Shown here piece by piece: positions 1-64,000 of a stretch of DNA of 64,000 bases; position 1 is the first letter of the stretch, and every line of letters starts with the position of its first letter. Both the position numbers and the translations under genes were made by a program. The notes under the pieces are model-generated. The model was not told the origin of the DNA and ran no database searches. It was given only the letters and a program-made list of their open reading frames with translations. This stretch comes from Dioscorea cayenensis subsp. rotundata (Eukaryota; Streptophyta; Magnoliopsida; Dioscoreales; Dioscoreaceae): positions 124,001 through 188,000 of the forward strand of contig NW_024088559.1 in NCBI RefSeq assembly GCF_009730915.1. Direction: 5' to 3'.

Positions 1-258
1 CTTATATTAGGTGTATTATAACATAAATATATTTATAAATATTATATTATATAATTATAAATTAAAAAAAAAGTTAAGGAGTTTTAATAAAAATAATAAA
101 AGATGTGAGATAAATTTAAACTTATGTATAAAAATTTGATTTATTAATAAATAGGAGTAAATATAATGTTTTATAAGGGGGTTTCCGAAAATAATCTAGT
201 CAAATCTTAAAACGTGAAAACCCTAATATCAAGAATGGGAAGGGCTGAGGAGCGAGAG
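1..258. other. Upstream region and probable promoter/leader of NBP35
   Basis: This stretch is strongly AT-rich up to about position 170 and has no reading frame that looks coding. The last 90 bases are more balanced and probably hold the transcription start and short 5' leader of NBP35, whose ATG is at 259. The only recognisable element is the telo-box listed separately. Confidence 0.5.
218..226 (+). promoter_or_regulatory. Telo-box (AAACCCTAA) close to the NBP35 start
   Basis: A perfect AAACCCTAA lies 33 bases before the NBP35 start codon. Telo-boxes near transcription starts are common in plant genes for translation and other growth-linked housekeeping functions. Whether it acts here is inference; the match itself is seen directly. 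Confidence 0.45.
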
Positions 259-3200
259 ATGGAGAACGGGAACCATGAGATCCCTGAAAATGCCAACGAA
301 CGTGAGATTTCTCTCTCTTAGAACCCTAAATCTCTTTTGGCTGTTTAAATTCATACTTTTCTCTGTTTTTTTCTTATTTTTTGTGATTTTTTTTCCAATT
401 TTTTTGTTGTTAGATTGCCCGGGGCCGCAGTCGGAGTCGGCGGGGAAGTCAGACGCGTGCGCGGGGTGCCCTAACCAAGAAGCATGTGCCTCTGCACCGA
501 AAGGACCTGATCCTGGTACTCTTTGCTTGTTCTTCTTTGAATTTGAGAAGGAAAACCCTTGTTTTTCTGTTTAGTTTCTCTTGTTTTCATTGGAAGCTTT
601 GGGTTTTTTTACTTCTTTGTTGCTTCCTTTTGAGTTGATTGAACTTGATATGCTAATTTTGTTTGAGTTGTTTGTTATCTTGCCTAATGATTGTTTATGC
701 CCTTCCTTTATGCGCTTTAGTAACTTCCATTCATTTTCTCGTTTTTAAATGAAATTATCGACTGATATAGGATAAAGAACTGTTTTCTTGTTAGATAGTG
801 AATAAAAGTGATAAAAAAGGAGTGATTTTGGGATATATATATATATATATATATATATTTCAGATTGCCACTTCAGAATTCATGATGTTGTGGATTTTGT
901 TTATGTAGAATAGTTTTTCTGTACAATTTTTAATGGAAATATATGTTTTATAAATAAAAAACCATACATAAAAATACCGTGATTCCCATGGATTGATATA
1001 AACCGTGACGTGGATTGATTGTGGGGGACCTTCCAGTTTACTTTCAAATCCCTTGATATCATCAATTTTATTGTTGAGCTTGTTATAATGCTTGGTTTAT
1101 TTGGTAGTTATTAGTTACTAAGTACGCGATAGTTATTAGTTAGCACTTAGCAACCTTTTGTGACACCTAGTTGGGAGCAGAAAAACTTGAAACTAAATGC
1201 AATCTATATGTTTTTCTTTAGCTTGAACACCTAAAAATATTTTCAGGATTTAATTTATTATTTACTGTCAAGAGCAAACAGAAGGTGTCTTGTCCAGTAA
1301 CCTTTAACAGAACTTGAACTTTTCTCCCAAAAGTTATGAACGGAGCCTTTCACATGGACTTGCTTTGACACTAATAAGCATGCTTTGTGAAGTTATATAT
1401 GCTCATAGAAAAGCTGTATCTTTTTGAGATGTTTGAGTGATCTCATACATAAGTAAATGATCTTTTGTTTTTTTTGTTTTTTTTAACTACCTGAAGGAAA
1501 GCTTGTTTGCATATAGTGAGATGGTAACTAAGATTGTGGGGGATATCTAGAACTAATCTTGGATGGAACTTATTGAATCTGCTGCTTTGAAGGAATTTAG
1601 TTACTTTTTAGTATGAAGAAGGTGATGAGGGAGTTGATGTTAGATTATTAACAAGGGTGGTGGTGTTATGGTTAATAGTTTTGGATCATATACTTTTTGT
1701 CTTGTGTTTGCCTAATTTACGATGGAATTGGTACTATGAGTCTTGGAACTGGGATGTTGAGTGTGGATTTAAATTATATTAAAGAATGCAAGGAATTATA
1801 TTTTGTCAGGATATGTATATGCTGATGCCAGTCTTCCTCAACCTAAGCATTATAATGTATCATGCCATTAAAGTTTGCACGAGAGACAATTTCCAAGTCA
1901 TATGTATTTAATATGAAACTAGATCTATATGTTAGCATACTTATTTTAGTTCCTCATATAGAAAAGTTGGCTGGGTCGTTCACTGTTGAAACCATAGATT
2001 CTCAACTTAAATTCTTAAAAGCTGTCAAACTAGTAAAATTTAATGCAAGAGTCTGAACGGCCTAGCTTCTCAAGAAGCTATGTTATAAAATCCTATGTCA
2101 GTCAGCCTGTAAAATTAGAACTATGACCCCCAAGCTTCTCTTTGAAACAAAGGGAGCTTGTCTAACATTAAAGTTGTTAAACCAGGATAGCCATGTCTTG
2201 AACTACACTGTGGTTGACCTTATAGTTTGTAAATTCTTTAGATGACAAGTAGAATTGAATTTTTGAACAACACCTGCTTATTTCCAGTGCAAGTGTTGCT
2301 AAAATTTTTAATGATACATGCATGAATTGTTCGGCTTATTTGATTTCTCTTGAGGATTCTAAGCCTGTAAATGTCCATATTATTGCATTTTAGTCTTCTA
2401 AATACTGATATACATTGCTATTTTTAATGAAAGCAAAAGATGAGGCATGCCATCTAGACATTGGAGAGTGTATTGATCAGTACTGATGTAAGTTCCTTTT
2501 TCATATTGACAGACTTGGTTGCCATATCAGAGCGAATGGCTACTGTCAAACACAAGATTCTAGTTTTGTCTGGTAAGGGTGGTGTTGGAAAGAGCACATT
2601 CTCTGCCCAACTCTCTTTTGCTCTTGCTGGCATGGATCACCAGGTTGGTCTTCTTGACATAGATATATGTGGGCCAAGCATCCCTAAAATGCTGGGCCTG
2701 GAAGGGCAGGATATCCACCAAAGTAACCTTGGCTGGTCCCCAATCTACCTTGAATCCAATCTCGGGGTCATGTCTATTGGTTTCATGCTTCCACACCCTG
2801 ATGAGGCAGTCATATGGAGAGGTCCCCGAAAGAATGGTCTAATCAAACAATTCCTGAAGGATGTGCACTGGGGTGAGCTCGACTACCTTGTGGTAGATGC
2901 ACCCCCGGGGACATCAGACGAGCACATCTCCATTGTGCAGTTTCTGCTGGCCAGCGGAATAGATGGTGCTATTATCGTCACCACCCCCCAACAGGTCTCA
3001 CTGATAGATGTGCGCAAGGAGATTAGCTTTTGCAAGAAGGTAGGCCTTCCTATTCTTGGTGTCGTGGAGAACATGAGCGGGTTGATGCTGCCGATCTCGG
3101 ATGTTGGGTTTGCGAAGTTAAGTGAGAGCGGAGAGGAAGAAGATGTCACAGAGTGGGCATTGAATTATATGAAGACACATGCACCTGAGATGCTGACTTT

Positions 3201-3414
3201 GTTTGTTCGTAAGGAAGTATTCGATAGCAGTGGGGGCGGCGCCGCAAGGATGTGCTCAGAGATGGGAGTACCATTCCTCGGTAAGGTACCAATGGATCCC
3301 CAGCTGTGCAAAGCTGCAGAGGAAGGCAGGTCATGCTTCACAGACAAGAAATGCATTGCTAGTGCCCCTGCTCTGAGAAGAATTATAGAGAAGTTGATTG
3401 TCTCCCAGGAATAG
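259..3414 (+). CDS. NBP35: Cytosolic Fe-S cluster assembly scaffold NBP35 (P-loop ATPase)
   Basis: Three exons: 259-301, 414-515 and 2513-3414, with GT-AG introns, giving 348 residues; plant NBP35 is about 350. The protein is the scaffold of the cytosolic iron-sulfur assembly pathway, building 4Fe-4S clusters for cytosolic and nuclear proteins. The N-terminal cluster site is complete: C16, C30, C33 and C39 (CX13CX2CX5C). The Walker A/deviant P-loop GKGGVGKST is at residues 69-77, and the switch sequence [10 protein letters not shown] follows further on. The start was chosen because the first exon, though tiny, reads into the conserved ENANEHCPGP segment across the first splice. The C-terminal CXXC that bridges dimers in yeast and animal proteins is absent at the usual place after ENMSGL, as in plant homologues I know. 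Intron 2 is about 2.0 kb and holds an (AT)n tract near 832-858 but no other gene. Confidence 0.96.
832..858. repeat. (AT)n microsatellite in NBP35 intron 2
   Basis: Uninterrupted alternating AT of about 27 bases, lying inside the second intron. Confidence 0.9.
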
Positions 3415-3733
3415 TAGTTCATGTTTTGAATTTTAATTTACATATTTATATACAATATACAAACAATTAAGATGACTGTCTATGGTCCAAATTAATAGGT
3501 TTTTGTGTTCTTTTGCCTTATGTTTGAATCAATTGTGTTTTCTTCTGTACTGTAAAAATGACAACATTTCCAATAATAATTAGAATTTTGAAGTATCTTT
3601 TTCAGTTATTGTTAATGGATGTGTTCCATATTGCGCTTTTATGAGCAATGGAGTTTCTTTTGTTTATATGTTTTAGGACTTCATCCAAGCACACATTATA
3701 ATCTATATTTATGCATTTACAGGATTAGGGTTG

Positions 3734-3815
3734 CATATATATATATATATATATATATGTGTGTATATATACTCCTATAAAACCTGAATACATACAATTT
3801 CAGCTTTATAGGAGT
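3734..3815. repeat. (AT)n tract followed by a short hairpin
   Basis: An (AT)n tract at about 3734-3758 is followed by an inverted repeat at 3771-3815. The arms ACTCCTATAAA and TTTATAGGAGT pair perfectly, and a second short block (CCTGAA with TTTCAG) extends the stem with small bulges around a loop of about 10 bases. Confidence 0.7.
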
Positions 3816-3964
3816 GTATGCATAAAAAGTCTCAATTATACAGTGCACGTATAATTTCTATGATGGTTCATATATATATATAATGGTTGCAAGTCAAAAT
3901 AACATTACATGATAATTTAATCTAAATGAAATGAGACATCATATGTGTATATATACACATATTT

Positions 3965-4177
3965 CTAATGAGAGGGAGAAATAATATAAAGCAAGAAGAC
4001 GGCAGCAAATGAGGCAGCACCAACTTGTTTGATGATAAAGCTCCTCTTGAACTTGCAAACCTTTTCTTTGTTGCACTTGAACACCCTCAAAATGGCCCCC
4101 TGATTTGCCTTCTTTCCTCTCTTCACTACCTCTTTCTCACTCTCATGCTTTTTTTGCTGCTGCTTCTTCTTCTTCAT
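3965..4177 (-). CDS. Possible small basic membrane-tail protein (70 residues), unrecognised
   Basis: Single-exon frame of 70 codons starting at a Met followed by a lysine/glutamine-rich stretch. It then has a basic middle with two cysteines (KCNKEKVCKFKRS) and ends in a hydrophobic run (VGAASFAAVFLLYIIS) just before the stop, giving a tail-anchor-like layout. The frame stays open upstream to 4249, so the start is uncertain. I do not recognise the family. The graded composition, from charged to hydrophobic with a clean stop, is better than random AT-rich sequence usually gives, but no splice or homology evidence backs it. Confidence 0.3.
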   Translation of the reverse strand: MKKKKQQQKKHESEKEVVKRGKKANQGAILRVFKCNKEKVCKFKRSFIIKQVGAASFAAVFLLYIISPSH

Positions 4178-5021
4178 GCTTCTCTCAAATGAGACCTCTC
4201 TTGTATAAATCCAACTTCTATTTGTGTTTGTATATTTGTGTGCGTGCATATATATTTATATGTTTTAGTGTATATTTATATATTTGTGTTTGTAAAAAGA
4301 AACAACAGCGCATGATGCATGGTCATTCTTTTATGAGTAATAGTTATTTTTTATTTTTTTATTGGTAGAATATCTTATTTACTCCTTTTAATAGAAGGAT
4401 TAAAAGAGCAGACTGACAATATTAGAGAGACTAAATAATGTATTCTACTTTTTTATTTTTTTTATTTTTGTAATAGCTTCAATTCAATTAACAATCAAAG
4501 TATTAAATATTATGAGTTGTATTTTTGTCCTTGCTTAGGAGAGGAAAAAAACAGAAGACTATATATAAAGTTAAAGCTCACTTGATTCTCACTCTAACCT
4601 AAAGTTAATCACCAAATAAATAAATAAATTCATGTTTTTTTTCCTAGGATGTAGGACATAGCATATATAGAATAATTATTGCAGTTCAAATATAATCACA
4701 TGATTCCCAAACTCTAGAGAGGAAAGCACCTTTTATTTATATCCCCATGAAGATGCACATGAATTTTTTCAGAAAAGTCTTTGGTTATATACAGATAAAT
4801 TATTATCAAATCTTAAAACTTTAGTACCAAATTGTTGATAAAATTTCCTTTTTGTAAAATATCATTTTTGTAAAATATCATTTTTGTTGAATTGGTTAAT
4901 ATTCAAGGTGTTTAATTAGAAATTTTAAAAATATTTCATCACTATCACAAAAAGTTGGATATTAATTAAAATAGATTTCTACACATAATACTTAATATAT
5001 CTAATTATCATTGTTATAGTG

Positions 5022-5043
5022 TATATATATATATATATATATA
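5022..5043. repeat. (AT)n microsatellite
   Basis: Alternating TA/AT run of about 22 bases in the spacer. Confidence 0.9.
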
Positions 5044-5928
5044 CATGTTAAAATTTTATAAGGACATAAAATTGATTTATACGCATTTTAATTAATAATG
5101 TCCAATTGTTATCATAGTACATCAGATTACTCAACAATGCCAAAAGTTCGATAATATGATAATTCATGGCTTAAAATTTACACTTTTGCATCACATGTAC
5201 TTAAGTAAAATCTAATATTTTTTTTATTTTATTTATATGAATCGATTTAGTGATTTTCATTAGTTATTTTTGTATCTGATACATTCCTAAATAGTAGTAT
5301 TTTACTGAGTTTAGAATGTAACAATACATGAAGTTACACTAGAGAACTAGAACTTGTGCACTGTTTGTGTTAACAAGCGTGCACTTCAGGCAAAAATCCA
5401 ATGTTTTTATCTCGTTCGTATTTGAGCAGTATAATTTCTAAAGAATCTTTCTATTTAATTAACTTTTTGATGATCAATATTTTTAATTATCAAATGTGAT
5501 TTTTTTTCTTTTTTTTTTTCATCCAAAATCTTGAAAATATTTCAAAACAACATGCACACACTTGCATAAATAATATACTACTGAAAAAGAATGTCAGCAT
5601 AAACTGAGAGATCCAAGTGACAACCCCAGACAGTTTGATCACAATTACAAACAACAGTATCTATGCTTGCTAATCATGCTGATTAGGAATCAACTTAATT
5701 ACCATACCAAAACAAAAACAGCGAAAGTTTTCAATCATATATTGTAAAAAAGGGAATGAAAAGGATAATAAACATGGAAAATTATTCTTGTAAATACATT
5801 CTTCGAAGTAACACAAAATATCCTAATTTACCTCAGCGGATATTATCATTTAAAAGTTCCCGGCCAAAAAGTTCTAGATATTATAAAGCAATCAAGAAAA
5901 AGAAGAAACTTCAGTCTAGTAGCTACTT

Positions 5929-8900
5929 TTAAGATCTGGATTTCTTCCTTGACTTGGACGAAGAAGCTTTCGGTTGCTCAGAGCTACCGGCACCACTTTT
6001 TTTGGAAACACCAGCAGCTGACTGACTTGCCTTTGAAGTGATGGCACTGCTACTTGTTGTGACGGTTGTGTTTGTCGCCGAAGAAGCCTCATGTTTCTCC
6101 TTAGCAACAGCTCCTTGAGAGCCTCTAACCTGACCTCTCTTGTCCTTCCTCCGGGGCCGATAACTTGACCTTTCTCTCTTTGGCAGCCATCTCTCAGGAT
6201 CTGGCGGAGGTCCAGGGTTTGCTGGATCAAAGCCCTTAGGATACCTAGGCTTCCTCTTTCTCTTTTTTGCACGCGCCTTTTTAACCTCCTCGGAAACTTC
6301 TGTCTTACCCACATGAGCACCCTCGACATGCTTTGCTCCTGATGTCTTCTCCAGGCTCTCGACATTGATCCCTTTCAGGCCTGATAAAGCCCTCAGTTCC
6401 TTCTCGTAAAACTCTGCCTTTTCAAGATCAGACCGGGCAGCTGTGATAACAAGGCCAACCAAAGCATCGACACTCCCGTGATTCTTCACAAGTTCTTCGT
6501 AAAGTTGAGAGGCTTCATTCTCAAGTCCATGATTGAGTTTAAAGGTTGCAGCCTCCTGTGTAATTATGCCAAATTTGCTATCTTCTGTCATGGCATTCTT
6601 CCACCATTGGATAGCAGAGTCAAGGACTGCTACAGCACCACTAATGTCACCTAAACGTTCCCGGAGAGAAACTATAGTAGCAACAGTGGCAGGCATGTGT
6701 TGAATGTCAGCTATCTTGGCCAAAGAGTCCGCTGCTGTCTGTGAGTGGCCAGCAGCGGCAGCAATTTGAGCCCTGGCAAGGAGAACTGGCTTGGACTTGT
6801 CAGGAAATCTGTCCGCAAACTGTCCAAGGATCTCTTCAGCTTTTGATACCTTTTTTTCCTTAACTAGAACAGCAGCTTGAAGCAATACAGGTGTAATGCT
6901 TTCTGGGAACATGTCTTGAAGCAGGGTTACTAGTTCCTGAGCCTGTTGAGCATAAAAGTAAAATTCAACATGAGTATTGCTCTTTCATAAAGTACACCAT
7001 TGAAGCCGAAAATGGTATCATTTACTTGCAATTTTCACCAACGAAGTATATCTGCAATAAGCTAGTTTTAGATTCTTCAACATTAACATAGGGTTCTGAT
7101 TCCAGAAAAGGACATCTTATAAAATATAGCAATTATGAATTCTACAAGAAATATAACAATAAGTTTTGAACAAAAGAAAAAAATAATAATAAACCACTCA
7201 AAAATATTTTCCACAATGAAATTGAATATATAAAGAGAAATATATGGAATGTAAAGAATCACACTGAGGTACATTTTACTATCACATTAAACCAGATAAG
7301 TTTAGTTTTGATGGGACTACCATGAAAAGCAAATGTATAACTGAATCAATCATGGCTCAATTGAACTTAACACATTAAACAATCCAAACTTATTGAAGGT
7401 ATAAATTGCAAGATACTTGTATCTTGCAGTTCAATAATATATAAATCAGATATGTTGCTTCTTTGAAAATATTCTCATTTTTTATTCCATCTTTCTATTC
7501 TTAATTTGTTTCATACTCTCATTTACTCTCCATTCAACTTCATCCTCATTTATTAATTATTTTATTTATTTATTGTACACCTGTTTTTCTAATTGGATTT
7601 CTGCTCCAAACAAGCATTAAAAACTCAAACTAGGCAACCTTATTGCTAACAAGTAAATCAATATTCTATGATACCAAAAAAATAGATGAGACAAATAGAC
7701 TACATGACAACCTCAGAAGAAGAATTAAAAACAAGACATAAAACAAATGAATGCAAACAACAATCTGAGCATACTAAAGCTGTGATGATTGATAACTATG
7801 AATAGTTTGGGATGAGAAAAAATACGTTCCTATCAATGGTGTTCATCAAATGGCAATGCTCATTACCAAATGAAGATTAGTGTTTTAATAATCAGGTTAA
7901 ATTGGTTAACTGCTTTGAAATGATTTGGCCATATGCACCAAAAGAAAGTTATGAAATTCAAACAACTTAGTAATCGTCAGCAGCATAAATTTGAAAGCAC
8001 AAACCTGATCCAGTCTATTAGCCTGAAGAAGAAGAAGCAACCGATTCGAGTATAGAGCTTCCTTCTGTCTTGGGAATAACTTGAAGTCAAGACCATTAGC
8101 AAGCTGCAATTGCTGTGAGCCATTGGCTTTCTCTATTAACCGATCAAGCTTTCGTAGGCTATCAGAAACATCCTTGGTGCCCTTCAGCGCAACAAGGTTA
8201 TTGGTTGCCACTGCCAGTGATGAAGTATCAGCCAGGTTCCGGTTTACAATACTAGCATATGCTTCAATGGTTTCTGGCGTACTTCCCATCAACTGAAAAG
8301 AAGATGACTTAAGTTAAAGGTCAATTTACTCTTTCAAAAAATGAAATATACAATATGCTTGCCATCCACCTGCTGTACATATGCCAGCTGGACAGCTATA
8401 GGAGCTAATTCAGCTTCTATTTCATCATCAGCAAAGTCATCCTCCATTAGTGCTTCCTGACCAATTCTGACAAGCAATTATGTTAGCCTTTTTTAATTCC
8501 CAGGCAAAAAGAGAACCTCATATAAAAAAAAATAATAAATAAATAAATAAATAAGAGCTGAAACATCTTCATCTGTTTGAAGATTATAGCATATCAAGAG
8601 TTCAGTGGCAACTTTTCCCTTGTTTCAAAAACAAGTCAAAAAGCAGCAGGTATTACATTTTAATTATTAATAACATCTTAAGATCAACCACATCACTTTT
8701 AGCAGATAGTTGAGGGTTGAAAATTCTTACGACTCCACAAAAGACTGATCATGGTGAGTATGCAGTCGGCGGCCTGGTGAATAGACTTTAATAATCCCTA
8801 TATATGATCAACAAAATGGCATTCTACCTTGAGACCAGGAAACCCAAATTTAACTATCTGAGAATTTCATAATAAGCTCAGAGCACCAGAACAAGTACAA

Positions 8901-11900
8901 ACACACCCCTACTGTAAAACACTTTCTTTGATCTCGTCTCTTCCATCCCCTATCACCTAAACTATCTTCTCTTCATTTTGACTGTGAAACATGAGTTACC
9001 ATAAATTCTAGAAAGTTTTCAAATAAATGAATCCTCATTACTTAAATAGCCTGATCACATTAATGCGCATAAAAATTGTATGTCAGCACATTTGATTTGG
9101 TACCATGGGATCAGCACTTCCACAATACACACTTGCATGTGACAGGAAACTAACGTCATTATGTATGAAAGTCACGCTTCATTCTCAAGCGCCATTTTCA
9201 GTGAGCCTTTCATTTTCCACCTAAATGGAAAACTATATATAGCATAAATTGTATTCTTCACTATATCCATCAGGTTTCCCTCTTCAATCAAATATAACTT
9301 CTGTTGTTGAGTTATATTCAAGCAGATAAAAGCGTGAAATGATAAAATCATGATAAGTATAGAAAGTAAAAGTAGAAAAATGCTAAGGTTAAGATGATGC
9401 TTTAAAATCAATCATTATAATTTCTTGATAGCATATCTTTAATGCTATAAAACTATGAAGTTTAACAGATGAAAAAGAGGTTCATAGATGATGTGGTCTT
9501 TCTAAAACGATGCATAATTCTACATTAGGGTCCAAATTTTTTTGACAAATTTTAGGTTTCAGAGAGATGAAACCAACAAAGAGATAAATAGGATAGTACG
9601 GACATGGGATGTACTCATAAGGGAAGAACTGTGGGAAAGGGAAATGTTCAGGTCATCTCCCCTACAGATGAACCGCATCCCATCCCATTGACCAGACCAA
9701 TCCCAAGAGATTCTCAATCTTAGCATTTCAATCACAAGAATCATGCTTCCGCTGAGAGAACATTATATAAATAGGACCCTCAGTTTTATTATTCATCAGA
9801 AGAAGCTTTGCGCAATCAAAACATTGCAAAATATCATGCAAAACAATTATGTTCCAGCACATGCACATACAAAAATCTAAATTCAAAGTTTGGGAATTAG
9901 CACAAAAATTAAGATACTGTAATCATTCTACCTGAATCAGAAAAAATGCGCTTGGACTTGCTAAATCATCTAGTAGGTAATGATAACATTCAATGATTAA
10001 GGTCAATAGTTACAGCAACATTATGACTTGATGCACAAAAACAATCCATGCATAGGAAACCTTTAGTTCATCACAATAACCATGAACAAATAAATTCATA
10101 AATTTATGCTCGATTTCTACACATGAGGTTTCTAATCTGACAATATGCTATGAAACACTTAGAATATCTAAATTCCACCACAGGTTAATATCCTTAAATT
10201 TTTACAGTATATATACTGGAGAATAAGATAATTTGATCAGGTAGAAAATAGGCAGCTATCCTAATATGTAGTGAAGATCAACAAGAGCAAATTGAGTACT
10301 TTTCATTATAATAAGAGTTCACAGCAGTCACCTTCGTGCTGAAAGCAGCAATTGTTCAGCTTCAGCGTATCTTTTGTTCTGAATCAAAGAGCAAGACACA
10401 TTATAAGCCATATCAAAGCTGCTTGAAGTTTTAACTTTAAGGGCATCCATCATTCCTTGAACTTCAGAGCCTCTTCCGGCTGACACCAGAGCAGCAATTA
10501 TATTTGTCTTTACATCTATAGAATCAATCTTAAACTTTTGAAGTTTCTCATAGTTTTCTAGGCAAGCATCCATTCTTCCCAATCTATAAAGAATATGAGA
10601 TTCCAACAGCAAAACCATAGTATTTCTTTCTTGGCCATCTAACGTACTCAATGCGTCTTGCAGTTTGTTTTGCCTATACAAGCAATATGCCTGGGAATAA
10701 TGCAAATAAATACAAAAAAGTAAGTTGTGGATCAAACTAGTCAATCCAAGTATTCACTGTGATGAACAAACAGTAGATGAAGCCACCAAAAATAGCTATT
10801 TGATAAAAAATTTGTAAAATCACATAGAAATACAAATAAAATCTATTGTTACTCACAAACGAGCAGCTTATATGTGAACATGGTACCCTGACTTGTACTA
10901 AGATTTGACAGTATAATACACAATTGATACATAAAACAACATACACATAATCAAACTAATTCAAGCATATTGAAACGACATGATATAAATTGCTTTCCAT
11001 AACTTAGTTAAGTGGATAATCCAACTGTGGCGTGATATGCTTTAGTAATAGGTTCATACAGATCTGTCTTGCACAAAAAATAGTTTCAGCGAATCAAATT
11101 CAAGCCATTTAAAAATCATATAAATTCCTTCAGATAAACCCTTGCATTGATTGTTCTGCGTGCAAGATAGCTATCAAAATATACCAACCTCACACATCAT
11201 TTAGAAGAGTGATTTGGTGAATGATAGTCAGAGATTGATAACAACAATCAGATACAAAGAAGTACAAGCCTTTGGTAACTGGTCAGGCGGACAATTTAGC
11301 AATGTCGCACAATATCACAAACAATTAACTCAGTCGCAGGTACATCCCATGTTTATATTATATCACAGTTCATACACATTCTCAATTTCCCTGAATTGGG
11401 CAAAAGAAGAATTTAAAACATGCTGATAAATTTACGGCATTGACAAATTCAGCGAGGAAAAAAAAATTGAAAATTTATCCAGACTTAAATCATAGTCTGA
11501 TTAACAGTAATCCAAAGCGCAGCGAATCTCCTCATAAAGCAATGACATTACCTTGTAGAATTTAAGATCAATCGGGAGCTTTTCGAAGGTCTTGATCGCA
11601 GACATAGCCCGATCAATCGCATCGGCTTTAATCAATGCCACGACCTTGCATCTTACCGCATCCTCGTCACCAGGAGAGGCCACGAGAACTTCAAGAATGC
11701 AAAATTACAAGATCACAGTAAAAATGAGAAAAACCATGAAAAAAGTGAAGAACGGAACAGAAACCGAAGATGGAGAAGGGCCATACTTTGATCTGCGACT
11801 TTAGCGGCAGATTCGTATTGGAAGCTTTCGATGTGGCGATGGAGGGTGGCGAATAGATCCTCGAGAGGGACCGGAGCGGCGGTGGCCGGCGGCGCTGAGG

Positions 11901-11925
11901 GCTTGGGCTTGGCCTTCGGCGCCAT
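5929..11925 (-). CDS. SRP72: Signal recognition particle subunit SRP72
   Basis: Six exons on the minus strand: 11925-11787, 11688-11552, 10690-10332, 8466-8370, 8292-8005 and 6942-5929. Phases add up to 677 residues, the normal length for plant SRP72. The protein pairs with SRP68 on the Alu-distal part of the SRP RNA and is needed for co-translational targeting to the ER. The N-terminus is Pro/Ala-rich (MAPKAKPKPSAPP) and is followed by helical TPR-like repeats through exons 1-6. The C-terminal third is highly basic and carries the conserved RNA-binding segment around PDPERWLPKRERS, then a Ser/Lys-rich tail ending in RKKSRS. All introns are GT-AG; the largest (8467-10331) is 1.9 kb and shows no nested gene. 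The gene is divergent from the M3 peptidase, with 0.9 kb between start codons. Confidence 0.96.
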
Positions 11926-12577
11926 GACCTTTTCCTCGACGATCGGTGACGGAGGAGGTGGCGTCTGAGAGTTAGGTTATCGCGCTTCGTCTAGAGTTAG
12001 AGAAAGCTTGAACCTAGATCGGTTTTACACCGTTGGATCTCCTAGAGATAGTACTCATTGCCAGATCGACTCTTTTTTTTTGTCTTTTTATAAATAAATT
12101 TTGGCCCTATAGACTTTTTTAATTCATATAGTTTAAAAGAAAAAAAAATAAATATAATTAAGATTTAAATACATTATTAATTATTTTAAATTACCATATA
12201 ATCACTGATTAAACTAAAGTAGTGTGTCAGTAGTATTATAAAGATATTGTATAAATAATATATCGGTATTTGTTCATATTAGATCACCAAATATTTTGTC
12301 TCTTTAATACTTTTTGTGTCCACTGCTTGTCACCATTAAAAAAAAAACTTATTAAACATTATAAATAAAATCAATGATACCTCACAAAATTTATTTGATA
12401 TTTAATCATTCAAATAAATATAATCAGCGACTATTTTTAAATTCAAAACATTATGAAACTTGTAATTTGTTTTACCAAAATTTTCATTTAAGAAATAAAA
12501 AAAAATAAAAATAAAAAAGTGAAAAAAAAATAGAAAACGGAAATAGCTGCCGCTGTCCTGACCTGATCAAGCAAGGA

Positions 12578-12596
12578 CCAATAGCATGATGACACG
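12578..12596 (+). promoter_or_regulatory. ER-stress-response-element-like site (CCAAT-N10-CACG)
   Basis: CCAAT at 12578-12582 is followed after exactly ten bases by CACG at 12593-12596. This matches the plant ERSE layout (NF-Y box plus bZIP half-site). The CACG belongs to a GATGACACGT sequence that resembles bZIP28/bZIP60 sites. It lies 248 bases before the peptidase ATG and 653 before that of SRP72, an ER-targeting gene. The match is seen directly; activity is inferred. Confidence 0.5.
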
Positions 12597-12603
12597 TTCA
12601 CAT

Positions 12604-12609
12604 CACGTG
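12604..12609. promoter_or_regulatory. G-box / ABRE core (CACGTGTC)
   Basis: Perfect palindromic CACGTG followed by TC, 8 bases downstream of the ERSE-like site and just before an inverted CCAAT box. It is a typical plant bZIP/bHLH site. Confidence 0.5.
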
Positions 12610-12843
12610 TCAAAACATTGGTTCAGCTAAGCAGTGACTGAGCGCCAAATCCCCGACCGTGTTTTCATTTTCCATACAAAACTCCCGCTCGTCTCTTTCT
12701 CTGATTTACCATCAATAAGATCCAACCGTCCATTTTCTCATCAAGAACTTCGATCCTTCTCAGAGCTCACCTTCCCCACCCTTCGAGCCCCAAACCCTCT
12801 CGAATCTCGATTCCGGATTCTCAATTCTCGATCCCTTCCGGCC

Positions 12844-15800
12844 ATGGCGAAGGAGAAGGAGAAGGAGAAGAGAGGGATCAACGTCCTTGCCCTCGCTGGT
12901 GGCGCTGCCCTCGTTGCCGTCGCGGTAAACCTTGCCATCTCCGCCATTAACACCAAGAAATCCAAGAGTCACAAGAAGAAAGGTCTGTCTTCTTCTTCTT
13001 CTTTTTTTTTTTCTCCGTTGCGATCAAGATCGATGTTGTTCTATTTCTTTGAGTTTGGGATTTTTTCCCCTTTTTCTTTTTGCTTTTTTTTCAAGGAGGT
13101 TTTTGCTTCGTTGCTACGATAATTGTAGGAGTTTATTGTGATTTGGGAAGGTTTGTGCTTTTAATCTAATTGATTCTTTTCTTGTTGCTAAGAAGAATCA
13201 GGGGATAATCTGAGAATTCAAACAAGCTTTGTTCTCAGTTTAGTGGTGTGGTTCTTGTTGAAGAAGAATATTTATAGTTAGGTACAAATGCCGGTCTTGG
13301 TTAACGATGCAAATTAATTTAAGAACTACTCTGTTGGCAAGTTCAGCCACCATTGGTCCACCGAAAAATAATACATGCTTGTTTTGGCACTGATTATAAA
13401 TTCTTGATCATTGCAAGGGGGGAAACTCATGTTTCATAGAAGGAGTTCTATTTGTATCACCTGTTTGTTAAATTAGTAGAAAAGGCGTACATTCTGTATT
13501 TGCACACCTAGGATATTCCATTGGGCAGGATTTATATTATTCTATTTGATTGTCTTATCAGTATGCTTCTTTGAAGTAAGCCTGAGTTCCGTAGTTTTGA
13601 GACCTTATTTCAGTCTTGCCAGCACTCTGGTTTTGATTATCTTATACTCTGGCTATTAGTTTTGTTTCTTCAAATTTTGGCAGATCTTCCAGGTTCCAGT
13701 GTGCGCATCAAGCTCTCAGCATCAGAAATTCATAAATTGACTGACCAAATCATTGCTAAGTCAAAGGAAATATATGATCTGGTAGCATCAGTTCCAATTG
13801 AGAAAGTAAGTTTATAATCTTGTCACTTTTATCGAAATTACAATTATCTGCAGATGTTGTCATCATGCCCTTTTATAAAAAAAAACAAAACAATGGGGAA
13901 TATTTATTTCTATGTTTTTTCATTTTATAGAAAATTTTTATTTGATATTGGCCTGACTTAAGTTGGGCCAATGGTTAGTGTTGTTGGAAACTCAGTTAAC
14001 TTCATTGTACTCATGAATCTTTTATTAAATTCATGGCTTGCATGCTTTGCATTTTCTGTACTGATTACGTTGTATTAGTAATATGAGTTCATCTCATAGA
14101 ACTTCAAGAAAGGATGCACTGCTTTTTGTCCTTTTTTTTTAAATGGTCTTTTATATCATATTGCGCCAAAATGATAAAGATGTGGAGCTATTGCCTTAAG
14201 GAAGTAAAGCTTAAAGTGTTTTGTAGAATTTAAGGGGTCAAATGGAGCATTGGTGTTAGAATTTTGCTCCTCTGGTTACCGTTCTGAACTTGTTAAATGT
14301 TATTTGTCAAACTTCTAAATAGTTTGTGATAAAGGTAAAGTTGTCAAGACCGAATGAAATTTATAGACTTTGTCTTGGAGCTCTATAGGTTGTTATGTTA
14401 CATTTGATGCTATTAGGTGATTGCAATGCTTGGGCACAGTTCACCTCAATACTTTTGTTATGACTGCCGTCTTTTGTTAGCTTGTTTCTCCTTTGTCATG
14501 TTTGCATGATCTCCTGCAGGTCACATACTTGAATGTTATTGCACCTCTAGTGGAACTAGAGGCATACCAGTTTCCTTTGGTGCAGTCATGTTTATATCCT
14601 AAGATGGTGTCTACATGTGATGATGTTCGCAAAGCCAGTGCATATGCAGAAAAGGAATTAGACAGTCACTTTCTTATGTGCAGGTTTTCTTTTCAGCTGT
14701 ATCATTTTCTATTTTGCACACTATCAGCTGTCTTTTCTTTTGCTCTATTCAAGTCTGAGAAGATGTGTTGGGATTCACATTAGTCACATGAACATATATT
14801 GCACATTCACTAGCTTAGGTCTGTCAACTCATTAATAAGTGCTATTTTTCATTTCATTTTATTTGTTTTATTATTGCATGGCAATTACTTAGTCCATTTG
14901 TAGGTAACCTCAGCTAAAAATGAGGCTCTAGTTATGCTGGTTTGCATGAGGCTGGTAGGTTGATATCCATCTTAGCATCTGTGGAAATTGGAATGATGAT
15001 GTATTTAAATTCACTGCTTCTTAGTCAGCCTCACTTTGTTAAGAACAATATTTCTAGCTGAAACAAGTTATAAGATTACTATGCATTTGTTGGATTGGAA
15101 TGAAAGAGCCCTTGAGTGTTCATCCCAATTAAATTCACTTCTAACACTAGTGCGGTCCTGATTTCATCTCTTTTTTTGTCTGGATCTCTATGTAAATGTA
15201 ATTGAAAAGCTTTGTCATGGGTACATTTTTTAAATCCCAGGTCAGGTAACTAGGTTATGCTGTTGTATGATATCTTGGGATCAATTAACTTATAGGTTTA
15301 TAACATGCTTCTCCCTTGTTCTAGACTTCTAGTTGGATCATACCAACATTCTGTTATGTATGTGGATGGAAAATTTGGTCATGATGTCAATTTTGTCATG
15401 ATAAGTTATGAAAAATTAACTTATAGGTTTATGACATTCTTATTGGTAGTGGTACATTTTCTAAACACTACCTGTTGGCTCTGATATCATGTTTGGCAAT
15501 TGAAATACGACTCTATGCATAAAAGAATCTGTTCCTTTTTTCTCTATTGTGTTTGTGACTAAATAAACTGAATGACATTTCTAAACAGTACCTGCTGTCA
15601 CTTTTATGGTTTCATGCTTCTTTTGACTTACTCTCATAGATGACTTGTGACACATGCAAGGTGATCAGAAAGCGTGAGGATGTATATCGTGTCATCAAGG
15701 CCTTTGTTGAAAGAGGAGAAAAATCAGATCTTGAATCTAAACATTTTTTCCGGTGCTTGGTAAGAAAACTATGATCTACGTCCTTAAAAATTTCTTTTCC

Positions 15801-18800
15801 AATCAGTGTTTATACTTTCGTATATTTGTGAGTATCAAGTCTTAAAATTGGTTTCTAATCTAAATATAAAAGTAGTATCCAAAGTCCTTTAGTTGTTATG
15901 TAACACCTTGCTTTTTAATAGTCATATAGAATTTACTTAGTTGATTCACCTTTGGTTAGTGACAGGTTAAAGATTTTGAACGGAACGGCGCTAACCTTAC
16001 TCTGAGCAAGAAAGAAGAACTAGAGAGATTAACATCTCAAATAGATGAGTTAACTTTTCAATATATCAATAACTTGAATGGTGATAATAGTTTTCTTCTC
16101 TTTCACGAATCAGAGCTAGATGGGATGCCCAGAGAGTTTATCAAGGTTTATTTGAAATGTTCTTCTAAAGAAAGTTTGATAACCATTGCTTATTTTTGAT
16201 TTCTTATTATCAAATGTCTACTGCCTTTATTCACATTGGGGAATAACTTCCTGTTAATACTTTATGGCTGATTATCTTTTGTCATTCCTTTGTTTTTCTC
16301 TAATGACATAATGTTTCTTTGGTTTTCAGTTTTTGTGTTTATACACTGTTATACATGCTTTAAAAATTCATAGTCATTTATTCATCTATAATACACATAC
16401 CATTTTATAGTCTTGAATTTGAAAATTTTTACTGTTGCCATTCATGTCCTTGTTGAACAGTAACAATCGGATGCATGCCCATCAAATTTTATAAGAGGTA
16501 TCACACTTAGTCTAGTTGTTTGTTCCATATATATATATATATATATATTTCAAATTTCAAAGTTGTTAATGCTCATGTTGTGTAAGGTTTCTAGTTTCTA
16601 GAATCACGTAGGATGCACCAGCTAACTGTTTCAAATTTAGTGTTATAGTTTTGGAACTTGTTTTATTGGCAAGGCTTTTTGTGGTAACATTCTTTTGCCT
16701 TTTTCAATGTTCATATGCCACTCTTTAACCAAGAACCAACCATATATAATTTGGTGAGACACTTCCTTGCCAAGTGATATGTCAGGAGTTCAAGGATGGT
16801 AATGCTAAAAATAAATATAAAAAAAAAAACAAAAAAAACAACTTCTCCACATTTCTCAGAAAGGAAAAAAATTATGTTCATGTTCAGTTCATTTCATTTT
16901 CCCATCAACTTGAAATGAGTACAAAGGCAGATGTGATGTTAACATCTTCATTTTGTTGTCTATTTTAGCCTGCCTGTTGCATAGCTTTGTGTTGTACTTA
17001 TTTTGCTTGAGTAATGGGCTCATCAGGTATGTGAACCTTATTTTGCCTGAGAAATGTGTGGCTCATGTATTGTCAACAATTAATTCCTGCAATTTCAATA
17101 TATAAACAAAAGAGATGTCACTGCATAGTACTCATGAGCTTGCCTTTGCAATGGTATTCTTGTCCTTAGTTAATTGATTTTATGGTTGTAGGTGTTGTGA
17201 GGAAAATTTCAATATCTATACAGCATGATTTATTTGTGTTTGGGCTTTGCAAAGCTTTTTTACTCAACATATCTTATGTTATAGTTAATTACTATCCTTG
17301 AGCATGTCTTTATCAATTTTATGCTTTAATTTACTGCTCTCTTTCTTCTAGCCATTTGTTTTTAACTGAAAAAAAGGTACCTTGTCTTTTATGCAGAGCT
17401 TGGAAGAAATTGAAGGCAGAAAACTGAAGATTGCTTTGAAAAGCTATAATGTTTCTGCAGTACTTGAGCACTGTAAGGTGATATGCATTCTAATTCAAAT
17501 GCATCTAAATTTATCCTTTTATATCAAAGATTTAGTTTTCTTTCCAAATTGCATCTTTGATAATAAAGCTAATCTTCTGTCTTATTGGATCTGAGCAACT
17601 TAAGTCACATTCATGAACATACATTCAGCTGAATATTAAATCTTATGTTGGTTCACTAATTGTATGTTTGAAGTAAATTGTGGCATAACACCATTTAAGT
17701 TGGTCTAAATGCAACTACATGGTGAAGGTACAATGCTGACTGAGTAATGCATAATATCATATGATTTCATTAATTCTATTTCTTTGTACGTGGTTTTAAC
17801 AAGAATATGTCTTTCTTATCGAAAGAATTGTTATGAACAAGAATGTGCTGAAGAGAATTTTGGTTGGGATTTGAAATAATCCACGCTGGCTTTGTGTCAA
17901 AACCTTGTGCACCATTATGCTATTTAACCTTGAAGATGGTGATAATCACGAAACTTTGCCATTTTGAAATGATTTAATCTTGTTGATCATGAGAATTCAG
18001 GTAGGCTTTGGGCTTAAAATTTTGTAAAACAATGATTGACTATACCAGTAACACTAAGTTAATTGATATTTTAATTTTAAAATCTGAGATATCTTAGGAA
18101 TGGTTGGGGTTGAAATATCAGTTTAGGTGTACAGAGTTTGAATTTGTTTTTGAGAGAAACTTGTTGATGCAAATGACATGCCTGGAAGCTTTGGAAGATA
18201 TTACAAGAGAAGACATGATCAAAGTATGGGGCATTTTAGTAATGTCAGGGTTATTGCTTCTTTTTCTTTTTTTCTTCTTTGTTAGATTCCCCATTCTCAA
18301 ACACTTCTAATTTTTTTTCTTAAATTTTGAGAAGCACTTAGGAAATTTAGAAAGAGTAAGCTAATTGCTTAGTATGTAAGTAGTTAGGAACAATGATGCA
18401 GTAACACTTAGTAAGCAGTTGGTTGGTTAATGTTTAGTAAGCATTCAGAAGCAAGCTCCAGTAAGCATTTGGGAAGAAAATTGCAATAAAGCACTTGCAA
18501 GCATGAGTAAACACTTTGGTTGATGCTAGCAAGAGTAAGCAAACACTTAGAAGAATGATGCAGTAAGCACGTAATAGAAAAAATAGTTTGGTGATGCAAG
18601 TAAGAGTAAGCAAATACTCAAAAGAATGATGTGCTAAGTATTTGGAAGAGAACAAAGAGAGAGAAAGGCAAGCAATTGGGGAGAGAAAGAGTTGACGACA
18701 GATGGGTTTGAAAAGGGTAAAATGTGAAGAAAACCTATAGCCTGTAGGCATCCTAAGTTTTTTTTTAAAAAAACCTAGTGTAGCTTTTTTTAAATTACCA

Positions 18801-21800
18801 AGGAAGGACAATAAGGGCATCTCTGACCTGTATTTACAGCTTGCCGTCCTGCGTGGGCATACATTTGAAAAGGATGGAGGTTGTGAGTATTTCAAAAGTT
18901 CTAGGATTTTTTGTGATCCAGGAACATAAAGTCCTTTTCTTTTTCTTTTTATAGAAAATGTCGGCGTCAGCTTTTGTGAGGCACCAAACTTACTATCTGC
19001 AACCGTAATTTCACATGTCAGTTCTTGCTTGTATTAGAAATCGGATTTGAATGTTGATCTTTGGTTATTTTTTGTCTGTAGGCTTTATTTCTCTACAATT
19101 TAATTGTTAACATGGACTTTGCATGATCATATAGTCAGTGTAGTTAGAATCGTATCTCGATACAATCTTACGATTCATATCGTTTTTCATCCGTAACGGT
19201 TCGAATCTTATAAAAGAATCGAAATTGATCTAGAATCGTGAATGAATCGTTTGAATCTGTCTCGAATCGGTCGAATCGATATGAATCGAGAAGATCAACG
19301 ATTCCTAGTTAATACAAGTTTTGAATTAAAAAAAAAAGAAAATCAAAAGAAAAGGAAGAATAAAAAGAGTAAGAAACATAGGAGGAAGGAGAAATTTTGT
19401 TGTTTTATTCCAACATCCTCAACATAGGCATTTTATACCATCTCTTCATCTTTCTCGACATTCTTCTCTTTTTCTTTTAAATTCTTTATTATAATGCATG
19501 CGATCAACTATTTTAATTATTATAAAAGTTTTTTAAATTAGTGATTATTTAATTAATCTTTAAATTTGTTATCCAAAAACAAATTCAAAGATTAATTAAA
19601 AGATAATTTTTTTTAATTTTAATATCAAATTAATTTGTTATCTTAAAACTCTTGTTATGAAAAGAAATCTTTTTAATTTAAAAAAACTAATCTTTAACAT
19701 AATTTAATCTTTTTGTGATTATTATATTGATTTTTAAATCTGAACTATTTTTGAAATAACTAATGTTTTTTTAAATATATATAGGTTTGCTTAATACTTG
19801 AAAATGTCTTCTAAGCTCAAAACAGGATCTCAAACTAAGAAAATGTCTTCCAAACTAGTTTATATTTAATTCATGGCTTAGAATTTTTATTTTTTTATTT
19901 TTTATATAATCATGTTATATATATATATATATATGACTTTGAAATGTTGAACCGAATCTTACGATTCGATTCGATTCACGATACTCGATTCACAAATTTA
20001 GAATTTCGATTCACGATTCGAATCTCGATTTGACTACCTTGCATATAGTGATACTAACATTTGGAAGAGTTGTCCTATAGTTTAATAATATTTTAAAAAT
20101 GTAAAAGCCTAATGAACAAGGGGATTAACTTTATGTTCTTGGCCCTATTGATTTGTTTGGTTTGTTATATCCTGGGGTATTCTAGGTTATTCCAAGACTT
20201 CAAGTAAATGGTTCGAATTGGATGAGAGCCATCCAATTATATCAGACTTCAAAATGTAATTATTTGAAGAAATAGAATTAGTAATTAATTTGTCAAAAAA
20301 GATTATTAATATTAATAGAAAGCAACCATTTAGTAAAAATGGTATAATTTTAATCTTAAAATATTTGTTTTGATGAAGATTAATTATATCAGACTTTGGC
20401 CAAATTCAAGTACAAGCCTTGCCTCCAAAACAAATTCAAACTACCAAACTGTAAACCTATTATCCTAAACCCCAACTAGACAAGCCCTTTATGCGTTATG
20501 ATAGCAAATTTCACCAGATATAATTATGTCTGTTAAATTTTAAAGGCATGTGTAGTACATGAAAATGAATTTATGTTTATTTTAAAACCATCTAATCTTT
20601 ATAAACACCAAAATAGGCCAGGTGAGATGTATTTCCTATTATATTATTTTATCTTATGGACCCAATTGCTTTATAGTTTCGAAGGTTAGATGGCATTGTT
20701 TATCTTGTCTTATTTGGTTTCAAATGCCAACACAACTGCTTCATTTTATTTATTTATTTATTTATTACTTTGTTGCAGATAGGTGCTACACGGAAGTTGG
20801 TAGCTGCGTCTTATGGAAAGAGACGTGGAAAAGAAAATCTTGATATCTTAGAAAAATTGGTACTTCTTAGGTTGCTGTCAATTTGATTATAATGTTCTTC
20901 TTGTTCTTAGCCAAAACAACCTTATTACATGCTTGCATGCAAGAAAAAAAAACCATATTACATTGTTTATCTTGTCTTTTTCTTCGTATCTGTCATATAT
21001 TCTTTCTGCTACTGTGAATATAAAATTTCTTAGTTATTACATAAAAGTTATACTTACCGCTTTGACTTATTATTGCAAATATGAGGGCATAACCATGTCT
21101 CCATAAACCTTTTCCTTGATGAGTAAATTGATATAATACTTACATTGAAGTTGCAATGTGGAAATGTTGAATATCATATTCATTCTTAACACACAAGTGT
21201 GCATGCATTGTTGTGAACCAAATGGAGCTTGTACTTCATAGTGGCTAAGGCAAATATTTCTTCAGCCATATTTGCAGTTGTCCTTATTTTGTTATGCATT
21301 GGTATTGGGGAAGGGATGGAATCTCAACATTAAGTTATGGAAAAGTTATAAGTGAACAAACAATGAATATACCACTTGGAACAAGTTGTTGGGCATAAGC
21401 AAGTTTTATTTGTTCAACATGCACACAACTAAGCTTGAGGGCTTTTACTGCTTGGAATATCATTATTTTATCTATGTGTTGTTTTTATAATGCAGACTTT
21501 TAACTTTGATGTAGTGCATGAAAACTTACATGACAAACATTCAAGATAGCTAGGTGTATTTTAACTGTTACTCGAGTCTTGGGCAAAAGTAGATAATATA
21601 TAAACATGCATATTGAAATTGATTTTATATCGTTTTAATAATCAGGTCCAGCTGCGCCATAAAGTTGCTCGTTTGCTTGGCTATCCTAACTATGCTGATT
21701 TTGCTCTTGAATCTAGAATGGCAAGAACATCTGCAAAGGTTTGTACTATACCTTCATTGCTCTGCGGTGTGGTTCTCTTTAGTTTGAATTTTATAGATAC

Positions 21801-24800
21801 TAGTACCTTACAATTTTAAGGATCCAGTAGAATTAGTAAATATTGAAATGTCCTTCTGTGTGCCATTCTTTCATGAATTTTGTTCTATTCATTCGAGGTT
21901 CTTCACTTGATAATCAGTCTACTAATAATATTGAGATGATGGTGATATTAATCTTATCAATGCTTGAGATGTCAATGCTATATTGAAACAAATATCCCAG
22001 GACTCCTGGTGCTTGTGATTTTAGTGGTGAGAGAATGTATTTAGATGCGTAGCCTAACATAAATGGCAAGTTGGTAGTTGAAATATATTGTCCTTTTAAA
22101 ATCAAATGTATTGCGCACATGAGGGTGCACACACTGACACCATCATAACAGTTTGCATAAAAAGTCCAAAATAACTTCCTTTCCTAGAGTCTTAGAAGAC
22201 TATTACCAACCAATTTATAAATAATTCTAATCTAATCTTAGCTATTTGACTTATTAAAGTTACTCATGAATCACTTGCCAACTGGTTTAAAAACTAAAAT
22301 GTAAACTGATGTTACTAATTAACTAATTGTATCTCAGGAGCTCAGTAAGTCTAGATTTGAACCTCAAGATTTGACTTCTCCCAATCCTTGGGAGTCAAAT
22401 AGAAATCTTGTGTTATGCTGCATGCATTACTGACTACCCCCTTGGATCTGAGATTCTGAATACTAAAACAAGCAGGGTTGTCTGACCAATTAGTTCAGAT
22501 TGCATTATGCATCATGTACTGCTGCTGCATGAAATATTTTTGAAAATTTGCGGCATACCTTGGGTATACTTGCTTTCTTTTGTTGATCCATTTAGTGATA
22601 TTTAGTTGCTCTTCTAGATTAGTGGCCTTTTCTGGTTGTTGCTTGTCAAAAGCTTGGAAGTCAATGCCCTAATTATTGGGATAAACTTATGAAGTGAAGC
22701 AGTTTATCTTTAAATTTGCCTGATTTAGTTATATTCTCGAACTGTAGCCCTCTATCTGTTTCTATCTATATATGTGGATCATTTTCTGGATTGTAGGTAT
22801 CATGTGTTCCATTTAACAATGTTCTCTTTTATGCTCCAGGTTTTTGAATTCTTAGAGGATATCTCAGATAATTTGACTGACTTGGCCACTAGAGAACTTA
22901 CTATCCTTAAAGATTTGAAGGTTGGTTTTGATATATATATACTGCTGCTTCCTTCTTTTTGGTTGAATTGTGATTTGATTGGACTCAGAGAAAGGAGGAA
23001 GGTGATTCTCAGTTTGGAATGGAAGATATAGCTTATTACATGAGGCGGGCTGAAGAACAGCAGTTTGACCTCGATCTTGGAGAAGTCAAACAATATTTTC
23101 CTTTTGATTTAGTTCTCACTGGGATTTTCAGAATATTACAGGATCTATTTGGTAATACTGGTTTTTGGACCTACTTATGTAAAATTATTGTAATATATAT
23201 AAATAGATTGGCCTTGCTGTGATTGAGGTTTTGCCCATTGACACAGATTTTATTTTTATTGTAGGTCTAAGATTTGAAGAGATTAAAGATGTTGAAGCTT
23301 GGCATGAATCTGTTCGCCTGTTTTCTGTTCGAGATATCAGCTCCAGCGAACTTTTAGGTTACTTTTACCTTGATCTATTTTCAAGGTCTATTTCTTCTTC
23401 CTTTCTGCATTTCTTTCTCCTTTTTGACTTAATATTACTATTATGAATCTAAGTTCCTATATTGTTTTGTAGAGAGGGAAAATACACCCATACCTGTGTG
23501 TTGGCCCTCCAAAATGGATGCTTATCTCCTAATGGGACACGTCAGGTTATAACTTCTTAAATTTTAGCAATCTTTTCATTGTTATGGCTATGCCATTTGC
23601 AAGTCCTGCGTTGCCCTTCTCTGAATGTGCATTTCAGGGACTCTCAGTTTATATATACATATATATATATATATACACACACTAATCCCTCTCCTTGTCT
23701 CATAAAAAATATCTGCATCAGCATGTTCCTACTGTGTTAGTGCAAATAATAATCATATCTATATACTAGATTGTAAGAGATGCTGACGAAATAGATTTCT
23801 GCAGCATCACAGATGATGAATGCACTAGCACCGGAGGACATGTTGCCATGTGTTCCTCCCTCACAGAAATGCTTTCCTTTTTCAAGCTTCTTATTTAGCA
23901 TACTAATGTATCTTCTTGCAATTACTTTGTTGGTGCATCTTTCCCGTTGAATGTCTTATGTTTCATTTATCTAGCATCTTTTTCTCATTATGTTATTGGT
24001 AAGTTATGGGCATCTGGTATGCTTATCTGTTATTGCTGTTTTGATATGTGTAGATTCCTATTGCGTTGGTAATAGCCCAGTGCCCTAAACAAATTGATGG
24101 AAACCCAACACTGTTGCGATTTACTGAAGTTGTTACTCTTCTTCATGAGTTCACCCATGTGGTAAACAAACCTCTATTGTCCTTTTTATGCTTATGAAGT
24201 TTAAAATGTTCAATGTCTTTGGTGTTATTTTGTCTCATAAAAGTAGATGATCTTTCAGTTCATTTTAAACTTCACTTGATGAGTCATTTACTCATGGGCA
24301 TGTTTGATATTTGGAGTATTTTCTATATTAGGAATTGGAGCTCATCTTTGTGTGAGGGAGATAATTATTAATAAATGAATGGGGCCTGTATTAAGTCATC
24401 TAACATGAAAATTGGTATTTCCATCTTTTCTCATGGTATTTTCAACTTTTGCCTTTCATTTACAATTTTTTTTTTATTTATACTATTGTAATTTCTATAG
24501 TTCATTATTTTATAACTGATTTTTAATATAGTTTGTTAAAACCACATGATCACCTCATGTAACTCATGTCCATTATGGGGCACCATACAACCATGTGCAT
24601 GCCGTAGTTCTGAAATGGTGATCATATGCTGAAACGATGTGTCAGGAAAAGCAAGTGCAAGCATGTGATCAATTTTTTATTACTGCATCTCTTCTCCAAA
24701 TTTATTTTAGTTAATTTAATGGAGGATATTGATTGAATTTCAGCTGGAATTGATGTTATCACTATGTTCATATATTTTAATAGGTGTTGTAAAATTTTGG

Positions 24801-27800
24801 TTAAATCTATTGATGCGCAGATCATGTTTTGTAGAAAACAATTTTGCAAATTTTCGCATCCTGGATGTAACATTATTACTTGGTTACTATCTGTGTAAAT
24901 TCTTGCACATGAAAATTAAGTTATTTCCATTGATCTATCATACTTTTCTTTTCTTGGATGAGATATGCATGATGTGTCTCTCTCGTGTGTTTTTCCAGGT
25001 CCATCATATTTGCAATCGTGCTTCTTTTTCTAGGTTCTCTGGATTACGTCTCGAAGCTGATTTCTGCGAAATTCCCGGCCGGCTTCTTGAAAACTGGTAT
25101 TGAATTATTACTGGTCTGAATTAAATATATTCAAGATATTTGACCACTGCATGGCACTTAAAAAGGATTATTGCATTAGGTGTTACGAAAGTTTTTCACT
25201 GAAAATGATGTCCGGATTCCATCAGGTGACAATTCTCTTATGTGTTTGTGATGACAGTTGTTTTCTTTTTTCATCTGTTATTGTTAAATGTTAAATGTGG
25301 AATATATTTTAATTCTGTATGCAAAGGTTTGGTCTATGTTTGTAAGTGAATAACTTGTGAAAATAACAATTGTCATTTTATTTCCCTTGACATTTGCACA
25401 AGGATAATCATACTGATGTATTTTGTGGAATGACATGGTTGCCTTCTGTTGTATTATAAACATATTCATACTTGAGTTTAGTTTTCATGATAGGCCTTAA
25501 CCTTTTTCTACAAATGAATATGATGGAAAAGGAGGTTATTAAAGGCAATTTGTATCAATGTTCCTTAGGTAAGTGTATTTTTGGTGTCTATCCATGCAAT
25601 TGATGGTTAGGTTTGCACCTTGTTTTATTAAAAAAAATAAAACAAATATTGGTCACTTATGACATTGAAGCCGTTCAATAATGATGTTTGGTTTGTCTAT
25701 GGGCTTTATTCAGCACAAGTTTTTATTAAGGGTTTTTGGTACCCTTTAGGTTTTGTCCACTCATAGTTTCACATTTCAGTGGTGATAGTGTCATACTAAA
25801 TTTATATATACTTGAAACTGTTGGTCCTTCCTGCTTATAAACCTTAATATGATTTTATTTGACAAGTAGGTAATGGCAAATGTTTTATCAAATTATCATT
25901 GGAAGATTGGAAATGTTGGTTTATACTACTATTTTTCATGCTTGAAGGACTATTCATGCTTTCATGGAATCATTCTAATATATATATATGTGTATATTTT
26001 TAATGGGATCATTCTTAGATTAACATAATGCATGTATTGTACTACTACAAATGTTGATCTGTAGGTAGGTAATCACAACTGGGCAATTAATTGCTAAAAT
26101 TAGTGTGATGCTAATACGTAACTGAAAGTTTCTTGTTCATTTAGCAAATTGTGTTTTTCTCTCTTCTATTATGTGGGCAGGGTTTTAGAGAAATGAAGAG
26201 CATGTGCTAATTTTTGCATAGTGCATGAGCTTGTATTGTCACAGGCTAGGTCTAGCATTTCATTCAATTGTTAATCTAAAATGCCTGTAAACGGGAGCAT
26301 GCAATGCCTTAGATTTGCTTGTTAATAGGATATCTAAATGATGACATGGGGAAGTTGATTATTGATCACGGCTAGAATCTTGAGTCTGACCATCATTCTC
26401 TGACTCTGTCAAAGGTAGAACCTTTGTATCCATATTTAGATGACTTTATTTTTTTTATGATGAACAGGACATTACAAAGTCTATCGCAACTGAGTTGTGC
26501 AGATCCTTGAAAAGAAGGAGAGATATGTTTTCTGGCATTAAATTGAAGCAAGAAGTTCTTCTTTGTAAGTGTTAGCCCTCTAGTTGGAACAAGTGACCTT
26601 TTCAGCACTTAAAGTTACCTAACTCTAGGATCTTAATTGCTTTTCATGTTATTTGGTATGGTTGACTAATTCTTCCTGGCTTCCAACCAATATCGTGGAA
26701 TCAATCATGATAGAAATTGATGTCAGTTGTGATGCAGAACATGCCTTCATCAGCCCAAATTTCATAGCATGTATTGTTTGGGCATGGAGATGACACTCAA
26801 AGAAAATTAGGAAAACAATGAGGAGATATTCCTTATATACTTAGACCATCCTCAAGTCTATTCCAGGAAGAATAAAAAGAACTAATTCCAATAGATCAAT
26901 TAAGAGCCATGTTTAGTTATCACTTTATTTTATTTCAAGTAGATTTCCTTTATATCATGTCTCTCCTCAGGATTTGGTTTATTTGAATATTTTAATATGG
27001 TTAAGATTTCTTTTGAATATTATGACCCCAATGTAAACCAAAAATTCCATTATTTTGGCTGCCAGATAAACTCTAGTCATCTTCTTTTTCTTGCTTTTCG
27101 TTTGCCTATTTTACTTGTATTATTGTGTATAAATCGGTAATCCAGATTGATTGTTCAAGTTTGATTGCATTAGAATTCATAGGGATAACACTGAAGTGGT
27201 AAGTGATTTCCTACAATAAGCTAACACCTTCACGGAGGCCTAAACTGCAAGTCATCCCCTTGTTTGCTGCTTTCTGTTTTCTTGGTATCTTCAATTTGGC
27301 TGGTATTTATTATTTTTGGTAATAGCATTACATCAATTCTGAGCCCTCACAATGCTGGTTCTTATGCTTCCGATCCATCATTGCAATAACAAATAGATAA
27401 TCTCTCTCAACAGATTAAGGATTATTTCTAGGTGAACTTCAGGATTTGGACAGCAGGGTGCAATCTTGCCCATCCCTCAAGCAACAACTGATGATGCCAG
27501 CATTGTTATGCGACAGTCCCAGGTCTTAAGTCAAAGTGGTTTACGCAAGGAAATATTGATGAGATGAGCAAAACCAAGTATTTGAATTGAGGCCATAGGT
27601 CATAAATAAGATGAATTACTTGTGGGTTTTGACATTCTAAAAGCAATAGGAAAACCATAATATTGCAGTAGATCTGGATAAAATCAAGTCATCTAGTTGA
27701 GATATTGTCTGTGCTATCCTTGTTCTAATTTATGACTGCCTTGGAATTTTGGAACTAATCTATGGTGATTTAGATGATATTGCTTTTATGAATTTCATGA

Positions 27801-29223
27801 CCAGAACGTTGCAAATGATTTTAAAGAGATTTTTAAGCTACATATCATGTTCAATGGATGAGATGTGAATTTTGTTTGCTAATTTGAAGAATGATTTGCT
27901 GATCATCATAAATATGTACTTCCTCTTGTTCAATGAATTGTGTAAACATGATTAAATTTTGTACTAGCTGGATGAATCTTTAAACCTTTCATCAGTTATC
28001 AATGTTTGGTACTGTGTTGACTTTTATTTATACGGGATGATCAGTATTGCTTTTGATCCTTCATGAAAGAAATATTATTATCATCATCAAGCTGTGATAT
28101 TCCAACAATTCTAAAGAGCTCTTTTAATGCCATTATCAGGTCTTATAGATCAAATAATTCATTCCAGTGAGAATGTGGACATTGTGGAACTACTCAAGCA
28201 TCTCCATCCGAAGGTATACTACTTCAAATGATTTTCTTTGGTTATGTTCATTAGTTATTGTCACCAAAAACCCTTGTGCAGATTATGCTAGGAATTCCTT
28301 TGTTAGATGGAACCAACCCAGCCTCATGCTTTCCTCGATTCGCTATTGGCTATGAGGCTACTTGTTACAGTTACCTCTGGAGTGAGGTATGAGTTACATA
28401 CATCATGAGTTATCCTGTAAACTCTGCATGTTCTTCTCTTGTGATGTGGAAACAATGTAATGTGACATAAATGGTGCAGGTTTTTGCAGCTGATATATTT
28501 GTATCGAAGTTTCAAGATGATTTATTGAACCAATATGCTGGTCTTCAATTCAGGAACAAGGTAAATTTGTAGTCTTTCATGGAATACTTTGTTATTGCAT
28601 TTCATTTTGACATTTCTTATTTTCATAACCTCTGTTCTTTGGTACTTGAATTTTTTTTAGATTAATTGCCATTATGTGCCCTTAAATTGAAGGTGCTAAT
28701 AAATTTTATTGTAAATAATAAAATGGTTTAAAATTGCGCCAACGGTAATCATCATTTTACTTCCCAAGATAAATAAAATCACTGAAAATAATAGTGAAGC
28801 TGCACATAAAGCTAGCAAGTTCAATTTTGAAGAATAATGGTGAAACTGGATGAAAGTATGGAGATTTTAATTTGAAGCTTTCTTGATCAAATAAAATTCA
28901 GATGTAGTAGTCTTGAGCATAATAATCTCTGTGCTCATTTTAAACTGGAATGTGGAACTATCTGAGACTATCAGCATCAAGTAAAAAGTTACAAGAGATT
29001 AAAATGAATATTATTAGAAAATGAATAACCAAAAGTAGTATAAAGAATGCAAAAGCTAGAGATATGGTGCAAGTCTATGTTATTTTTTTGTTAAAAATTG
29101 TTGAACATTCAGGTACTGGCTCCAGGAGGTGCGAAGGAAGCACTTGAAATTCTTTCAGATTTTTTGGGGAGAGAGCCATCAATCCAGCCCTTCATTGAAA
29201 CAAAAATAAGAAATAGTTTGTAG
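12844..29223 (+). CDS. Thimet-oligopeptidase-like zinc metallopeptidase (family M3A), N-terminally membrane-anchored
   Basis: Twenty exons giving 702 residues: 12844-12982, 13684-13805, 14520-14683, 15669-15759, 15966-16145, 17397-17477, 20779-20859, 21646-21738, 22840-22920, 22989-23151, 23265-23385, 23473-23545, 24054-24161, 24999-25096, 25180-25225, 26468-26564, 28140-28213, 28282-28386, 28480-28560 and 29113-29223. All phases close. It matches the plant 'probable thimet oligopeptidase' (At1g67690 type), which degrades short peptides. The zinc site is H494-E495-x-x-H498 with third ligand E523, exactly 29 residues after the first His as in the family. The motif reads HEFTH instead of the usual HEFGH. 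The N-terminus has a Lys/Glu-rich start, a hydrophobic segment (about residues 13-34) and a basic patch, suggesting a membrane anchor. The start is in an excellent context (GCCATGGCG), and no in-frame ATG precedes it. Intron 6 (3.3 kb) contains a hAT-type element. Confidence 0.94.
16527..16548. repeat. (AT)n microsatellite in peptidase intron 5
   Basis: Alternating AT run of about 22 bases. Confidence 0.9.
18345..18660 (+). repeat. Degenerate AGTAAGCA-rich repeat block in intron 6
   Basis: AGTAAGCA or one-mismatch variants recur at least eight times. The clearest unit is about 70-75 bases long, seen at about 18516-18587 and again at 18588-18655. Both copies share a TTTGGTGATGC-like start, an AAGAGTAAGCAAA core and GAATGATG near the end. 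Origin unknown; no coding content. Confidence 0.6.
19128..20049. mobile_element. Non-autonomous hAT-type element (906 bp) with 8 bp target-site duplication
   Basis: The element spans 19136-20041 and is flanked by a perfect 8 bp direct repeat CATATAGT (19128-19135 and 20042-20049). Its ends form imperfect terminal inverted repeats: the left end begins CAGTGTAGTTAGAATCG and the inverted right end CAAGGTAGTCAAATCG. Both subterminal regions are crowded with GATTCG/CGAATC copies in both orientations. An 8 bp duplication with CA-G-type ends is the hallmark of the hAT superfamily. The interior is AT-rich and carries no transposase, so it depends on a helper elsewhere. It sits in intron 6 of the peptidase gene and does not touch splice sites. 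Confidence 0.85.
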
Positions 29224-29225
29224 TT

Positions 29226-29230
<5 letters not shown>

Positions 29231-29293
<63 letters not shown>

Positions 29294-29310
29294 GAGAGAG
29301 AGAGAGAGAG
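29231..29310 (+). repeat. Compound microsatellite (AT)n-(GTAT)n-(GA)n
   Basis: About 40 bases of AT, then about six GTAT units, then about nine GA units, immediately after the peptidase stop codon, so it lies in the 3' UTR. Likely length-polymorphic. Confidence 0.95.
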
Positions 29311-29698
29311 AATAAATAGCTGTAGCTATGCCTACCTCTCTTGGGTTCTTCCTGAAATTTTGCAATTTTCTCCTAAATTTATTTCCGAATATTTTTTCCA
29401 TTTGAATTTCTTTTGGAGCAAGAAATACAGTAATATTATTGCCGGTGTTCTTCAAATTGTGAGTTTGTTGTGGAGGCGTTGGGTTAAGTGGATTTTTCTT
29501 TTTTATTAAATTGTGTTGGAGAAAAGATTGTTATTTTAATTGATGATGAAAGTTGATTTAATTATTATAATGACAATCATATTTAATTTTTTTTTTAATT
29601 AATGGCTGGTGAATATTGATATTCATAATTTTCAAATAAGTTTCTAAGTAAGTTTATTCAAGCATGGTAGTACTTCCTGAGTTGTGCACACTTATTGG

Positions 29699-29700
<2 letters not shown>

Positions 29701-29727
<27 letters not shown>
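29701..29727 (+). repeat. 27-base T homopolymer
   Basis: Uninterrupted run of about 27 T. On the minus strand it is a long A tract, in the spacer downstream of both genes. Confidence 0.9.
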
Positions 29728-29731
<4 letters not shown>

Positions 29732-30398
29732 CTAAAATTACTTTCCCTCCATTTAAAACCATTCCTCTTTAGTCCTGTTTTCAGCGCAATAAGAAGAGGA
29801 AAAAAAAAAGTAGCCTAACATGTTAAAAGTTACCTGCTTGGGCAGTTGTACTTTGAATTTTTCAATTTAAGAATCGAATTATTCAAAGTTTGAACAAGAA
29901 CTTTCAACGTGATCCATTTGTCACAAATAAAAATTAAAACACACACACACAAATAGAAGTACAATATTCATGTTCCTATGACCCACAACAAAAATTAAAA
30001 CCAACAAAGCACACAGCAAATGCCACAAAGACTCATGGCAACGAAGGTTCCATCTTGTTCTTCAAATTAAAGAACTGACATCAATAACTAGCACTAGCAG
30101 GTTGTTGTCTAGTGAAATACCAGAGGATAGCAAACATTTACTACTACACATTTGGCACTCTTACCACCAGAGAATGGCAACCTGAAAGACTATGTTCTCC
30201 ATTCCTACTGGTCATGGCCGTGACACCGTATCAATGAAAACACTTTCATTTCTTCACCATGGCCATACATAGCAGTTTGTCCCTGTACAATGTTCTTGGA
30301 TCATCCAGGGTCGAAATGCCCACAAAATATATCCATTACAGTGAGAACCGGGAAGATTTTTTGGTTGGACTTGAGGCGGGGAACAAGCATAACATCAT

Positions 30399-32487
30399 TT
30401 AATTGTAGCTTTTAGAAGCTGCGATTTCTTGAAGAGATTTCCATCTGGCTTCATGTTTCAAATGGATCTCTTCTTCTTTACCTTCATTCTCCTGAAATTT
30501 TTGCAAGCACTCCTCGAACAATTCAGGGTCCTGATCAGAGAATATCTTGCGAACATTCAAAGTAAGACTCCGAACAGCTTGATTCCAATGCCCCCTTGTA
30601 TTTCTCTCCAATGCAGGGAATATGATTGGCAGTATCACTTTGCGGTTTTGTTTGATCAAGTTCTCTACATGATCATTGCTCCATAAGAACAGCGCCCTTT
30701 CTGCTACCTGCATCAATAAACAGCGGTTTTCTGCATCAGTATCAGTGGCATTACGTATGAAGTGTGCAATTTAAGTTCTCCCAAAGCATAAAAGCAGACC
30801 ATATGAAGATTATGATATTATTAAATCTATGCCACTAAATTGCATGCAGTTAATTAACCAGAACAAGATAGTAGCAATCATATTATTGAAAATTTCAATT
30901 CAATAATAAGGAACAAGTGTGCAAGTACCTGACAGGTCATGTGGTCATTAATAACATTTTGAAGGGAATGATTCATACTTTTTATTTTTTGAAAAAAAAA
31001 AACACGTTGTAAGTGTTATAGAAACAGAAGCAAGACAATTCTTCAACTTTTGGGAGAAATAATCAATTAAACTTAGATCATGCTTTAAATGTAATAACTA
31101 AATATACTCTTTCAAAAGATAATCAAACTAAACCAAAATAAGATCTTTCCTAGCAAAAGACAAACATCCTTCAATGAATTTCTATCATCAAAATGGCAAT
31201 CAGAGGATCAAGCTATATATATATATATAAGCACATGAAACAACAGGAAAATTTTATTTATATTTTTATGATAAGTGCTTTTGCTGTCATTCGATATTTT
31301 ATAAGAAATAGAAGGATCAGACTTGTTACTACCTGAAAGTGGAAACTATTCATGCAACGGGCAATCTGACGGAAAAGCAGAACTATACAACGTTGAAATT
31401 CTGCAGGCTGAGTTGCTTCCAGGACTTCTTCCACCTCTCCTAAGAACATCACTTCTTTCGAACTATTCGTTACAGGCCAATACTTCAATAAACCCCTTAT
31501 AACAATATCCGCAAGTTTGCAATCTTTCTCAATGAATTGCATAATGCAATATGATAGCTGTTGATGGTACATCTGGATGCATTTCGGTTTGTGAAGTGGA
31601 ATCAGTACTCGAACCAGAAACAACTTGTGCTCTTCCTTGAGTGGCAAAGCAAACCCATTAATAATGCTTCCTAAAATCTCCAAGAGCTCTGCAATCCCAT
31701 TATGCTTTTCAGTTTCAAAGATGAACTGATAGAAAATATTGTTGATTGCTTTCCTAATGAATGGCCGATGTACCATAAATCTACCATAAATACGATGCAG
31801 TATTGTCTTTAAGTAATCTCTCTCTCTTGGGTCTTCAGAGTCAAAGAGATCCAGCAGCTTAAGAATAAAGGAATGATCCATATATCTTTTTGCCACCTTG
31901 GGATCAGTCTCAGGGGACGCAACAAATCTCAAGAAGAACTCATAAACAACCTGCAAATGTGGCCAAGCAGGATCCATTACAGGTTCCTCTTCCTCCGAAT
32001 CAAGAGCTTCCAAAACTTTGTTCTCATGTGATAGAGTTGTTGCTGCCCTAAACAAGTTTATAGACACCATTTTGACAATCTCCTGCAGAACATTCTCCGC
32101 AAACTTCCCATTTGCCGAAGTTACATAATCCACAAGCTCCAACAAGGTCTGACGCTTAATTTCCTTCTCTTTCACATTCATTGTTGGATCTCTAAAGTCA
32201 AAAACAACACAGCACAAGTTCAACTTTCTGATAAGCAAGCTCTGCTTTTCGGAACTCGGGACATCTCGAAAGCTGGGCAATGCTTCATATGAATTCCCAT
32301 TCGGTTTTAATGTTCCTGCTGGTGGATACTTGTTTGAAATTATAGCCTTATTACCAGGCAAGCTCCCACTTCTGGAGCTTGCTGAAGAACTCAACATCAG
32401 TCCATTCGACGCCCCATCACTGAATTCCCGGCTTTCTGCTGATTTTGGTGGCTTCTTTGGAAGCCGTCCGAGTATCTGCTTGATCAT
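30399..32487 (-). CDS. PP2A regulatory B' (B56) subunit
   Basis: Two coding exons on the minus strand, 32487-31333 and 30707-30399, give 487 residues. B' subunits dock on the PP2A A/C core and choose substrates in signalling, including brassinosteroid, stress and immune pathways. A Ser-rich variable N-terminus of about 65 residues starts [13 protein letters not shown], as in the plant B'gamma/zeta group. The conserved HEAT-like core then runs from [15 protein letters not shown] to [17 protein letters not shown]. Diagnostic blocks include [52 protein letters not shown] (read across residues in the middle) and [20 protein letters not shown]. The protein stops at AASKSYN, shortly after the core, so it lacks the longer Ser-rich tail of Arabidopsis B'gamma. 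A 5' UTR intron (32512-32974) is likely. Confidence 0.95.
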
Positions 32488-33360
32488 CCTCTCAGATATT
32501 AATATACAAACCTATCAAGGAAATATAAACCCTTGTCAGCATATAACAAATTACACCTGAATCCAGCCAACAAAATCCATGGAATGAACCAAGATTCTGT
32601 GAAAAAGCCTCAATGATTCTTCCTTTGTGATTATATCCACAAACTGAAAATCATTCACTCGATCCATCTCCAGAACAAAGAAACAACAAATTTATCATTT
32701 TTTTTTTCATCTATAAATCCAGCAGGTCAAACCAAACTAGAAAAGGGCATGCTCATCCATTGCAACATAGATCACCCAAAATGATCACATGACAACCAAC
32801 AACAACCATTCAAATCGATTCTGGCCAAAATCAAACCACTAAAATCACTAACAAATCAATCAAGTAATCCAAAAAAGACTCGATCTCCAAAGTCAAACCA
32901 CCAAAACCATCATCAAATCAATCAAACAAAATAGAAAAACAAGAACAAGAAGAATCAGAACGTAAAAGAACCACCTTTTCATGGATATATGGATCAATCT
33001 CTCTGCCACCGCGTTGAATGAGGCGGGCGAGAGAGAAACGATGCAGCTCTTCGCCTCCGAGCTTTGCACAGCGAGGGGGGATTCATGGCCCAGTGAAGGG
33101 AGCGAAGAAGAGGAGAACGATAGGGACTCAGCCCCGTTCCCAACCTCTCTTTCTCTTTCTCTTTCTTCTCTTCTTTAGTATTAAATGCTCAGCTAATCTA
33201 TCGTCTTATTAGCATATTACCCCCTCAAATCCTCTCTAATTCTCAATTATTTCTTGTTCTTAAAAAAAAAATTTAAGACTTTTACTATTTACACCTTGTT
33301 CTATCAATTTTTCCCACCGAAATTAGAAATTATTTCAGGGGTCTTTAATGATAAAAAAAA
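32488..33360 (-). other. 5' leader with intron and short promoter of PP2A B'
   Basis: On the minus strand, a donor (AAAAG|GTGG) ends an upstream exon at 32975 and an acceptor (GATAG|GTTTG) starts the ATG exon at 32511, so the leader is probably split by a 0.46 kb intron. The first exon lies in about 32975-33175 next to a purine-rich tract. Only about 190 AT-rich bases remain between it and the left edge of the Mutator-like element. Confidence 0.5.
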
Positions 33361-34084
33361 GTGGAAATTGCCAAAAAAACCCTTTAAGTTTGTAAAATTG
33401 CCAAAAACACGTTAGTTTTTGCGATCACAAAAACCCTCCTTTTTAAAAGTCATGTTTTTCGAAACCCACGACACTATAGCGGATGTGAGCGGAGTGAGTT
33501 TCAAATTTTTTTGGACGAAAATGCCCTTGCAGTGGGGAGTCGTGGGCTGCGACCCATCTCGGCGATTTGAGAGGAAGTGGGGGTTTTCAGTGAGAGTAAC
33601 TCGAGAGGCAATTTATTGGAGCCAGTTTAATTGCTTTTTCTCGACTCACGTCTTGACTTTTCCATTTCAGATGTCTCGAAGTTGTCTCTCTGCGTGAAGC
33701 CTCTGTAATTGCCATTTCATCGACTTTTTCCCTTTCCACGGTATCTCGAAGGAGAAGTCCCCGCATGACTAGTTGGCGTTTCATCGATTCTGATCTAAGG
33801 TATTGAGTATGGTTTTATGTTAGCGTTACATTACGAAAGAAAGATTTTTTTCGGTTTTTGTTTTGTGCTCCTGTTTTTTGTTGGAAGATATTGAAGTCTG
33901 AGGGGGATTTCTCATTTGGGGTTTTGTTAGTCTGCGGGGAGATTTCTCGGTTAGGGTTTTGTTTTGTTTTTGCGTTTTTCAGTATGTATACACTATCGAA
34001 ATAGTTTTTCGATTGTTATGATTTGTGTAATATTTATAATGTACATTTCCGTTTCGTTTGATATGGTTGCGATTTTACAAATGA

Positions 34085-34240
34085 GGTTGACGTTTAAGAA
34101 ATGAGATGTTCTGAGTTTAACATTTGTTGTCTCTGTTTAAGTATTCCGTCTCTGTTTAACAAAATGGGTCTCTGTTTAACATTTTATATCTACGTTTAAT
34201 AAGCGAGAGTTCTGGGTTTAAAACCTTATATTTAACGCTT
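34085..34240 (+). repeat. Phased GTTTAA array 1 (about 21 bp period)
   Basis: GTTTAA(G/C/T/A) occurs at 34092, 34115, 34135, 34154, 34174, 34194 and 34216, with steps of 23, 20, 19, 20, 20 and 22 bases. The sequence between copies is largely unconserved apart from a TCT often just before the motif. Confidence 0.85.
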
Positions 34241-34299
34241 AAACTTTTTGTCAATCTGCGAGGGCTTGTGATTATGGCGGTCGACCTAGTTAATGGGCG

Positions 34300-34570
34300 T
34301 TGCTATTTGACGCGGTTGTGGAGACCTTAGGCGAATTGAAAGTTAACATGACCCCTCGACACTGGGAGATTATTCGAAGGACACCGTTTGCGGCGTTATT
34401 TGGTGGAAGCCATATACCGAGAGGGCCCTTCTTGATTCTCTTTTGCAAAGATGCGATGGTCGCACCGATAAATTCGAGGATCGGGGAAAGCTGCTGAGTT
34501 TCGGGACCTCGAGATGTGGCCCTCGTTCTTGAGTACGCGTTGCGATGGCGGCAGCGATGGTCTTCGAAGA
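34300..34570 (+). pseudogene. DUF1985-like segment of the MULE-carried protease gene
   Basis: A broken frame that reads MTPRHWEIIRRTPF and then, in other frames, KFEDRGKLLSFG, the kind of sequence found in DUF1985 domains that precede ULP1 proteases in plant MULEs. The frame changes and stops soon after. No intact product is possible from the sequence as given. Confidence 0.45.
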
Positions 34571-35074
34571 AGAAAACCGGTCGGCGTTCGAAGGTCGGTA
34601 TCTATCAAAGACCTACGAGAGACGCAGAGACTCCGTCGAGAGCACTGCGGTGCAACTTGTTCGACGGAGGGGAGAAGAAGATAATTTTGTCGAAACTCGA
34701 TGGTGTACCTCGTAGGGGACGATCCTCTTCCCAAATACATCATGCTCGGTTCGAGCTGGATCGTTGATTACGTCGATGATCTACTCGACCGTGGGAGGCG
34801 ATCTGGCGTAGGCGCGAGCGGCGCTGAAGTGGCTTATGGAGGATATTCCTGGCGGCCGCCCGAGTGCAAGATAGATCTGTCGGGAAGAAGACCCGACACG
34901 AGAGTGCATTAAGGGTTGCTCGGTCGCTTAACGTGCAGTTTCTGGTGGCCGGAGCAGGGGAAGAAAGTCCGTTTCGGCGAGATCCCAAGGATCTTTGTGC
35001 TACGGTGAAAGTACTTACGGGAAGCAGCGACGGTGAAAAGCGAGACTTGTCGTCGCTCGATGGAAAAGAGGTAA

Positions 35075-35245
35075 TAAATCATGGACGATGTTTAACATAA
35101 GTCTTTAATGTTTAAACATTTTTATTTAGCGTTTAACTTTAGTATTTACCGTTTAACTCTTATTAAATACTTGGTTTAAATATTTTTGTTCTCCGTTTAA
35201 TTATATTCTATAACGTTTAAATATATAGTTTTTATAGTTTAAAAT
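35075..35245 (+). repeat. Phased GTTTAA array 2 inside a probable intron
   Basis: The motif occurs at 35090, 35110, 35131, 35151, 35174, 35195, 35215 and 35237, with steps of 20, 21, 20, 23, 21, 20 and 22. The array begins right after a donor-like AAAAGAG|GTAAT, so it appears to be intronic. Confidence 0.85.
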
Positions 35246-36509
35246 GAATGATCTCATTTGAAATTGTTTTGGTTTACATATGTTAGTTTCTGAAATTTGG
35301 TTCGTGAATCTTTGAAGAAGAAATATTTGTTGGCGCTGACCGAGCGGATGGATGCCATTGCTCCGGAACCACTTGCTCGAGGCGAGGGATGAGGAGGGCG
35401 ACCTCTCATCGTGCTTGGCTGGGCGCCGTTCTCCTACTTCCGACCCACCACGCGCACGCATTCCTCGGCCCGGAGAAGCCCTCCCCTACCCGGCGATTGC
35501 AGACAACCCCCTACCACGACAGCAGCGGTCCCCACGACCATGGCGGCCCCTCCGGCAGTGGCGGCCCACGGTAACATTAGGGCGAAGATGTCACCGCAAC
35601 TCTTATGCGGGCGTGCGAGATATTGATGACCGAGTTTCCTCGGCTTGTCGCTCGTGTGGGCGCTGGAAGGGCGTTCGCAGCCATTGCGCCATCCCTCGAA
35701 AAGAACCCGAAAGCACCCGGGACGAGCAGGCGTCGGAATTTGGCGACGGCGACATCATCGGGAAGGTCGTTTCAAAGCGGCCACATTCGAAGAGACTTGC
35801 GAAAAAGAGGAGAACAATCTGCCTCTGTCTCCGCATGCGGGTGACGATGAAAGCAATAGCGACACCATCGGTGGTGATCTTTCATTCTTGAGTGCATCGC
35901 CGTTGATGACATGGCCGTGACGGTGGAGGGACATCGTAGATGATGTGGCCGTTCTGCGGTTGAGAAAGGTCGTTGACTCTCTTCTCGATGAAATCGTCGA
36001 CCGGTGGAGCCAGTTGCCGAGATGCGGCGTCAGATGGACACGATCCACGAAGGTCGAGAACAAGTTAAAGGGTGTGTCTCCCGATGATCTTTGTTGTCGT
36101 GGCCCGCGGTTGAGAAGATCGTCGAATCCGTTCTGAGTGGCCGTGGCCCGACGATGCCGCTGACCAGCGGGACACGATCCCACCACAACAAGAACCATGT
36201 AAGGAAGTGTCTGCGGTTGATCTTTGTCGCCCAGTCGTCCCAGCGTCGAAGCCGGACACAATCCCACAACAAGAACAACAATGTAAGGATGTATGCGCGG
36301 TTGATCTTTGTCGCCATCGTCCCGCGTCGAAGGAAGATCTTTGATGAAGACCCCGAGCCAGAGCGGCGAGAGAGATGATCGAGGCGATCAAAAATTGGAC
36401 GGGGACGGCTCGGAAAGCTTTTATTCGAAGAAGAAGAAATGGGTTGGCACGAGTCGTCTTAACAAATCTGACGAGGGAGTTGATGAGGATCTTCCTCAGC
36501 TGCTCTATG

Positions 36510-36715
36510 GACGGGTAAGTGTAACGTTTTTATGATATTGTTTAAAGAGTTTCTTATAGTGTTTAACTATTACCTAATAGTGTTTAATACAATTATGTTA
36601 TCATTTAAGTTTTTAGCCTTACTGGTTTAATTATATATAATATCATGTAACAATTGATAATATCATTTAAATATTTACTGATATGGTCTTCTAATATACA
36701 TTATCGTTTAACCTC
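36510..36715 (+). repeat. Phased GTTTAA array 3 inside a probable intron
   Basis: Copies start at about 36540, 36561, 36582, 36604 (weak), 36625, 36645 (weak), 36665 (weak) and 36706, so most steps are 20-22 bases. It starts just after a good donor (CGG|GTAAGTG). Confidence 0.8.
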
Positions 36716-37345
36716 GAGACATCGTGTGGAAGAATAGCATTGTCGGCCTCACCTGTGACGAGGTTATACTGCTGCTTGAGGGGAAGGAGATGGTCGCTGA
36801 TGATGTGATGGGACGCTTTCGTATGCATAATACAAAAGTCGTGACGAAGAGCCATATCCTTACAAGCAGCGCCTCCATCATCGAGACCGCTTACGCTGTT
36901 TATGTCAAAGCGAGGACGGCGCACATGACACAATTATGGCTATGATCGGGGATGCTTTGTCGCTGACTGCGTGAAGTTAAAGTGTCGTCCTCCCGATAAT
37001 CATGAATGGCCACTTCCATGTACGTCGTCACGGACGATGATAAACAAGAATACGGGCGTTATTCTTCGTATCGAGAGTGCGATAAGGACAGCGTTGGACA
37101 TGGTAAGTTCTTTAATTATGTCAGATTAATATCGTTTTGGTATTTAAATCGGTATTCTAATCTCGACTTGCGTATCTCGGCGGTGGAATCTATTCGACCT
37201 TTGTGTCGATATGGAGTTAAGCGAGTCGGCGACAGCAAAAGTACCCGCTCGTGCGCGACACGAAACCCCAGCGCGAAAAACAAGGAAGCGTCGATTGCGC
37301 GTCGTCGTCATGCGGTTTATCGAGCAGATGCTGTGGGGTGAGAGA
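36700..37345 (+). pseudogene. ULP1-like (C48) protease remnant of the MULE
   Basis: Several frames together recall a C48 deSUMOylating-protease domain. A segment with GHFHV, then after a one-base shift VVTDDDKQEYGRYSS, fits the region of the catalytic His and Asp. Near 37280-37335 VDC, then after a shift VVVMRFIEQMLWG, fits the active-site Cys region (family pattern DCGVFVMRF). Single-base shifts and stops break it throughout, so it cannot encode a working protease as written. Confidence 0.55.
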
Positions 37346-37533
37346 TTCTGACTACTGCAGACGAGGGCGTTCCTTACCTCGGATTACGGTATGTTACCCG
37401 CATACTTAAGGAGGGAGGCGGTCGGCGTCCGTGACAAAGGGGGTCGTCGCTGGCGGGTTAAATTACATTTTTTTGAATAACATGTCTTGTATATCGATTG
37501 TCGATTTTGTTTTCAAATGTAAATCCGGACAAA

Positions 37534-38106
37534 TTCAATTCATTGTTTTTCGTGTTCGAAGAACATGACTTGTATATCTTAATGTAAATTTTTGTTTGTT
37601 TTTGAATTGTAAAGCGGGTTAAATTCCATTCGGTTTTTATTTCATTGTTTAATTTACGTTGTGATTGTGTACATTTCACTTTCATTGTTTAAATATAGTA
37701 TATATCGTTTAAACATCGGTTTTAAATATTTCAAATTACGGTGTACCCGTTTAAAAATAACACTTTCTCTGTTTAAATGAATGCACTTATTGTTTAACTA
37801 AATATGGAAAGTTGCCCATCAATACACAATTCAATTCATTGTTTTTTTGTTTTTCGAAGAACATGACTTGTATATCTCAATGTAAATTTTTGTTTGTTTT
37901 TCAATTGTAAAGGCGAGGTTAAATTTCATTCGAGTTTTCATTTCATTGTTTAATTTACGTTGTAGTTGTGTACATTTCCGTTTCATTGTTTAAATATACC
38001 ATATATCGTTTAAACATCGGTTGAAATATTTCAAATTACGAGTGTATCCGTTTAAAAATAACAATGTCTCCGTGTAAATACATTCAATTCGTTATAAATA
38101 CACAAT
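37534..38106 (+). repeat. Two-copy tandem repeat, unit about 297 bp
   Basis: Copy 1 (37534-37830) and copy 2 (37831 to about 38106) both start TTCAATTCATTG. They share the order AAGAACATGACTTGTATATC, then TAATTTACGTTGT, then CATATATCGTTTAAACATCGG, with few differences. Each copy contains phased GTTTAA motifs; in copy 1 these lie at 37687, 37707, 37729, 37749, 37771 and 37792. It separates the plus-strand protease remnant from the convergent minus-strand transposase. Confidence 0.9.
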
Positions 38107-38699
38107 GTTTCCCACTATCAGTCGTCGGTTTATTAACAATGCCTGAGTCGTGACGAGTTTCATTGCAAGATAAATCGATTGTGGCCGGATCCTTGGCGGT
38201 GAGTGCGATGTAACTTCGCGGACATCAAGCGCTTGCGACTCGATCCTCTTTCGTCTAGGCCGCCCGGTGCCTTCTAGTCGCGGTGATGCATAAGCGAAGC
38301 TCACGATTTCCGTCCGAAGGCATGTCGTACGTCGGGTATGGGGAATATAGCTTCGTTGTATGCCGGTTTGTAATTGTCGGCGGTGAAGTACCCGCTCATA
38401 AATCGATGTACGTTGGTGTGCATGCGCATTATTCTTTGCGCAAGCATGTTTGCGAGGGATACCGTAAACTTGCCACGCTCGACGTGAACAAGTTACGATG
38501 GCGAGATCCACGGAGTTCTTTGCATTGGTCGATCGCCCGTAGCGATCGTCGACACTGACGACCAACCACGAAGATTTCGGTGCATCCTCAACGATGATCT
38601 CTAACCCGAATGTATGTGCGGGCGTAAGTAGGGTCTCCCCATTTGGTCGCTTGCTCACGCTGGGTTACATAACATGCGCATCGACTTGAACACGGCAAA

Positions 38700-38840
38700 T
38701 AAGGTTAAACAAAAGGCGATTGATGGTTAAATAATTCGATCGACATGTTTAAACATTATTGTAATTAAATAAAGCGAAATGATTAATATTTAAAAGTCGA
38801 GAAAAAGTGTAATTAAACAAAGATTGAGAATGTTTAAAGG
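38700..38840 (-). repeat. Phased TTAAAC array in the transposase region
   Basis: TTAAA(C/T) occurs at about 38705, 38727, 38749, 38765, 38789, 38813 and 38833. The orientation is opposite to arrays 1-3 and matches the minus-strand gene. Spacing is mostly 20-24 bases. Confidence 0.7.
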
Positions 38841-40199
38841 GTAATACTAAATGTTAAGTGTAAATCAACATTCGCGAGACCTTATGGAGTCGACCATTTT
38901 TAGTCATCGGTAAATGGCGAGCTTCCTTGATCCAAGCGTTGAGCGACTCCGCGACGTTCGAATACATCTCACCCCAGCGATCACCTCCGAGCGGATAATT
39001 CGACCCGATGTGCCATATCCGATTTATTAATCAACCCGGTGATGAGCTTGGGTGATATGGCTGCGGTTCATTCGCGGTATCGTCGAAATCTTTAGCCGTG
39101 GATGCCCGCGCAATGCTGGAAGCATATGAGACCCGGCACTCCTCCCTCGATGCCTTCCCAAGTCGACATTGGCTTTTCGTAAAATTGGCCTCCAAATGTC
39201 GAAGGCGATGCGCGTGTGGCGAAGAAGGGAAGACTCTCGCAATTGCGCTCACAAGGCCCTTGGACTCGTCCGACACGAAGGTAATTATCTCATGATAATC
39301 TCCACCCTCGTATAAGGCATCGCCCTGACTTAGATATGAACCAAGTCGATTGGCGTCGGTCTCGTTGTCGACTATACCCGAAGGCGGCGTGGAAAAAAAC
39401 CATTGTTACCATCTTTCACTGTGGCACGGTGAGTGTACCCCGATATTTTTCCAAGGAGGTGGGTACCATCGAGAAAGCAGTGACTGACTGCAAGCCCTCT
39501 TGAATCCCTGATACACGCTACGAAAGAAAAGAATGCACGTTTAAAAGCGATCGCGTCTCTCTCCCGCGATCGCTTAGCTGCTAGGGATTTGTCTCGACCA
39601 CCTTATCCACATACCAAAGCAAGCGAGTCATGGCTGGAGATGTCAGCTGCCGTCGAGGACCACCCGGGCGTGCTCTTTTTCCCAACCAAGCACTGCTTGT
39701 ATGGTATGTGGACACCATGTTCCCGCATACATGTCGCTACGAATGTCGATGGCCTTGTACGAGGGGCGGTCCTTGAGCTTACGAATCACTCGTGCGCTAA
39801 CCCATTTTTTTGGGCGCTTTTCGGATGTGGCGCTTGAACCTATGCCACCACCGCAAGTGTGTGACGGGTTGATTGTCTTGATTACGAAAAGTATTTTTGT
39901 TATACTCTTTTTGATGCGTGAAGGCGCAGCGACAACCATCGGCGGCGCATTCCGCGATCGCCCGATGTTTTTCGTTCTTTATGAATTTGAAGTCAAAAAT
40001 TCCTTTTGATTGCATGATTTGAAAGTACATCCACGAAATGTTCGACACCGTCAAAGCGTTGACCAATATCCAGCGACAACACTTGAGAATGATCGGCGAG
40101 GAAGTAAGACATCCACGCGTCGAGGGTCGCCCATGGGGATGAATGGGAGCACTCGCGAGAATCCGAATTCACCTGACACTTGATCGAATGAAAAGATCA

Positions 40200-40310
40200 A
40201 TATGTTAAGCGGAGAATATAATGTTTAGCGATAATGACAATAGTTAAGCGTTAAATTAAATACTTAAACAATTAACTAATAACGTAAAGGACTAGTACGA
40301 TATGTTAACC
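40200..40310 (-). repeat. Phased TTAAGC/TTAAAC array in the first transposase intron
   Basis: Motif starts at about 40204, 40223, 40243, 40264, 40284 and 40304, with steps of 19-21 bases. It lies between the MGSQV first exon and the DNA-binding domain on the minus strand. Confidence 0.75.
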
Positions 40311-40984
40311 CGATGGCGGACATATTTAAACAATAATGACCCCGGACAAGTGAAATAATTAAAAAGAAAAGGAACTTCTGACGAGTAAACCTCGTTTTCG
40401 TTAGGATTCGACGATGGCGCATTTTACGTCTCGACGACAAGATCAACTTCTGACACATTTGAAGATGGAGTGGGCGTGACACATCCGATGGAAGTCGACA
40501 TCGTTTTCTATTGGGCGAAACCGTTTTATATCCATACGGTGTGATGAACTTAACCACGACAAGAGAAACTTGAGACCCCATCGCTCACGTATCTCGATTA
40601 ACACCAATTCCCAGAAGTCGAGCAGTGAACATTAGCACTCTTCCCTCCCCGTTGAATCTAGCAATACCACAAAAACTCTCCATAATATATCGATTCGAAA
40701 AACCAAATCGTACAAACCTAATGAAATGAAGAACAAAAGCGAAGGCGAGCGAAGAAGAAGTAGAAGATGTAAAGAACAAGCAGCGATCGAGCGCAAACAA
40801 AAAAAGTCTGCGAGTTGTATGCATAGAGGTTAGATTAGGCGTGATGTGATTGGGCGGTATTTTTTTCCCTCCATCCCAAGGGCAAAAAGGGAAATATATG
40901 TCATTGTCGCGAGGAAGACATGTTGTCATCGTTCGAATGAAAGTTCTCAACTCAACATGAGTCTACGTGTAAGCGTCGAGCTTT

Positions 40985-41280
40985 TTTTATGTTTAAGCAG
41001 GATACATATAGTGTTTAAAAATAGCGGTTAGCTGTTTAACTAAAAGTCTATATCATGTAAATAATATGTTATTGTTTAAATTGAATGCTTTTCAGCTGAC
41101 ATCGCGTTGCTAGATGGGTACCTCTGAGTCATTTGTTTAAACATATTTACGTATTTTTCTTAAACACCGTTGTCGTTGTTTAAAGAGTAACTTGAGTATT
41201 GTTTAACTTTTTCTATTGTTTACAATGAGCGTTTTTTTGTTTCCCACATTGTTTTTTTACTAGGTCTCTGTTTAAATTTC
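40985..41280 (+). repeat. Phased GTTTAA array between the two right-end copies
   Basis: Copies at about 40991, 41013, 41034, 41055 (weak), 41074, 41135, 41178, 41201, 41218 (weak) and 41270. The better-spaced steps are 19-23 bases. Confidence 0.7.
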
Positions 41281-41325
41281 GAAGTTCGCGATCGAAATCT
41301 GATTGTTTTCGTTTTATTTATAAAA

Positions 41326-41382
41326 GATTTACAACATTTACAACATTTACAAAGATTTACAACATTTACAACATTTACTGAC
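41326..41382 (+). repeat. ATTTACAAC short tandem repeat
   Basis: The 9-mer ATTTACAAC or close variants repeat about six times, broken once by an AAG insertion. Confidence 0.85.
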
Positions 41383-41960
41383 GTCAGCTCGGACTTTGGG
41401 ACGCTCACGACTCGACCCTCGTATAGCGAAACAAGTGTACATGCGTTCGAATGCTCACGGCGGTTGCATAACAAAGCGCATCAACTTGAACACGCAAAAG
41501 CGTCTGACATTAAAAAAAGGTTAAACAACACACGTTCATGAAAAGCGACTATTAATCGATGTGTCGTGGTAGGACTTAAGCGGCGATCACGATAGTTAAA
41601 CACGAGCGTAACGGGTTGTACTGTCGGCGTCGTTTTCTTAAGCGTTAACGAGAAAGTCTCGAGTGGTAAATGTCGACCCCGTCTTAAAGGATGTTTCATG
41701 ATCTCCCTCCTCTAGAGAATCCTCCCATGATCACGCGATACGTGAAAACTTTCTTTTCATACCCAAGTCGAAATGCTCTCTTAATTGCTTTCCCAGTCGT
41801 CCAGCTTTGGAGAATCCTCTGCGTTCGAGGCGATTATGAGAGGACTTGACTAGGGCGAGAAAAAGATAGTTTAACTGGTTCGGTGATTACGGCTGAGTGA
41901 TTCTCAAGATAAGGGAAGAAGGCTCACGAAACATCCTTTCGGATAGAGTGGTTGTCCGTG

Positions 41961-42006
41961 GGAAGAAGGAGGAAGAGGAGGAGGAGGAGGAGGAGGATGA
42001 TGAGGG
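41961..42006 (+). repeat. (GGA)n simple repeat
   Basis: About 45 bases of GGA/GAG triplets, with a small GATGAT interruption at the right, inside the duplicated end of the MULE. Confidence 0.85.
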
Positions 42007-42309
42007 GACGGCGAGGTGGTTGTCCGTGGGGAGGGTTCTTCACAGTTGTTATGGTGTGAAGTCCGCAGCGGTGACTCTTCGTGTCCGAGAAAAAAAGTTA
42101 AGCATGCGATGGCCGAGCATTGGTGATGAGAGCGAGCGGGTGTTCGGAAATTTATGTTACCGTGCGTAAAATTAATGCAGTCGTTAATTCTTACTGCGGG
42201 ATACTCTACCTCTTGCCACTGCCGCGTGCCGCATGCCGACAATTCGGATCAAGCGAAAAAGATCACCGTTTCTGCGAGACTTTGAGAATTTAGCGTTTAT
42301 GAATAGTTA

Positions 42310-42430
42310 TACATGTAAAGATAATGTTAAGCGGAGATGGGAAGTATTAAGCGGATATGACAATTATTAAACATATTAGTAAAATATTTAAGCGGATAAT
42401 AGCAAATAGTTAAACATTATTTAAAATATA
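42310..42430 (-). repeat. Phased TTAAGC array near the outer right end
   Basis: Motifs at about 42325, 42346, 42366, 42387 and 42409, with steps of 20-22, some followed by GG. It has the same position relative to the N-terminal transposase-like exon (42480-42700) as the 40200-40310 array has to its copy. Confidence 0.7.
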
Positions 42431-42479
42431 CTGAAATAGATAACCATAAGCGAGAAGAACTTTCTGACGAAATGAACTC

Positions 42480-42720
42480 AGTCGTAATTCTTGTTCTTCT
42501 CGTCGTAATACTGACTTTACTAACCATAAGCGAGAAGGCGACGATGGCACGTGCTGCGCCTCGACTGATAAAATCGACTACATTTCGTTTTGAAGATGAA
42601 GTGCGCTTGACCCGATCAGATGGAAATCGATTTCATTTTACGTTAGAAAGCCGATTTATATATTTCGGGTATGATAATGAGGAGAATAACAAGATGTAAT
42701 GTAACTCCTTGGCATTGTCT
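42480..42720 (-). pseudogene. Second copy of the transposase first-exon region
   Basis: This segment aligns with 40385-40620 over most of its length. Both carry GACGATGGC, then CGTCTCGAC- or CGCCTCGACTGA-like sequence, a TTTGAAGATG block, a GATCAGATGGAA- or CATCCGATGGAA-like block and TTTATAT near the end. On the minus strand the shared peptide is a basic RxRxPSD segment. It is a diverged internal duplicate, not a gene of its own. Confidence 0.55.
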
Positions 42721-42961
42721 ATCGAAACCAAGCGAAAGCCCTGAGGTTGAGCAGTGATGTGATTTGGCGCTTTCGCTTTTCCCACTATTTTCGGGGCCAA
42801 AAAAATGGGATTTCTGACATGGACCCGATTTGAAGTGAGCAGTGAGGGGGTAAAAGGGAAGTTAAAGCACTAACGGAAGAAATCGTCAGTGGTGTGTAAA
42901 AAAAGTAGGAGGGGTTTTTGGGAAGTTTTGAAAATTACGAGGGTGAGCAGTAATTTTTCCC

Positions 42962-43241
42962 TATGTAAACATTGGAGAAAAAAATGAGGATAATTGGACC
43001 AATTTTTAATATATATATATATATATATATTTAATGATAAAAAAATGTAAACATTGGAGGAAAAATGAGGATAATTGGACCAATTTTAATATATATATAT
43101 ATTTATTTATTTAATGATAAAAAAATGTAAACATGGGAGAAAAATGAGGATAATTGGACCAATTTTAATATATATATATATATATATTTTTAATGATAAA
43201 AAAATGTAAACATTGGAGAAAAATGAGGATAATTGGACCAA

Positions 43242-43283
<42 letters not shown>

Positions 43284-43338
43284 ATGATAAAAAAATGTAA
43301 ACATTGGAGGAAAAATGAGGATAATTGGACCAATTTTA

Positions 43339-43370
<32 letters not shown>

Positions 43371-43372
43371 TC
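42962..43372 (+). repeat. Five-copy tandem array (unit about 75-90 bp) beside the MULE
   Basis: Each unit reads TGTAAACATTGGAG, then AAAATGAGGATAATTGGACC, then AATTTTAATA with a variable (AT)n, then TTTAATGATAAAAAAA. Copies differ mainly in the AT tract length. The left flank of the MULE (33342-33360) matches the end of this unit, so the element interrupts the array. Confidence 0.92.
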
Positions 43373-45503
43373 TTTCATTTAAAAAGCACAAAGTTTGGGA
43401 AGTTAAGAGTTTAACTGAAAGAAAATATTGCATTAATTAATTTATGTTAAAATATAATATTTCTACTTATTTACATATTAAAAAAATGATTAAAGTTAAT
43501 TAATAATTTAAAATTTATAAAAAATTATATTAATTTTATCAAATTGCTTTATTTAAAATATAATTTAATAAAATGTGTAGTTCAATATGATTTATTAGAA
43601 TATTAAATACAATGATAAATTTAAAAAATAATAATTAATACTCAATAATTTTTTAAAATAGATAAGTAAATCTCTCAAACGAGAAGGAGGAATAAATTGT
43701 AATTTTGAGAATCGGAAGAACTACGGTGTTATTTTCACCTGGTGATACTATTGCTTGGTATATATATATATATAGTCATGCAGAACTTAAAGAAGAGTTC
43801 TTTTTGTTAATAATAATTAGTTAAATGACAAGGGTTTTATTGAGAAATTTCATCTAAAGGATTGAATTGAAGATTTTGGACTGCTTCATTGGCTTGGGCC
43901 CTCTTTTGATATTTATATTAATAAATAATAAAATAACAACATCAACTTCTTTTGATTTCAAATAAATATTAAAAAAATCAATCAGCATCTAAGTTTTCAA
44001 ACTTTGTGCTAATTTATTGGGATTTTTTTCCCTTATTTGATGTTTTTAATATTATCCAACTGTATAATAAATAATAATAAATTCTATTCTAAAAATATAT
44101 ATATATATTTCATTATTATAAATTGGGAAATAATGTTCACTGCTTAATTATATTATTATTAAAAAATTTGTGTACTATTAAAAAAATTTACAAAGTAGTT
44201 TAAATAAAAATGAGTCTGCTGTTGGATTTGAGTGGGAAAAATATTTTAATATTTTAGCTTATTTTATTACACGATTATTTTATTTTGTTCTCATTCATTT
44301 TAACTAAATTTATAAATTAATTAATTAATTTATTAGGCCAGTTTAATGGAAATATTGAAAGTTTTATAAAATGATAGATTTGTCTTTACTGCTTGAACCA
44401 AATTCTGAAAGTATATTAAATTTACTTTTAAATAATTATGAAAATCTATCTTATTTACTTTTATTTTATAAAAACAATGGTTGAAATGTCTCACGAACGT
44501 GTGATTTTATTTATATTTTCCATTTCATTGCGCCATCGCTATTGAATATTGAGTATTTATATTATATTATTATTAAAAATTAAAACTAATTTTGTTTATA
44601 AGTTGGGTCAAAACTTGAGTTTGAAAACTAATTCATTAATAAGTTTGACACGGTGGTGCATGAAAGAATCAAACATGACCAAACGGTGAATTTATCAACC
44701 AATCACATGCATTCAACACTTAAAAAAAAAATCCAATTATTGTGTTCATTGATGTAATCCACATTTGTTTTATTATGTTTGAAAAATAAAACATTATAAT
44801 CATTTTATTAATTTTAAAAACTTAAAAAAAAAATCTCATAACAGAACAAAAATTGATAATATTTTTAAAAAAATACTTAAAAAATTTTATACAACTCAAA
44901 CCTACACATTCCCTTTGAAATTCTATTTCATTGGACAATATGATTTATAATGGAGTAATATTTTAATAAACTTTGTTTATAATGAATGGAAATTTTTAAA
45001 AGTTTATATGTTGACATATTCCTTTCTTTGAGAAGTTAATATTTAGTGTGGAGTGTTATCACCTCAAAAGCAAAACATAATTAGAACAAGAGGAATAAAT
45101 TACTTTTATAGTATAAGCTTGTGTCTTATATTTAATAATATGGGAACTAGATTATAATGAGAATAAGTTAAATTATCCAACGTGAGAATGTTTTTCAGGG
45201 TAAATTACCAAATAATCAAATGTGGATAACTTATGTCTTTGTTCCAATTATTTATTTGTTTTTTTACTTCTTTTTATTTGAGCCGTGTTCAATTTAGCAT
45301 AAAAAAATTGTTTAATTATATATATAGTTTAATGCTTTAGTTTAAAAAATATTAATCACAATAACTATTTTAAAATTCAAATTAATTTTTTATACACTAA
45401 TTATCATATATATTTAAATAAATAATTTTTTTTATAAAAATAAATAAACTACAGATTTATTGAAATATAAAAATAAAAATAATTTATAAATGAATCTAAA
45501 AGG

Positions 45504-45626
45504 TTTTTTTTAAATATTGGTTTTTTTTTTAAATTAATTATTAAAATAGGCATTTCTACCATTATTTTGGAATGGTAAAATGCCGATTTTAGTGATTAAT
45601 TTAAAAAAACAATATTTAAAAAAAAA
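45504..45626. repeat. Long near-perfect fold-back (arms about 57-60 bp)
   Basis: The left arm (45504-45563) and right arm (45571-45626) are near-perfect inverted copies around a 7-base loop. They share ACCATT/AATGGT, GGCATTT/AAATGCC-like, AATTAAT and AAATATTG blocks bounded by T and A runs. A transcript would form one long hairpin. It may be a tiny MITE or a source of small RNA. No target duplication is obvious. Confidence 0.8.
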
Positions 45627-45843
45627 GCCACATAAACAATATAAATAAATTAATAAATAAATTTAAAAAAAAAATCCCATCCTAGAGCCTTGACTACCCC
45701 CACTTTTCTAGAAGACCAAATTATCCTGTAATGTTTTCATTTCACCCCCTCAATTCTTTTTTATTTATCTATTTTTATTTTTAACACCACTTTCAATCCC
45801 CCGTTCACACAGTTAAAAAAACCCCATGAACTCCCAAACCTCT

Positions 45844-45872
45844 TCTCCTCCTCCTCCTCCTCCTCCTCCTCC
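45844..45872 (+). repeat. (CTC)n tract in the CXE16 leader
   Basis: About nine CTC units, 43 bases before the CXE16 start codon, within a pyrimidine-rich 5' leader of the kind common in plant genes. Confidence 0.9.
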
Positions 45873-45914
45873 GCCATTGTTCCTCTCCGAGCTCCAGATC
45901 TACAAACCCTAGAT

Positions 45915-48900
45915 ATGCCGAGCGTTGCCGTCAAGCTCTACAGCGTCTTCTTCAAGCTCCTCCTCAAGCGCCGCCTCCATTCCCTCCTCCACTCCCCCTC
46001 CTCCTCCCTTTTCGGCCTCACCTCCCGCCCCGACGACTCCTCCACCCCCGCTTCCCCCTCCTTCGGCTCCGACTCCGTCGCCACTAAGGACATCCACATC
46101 GACCCTCTCACCTCCCTCTCCATCCGCATCTTCCTCCCTGATCCCTCCTCTACTGCTGTTCCTCATCACCAGGACCTCTCCCACCTCCGCCGCACTAGCT
46201 ACTCCGGAGCCCACCTTGCCGCTGCCTCCCCTTCCATTGACCAACCCCGCCGCAGCAGCTACGGTAGCCCCACCGACCCTTGCGCGTATAGCGGGTATTT
46301 GCCAACTGATGACGCTTGGCGTCGTCCGGGCTCGAGAAAGCTTCCGGTGATGCTGCAGTTCCATGGAGGCGCCTTCGTGTCCGGTAGTAATACATCGCCG
46401 GCGAATGATTTGTTCTGCCGGAGAATCGCCAGGTTGTGTGATGTGATCGTGATCGCCGTCGGGTATAGATTGGCGCCGGAGAGTCGGTATCCAGCGGCGT
46501 TTGAGGATGGATTAAAGGTGTTGAATTGGCTGGCGAAGCAGGCGAATCTGGCGGAGTGTAGCAAGTCGATGGGTAATTTGAGAAGTGGGGATGCGAGGAG
46601 AGCTGATGGGCAGAGGTATATTGTGGATACTTTTGGGGCTTCTACTGTCGAGCCATGGTTGGCAGCTCATGGTGATCCTTCAAGGTAACCATAATTCTCT
46701 CTTCCTTTCTCTTTTGAACCAAAGTTTTTGTGAGTTGCTTAGTTGGATCTGATATTTGGCTTCTGAACTGAATTTAAATCTTTGATCTTTGGAAGTTTGA
46801 ATCTTTGATCTGCAGTTTGTCTTCTTTTCTATAAAATGATCATTGAATCAAGATTATAGATTAAAGTAATTTAGCATGCGGGTCAGTGTATGATCTTGCT
46901 GAAATTTCAGTTGAACAATTTATTTCTCTCTTATTTATTTTCCTAGGTTTCAGGTTGTAATGTCTATTTAAGCCAAGAGAAGCAGTGTGCTAGTTCCACA
47001 TATGGACGCTTATTATAATGAACATTGGTACATAATTTATTGTTTTAAATTGACAGTCCCCCGAGCTATGGTATACACTAAGAAAACCTAGCGTGTTGAA
47101 TGTTTATTAGACTGAAATTCCACAAATAATAGTTTTACTCATCTAGTTAGTTTTGAGTAAGACGGTCATGAAAGTGTCAGAAGTCAAATATATGAACAGA
47201 TCAGAGTGTCCTTGGAGGTGAAGTTGTTGTGGGATGGGATAACTTCGCTGCATTGCAACCAGTTATCTGGTGATGCAAAACTGAGGTATAACTTTGACGG
47301 CAAATAGATGATTTCTACTCGGATCCTTTTAGCATGATTATTTATTTTTTGCTTGAAGGTTCATAATTCCAATAAACTCAAGGATGTGGTTTAAGTTTTC
47401 CTGATAATCACGGAACCTCTGAATAAAAAAGCTCAAGGCAACACTAAAACAGAGAGAGATGATTTTGAGAATATGATTTCATCAGTAGGCTTATGAGAGA
47501 TAGAAGAGCTATAAGAAGTGGTTATTTGAAACAGTAGAAATGTTAGAAGATTTTGAATTGATTGCATTTTAGATATTTGCAGACATGAGAAAATGGCTGT
47601 TCAGCTGTAGACTTCACTTTGTTGTGTATTCTATTAAACGCCATCTTTGTTGTACGTCTGCTCTTGGGTTTTTATGCTGCATGACGGGTTAGTGTATCAT
47701 TATTACAAATAAAGCTAAGTTTGTTTTGAGGTTGACAGGTGTCTTCCGATAGGCACAACTTCAAAAGTTTAGTACATTAATGTACAACACTTGCTAGCAT
47801 CATGCCTTTGACATGGTACATAGGAGGTCTAAAGGGCTATTGGACAAGCCATTAATTCTATGAAAATTGGTATACCTAAAATGACAATTGTAAGGTGAAT
47901 TAATTAAAAGCTTGCGTGAGTGTTGGTAAGACATTAAAGTTTCTCATTGACTTCTTTTGAACTTGTAATTATGCTTGCCAGCGTATTTGTCTCTTATTCA
48001 TATTGGAAATCTCTGCTTATTTTAAGCAGATACTTAGAGCCAAGAGGATATTGGTGTTTGCGCAATTTTATCAGTCTCATAATTGTTAGAAACTCTTATA
48101 GACCATGGTATTGTATTAAAGGTGTCCTGATATCTTGTTTGTTCATTTATGACTGCATTGATCATTCCGAATCAAGTAGCATTGCAAAATTGACTTTCAA
48201 ACCCCAACACAATTGTCACCTTTGCTGTGTGTTTTGACATTCCTGTTTAACTGGTTGAATGTTAATACCATCATTCAAAGCTTTATCTCCCTTTTATATA
48301 TATATAAATCCCTTTTTTTCCCCTACGAAAGGACCTGCTTATAATTTTGGACACTTGATGATTTTATTCCTCCTGGCCCACCTCACCCTCTAAATCACCA
48401 ATATGTGCTGCAGTTGCCACAGTTAGGACACTCATCTGCTGTTTGTATCATACATACTGTATGGAAGTCACAAGTTCATAACCCTATTGTGTTGCATGCC
48501 AATGTATTTATAAGATGTATATGTTCCATTCTCTAAGCATTTGTTAGCGATCCATGATTTTACTATCTTGTCTGTTTCCTTAGCTGAAATACATGATCTT
48601 TTTATCCTTTACTGAAAACGAATTGTCATACTGTGCACTATGTAAAATAATGCTCCGATGTTTCATCATGACAGATGTGTCCTTCTTGGCGTGAGCTGCG
48701 GTGCAAATATTGCCGATTATGTAGCTCGGAAGGCAGTCGAGGCCAAGAATCTTCTAGATCCTGTTAAGGTCGTTGCACAGGTGCTGATGTATCCTTTCTT
48801 CATTGGAAGTGTTCCCACCCATTCCGAAATAAAGCTAACAAACTCCTACTTTTACGACAAATCCATGTGCCTGCTCGCCTGGAGATTGTTCTTACCAGAG

Positions 48901-49212
48901 TACGAGTTCGACCTTGATCATCCAGCTGCAAACCCACTCGTCCCCGGAAGGGGGCCTCCTTTGAAATGCATGCCACCTACCCTTACAGTTGTAGCAGAGC
49001 ATGATTGGATGAGGGACCGAGCAATTGCATATTCAGAGGAGCTCCGGAAAGTGAATCTCGATTCCCCTGTTCTTGAATACAAGGATTCCGTTCATGAGTT
49101 TGCGACACTAGACATGCTTCTCACATCCCCACAGGCTCAGGCCTGTGCTGATGACATTGCAATCTGGGTGAAGAAATACATATCACAACGTGGTCATGAA
49201 TTCTCTTATTAG
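45915..49212 (+). CDS. CXE16: Alpha/beta-hydrolase carboxylesterase, CXE16 type
   Basis: Two exons, 45915-46684 and 48675-49212, give 435 residues. It matches plant carboxylesterase 16/11 along its length, including the N-terminal MPSVAVKLYSVFFKLLLKRR and the C-terminal KKYISQRGHEFSY. It belongs to the HSL/GID1-like branch of alpha/beta hydrolases; the substrate is unknown. The catalytic triad is S264 in GVSCG, D367 in EHDWMRD and H397 in VHEFATLD. The oxyanion-loop motif reads HGGAF (H150-F154), where relatives have HGGGW. The stretch of about residues 85-140 is Ser/Pro-rich and poorly conserved. The single intron (2.0 kb) splits just before the nucleophile motif and holds no other gene. High GC in the first 300 coding bases contrasts with the rest. 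Confidence 0.95.
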
Positions 49213-51957
49213 AACAGAACTTTTTTATACATAGTAAAGATCATCACTGAGATGTTTTCTCTCTGCTGTAATTATAGTTTCTCTTTGATTTGCGCTGATG
49301 CGATTATCAGGTTTAGCAATTCTTTCTTTCTTTTTTTCTGAAGTATTTCATGATTTTTGTGTTGTGTTGTAATATGAGAAGAGTAGCGATGGTATAATGT
49401 GATGTTATGCCCTTTACTGAACTTCTTATGCATTTATGGTCTTTCTTCTCTTGAGTAATATGGTGTAATGTATGATGGAGGCTTCTTGCATACCTTTAAT
49501 TGTAAAAAAAAAAATGGGAAATTTAATTGATATAGTGATTGAAATTAAAATTTATTATGCAGGGATTAAAATTATATAATGGATTGGATGAAAATCTATA
49601 TTCATTTTCTATTTTTAATCTGATTGGTATTTTTTTTTTTTTAAAGAAATGTTAGGAATACAAGATGCTTTAGTGGTCTGTGTTAAATGAAGTTCTTTGG
49701 TTTATTATATCATTTTTATGTCCCTTGTTTTTTAAGAATTGTGATAATCATGTATCCATATTCCATTGCATTAAATTTATCTTAAATAATTATATTTAAC
49801 TATTCAACCTTATGTACGGATTGTCCACGTATTAATTATGAGCTAAAATTTATTTATTTATTTATTTTATGGTTTTGACCGGAGAACTATTGCATTTTTT
49901 GTCGCTACCAATTTAAAATAATATGCTAGATTAAATAATAAATAATATATATAAAAAAATTGATAAATCAAATTTTAACATGTTTGAGGAAATCAAATAA
50001 CATTAAATGATAGTTTTTGGATGAAGTTAATTTTTAACTGGATTTTATATTTTATTTTATTTTATTAGTTAAGGGTTAGCAATTTTGAATATTTTTATTA
50101 ATAAAATTAGTAGAAATTGATTCATAATTTCAGACCATATGATAAAGAAGATATGAGTAGCGTAAAGGCACATAGCCCGTTAATATAATGAAATTTTATT
50201 CATAATAAAATCTTACTAGAACCATTTGAGTCTTTGTTTCATTCTCTACTTTTATCTTGCAATATTGAGTTGATAAAACTATGTTGGACAAAGCTATTGA
50301 AATAAATTTTAAACCCCTTATATTTTCAAATAAATTGAAAATTTATTAAAAATGATGATAACAATAATCAAATGTTTCATTATCAATTTATTAAATAATA
50401 AATATTGGATCAAGCTCTTAGATAAAAAAAAAATTTACAAGAAAAAAATGTGTGTTTGGATTGAAACGCTTACAATTTTACTGTAGTTATTTAGATTGAT
50501 TATACTTTTTTATTATTAGTTTATATTAAATTCAAATTTTTGATAATGTCTTATTCTACTCAATTAATTATATTTTTTCTCTTTCAAAACTCCTTATAAA
50601 GAATTCTGATATATTTTATAAACTTTTATAGTAAAAAAAAAAGCAATCCAAACCACACTTATTATTTATATAAAATTATAACTCAATAGAAACAATATAA
50701 CAAAAAATATATCATCTTGACTTGGAAAAGTTGATATTACCTTTTGCAGAGGGCATATATGTAATTTTTCTAAATATAAATTTATTTTATTAATAATTAT
50801 GATTTAAAATGTTAAAAAATGTAAAAGAATTTACAAGTAGAAAATTAATGTTGGGTATGCACGCAACTATAAAAATATTTTCACATGTTTTAAATCCATT
50901 AATTATGGCAACGAGTACTTGATTGAATTCTAATAGAGAATATATAGAAAATAATTTCAATTTTTTGAAAAGTATAGAAAAAAAATACAAAGAAATATTA
51001 TATGTTTATTTATAACCTTTAAATTTAACCTTTTATAAAACAAATTATATTTTCAAAATATATTAAACATATATTAGAAATTTCAAAACATCTTAGCCTT
51101 ATTTCATCCTGTATTTGTGGCACATTCATATGTCTTATATGATATATATATATATATATATATACACATGTTAAGTCACATTCTTTTCATGATCACTTTA
51201 TTTATAAATATTGCGAAAATGAATATAAGAAACAAGAATTACACTCTCTTCTTAATAAATAAATTCATTTGGATTGATTTTTAGTGATTTTCATAAGTTT
51301 AAAAGTTATTTAAAATTATATGTAATAATTAAATTTTTAATATCTCAATATGCCACTTGCACTAGAACTTAGATGTTGGAGGAAATCAAATGAAAGGGAC
51401 AAAATACAGGTAATAGCTTTCAATTTTGTTAATATTTTAAGTGAATTTTCTTTACGAATAATGATTTATAATTAAAAAATAAAAAAAATTGAATTATATG
51501 ATTAAAATTTATTTATTTATATCAATATTTTAAATAATAAAAATATTAATTTTAACATCAATTATTTATTTTTGTTTCTTCAACAGGCTTGAGAATAGGA
51601 TTCCTAGGTGATTTAACTGGGGAAGAATATATAACTTTAATGGAAATATCATCTCCTGTCCACCACTTTATTGTTATAAAATATGGTTATAAAATATGGG
51701 GTTTGTCAACATTTTAAAATAAATAAAAATAAAAAAATACAGATGCATGTAATCTTTTTTATTATTGTAAAATAGAAAGCCGTGATAAGAAAAACTCTTA
51801 TAAAATCCACTATTTTAATATATTATGTATATATTAATATATAATTAGCTCTTATTTTTCTAAATAGTTAAAACATTGAAAATTTATTTATTTTTATCAA
51901 TCTGTTTTTTTTTACTTAATATAATTCATAAATGTTGACAATTAAATGTAAGTCCAA

Positions 51958-52030
51958 TATATATATATATATATATATTGCATTGGAAGACTTATAATAT
52001 ATATATATATATATTAATATATATATATAT
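51958..52030. repeat. Two (AT)n tracts with short inverted flanks
   Basis: Two AT runs separated by TTGCATTGGAAGACTTATA. The part GGAAGACTTA is an imperfect inverse of TAAGTCCAAT, which lies just before the first run, so the segment can fold. Confidence 0.6.
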
Positions 52031-52225
52031 CCAATCTACCGGGACGTTTATAAATAACAATTTTAAAGATTTCTAGGACTATTGGACTTGAATTCAATAA
52101 TTATAGATCATACATTAATATAAATAGTAATTATGATCTCAACAGTAACTTTTTAAATTATAACTCACATTCACTTTTAAATCGAGTACAACTCCCAACC
52201 ACTATTTTTTCTTAATTTTTCTTCA

Positions 52226-52261
<36 letters not shown>

Positions 52262-52371
52262 ATTAGCTGGAGACTGGAAGCGAATTGATTTCACTAATAT
52301 ATAGGGTTCTATTTGCAAATAGACCTTGATCCCCATTTTAATTGTCACTCTGGTGTTCCTTTTCTCCATCA

Positions 52372-52392
52372 ATGGTCGTCGTCGAACTCTAG
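52372..52392 (+). other. Possible seven-codon upstream ORF in the DUF971 leader
   Basis: ATG at 52372 reads M-V-V-V-E-L and stops at TAG (52390-52392), immediately before a GTATG donor. If this is the first exon of the transcript, the uORF would precede the real start at 53185. Confidence 0.3.
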
Positions 52393-53184
52393 GTATGATT
52401 TTCCACTTTTTTCTCTTCTTCTAGTACTATTGTTTCGCACGATGGCAATAAGAGTGTCTGAGTGGTGTTGTTGATGATGAAGGATTGGTATTTAACTGGT
52501 TTTTGTGCATTTGGTGATAGAAATGGCAGTTATAATAACATTTGAGGGACTCCTCAATTCACTAACTTTGATCATGTCTCATGAACAAGAAACCCTAATT
52601 TTGGAACTGTTATCTTCTTCCTAAAGTTTTTGTTTTGTTTTTGTTAATTGTTATTTATGAATTTGAGCAACTGTTAGTGTAGTGTTGATTGTGAATTATT
52701 CAAAAGCTGATTGATAATATTTAGTGAGAAAGATGACACTAAGAAACCATTTTTTTTTTTTAACATTGATAGATGCAAAGTAGGATGAATTTAAAAATAA
52801 ATACTTGAAATCTAGTAAACGATAATGCTAAAAAAAATGTTGGTCTTTACTTATAGTTTAATTTTGGTATGAGGTGTTCTAGTGTCAAAAGCATCTGTTT
52901 GAGAAGAAATGGAACCAAGGTCTTGTTTTTCTTATTTTATTGAATGAAAGAGGAAGATATACAGTAGCAGGAGTATAAAACTATGTACATGACATATGGT
53001 CAAAGATAATGGTGATACATAGCTGCTATTGAATAAAAAGTGTATGACATAACTTTTTTCTTAACAAATTTTTATGATTGATAGACATTAACTTGGTTTA
53101 AAGGCTTTATTTACACTGTTGAATTACTTCTTTATCTGTTTTTGGCTCAGTGCAAGATCTTGACCTGACAGGAGCACCAATGTC

Positions 53185-54817
53185 ATGACTGCCTTACTAT
53201 TGGCAGCGGTTCGAGGTGTATGCACTTCTGCACAACCTCCCCGGCTGACCAAATTCACTCTTCATCCTCCCAAAGCTGTAAGCTCTTTGCCTCTTGTCAC
53301 TTATGATGATTGCCTGATGAGATGCATGACCAAGTTCCTGTCCTATTTCTACTTTGTTCATGTGAACATGTAGTATCTGATTGCTTTTTCTACTCTCAAT
53401 TCTTTTCTTATCTACTTTATTTGTTTCATAGGTATGCATGTTTATTTTTTCTAGTGTGGTATGAGATGCAAATTTGTATCGGAAGTCATTAATATAGGTT
53501 TCTACTTCCTACTGCATGACAATTAAAAAGCAGTATATTAATTGGATGTTGTGTCTTTCCCTTTGTGATATTGAACTCAAACTTTGCAAACTATTGATTT
53601 GGTCTGTGTTGAAATCGACATTATGAAGTGCAAATTTATGTCATGCATATTTTTTACAGGTACATGTAGAATTTTCAGATGGGAGCTTATTCAAACTTTC
53701 AGCTGAATTTCTTCGGGTGCATAGTCCATCAGTAGATAGCAAGATAAGATCAATAGGTGGTGAAAAGGTAATTTTTGTTTTGCAAAGTTTAAGTGATATT
53801 TTCTTTCAATGACTTTTTGTTGCTAGAATTCAGTTCAAGGGTTTGTGTACTCTCCTTTACATGAAGATTTTCTGCTAATTCCTATTTACTATCAAATTTG
53901 ATAATGATGCTGATGTTATGATTCTGAATTTCTGATAGATAATACTTTATCAAATACGGTGGAGAATAATTTAATAAAATGGTTTATTACATAACCTAGC
54001 GAAATAAGGGATAGAGATTTAGAGCAAAATGAACTGAATTGATGCTACGGTGGTGAAGATGGAAATTAAAACTTGTGTAGTTTTCAAAAATATGACATGC
54101 ATGTATCTCAAATTATTAACAAGACATGGTTGTAGGGCACTATGGAATTTTACCAAGTCTGTTCCACCAAGCCCTGGCTATCCATTCTAATCCATGAGAA
54201 TAAAAGATTTATATCCAATTGAGCTTTTGATATTCAATCCGGTTGTTATTCTTACTTGTTCTTTTCCATCAAAACATAAATCCATTTTTGAGAAGTGAAA
54301 TGAAGTATGAAGTCAACACTACCTTGAATTATGTTTTAGTGTTTTACTAAGTCACATTGAACTATATAAATGATAACCTCTTCTTCTTAATCTTACCTAG
54401 GCATTTCCAACAAAGCTTGAACTGATGGAATCTAATATATCATCATTGTAATATAAGTATATAAATATGTATGCATGCACGCTATTACTGCTCAATTTAA
54501 AGGTAGTATTCATTCTGTTCGCATGAAGCAGGTGATATTTGGTCGACGGCATGTAGGTATAATGTCAGCAGAACCAGTTGGAAATTATGGAGTGAAGTAA
54601 GCATCTAGTGTCTTTAAATTTACTCTGCGAGTCATTCATGATTTGTGTAAGCCTATCTTTTTTTGTCAGGATAATCTTCGATGATATGCATAAGACTGGT
54701 ATCTACACATGGGATTATTTCTACCATCTAAGTACCAACAAGTTTTCTCTCATGCGAAACTACATAAAAATCTTGAAGAAACATGGCCTTAGTCGAGATC
54801 CTTCTCGGAGAAAATGA
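53185..54817 (+). CDS. Stand-alone DUF971 (GBBH-like N-terminal domain) protein
   Basis: Four exons, 53185-53277, 53660-53767, 54532-54596 and 54670-54817, give 137 residues with closed phases. After a short Ala/Arg-rich N-terminus (a possible organelle presequence), the whole protein is one DUF971 domain. It reads KAVHVEFSDGSLFKLSAEFLRVHSPS, with the diagnostic EPVGNYGVKIIFDDMHKTGIYTWDYFY further on, and ends in a basic tail (HGLSRDPSRRK). This domain forms the N-terminus of gamma-butyrobetaine hydroxylases and the C-terminal part of plastid HCF101 and some bacterial Mrp ATPases. Stand-alone copies have no settled function, and a link to Fe-S proteins has been suggested by domain fusion. The first ATG after a likely leader intron was taken as start. 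Confidence 0.9.
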
Positions 54818-55365
54818 GGCATTATATTGTTTCGAGAATTGTTATTGAAATTTATGCTCTTGAAGAAATTCAAATGTGACCTTATTGGTTTTTAACACTA
54901 TGGGGAATACACAGGTTTTGAAAGAACTCAATATCATCAATTGTATTACTGGAGTGGTTTCCTTATCATTCCAAGATTTGTTGCAATGACACATTGTTTG
55001 TACATTTGTTACTCCATTTAATGATGTTTTTTATGAGATGTATAATTGCTTAAAGTCCCTGTAAATAATTTCAAATGCCTGCATTTTTAGACAAGGCAAC
55101 CAGGAGCAATTCAAACATGACCACCATGAAAATTCCAAAAAACCCGATTCATTTTGGATAAGGAACCTTGGAAATCTCATATCCCTGAAGAAAGGATATG
55201 AATTGTTAGCTGAAAACATATGACAAATACAACTCCAGATACTTCTACAAAGTTGGATACAAATTGAATTTGGGAGAAAGATGGCACCTTATCAAAGCAG
55301 TCTAAGAACTGTTCTGAGCAGATTTTAAACATTTTTTGTTTAATAAAAAATTGGCAATAACAGGT
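54818..55365. other. Tail-to-tail spacer of the DUF971 gene and RPN7
   Basis: 548 bases holding the two 3' UTRs. No other gene or repeat is seen. Confidence 0.6.
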
Positions 55366-58300
55366 TTACAAATCTATCACACGAGAAAGCTTCTGGATCC
55401 TATTCAATAAGAAATCGCCTTGTTTGATGGTTGCTTGATAAAGTGCATTCTTTGCATCCGGCCTGTTTGTTTCAAGAACCCCAGCAACCTTGTCTATTTT
55501 GCAGTGGAGTTTCCCAGCAGCTATGAAGCGTGACAATTCCCTAACAAATAAAAGAAAATTTTAATTAAATACTCCATCGATTTTTATCTTGTAATATTGA
55601 TGTGAGTGATCCTACTAAACATATTAGCAGTCGAAGATAATTACATGATTTTGTAATTGGAATGAGGTAAGTTAGGAACAAGCCATCAACAAGCCATATT
55701 TATCAAAATATAATAAGAGTAATGATTACTATTATCACAATAAAAGAAGAAAATATAACAAAGGATAAGTACTCACAGATCTATGAAATCAACAGTGACA
55801 CCAAATGCTGTTGCCATTGCTTCCATGGTAACACTCTTGTAGGACTCGAGAAACTGAGAATAGATGACAGTTCGGACCTCCCTCATATAGAACCGGAAGT
55901 GAGGCTGCAGATAGCGATCCAGCTTTATCTGCTCAGTCAAGCCAGCTGAAAAGCAAAAAAGTGAGTACATTGCTACAGTGACTTATATACATCAAACGTA
56001 AGTGGCAACACTGGAAAATGACAGCCCTAGAAACCAGAATTGGTCAAGTGTAGTTAGTTTGAGATTTTCAAAGACAATTTATAATGAAGACAAGGATGAG
56101 CACGGAGTGACATCAACTAAGAATAAAAGAGAGCAGACTTGGTCATAGAGATTGATTTGACAAAAGAAGACAATCAAGAGACAAATGTGTGGCATAACTA
56201 GCACAAATGCTTAGATGAGATGCTTCAAATCACATGGAAAGCATAAGTTTTTTAATTTATACATCCACAAAAGAAGCCAAAAAGTCATATTGTGCCCCCA
56301 AAAAAAAAACAGAAGGGAAGAAAGAAATCCATGCATAAGCAAGCTGCACTGGTTAAAGTACTTACAGAATGCAGAGAAGAAAGACTTGTATTGGCACTGG
56401 TAGAGAGAATTCAAAAACTCAGACAGATAAGGGACTTTTCCTATAACAGCCAGTATTTCTGGTGCATCAACCACCTGCAATAGTTTGCATCATCAAGTCA
56501 TCTACAGGCACAGAAAAAATACATACAAGAATACAATAAAAGATTCAAATTACCTTTTGCTTTAGTGAAACTCTGTCCAATGAAATAATGCTGGTGAGGA
56601 CAGTGTAGAAGATGAAGGTATCATAAGGGAATAGTTCATAGGTTGTGAAAGTTGAAATAGAATCCAAAAACAGATTAGCCGCTTTCTTGAAGTTCCTAGT
56701 AGACATACAGTACAGGCCTTCATATACCTTTAAACGGTTTTTCCTCTCCCAATCACCTCCCTCCTCAAATAAGCTGTCATCAATCGGATTACACTTGATT
56801 AAATATCATTAATTGGGTATTATACTAGTATTAACGCTAGCAATTAAAATAATCCTTTCAGAAACCAACTCTTACTTCTTAGCCTTGTCAATGCTTTTGG
56901 AGATAAGATCAAAATCCAAATAGAAAAATCCAAGTTGGAGAGTGTAGAAAACTAGGTCCATCTTTTGACCTACAGCAACTGTTTTGCTCTCAGTTAATTT
57001 GAGTTGCTCCAAAGCCTTTTCCTGCATTTGATAGTCAGTCAGCAACAAACCATGTTTACTACAGGAAGTTCACTTATTAAATAAAGACAATCTGAAAAAT
57101 GCAGACTTGAGGAAAACATACCTTACATCCTATTTGGATGTAAAACAAGGATTTAGCTAGATGAGCTTCACGCACTTCACTTTCACCTAAGTTCTCTTCT
57201 GCATCAACAATCCTATGACATAATGCAAAATGCAACTAAAAGATGAGGACTAGAAGGGTCAAAAACTTAAACAAATGTAAAATGCTCTCATAAGATCAGA
57301 TCAGTAAAAATGGATGTTTAAGTTTCAAACAGTTAAAAAAAAAAGTAATCCATAAAAAGGATAAATATAGCATATTTGTTCAAGAAAATTAACATCTAGA
57401 ATGGGAATAAACATTCATCATATTCATGACCCATTCTTTGACACCATTAACATATTATGAGAAGTTCAAGCATGAAATGATTACCAACGTACTATGATGT
57501 AAACTCATATCAACAAGTAGAACTAGATCCTCATTAAAAAAAAATCAAACCAAGAAGCTTAACAGCTTAAACTAAAGTTCAATATTTAAGAAAATATACT
57601 TCAATTTAACAGAAGATAAAAGAAAAAAATGCTTAAGAAAAACTGCAAACCACAGTTAAGCATCTATATCCATGAATACTCTAGCGGACAAGAAATGTTA
57701 TACAGCCAGCAGTGGATTACGATCCACGTCAGCAGCAGTATCCAACCCAGGGCTAATTACTCTGAATCAGACCCTCCAAACTTAACAATATTTATTACTC
57801 AAAAAATAAAAAATAAAACAAAATAACAGATAAAAACACAAATTCTAAACAATTTATCATTTAAAAGTAATCCTATATATAAGTCTCTTCATGAGAAATA
57901 TATGAGTGTATGTGTTCAATTGTGTGGTCTTTTATGAAAATCACGCATACATATAACCTCATAAAGTTTATCTTTTGAAATATGCCTCCACAAAGTTGAG
58001 ATTTTTGCATATACACCTTTTCGTTATTAACCATGTTTTGTGGATCTGCCAGGAGATCTTCGGGTAATTATTAGCTCAACAATGAAAAGCACAAGTTGCT
58101 TCTCTTGTCATCTGGTATTGAACGTTGAAGGTTAGAAGGTCCTACAGAATCAATATTCTAAGAAATTAAACACCTTCCTCAAGGTTGCAACCATTTGTCA
58201 ATCTGATCACTGCCGCAGGCAAAACAGTGAGTGTACCCTTAAAGATCTTGCTTCCAAACCATGAGAGCTCCAAATTTAAATAAGGGGAAATTTTGGGACA

Positions 58301-59453
58301 CATATTCAGACGACTCCCTAAAACTTCCTTTGAAGAATCAAAAGATAAATGCTGAGACAATCAAATACATGTTCTTCTAACAACAAATTGTAAATAATAA
58401 ATAATAGGGCACTTCTAGAAAGGTGTGCATTAAGCTACATCATAATTCATCTATAGGAGCCTCACAGCCGAAAAATTTGAGTGCATTTCCAAAACGTTTA
58501 AATAAGCTGCCGCAATGACATAATCCATACATAATAGTACAGCATCATAAATGATGAGCAATCATAAACATAGGACTATCTGATATTCCTTCCTAAACAC
58601 TACTAGAACCATTTCCTTCGCTATAAAGCTGATTATAGCTTAAAATCATTAACACATGCTAAAAACTTGAAATTTACAAATTGAAAAACACAAGCTACAA
58701 CTACGTTGCTCAAGTCATTTGCTACCCACCGACTATCAGACTGGGTAGCAGGTGCTTTCAATGCAAACTGTACAAGTTTTATGGACAAAAATATCGTGTA
58801 CAGACTCATTACACAAAGATCATAAACCATTTCTAATCTAACACTCCAATCCAAAGTGAACAATTTTCATATAGACTTCAATTAAAAAACAAATCCATAA
58901 AATCTGATCGCTAATAATTACAAGACAAGAACCACAAATATTCAAGATCCATCAAAAACATAAATTTTCACAGCATATCAAACATTTCAGAACCAAAAGA
59001 AAAAATTGAACTTCCAGAACAAACCCTAGGGTAAGCGATCCAACGAATTTACACCCAAAAAAATGCGCAATCAAATAATAAAAGGGTAAAAAAAAAAAGA
59101 TGAAGAAAAAAGAGGCTCACTTCTCATCGAGCTTCTTGATCTCCTCCTCGTTCCGCTTCCGCATCTCATCCAGCAAACCCTGATCCCTATCAATCAAAGA
59201 GTCCGAAGCAAGACTCTCATAGAGAGAATCCATATCTGCAATCAAGGGCCACCGCCATAAAAACACACGAGAAGCAAGGACAAAAGGGGGAAAGAGAGGA
59301 AGGAGAAGAAGAGCTACCAAGGGATCGGACGGTGGAGACGACCTCATCTCTGAGTCGGACCTTGTCGATATCATCCACATCAGGGTGGGTAAGAAGGAAT
59401 ATCTTGTGAGCTAGCACTAGATGGGGCTCTTGTTTGCCATCTTGCCCCTCCAT
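55366..59453 (-). CDS. RPN7: 26S proteasome non-ATPase regulatory subunit RPN7 (PSMD6)
   Basis: Eight exons on the minus strand: 59453-59318, 59235-59121, 57212-57122, 57021-56876, 56773-56554, 56474-56366, 55945-55777 and 55540-55366. They give 386 residues, matching plant RPN7 (about 387). RPN7 is a PCI-domain subunit of the proteasome lid and helps seat the deubiquitinase RPN11 on the 19S particle. The N-terminal half is helical TPR-like ([42 protein letters not shown] read in order). The C-terminal PCI region includes [18 protein letters not shown], then [20 protein letters not shown] and the closing [20 protein letters not shown]. The ATG at 59453 is the first in frame; the codon two before it is GTG. 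Intron 2 (57213-59120) is 1.9 kb with no gene inside. The gene is divergent from the oxygenase-like gene. Confidence 0.97.
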
Positions 59454-59881
59454 TTCCACTCCACCACTACTCTTCTCCGAGCTTCTTCTTCTTCTCCTCC
59501 TCCTCTTCGATTTCTAGGGCTTTGAACTCGGTTTCTTGTGAGAGAGAGAGAGTTATATAGGCCGGTGCTTAGCGGGTCGGGTATAGTTTTCCTCCACCCG
59601 AATCCGAACCCACTTTTGAGGATCGGATTCGGGTTAAAAAATGATCAGGATCCGACCCGAAATGTGTTAAAAGTCAGTGAAAAATTAACACGTATTGGCT
59701 GTGGATGTGAATCGGGTCCAGATCCTGTAAAACGGGTTTCGGATCTTTACTACTATCGGGTGTCGTGAGCATCCGACCCGTTTTGGCTAGCGAATCGTGG
59801 ATAGCTCGACCCAAAAGAGAAGAAACGAGAAAGGGCAAGACGGGGGGGGGAGAGAGAGAGAGAGAGGAGAAGATCGAATTG
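59454..59881. promoter_or_regulatory. Bidirectional promoter of RPN7 and the oxygenase-like gene, with CGGGT/ACCCG cluster
   Basis: Between 59565 and 59785 there are at least eight copies of a CGGGT or ACCCG core, several extended to ATCCGACCCG or its inverse (59597, 59622, 59649, 59711, 59732, 59755, 59770). A poly-G plus (GA)n tract lies at 59841-59867. A probable non-coding first exon of the plus-strand gene ends at 59881 before GTAGGC. Confidence 0.5.
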
Positions 59882-61365
59882 GTAGGCATTTCATCGATCT
59901 CTTTTCAGCTTTGACAGCTAGGTTTAGTGATGTAACTCGCATTCCCTTTTGAGATTTTCTATCTGGAAATGATTTGTTGTTGTTCTCTGAATTGGATAGG
60001 GTTTTGTGAAGTTTATCTTGTGATTTTTGTTGATTGGCTTTGTTTATTGCTTTGTCTATGTTGAATTCCAGTCGGGGATTAGAGTTTAGATTTCTCTGGG
60101 CTGTTAATTTTAGTGGAGTTTGTGGATTGATGATTGTTCTATTGGCTAATCATCTATTGTGAATGGAATTTATTGCAAAAATTCACCCTTTTTGATAAAT
60201 CTATGGAGAAGAGAGTTGATATCAGTTTGTTTGATGGATTTAAAGATGTACTCTTTTTGTTTTGTTAGTGTAGGAAGCTGGAGATCATGGTGAAGAAATT
60301 ATGAACACAAGGGTTGAACAATTATATGGATTTGGATAGTATTGTTGAAGCCCAGTGGTGGATTCAAGTTTAGTATATTTAGATTTCTCTGGGCTGCGGA
60401 GTTTTGCATAATCTGTGGATTGATGATTGTTATGTGGGTTATTTGGTAGTTGAGTTTATTGCAAAAAACCAGACCTTTTTTGCTTACTAAATCTGTGGAG
60501 AAGAGGGTTGATATCAGTTCGTTTGATGGATTTAAAGTGATATATTTTTTGTGTTGTTAGTATAGGAATTTGTGGATGGAAGGTTTCAATTGTTTCCCCC
60601 TTTTTTTTTTGGAATTCATGGTGGACTAAATATGGTTTTAAGGGTTGAACGATGAACATGGGTTTGGATAGTATTGTTAAAGTTCAGTGGTGGGGTTTGA
60701 TTTTAGTGGAGTCTGTCGATGAATGATTGCTCTATGTGCTATTCATGCAATCTAGTTTTTTTAATTCATTTACTGTTAATTGAGTTTATTGCAAAAACTC
60801 ACATATTTTTTTTACTAAATTTGTGGAGAAGAAAGCCTATACCAGTTTGTTGATGGATGTGAAGATATACTCTTGCTAGGTTGTTAGCACTTGAAACTAT
60901 GGATGAAAGTGCCAATTTTTTTTGGAGTTCAAGGTGGATCATTTATGCCTTGACAAGTTAAAGTTTTAGACAATGACATGGATTTGGATAACATTGATCC
61001 CATCATTGCAAGAATAAGAGAGGGATGAATCTGATCTCATTTTGATTTTCTAAATTTTTTGAGGTTTTGTATTTTTTTTTCCTGAATCCTAATAACTGGT
61101 TTATACTTTCATTGCTTGCCATTGTTGTGTTTCTGCTCAAAAGTAATTATTTCTGATGATCTAAATGAAGCTGACTGACTTGATGAAACTACTCAAGTTT
61201 TAATCTATCTCCAATGAAAGGAAATTTATATTGGATAGCTAGGTTCCGTTATTTCTGCTCAAATTCTGATAGACCTATTATCTAGCTAAAATATGTTTCG
61301 TGAACATTTAGTTTGTCATCACTTCTTCTCTTAGTCTGATATTATTTGATCAAACTGTTATGCAG
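59882..61365 (+). other. Probable 5' UTR intron of the oxygenase-like gene
   Basis: A donor at 59882 (TTG|GTAGGC) and an acceptor at 61363-61365 (TTATGCAG) bracket 1.48 kb without coding signal. It is built largely of a three-copy tandem repeat (listed separately). The ATG exon then starts at 61366, 34 bases before the start codon. Confidence 0.5.
60070..60990 (+). repeat. Three-copy imperfect tandem repeat (about 290-330 bp units)
   Basis: The same landmarks recur in the same order. GAGAAGAGAG-GTTGATATCAG-like blocks lie at about 60206, 60497 and 60826. TTGATGATTG-like blocks lie at about 60127, 60420 and 60722, and GTTTATTGCAAAAA at about 60169, 60455 and 60785. GGATTTGGATAGTATTG-like blocks lie at about 60328, 60663 and 60979. 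Copies 1 and 2 are closest; copy 3 is more diverged. Confidence 0.85.
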
Positions 61366-61399
61366 CCAAAAAGATGTTTCCATGTTAGTGGCACCTTGA

Positions 61400-62450
61400 A
61401 TGGGTGGCATGGCAGGCACTGATCTGCCATCTATTGGCCGAGTGAGGCTCACTGATCTCATAGCCTCAGAAGGGCTTCCTTCGGATTCTTACAAGATATC
61501 TTTATTAACTTTAACACAGTCCCTTGCTCAATATTCTGCCGCTATTATACAGTTACCATCCAGTGATGGGGCACTTCTAAGGTCTGGCCTTGAATCTGCT
61601 CGATTTTTCTTCCACCAAAGAGCTTTCCCAGCTGCAGAGATGGTCCAGACTAATGACCCTCGTGAGTGGTGTAAGACGTCTGGTTATTATGCAGACCCCC
61701 AATTGTGGCAGGAAATATATGATTATAGGCCTGGTCTGACACCAACAGAGCCTAATGGTGCAATTGAGTTTCCTCCTGCTGGTTTGCCAGATATATTTGC
61801 ATTACTTGGCAAGGCCTCTCGGGATATTTTAGATGCTATCAGTTTCCATTTGAACCTTCGTAGCTTTTCATTCACTCAAATACTTGATAATGTCCCTTTG
61901 AGAAGTAGAGAAGTATCTTCCTCAGTTCTTTCAGTATGCTGTCATTCAAGACCATCATTTCAAGGAGCACAACACCATAGCTTAACTACACAAGAGGATG
62001 GGCAGTTGGACATGTTTGCAGACCATGAGCCTCAGGTAGATAAGAGTTTCATAACAATTGTAAAGTCAGAAAGAGCTGGTTTGCACATCAAGGATTTCCA
62101 TGGGCGTTGGGTACTTGTTGATGGGGACCTTGGCCCTCAAGATGCCATTGTCTACCCTGGTCTTGCCCTTTACCAGGCAACAGCTGGTTATGTCAGCCCG
62201 GCTTTGCACAGGATAGAGATGGGCGGTATGCAAGGTAACGTCTATGGAAGGTGTTCTTTTGCTTTCAAGCTCATGCCAAGAGCCATGGCTAGTTTCAGCT
62301 GTTCAGAAATGAGAGCAGCTGGGTATGGAGTGGAAGCCCAATTTCAGATGCCTATACAAGTGGATGACTTCATGCAGAGAACCCACCCCACAGATCAACT
62401 GTTGACTAGGCATACTTGCACAAGTTATACGTTTCATGCAAGCCAAGATG
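61400..62450 (+). CDS. 2-oxoglutarate/Fe(II) oxygenase-like protein, first coding exon (3'-truncated by window edge)
   Basis: One exon of 350 codons plus one base, ending at a GT donor (62451); the rest lies beyond the window. The order of features fits the isopenicillin-N-synthase-like fold. DKSFITIV (residues 214-221) is followed by AGLHIKDFHGRWVLVD and DAIVYPGLALYQATAGYVSPALHRI. The distal iron-ligand His is H270 and the 2OG-binding pair is R284-x-S286 (GRCSFAFK). The proximal HxD motif reads Q212-V-D214, so the first iron-binding His seems replaced. The product is unknown; homologous plant genes are annotated only as oxygenase-superfamily proteins. A second in-frame ATG three codons later is an alternative start. 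The gene shares its promoter with RPN7. Confidence 0.75.
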
Positions 62451-64000
62451 GTAGGTCAGCATTCTCGCACTTGCAAATTTGTTTCTATTTGTTTCTGTAT
62501 TTCAGTCAATATTTAGGAAAATTAGGGCATTAAATCAGCCCTTGACATTTTGCAAATCATATTTTCCATGTCATGACTTTTGTTTTTCTTAAAGTGTGCA
62601 CAATCAGTACAACCAGATGCATTCAGAGAAGGAAGAGGAAGCAGATTTTTATTCCCTGTAATGTCTAGACTTTTGATCTAAGATTCGCCATTTGCATTTA
62701 ACCAACTTCATTTAGATGTCTTTACAAAATTAGGTGGATATTTTTTACATTAAGTTGGTTTTGGTATCTGATGGCACATGTTGACTATCATGCACTTGAT
62801 TCATGTTAAGAGCAAGTTATAATTTTCATACTTAAGCAGGTGCATGTACTTATGAAGGTGAATAGCATGAGATAAATGAAAATTTTCCATGTAAGATTTA
62901 TTCTAACCGTTGCAAGGGTGTAAAAGGAATCCAGTTGAGAAAACGAGAGCAAAGCAAGAAGAAGTGACTGGTTAACACATCGAAACCTTTCAATTGAAAA
63001 GATAACCACACATCCTCAGCACTCAAGAAACATCTTTGGATGATGTTTTAACATATTTTAAGCTTCTTTAGGGATACAAAAAAAATAATAATAATAAATA
63101 ATAAAAAGGAATCTTTTAATGCATTAATTTATAGTGCTTTTGTTTTTCAAATTTGTCATCAGGACAGTGTTGAGCGTCATGTTACATCACAACTGCAACA
63201 TTAGTTAATCATTTACTCATGTTGAACTGGTTGAACATTGTTCATGGGGAATATCACAATTGAAATGGATTTTCTTGACAATTTGAATTCTGTTAATTAA
63301 GCATCATTAGCCATATATGTTGGCCACCTTGTAGACATATCTTAGTGATGAAAAATGAGTTGAATTACCCTTTTCCATGAATTGGTAATTGCTTTGTTGT
63401 ATTGGCCAATCTCTTTCTACTGTCTAAGTTTTCTATCTAATTCGTTTACTTAGAAGAACCAATCCAGATTTTTGGATATCCTTTGTAATATTACACTAAA
63501 TCCACTTTTGGCGTGGGGATTAGTTCATATTACCTACCTTTATTTTTTGTTTGTTATGACATTTGCCCACCTGATGTCAAGCATCTTACCAAAAAACCAC
63601 ATGCAATGAACATAGTAGAAAAATGTCATTTTGTAACTACGTTTTTTTTCCATGATTTCTACCTAAGGTCTATGATGCAGTTTGGCCATAGATTGTGCAT
63701 GTAGATTTTGCATCTTTATTTTCTGTTTGCCAGTTTTAGTTGTTACTGGTTTTTCATATCACCTTCTTAATTATTATTATTGCAATGTTCTGGAATTTGA
63801 TGCTTCTTTCAGTGCAGCATCATATAAACATTTTCAATTACCTATACTAAGTTGGTTTATTGATGTTGTCAAATATTCTTTGTTGTAATGTGTTTTGATT
63901 TTTTTCTGTTATTTTTTTTTTTTAACTAAAGATTTACATAGTGTTCTCTGGTGGGTTGTCCTTCATTATTTGATTAGTTTAGTCTAAAGTACTGATATGG
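62451..64000 (+). other. Intron of the oxygenase-like gene up to the window edge
   Basis: AT-rich sequence following a GTAGG donor. I see no exon-like segment continuing the protein before the end of the window, so this intron is at least 1.55 kb. Confidence 0.5.

Follow-up and report, generated by a model that had tools for sequence, protein, structure and literature searches.

GYTTAA arrays with two-turn spacing in a decayed Mutator-like element: probable target sites of a VANC-like anti-silencing protein

What is the role of a short motif that recurs every two turns of the DNA helix through the non-coding parts of a transposable element? The question is raised by a decayed Mutator-like element in the window (the whole 64,000-nucleotide stretch of Dioscorea cayenensis subsp. 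rotundata DNA that was analyzed), where an earlier note had described phased GTTTAA arrays and asked for a comparison with shuffled sequence. We ran this comparison and found that the arrays are real. The interval 33361 to 42961 contains 43 occurrences of GTTTAA, compared to 5.6 in dinucleotide shuffles, and 22 GTTTAA pairs spaced 19 to 23 bp apart; 300 shuffles averaged 0.013 such pairs and never gave more than 1.

Spacing and placement of the arrays

Of all 6-mers that occur five or more times in the element, GTTTAA ranks highest for pairs at 19 to 23 bp; its spacings have a further peak at 39 to 44 bp, with zero pairs at 24 to 38 bp. Outside the element, the 64-kb window contains no pair of GTTTAA, TTAAAC, GCTTAA, or TTAAGC at 18 to 23 bp. 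The two cores named earlier, GTTTAA and TTAAGC, are both present, but since TTAAGC is the reverse complement of GCTTAA, they represent the T and C types of a single motif, GYTTAA, on two strands. The reported step of about 21 bp holds for the decayed window copy, with a mean of 21.0 bp over 30 neighbor steps of 19 to 23 bp, but in 14 better-preserved relatives the mean step is 20.39 bp (standard deviation, 0.71 bp; 113 of 145 neighbor steps), with lags that are coherent up to 142 bp. Two-turn phasing is real, but placement on one face of the helix, as previously proposed, is not sufficient to describe it. Genome-wide, there are 38,351 in-phase pairs versus 4,586 pairs at 29 to 35 bp. The latter interval covers the three-turn distance and shows no enrichment, a reversed-pattern control having 7,456 pairs there. 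Thus, the spacing rule is a two-turn unit, which is more than a shared helix face.

A transposase and a DUF1985/Ulp1-type gene lie on opposite strands of the element (Table 1), and the arrays occupy probable introns, as inferred from the sequence, and other non-coding parts, in agreement with the earlier description. The cluster positions given there were correct, although two clusters had been missed (37948 to 38055, a near-duplicate of 37647 to 37798, and 41521 to 41643). A mostly reverse orientation in the transposase half was found for arrays 5 and 6, array 5 having three exact copies in reverse and two in forward orientation, but not for array 7; the block corresponding to array 7 is also forward in copy A18 and is mostly absent from copy C1:2291607. 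The first block of array 4 is absent from two of the four other full-length copies. Reading by eye, we noted candidate intron donors for array 2 (GAG/GTAATA, near 35072) and array 3 (GGACGG/GTAAGT, near 36514).

Table 1. Features of the Mutator-like element, in window positions
Feature	Position	Strand	Remarks
Whole decayed Mutator-like element	33346-42963	.	Bounds are the start and stop of homology with other copies
Element ends			Left GTGGAAATTGCCAAAAA; right, read inward, GGGAAAAATTACTG; short degenerate terminal inverted repeats
GYTTAA array 1	34092-34222	+	Upstream of DUF1985 exon; same place in 14 of 14 clade A loci
DUF1985 gene (VANC-like), broken exon	34270-35075	+	Assigned from Pfam on read-through and homologous exon of A18
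GYTTAA array 2	35090-35243	+	Probable intron 3' of DUF1985 exon
84-bp tandem repeat	36166-36332	+	In coding linker; encodes a repeated peptide
GYTTAA array 3	36540-36712	+	Probable intron ahead of Ulp1-like exons
Ulp1/C48-like exons, broken	36713-37440	+	
GYTTAA array 4	37647-38055	+	Two near-duplicate blocks between the genes, whose 3' ends converge
Transposase 3' exons, broken	38092-38690	-	With SWIM region
GYTTAA array 5	38705-38838	-	Mostly reverse; probable transposase intron
Transposase exons, broken	38860-40200	-	MULE catalytic domain and DBD_Tnp_Mut
GYTTAA array 6	40204-40331	-	Reverse; probable transposase intron
GYTTAA array 7	40991-41276	+	Mainly forward; upstream of the identified transposase exons
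Looser GYTTAA cluster	41521-41643	-	Reverse; four copies
GYTTAA array 8	42327-42415	-	Reverse; near right end

Genes and conservation in other copies

The assignment to Mutator-like elements is borne out by transposase domains in other copies and in the read-through of the decayed frames. The window's own transposase pieces match MULE (0.0048) and DBD_Tnp_Mut (1.2e-4) below the cut-off, and its 38092 to 38664 frame has no SWIM match. The corresponding values are 1.1e-9 and 1.3e-18 for the read-through and 2.4e-14 and 3.7e-23 for copy A18, and SWIM is matched at 8.7e-11 in copy C1:81894-91469. By these domain matches, the copies and read-through are predicted to encode a MURA-type transposase with a DNA-binding domain, a MULE catalytic domain, and a SWIM finger.

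For the second gene, a five-copy majority read-through of the window exon had DUF1985 as its best Pfam match (E value of 0.026, below the cut-off), and the homologous exon of A18 matched DUF1985 (8.6e-10) and PMD (6.2e-12), both over the cut-off. The linker repeat has a counterpart in A18, a 78-bp tandem repeat of 3.1 copies. Pfam gave no direct Peptidase_C48 match for the Ulp1-like exons of the window's clade (clade A, below); their link to C48 runs through the 35% identity of the A18 homologue to the clade B domain, which itself matches Peptidase_C48 at 2.4e-10 when its exons are joined by hand. In PDB searches, the clade B C48 region matched SENP1/SENP2 at E values of 0.004 and weaker, and the DUF1985 exon had no match. 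The dN/dS ratio is 0.43, from six pairs among the 4 of 14 clade A exons without a stop in a fixed 720-base reading.

All four other full-length copies retain the arrays apart from some deletions, and array place, orientation, and phase are held across copies that are approximately 71 to 87% identical. When two other copies were compared at motifs given in one, across 14 loci, motif A/T sites agreed in 93.1% of cases and spacer A/T sites in 75.5%; in five whole copies, agreement was 92.9% for the motif versus 85.6% for the spacer, both comparisons being between copies that are related and hence not independent. Of five elements checked for the target site duplications of 8 to 11 bp expected of MULEs, C1:2291607 and the derivative C1:1109113 have one of 9 bp, and none was found for the window copy; C1:81894 lies in TAA repeats, and the left flank of C1:2793520 is N. 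One short derivative retains both ends and 27 forward motifs. Short derivatives also carry satellite-like units, and both ends are visible in only one derivative.

DUF1985 clades and their motifs

A genome-wide search for DUF1985 scored 150 matches of 455 candidates, with 0 in 14 control genomes. We examined 29 of the 150 listed matches (the 20 best by score, 8 picked by hand, and E18) and found 14 loci of the window's clade (clade A), 6 of a second clade (clade B), 1 intermediate, and 8 with neither motif. GYTTAA arrays are present in 14 of 14 clade A loci, so that relatives do keep the arrays, as the earlier note's proposal required, and TGTGTA arrays are present in all six clade B loci at the same places. 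Array orientation equals that of the DUF1985 gene in every locus of both clades (14/14 and 6/6). The intermediate locus, L055, belongs to a neighboring lineage and has a looser array with a TTAA core. In one clade B element (B17), GAAGAA and AGAAGA rank above TGTGTA in the periodicity scan.

When motif labels were placed on the DUF1985 tree, two changes were needed over 30 tips, with L055 assigned by hand to the window's clade, compared to a lowest value of 8 in 5,000 shuffles; on the 22 tips with a motif, there was one change, and the lowest shuffle had two. Because the transposase and DUF1985 genes travel together, the tree cannot tell which of the two proteins reads the motif. The eight more distant loci (L025, L029, L030, L033, L052, L053, L056, and E18) had no motif established in the stretches read. 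Seven of them were rescored, each against 12 plain shuffles: L052 reached 3.0, above its shuffle maximum of 2.0, and the other six scored at or below their own maximum; L029 was covered by the motif scan, outside this rescoring.

What the arrays may be for

We consider it likely that the arrays are target sites of a VANC-type anti-silencing protein that is sequence specific and encoded by the element itself; of the two possibilities raised earlier, binding sites for an element-encoded protein is the best reading. The plus-strand gene would encode a DUF1985 protein whose tail is Ulp1-like and which would bind GYTTAA sites lying in one orientation, one per two helical turns, across the non-coding parts of family copies, and this dense binding would remove DNA methylation from the element. 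We propose that loss of methylation makes the element's genes and ends usable, that short copies retaining ends and arrays would receive the protein in trans, and that protein and motif evolve together, so that the other clade would use TGTGTA arrays. We infer the binding, the demethylation, and the identity of the binding protein; here, the Arabidopsis VANC precedent points to the DUF1985 protein and not to the transposase.

CACTA elements carry subterminal arrays bound by transposase, and the GYTTAA arrays could likewise be transposase binding sites that help to assemble a transposition complex. The element does encode the DNA-binding domain DBD_Tnp_Mut, and a short derivative, necessarily moved in trans, retains arrays. 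However, most arrays lie inside the element, in probable introns and between genes, and do not adjoin the ends, and E18 has both a MULE transposase and a DUF1985 gene yet no array was found there, which makes this explanation unlikely. The earlier note's other possibility was a decayed 21-bp satellite. We judge it very improbable that the arrays are a decayed, functionless satellite of 20 to 21 bp spread by slippage. Several arrays do register in Tandem Repeats Finder as 20- to 21-bp repeats, the derivatives contain satellite-like units, and slippage has also been proposed for the expansion of VANC targets (PMC5735166). But motif bases are conserved well above spacer bases of the same class as the spacers drift, array place, orientation, and phase are stable over the diverged copies, and a different motif stands at the same places in the other clade; we dropped the satellite reading on the conservation of motif over spacer and the motif switch by clade. 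Least probable of all, the repeats might be intron splicing signals or a nucleosome-phasing sequence. They are T-rich, on the sense strand, and mostly intronic, and their period is close to two turns of nucleosomal DNA (10.2 bp per turn, or 20.4 bp), but arrays also occur in intergenic stretches, close to the right end, and in the short derivative, 29- to 35-bp spacing is not enriched, and no array was seen in introns of other DUF1985 clades.

The VANC-type reading draws on Arabidopsis, where VANC21 binds motifs that share one orientation in introns, between genes, and in terminal regions, with loss of methylation (Hosaka et al. 2017, PMC5735166). Arrays of this type are therefore already known from VANDAL elements, and the earlier belief that arrays in internal introns were undescribed was wrong. 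The VANC21 motif is YAGTATTAY, that of the related VANC6, which reads other motifs than VANC21, is AGTTGTCC/AGTTGTAC, and VANC proteins have tandem peptide motifs in their variable regions (PMC5735166, PMC10398659, PMC6446971). By its sequence, the family resembles the VANDAL/VANC system in its DUF1985 second gene (over the cut-off in A18), its same-orientation non-coding arrays, and its clade-specific motifs. Both systems pair a MULE transposase with a DUF1985 gene, and in both a short motif forms dense tandem arrays of one orientation in introns, between genes, and in terminal regions, comes in C and T variants, and differs among related elements. Further likenesses are tandem repeats in the protein's variable region (here, the 84-bp linker repeat), short degenerate terminal inverted repeats, and 9-bp target site duplications (here, at two of the five elements checked). 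They differ in that the motifs here are GYTTAA and TGTGTA, in that binding and hypomethylation are predictions here, and in DUF287, which is present in Arabidopsis VANC proteins and absent from all Pfam scans made here.

An Ulp1-like domain in a VANC-type gene would be a feature in common with the Ulp1-carrying (Kaonashi/KIU) VANDALs and eudicot anti-silencing systems, whose motifs and families differ (PMC13317346, a review). ULP1-bearing MULEs are known from grapevine, melon, rice, and Arabidopsis, with ULP1 in direct or reverse orientation; the available text of that paper (PMC2528002) mentions no arrays and lacks the word "tandem." Our literature searches on DUF1985 with Ulp1 and MULE, and on MULE with Ulp1 and tandem repeats, found no paper, and one pairing VANDAL with helical periodicity found none that was relevant. 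Sasaki et al. (2022) reportedly found that the specificity of anti-silencing is set by the sequence of the motif, its density, and its helical periodicity.

Most likely, then, the kind of system is the one known from Arabidopsis, here with other motifs, GYTTAA and TGTGTA. We suggest, tentatively, that one plant genome may hold at least two VANC-like anti-silencing systems, GYTTAA and TGTGTA, with strict two-turn spacing; that with three turns unused, the reader could be a protein chain whose own repeat is fixed at two turns and which senses spacing as well as sequence; and that the looser TTAA-core array of L055 could be a step in motif change. Sequence-specific anti-silencing of the Arabidopsis type would then make up a large family in a further plant genome, where two unrelated motifs coexist and one array looks intermediate. 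The family lends itself to the questions of how a DUF1985 protein switches its target motif while the spacing stays fixed, and of why short copies with little beyond ends and arrays persist.

Period and motif of the arrays

GTTTAA occurs 43 times in the decayed Mutator-like element of the window, compared to 5.6 times in dinucleotide shuffles. Pairs spaced 19 to 23 bp apart number 22, with a mean of 0.013 and a maximum of 1 in 300 shuffles, which bears out the recurrence at about 21 bp described in an earlier note. There is a second peak at 39 to 44 bp, GTTTAA is the most periodic 6-mer at a step of about 21 bp among those with at least 5 copies in the element, and no in-phase pairs of such a motif were found in the rest of the 64-kb window. 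The same note named two cores, GTTTAA and TTAAGC; both recur, but they are not separate, since TTAAGC is GCTTAA read on the opposite strand, and the arrays thus have a single motif, GYTTAA.

The window corresponds to C2163:124001-188000 in a genome of 584 Mb and 2249 contigs, whose content marks it as that of a plant. Across this genome, GTTTAA pairs 18 to 24 bp apart numbered 18,781 + 19,570, compared to 3,489 + 3,559 for a reversed-pattern control, and those 29 to 35 bp apart numbered 2,276 + 2,310, compared to 3,777 + 3,679. Across 14 loci of the window's DUF1985 clade (clade A), neighboring motifs are spaced 20.39 bp apart on average (s.d. 0.71; 113 of 145 neighbor steps), with coherent lags near 40-41, 61, 81, 102, 122, and 142 bp. 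Since a three-turn spacing (~31 bp) is not favored, the array unit is two helical turns, as had been proposed.

Structure and conservation of the element

The limits of the element were set by aligning it with four further full-length copies, all on contig C1 (about 71 to 87% identity in the longer pieces), and its ends are short and degenerate (left, GTGGAAATTGCCAAAAA; right, reading inward, GGGAAAAATTACTG). Among five elements checked, a clear 9-bp target-site duplication was found at the copy C1:2291607 and at one short derivative; one element was ambiguous, one had N on its left side, and none was found in the flanks of the window copy. TTTAATGATAAAAAA of the 79-bp tandem unit at the right end is also present immediately left of the element, so the element may have inserted into or beside this array.

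Features of the window element and related loci
Feature	Location	Observation
Window element	window ~33346-42963	
Forward array block	window 40991-41276	
79-bp tandem array	window 42963-43371	~4.8 copies, begins directly at right end of element
Transposase-side stretch	window 40391-40555 and ~42500-42677	apparently in two copies; matching duplicates in other copies and A18
ATTTACAAC tandem repeat	window 41323-41378	two perfect 28-bp units, in transposase-side half
Second short element (L017)	C1:91490-93190	same kind of ends; adjoins full-length copy C1:81894-91469
Short derivative	C1:1109113-1110864	1.75 kb; 27 forward motifs, 20-21 bp steps
Relative of short derivative	near C1:24.2-26.9 kb	30 forward motifs within aligned limits
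Relative of short derivative	near C1:1561.1-1563.5 kb	26 forward motifs within aligned limits
Relative of short derivative	near C1:2684.0-2685.9 kb	26 forward motifs within aligned limits
Dense TGTGTA pairs	C1:12791922-12794127	clean 20-bp steps, both orientations; candidate clade-B-type or derivative element
A18	within C18:13293001-13307000	better-preserved clade-A copy
E18 (L045-L046)	C18:18448001-18460000	MULE; DUF1985 frame of 324 codons, transposase pieces open

Both genes are broken. The minus-strand transposase is MURA-type; its window pieces match Pfam MULE (0.0048) and DBD_Tnp_Mut (1.2e-4) below cut-off, the corresponding values from a majority read-through of five copies are 1.1e-9 and 1.3e-18, and another copy matches SWIM (8.7e-11). 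For the first domain of the plus-strand gene, the best match of the five-copy read-through is DUF1985, weak and below cut-off (E = 0.026). In A18 (76 to 85% identity to the window element in aligned pieces), the DUF1985 exon is open for 267 codons and matches DUF1985 (8.6e-10) and the plant mobile domain (6.2e-12), with DBD_Tnp_Mut (3.7e-23) and MULE (2.4e-14) on the opposite strand. The exon is followed 3′ by a linker containing an 84-bp tandem repeat, whose counterpart in A18 has a 78-bp unit in 3.1 copies, and then by Ulp1-like exons, for which Pfam gave no C48 match in the window's clade. These exons are 35% identical to the corresponding region of an element of a second clade (clade B), and the clade-B region matches Peptidase_C48 (2.4e-10, hand-joined exons).

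Arrays are found 5′ of the DUF1985 exon and within two probable introns of its gene, then in the interval where the two genes converge. On the transposase side they occupy two probable introns and the region upstream of the exons, with a further array close to the right end; intron edges were read by eye from GT donors and predicted from sequence alone. The orientation described earlier holds, with motifs forward on the left side and chiefly reversed in the transposase half; the exception is one forward block in the latter, which A18 also has.

Array place and phase are kept in the four other copies apart from deletions: C1:2291607 is without most of the forward block, and in two of the four the duplicated intergenic block is missing its first half. 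Conservation was scored as agreement between two copies, conditional on a third carrying the motif. Among window-element copies, agreement in motifs, in spacers, and outside arrays was 92.9%, 85.6%, and 84.0% at A/T sites and 84.0%, 72.0%, and 79.2% at G/C sites, and across the 14 clade-A loci motif and spacer values were 93.1% versus 75.5% (A/T) and 70.4% versus 60.7% (G/C), all from related, non-independent copies and uncorrected for array homogenization.

The short derivative has both ends and a 9-bp target-site duplication, and its overlap with the window element is confined to these ends and a portion of array 1. Its three relatives align to most of it, starting 15 to 91 bases inside the left end and reaching the right end; among the four, both ends were recognized only in C1:1109113-1110864. 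No match of the short derivatives to the window element's coding parts was seen in the copy-homology comparison.

Array motif and DUF1985 lineage

A DUF1985 search gave 150 scored matches among 455 candidates in this genome and 0 in 14 control genomes, and in the 29 of 150 examined for arrays, the motif follows the DUF1985 lineage. At 14 of 14 clade-A loci, GYTTAA arrays flank the exon and run in the gene's own direction (3 to 13 in-phase pairs per locus); at 6 of 6 clade-B loci, TGTGTA arrays take up these two positions and likewise follow the direction of the gene (3 to 7 pairs per locus). At L055, which adjoins the window's clade in the tree, a looser TTAA-core array (mostly NYTTAA, 20-21 bp steps) is in the same place; 8 of the 29 loci had no GYTTAA or TGTGTA in-phase pairs, and motif scans established no other. 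With L055 assigned to the window's clade, the 30-tip tree requires 2 label changes, compared to a lowest value of 8 in 5000 shuffles, and the 22 motif-carrying tips alone require 1, compared to a lowest value of 2.

TGTGTA clusters in B17, a longer clade-B stretch, lie in the left half and, reversed, in the transposase half, similar to GYTTAA in A18, and GAAGAA repeats outrank TGTGTA in the scan of B17. Genome-wide TGTGTA pairs at 18 to 24 bp numbered 2,866 + 2,814, compared to 1,788 + 1,783 in the control. No GYTTAA or TGTGTA arrays were found in E18, and scanning it found no other array motif. Relatives of the clade-A exon comprised 6,142 first-look candidates; 30 of the 144 scored were stop-free, the query's own place counted, and those except the query were 78 to 94% identical.

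Relation to VANC/VANDAL

This kind of system is already known, and VANC/VANDAL is the closest that has been worked out. Sasaki et al. in 2022 reportedly found that specificity is set by motif sequence, density, and helical periodicity; literature searches on VANDAL and helical periodicity yielded nothing on this point. In the passages cited, VANC21 binds YAGTATTAY motifs, which form same-orientation arrays within VANDAL21, both in its introns and in its intergenic and terminal stretches, and the protein causes loss of DNA methylation (PMC5735166); arrays within introns, which the earlier note did not know to be described, are therefore on record. VANC6 targets other motifs, likewise in tandem repeats, and VANC proteins carry DUF1985 as well as tandem peptide motifs in their variable parts (PMC5735166; PMC10398659). 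Ulp1-carrying members of this kind are described for eudicots in the part cited of a review (PMC13317346). GYTTAA, TGTGTA, the tree fit, and the 20.4-bp step do not appear in the cited VANC/VANDAL passages.

The window element resembles VANC/VANDAL in its DUF1985-type gene and in its same-orientation arrays in probable introns and in intergenic and terminal regions, but the array motif differs (GYTTAA rather than YAGTATTAY). From this similar anatomy, the window element is taken to work likewise: the array binder would be the DUF1985 protein rather than the transposase, and its binding to the GYTTAA arrays would lift silencing, also in trans.
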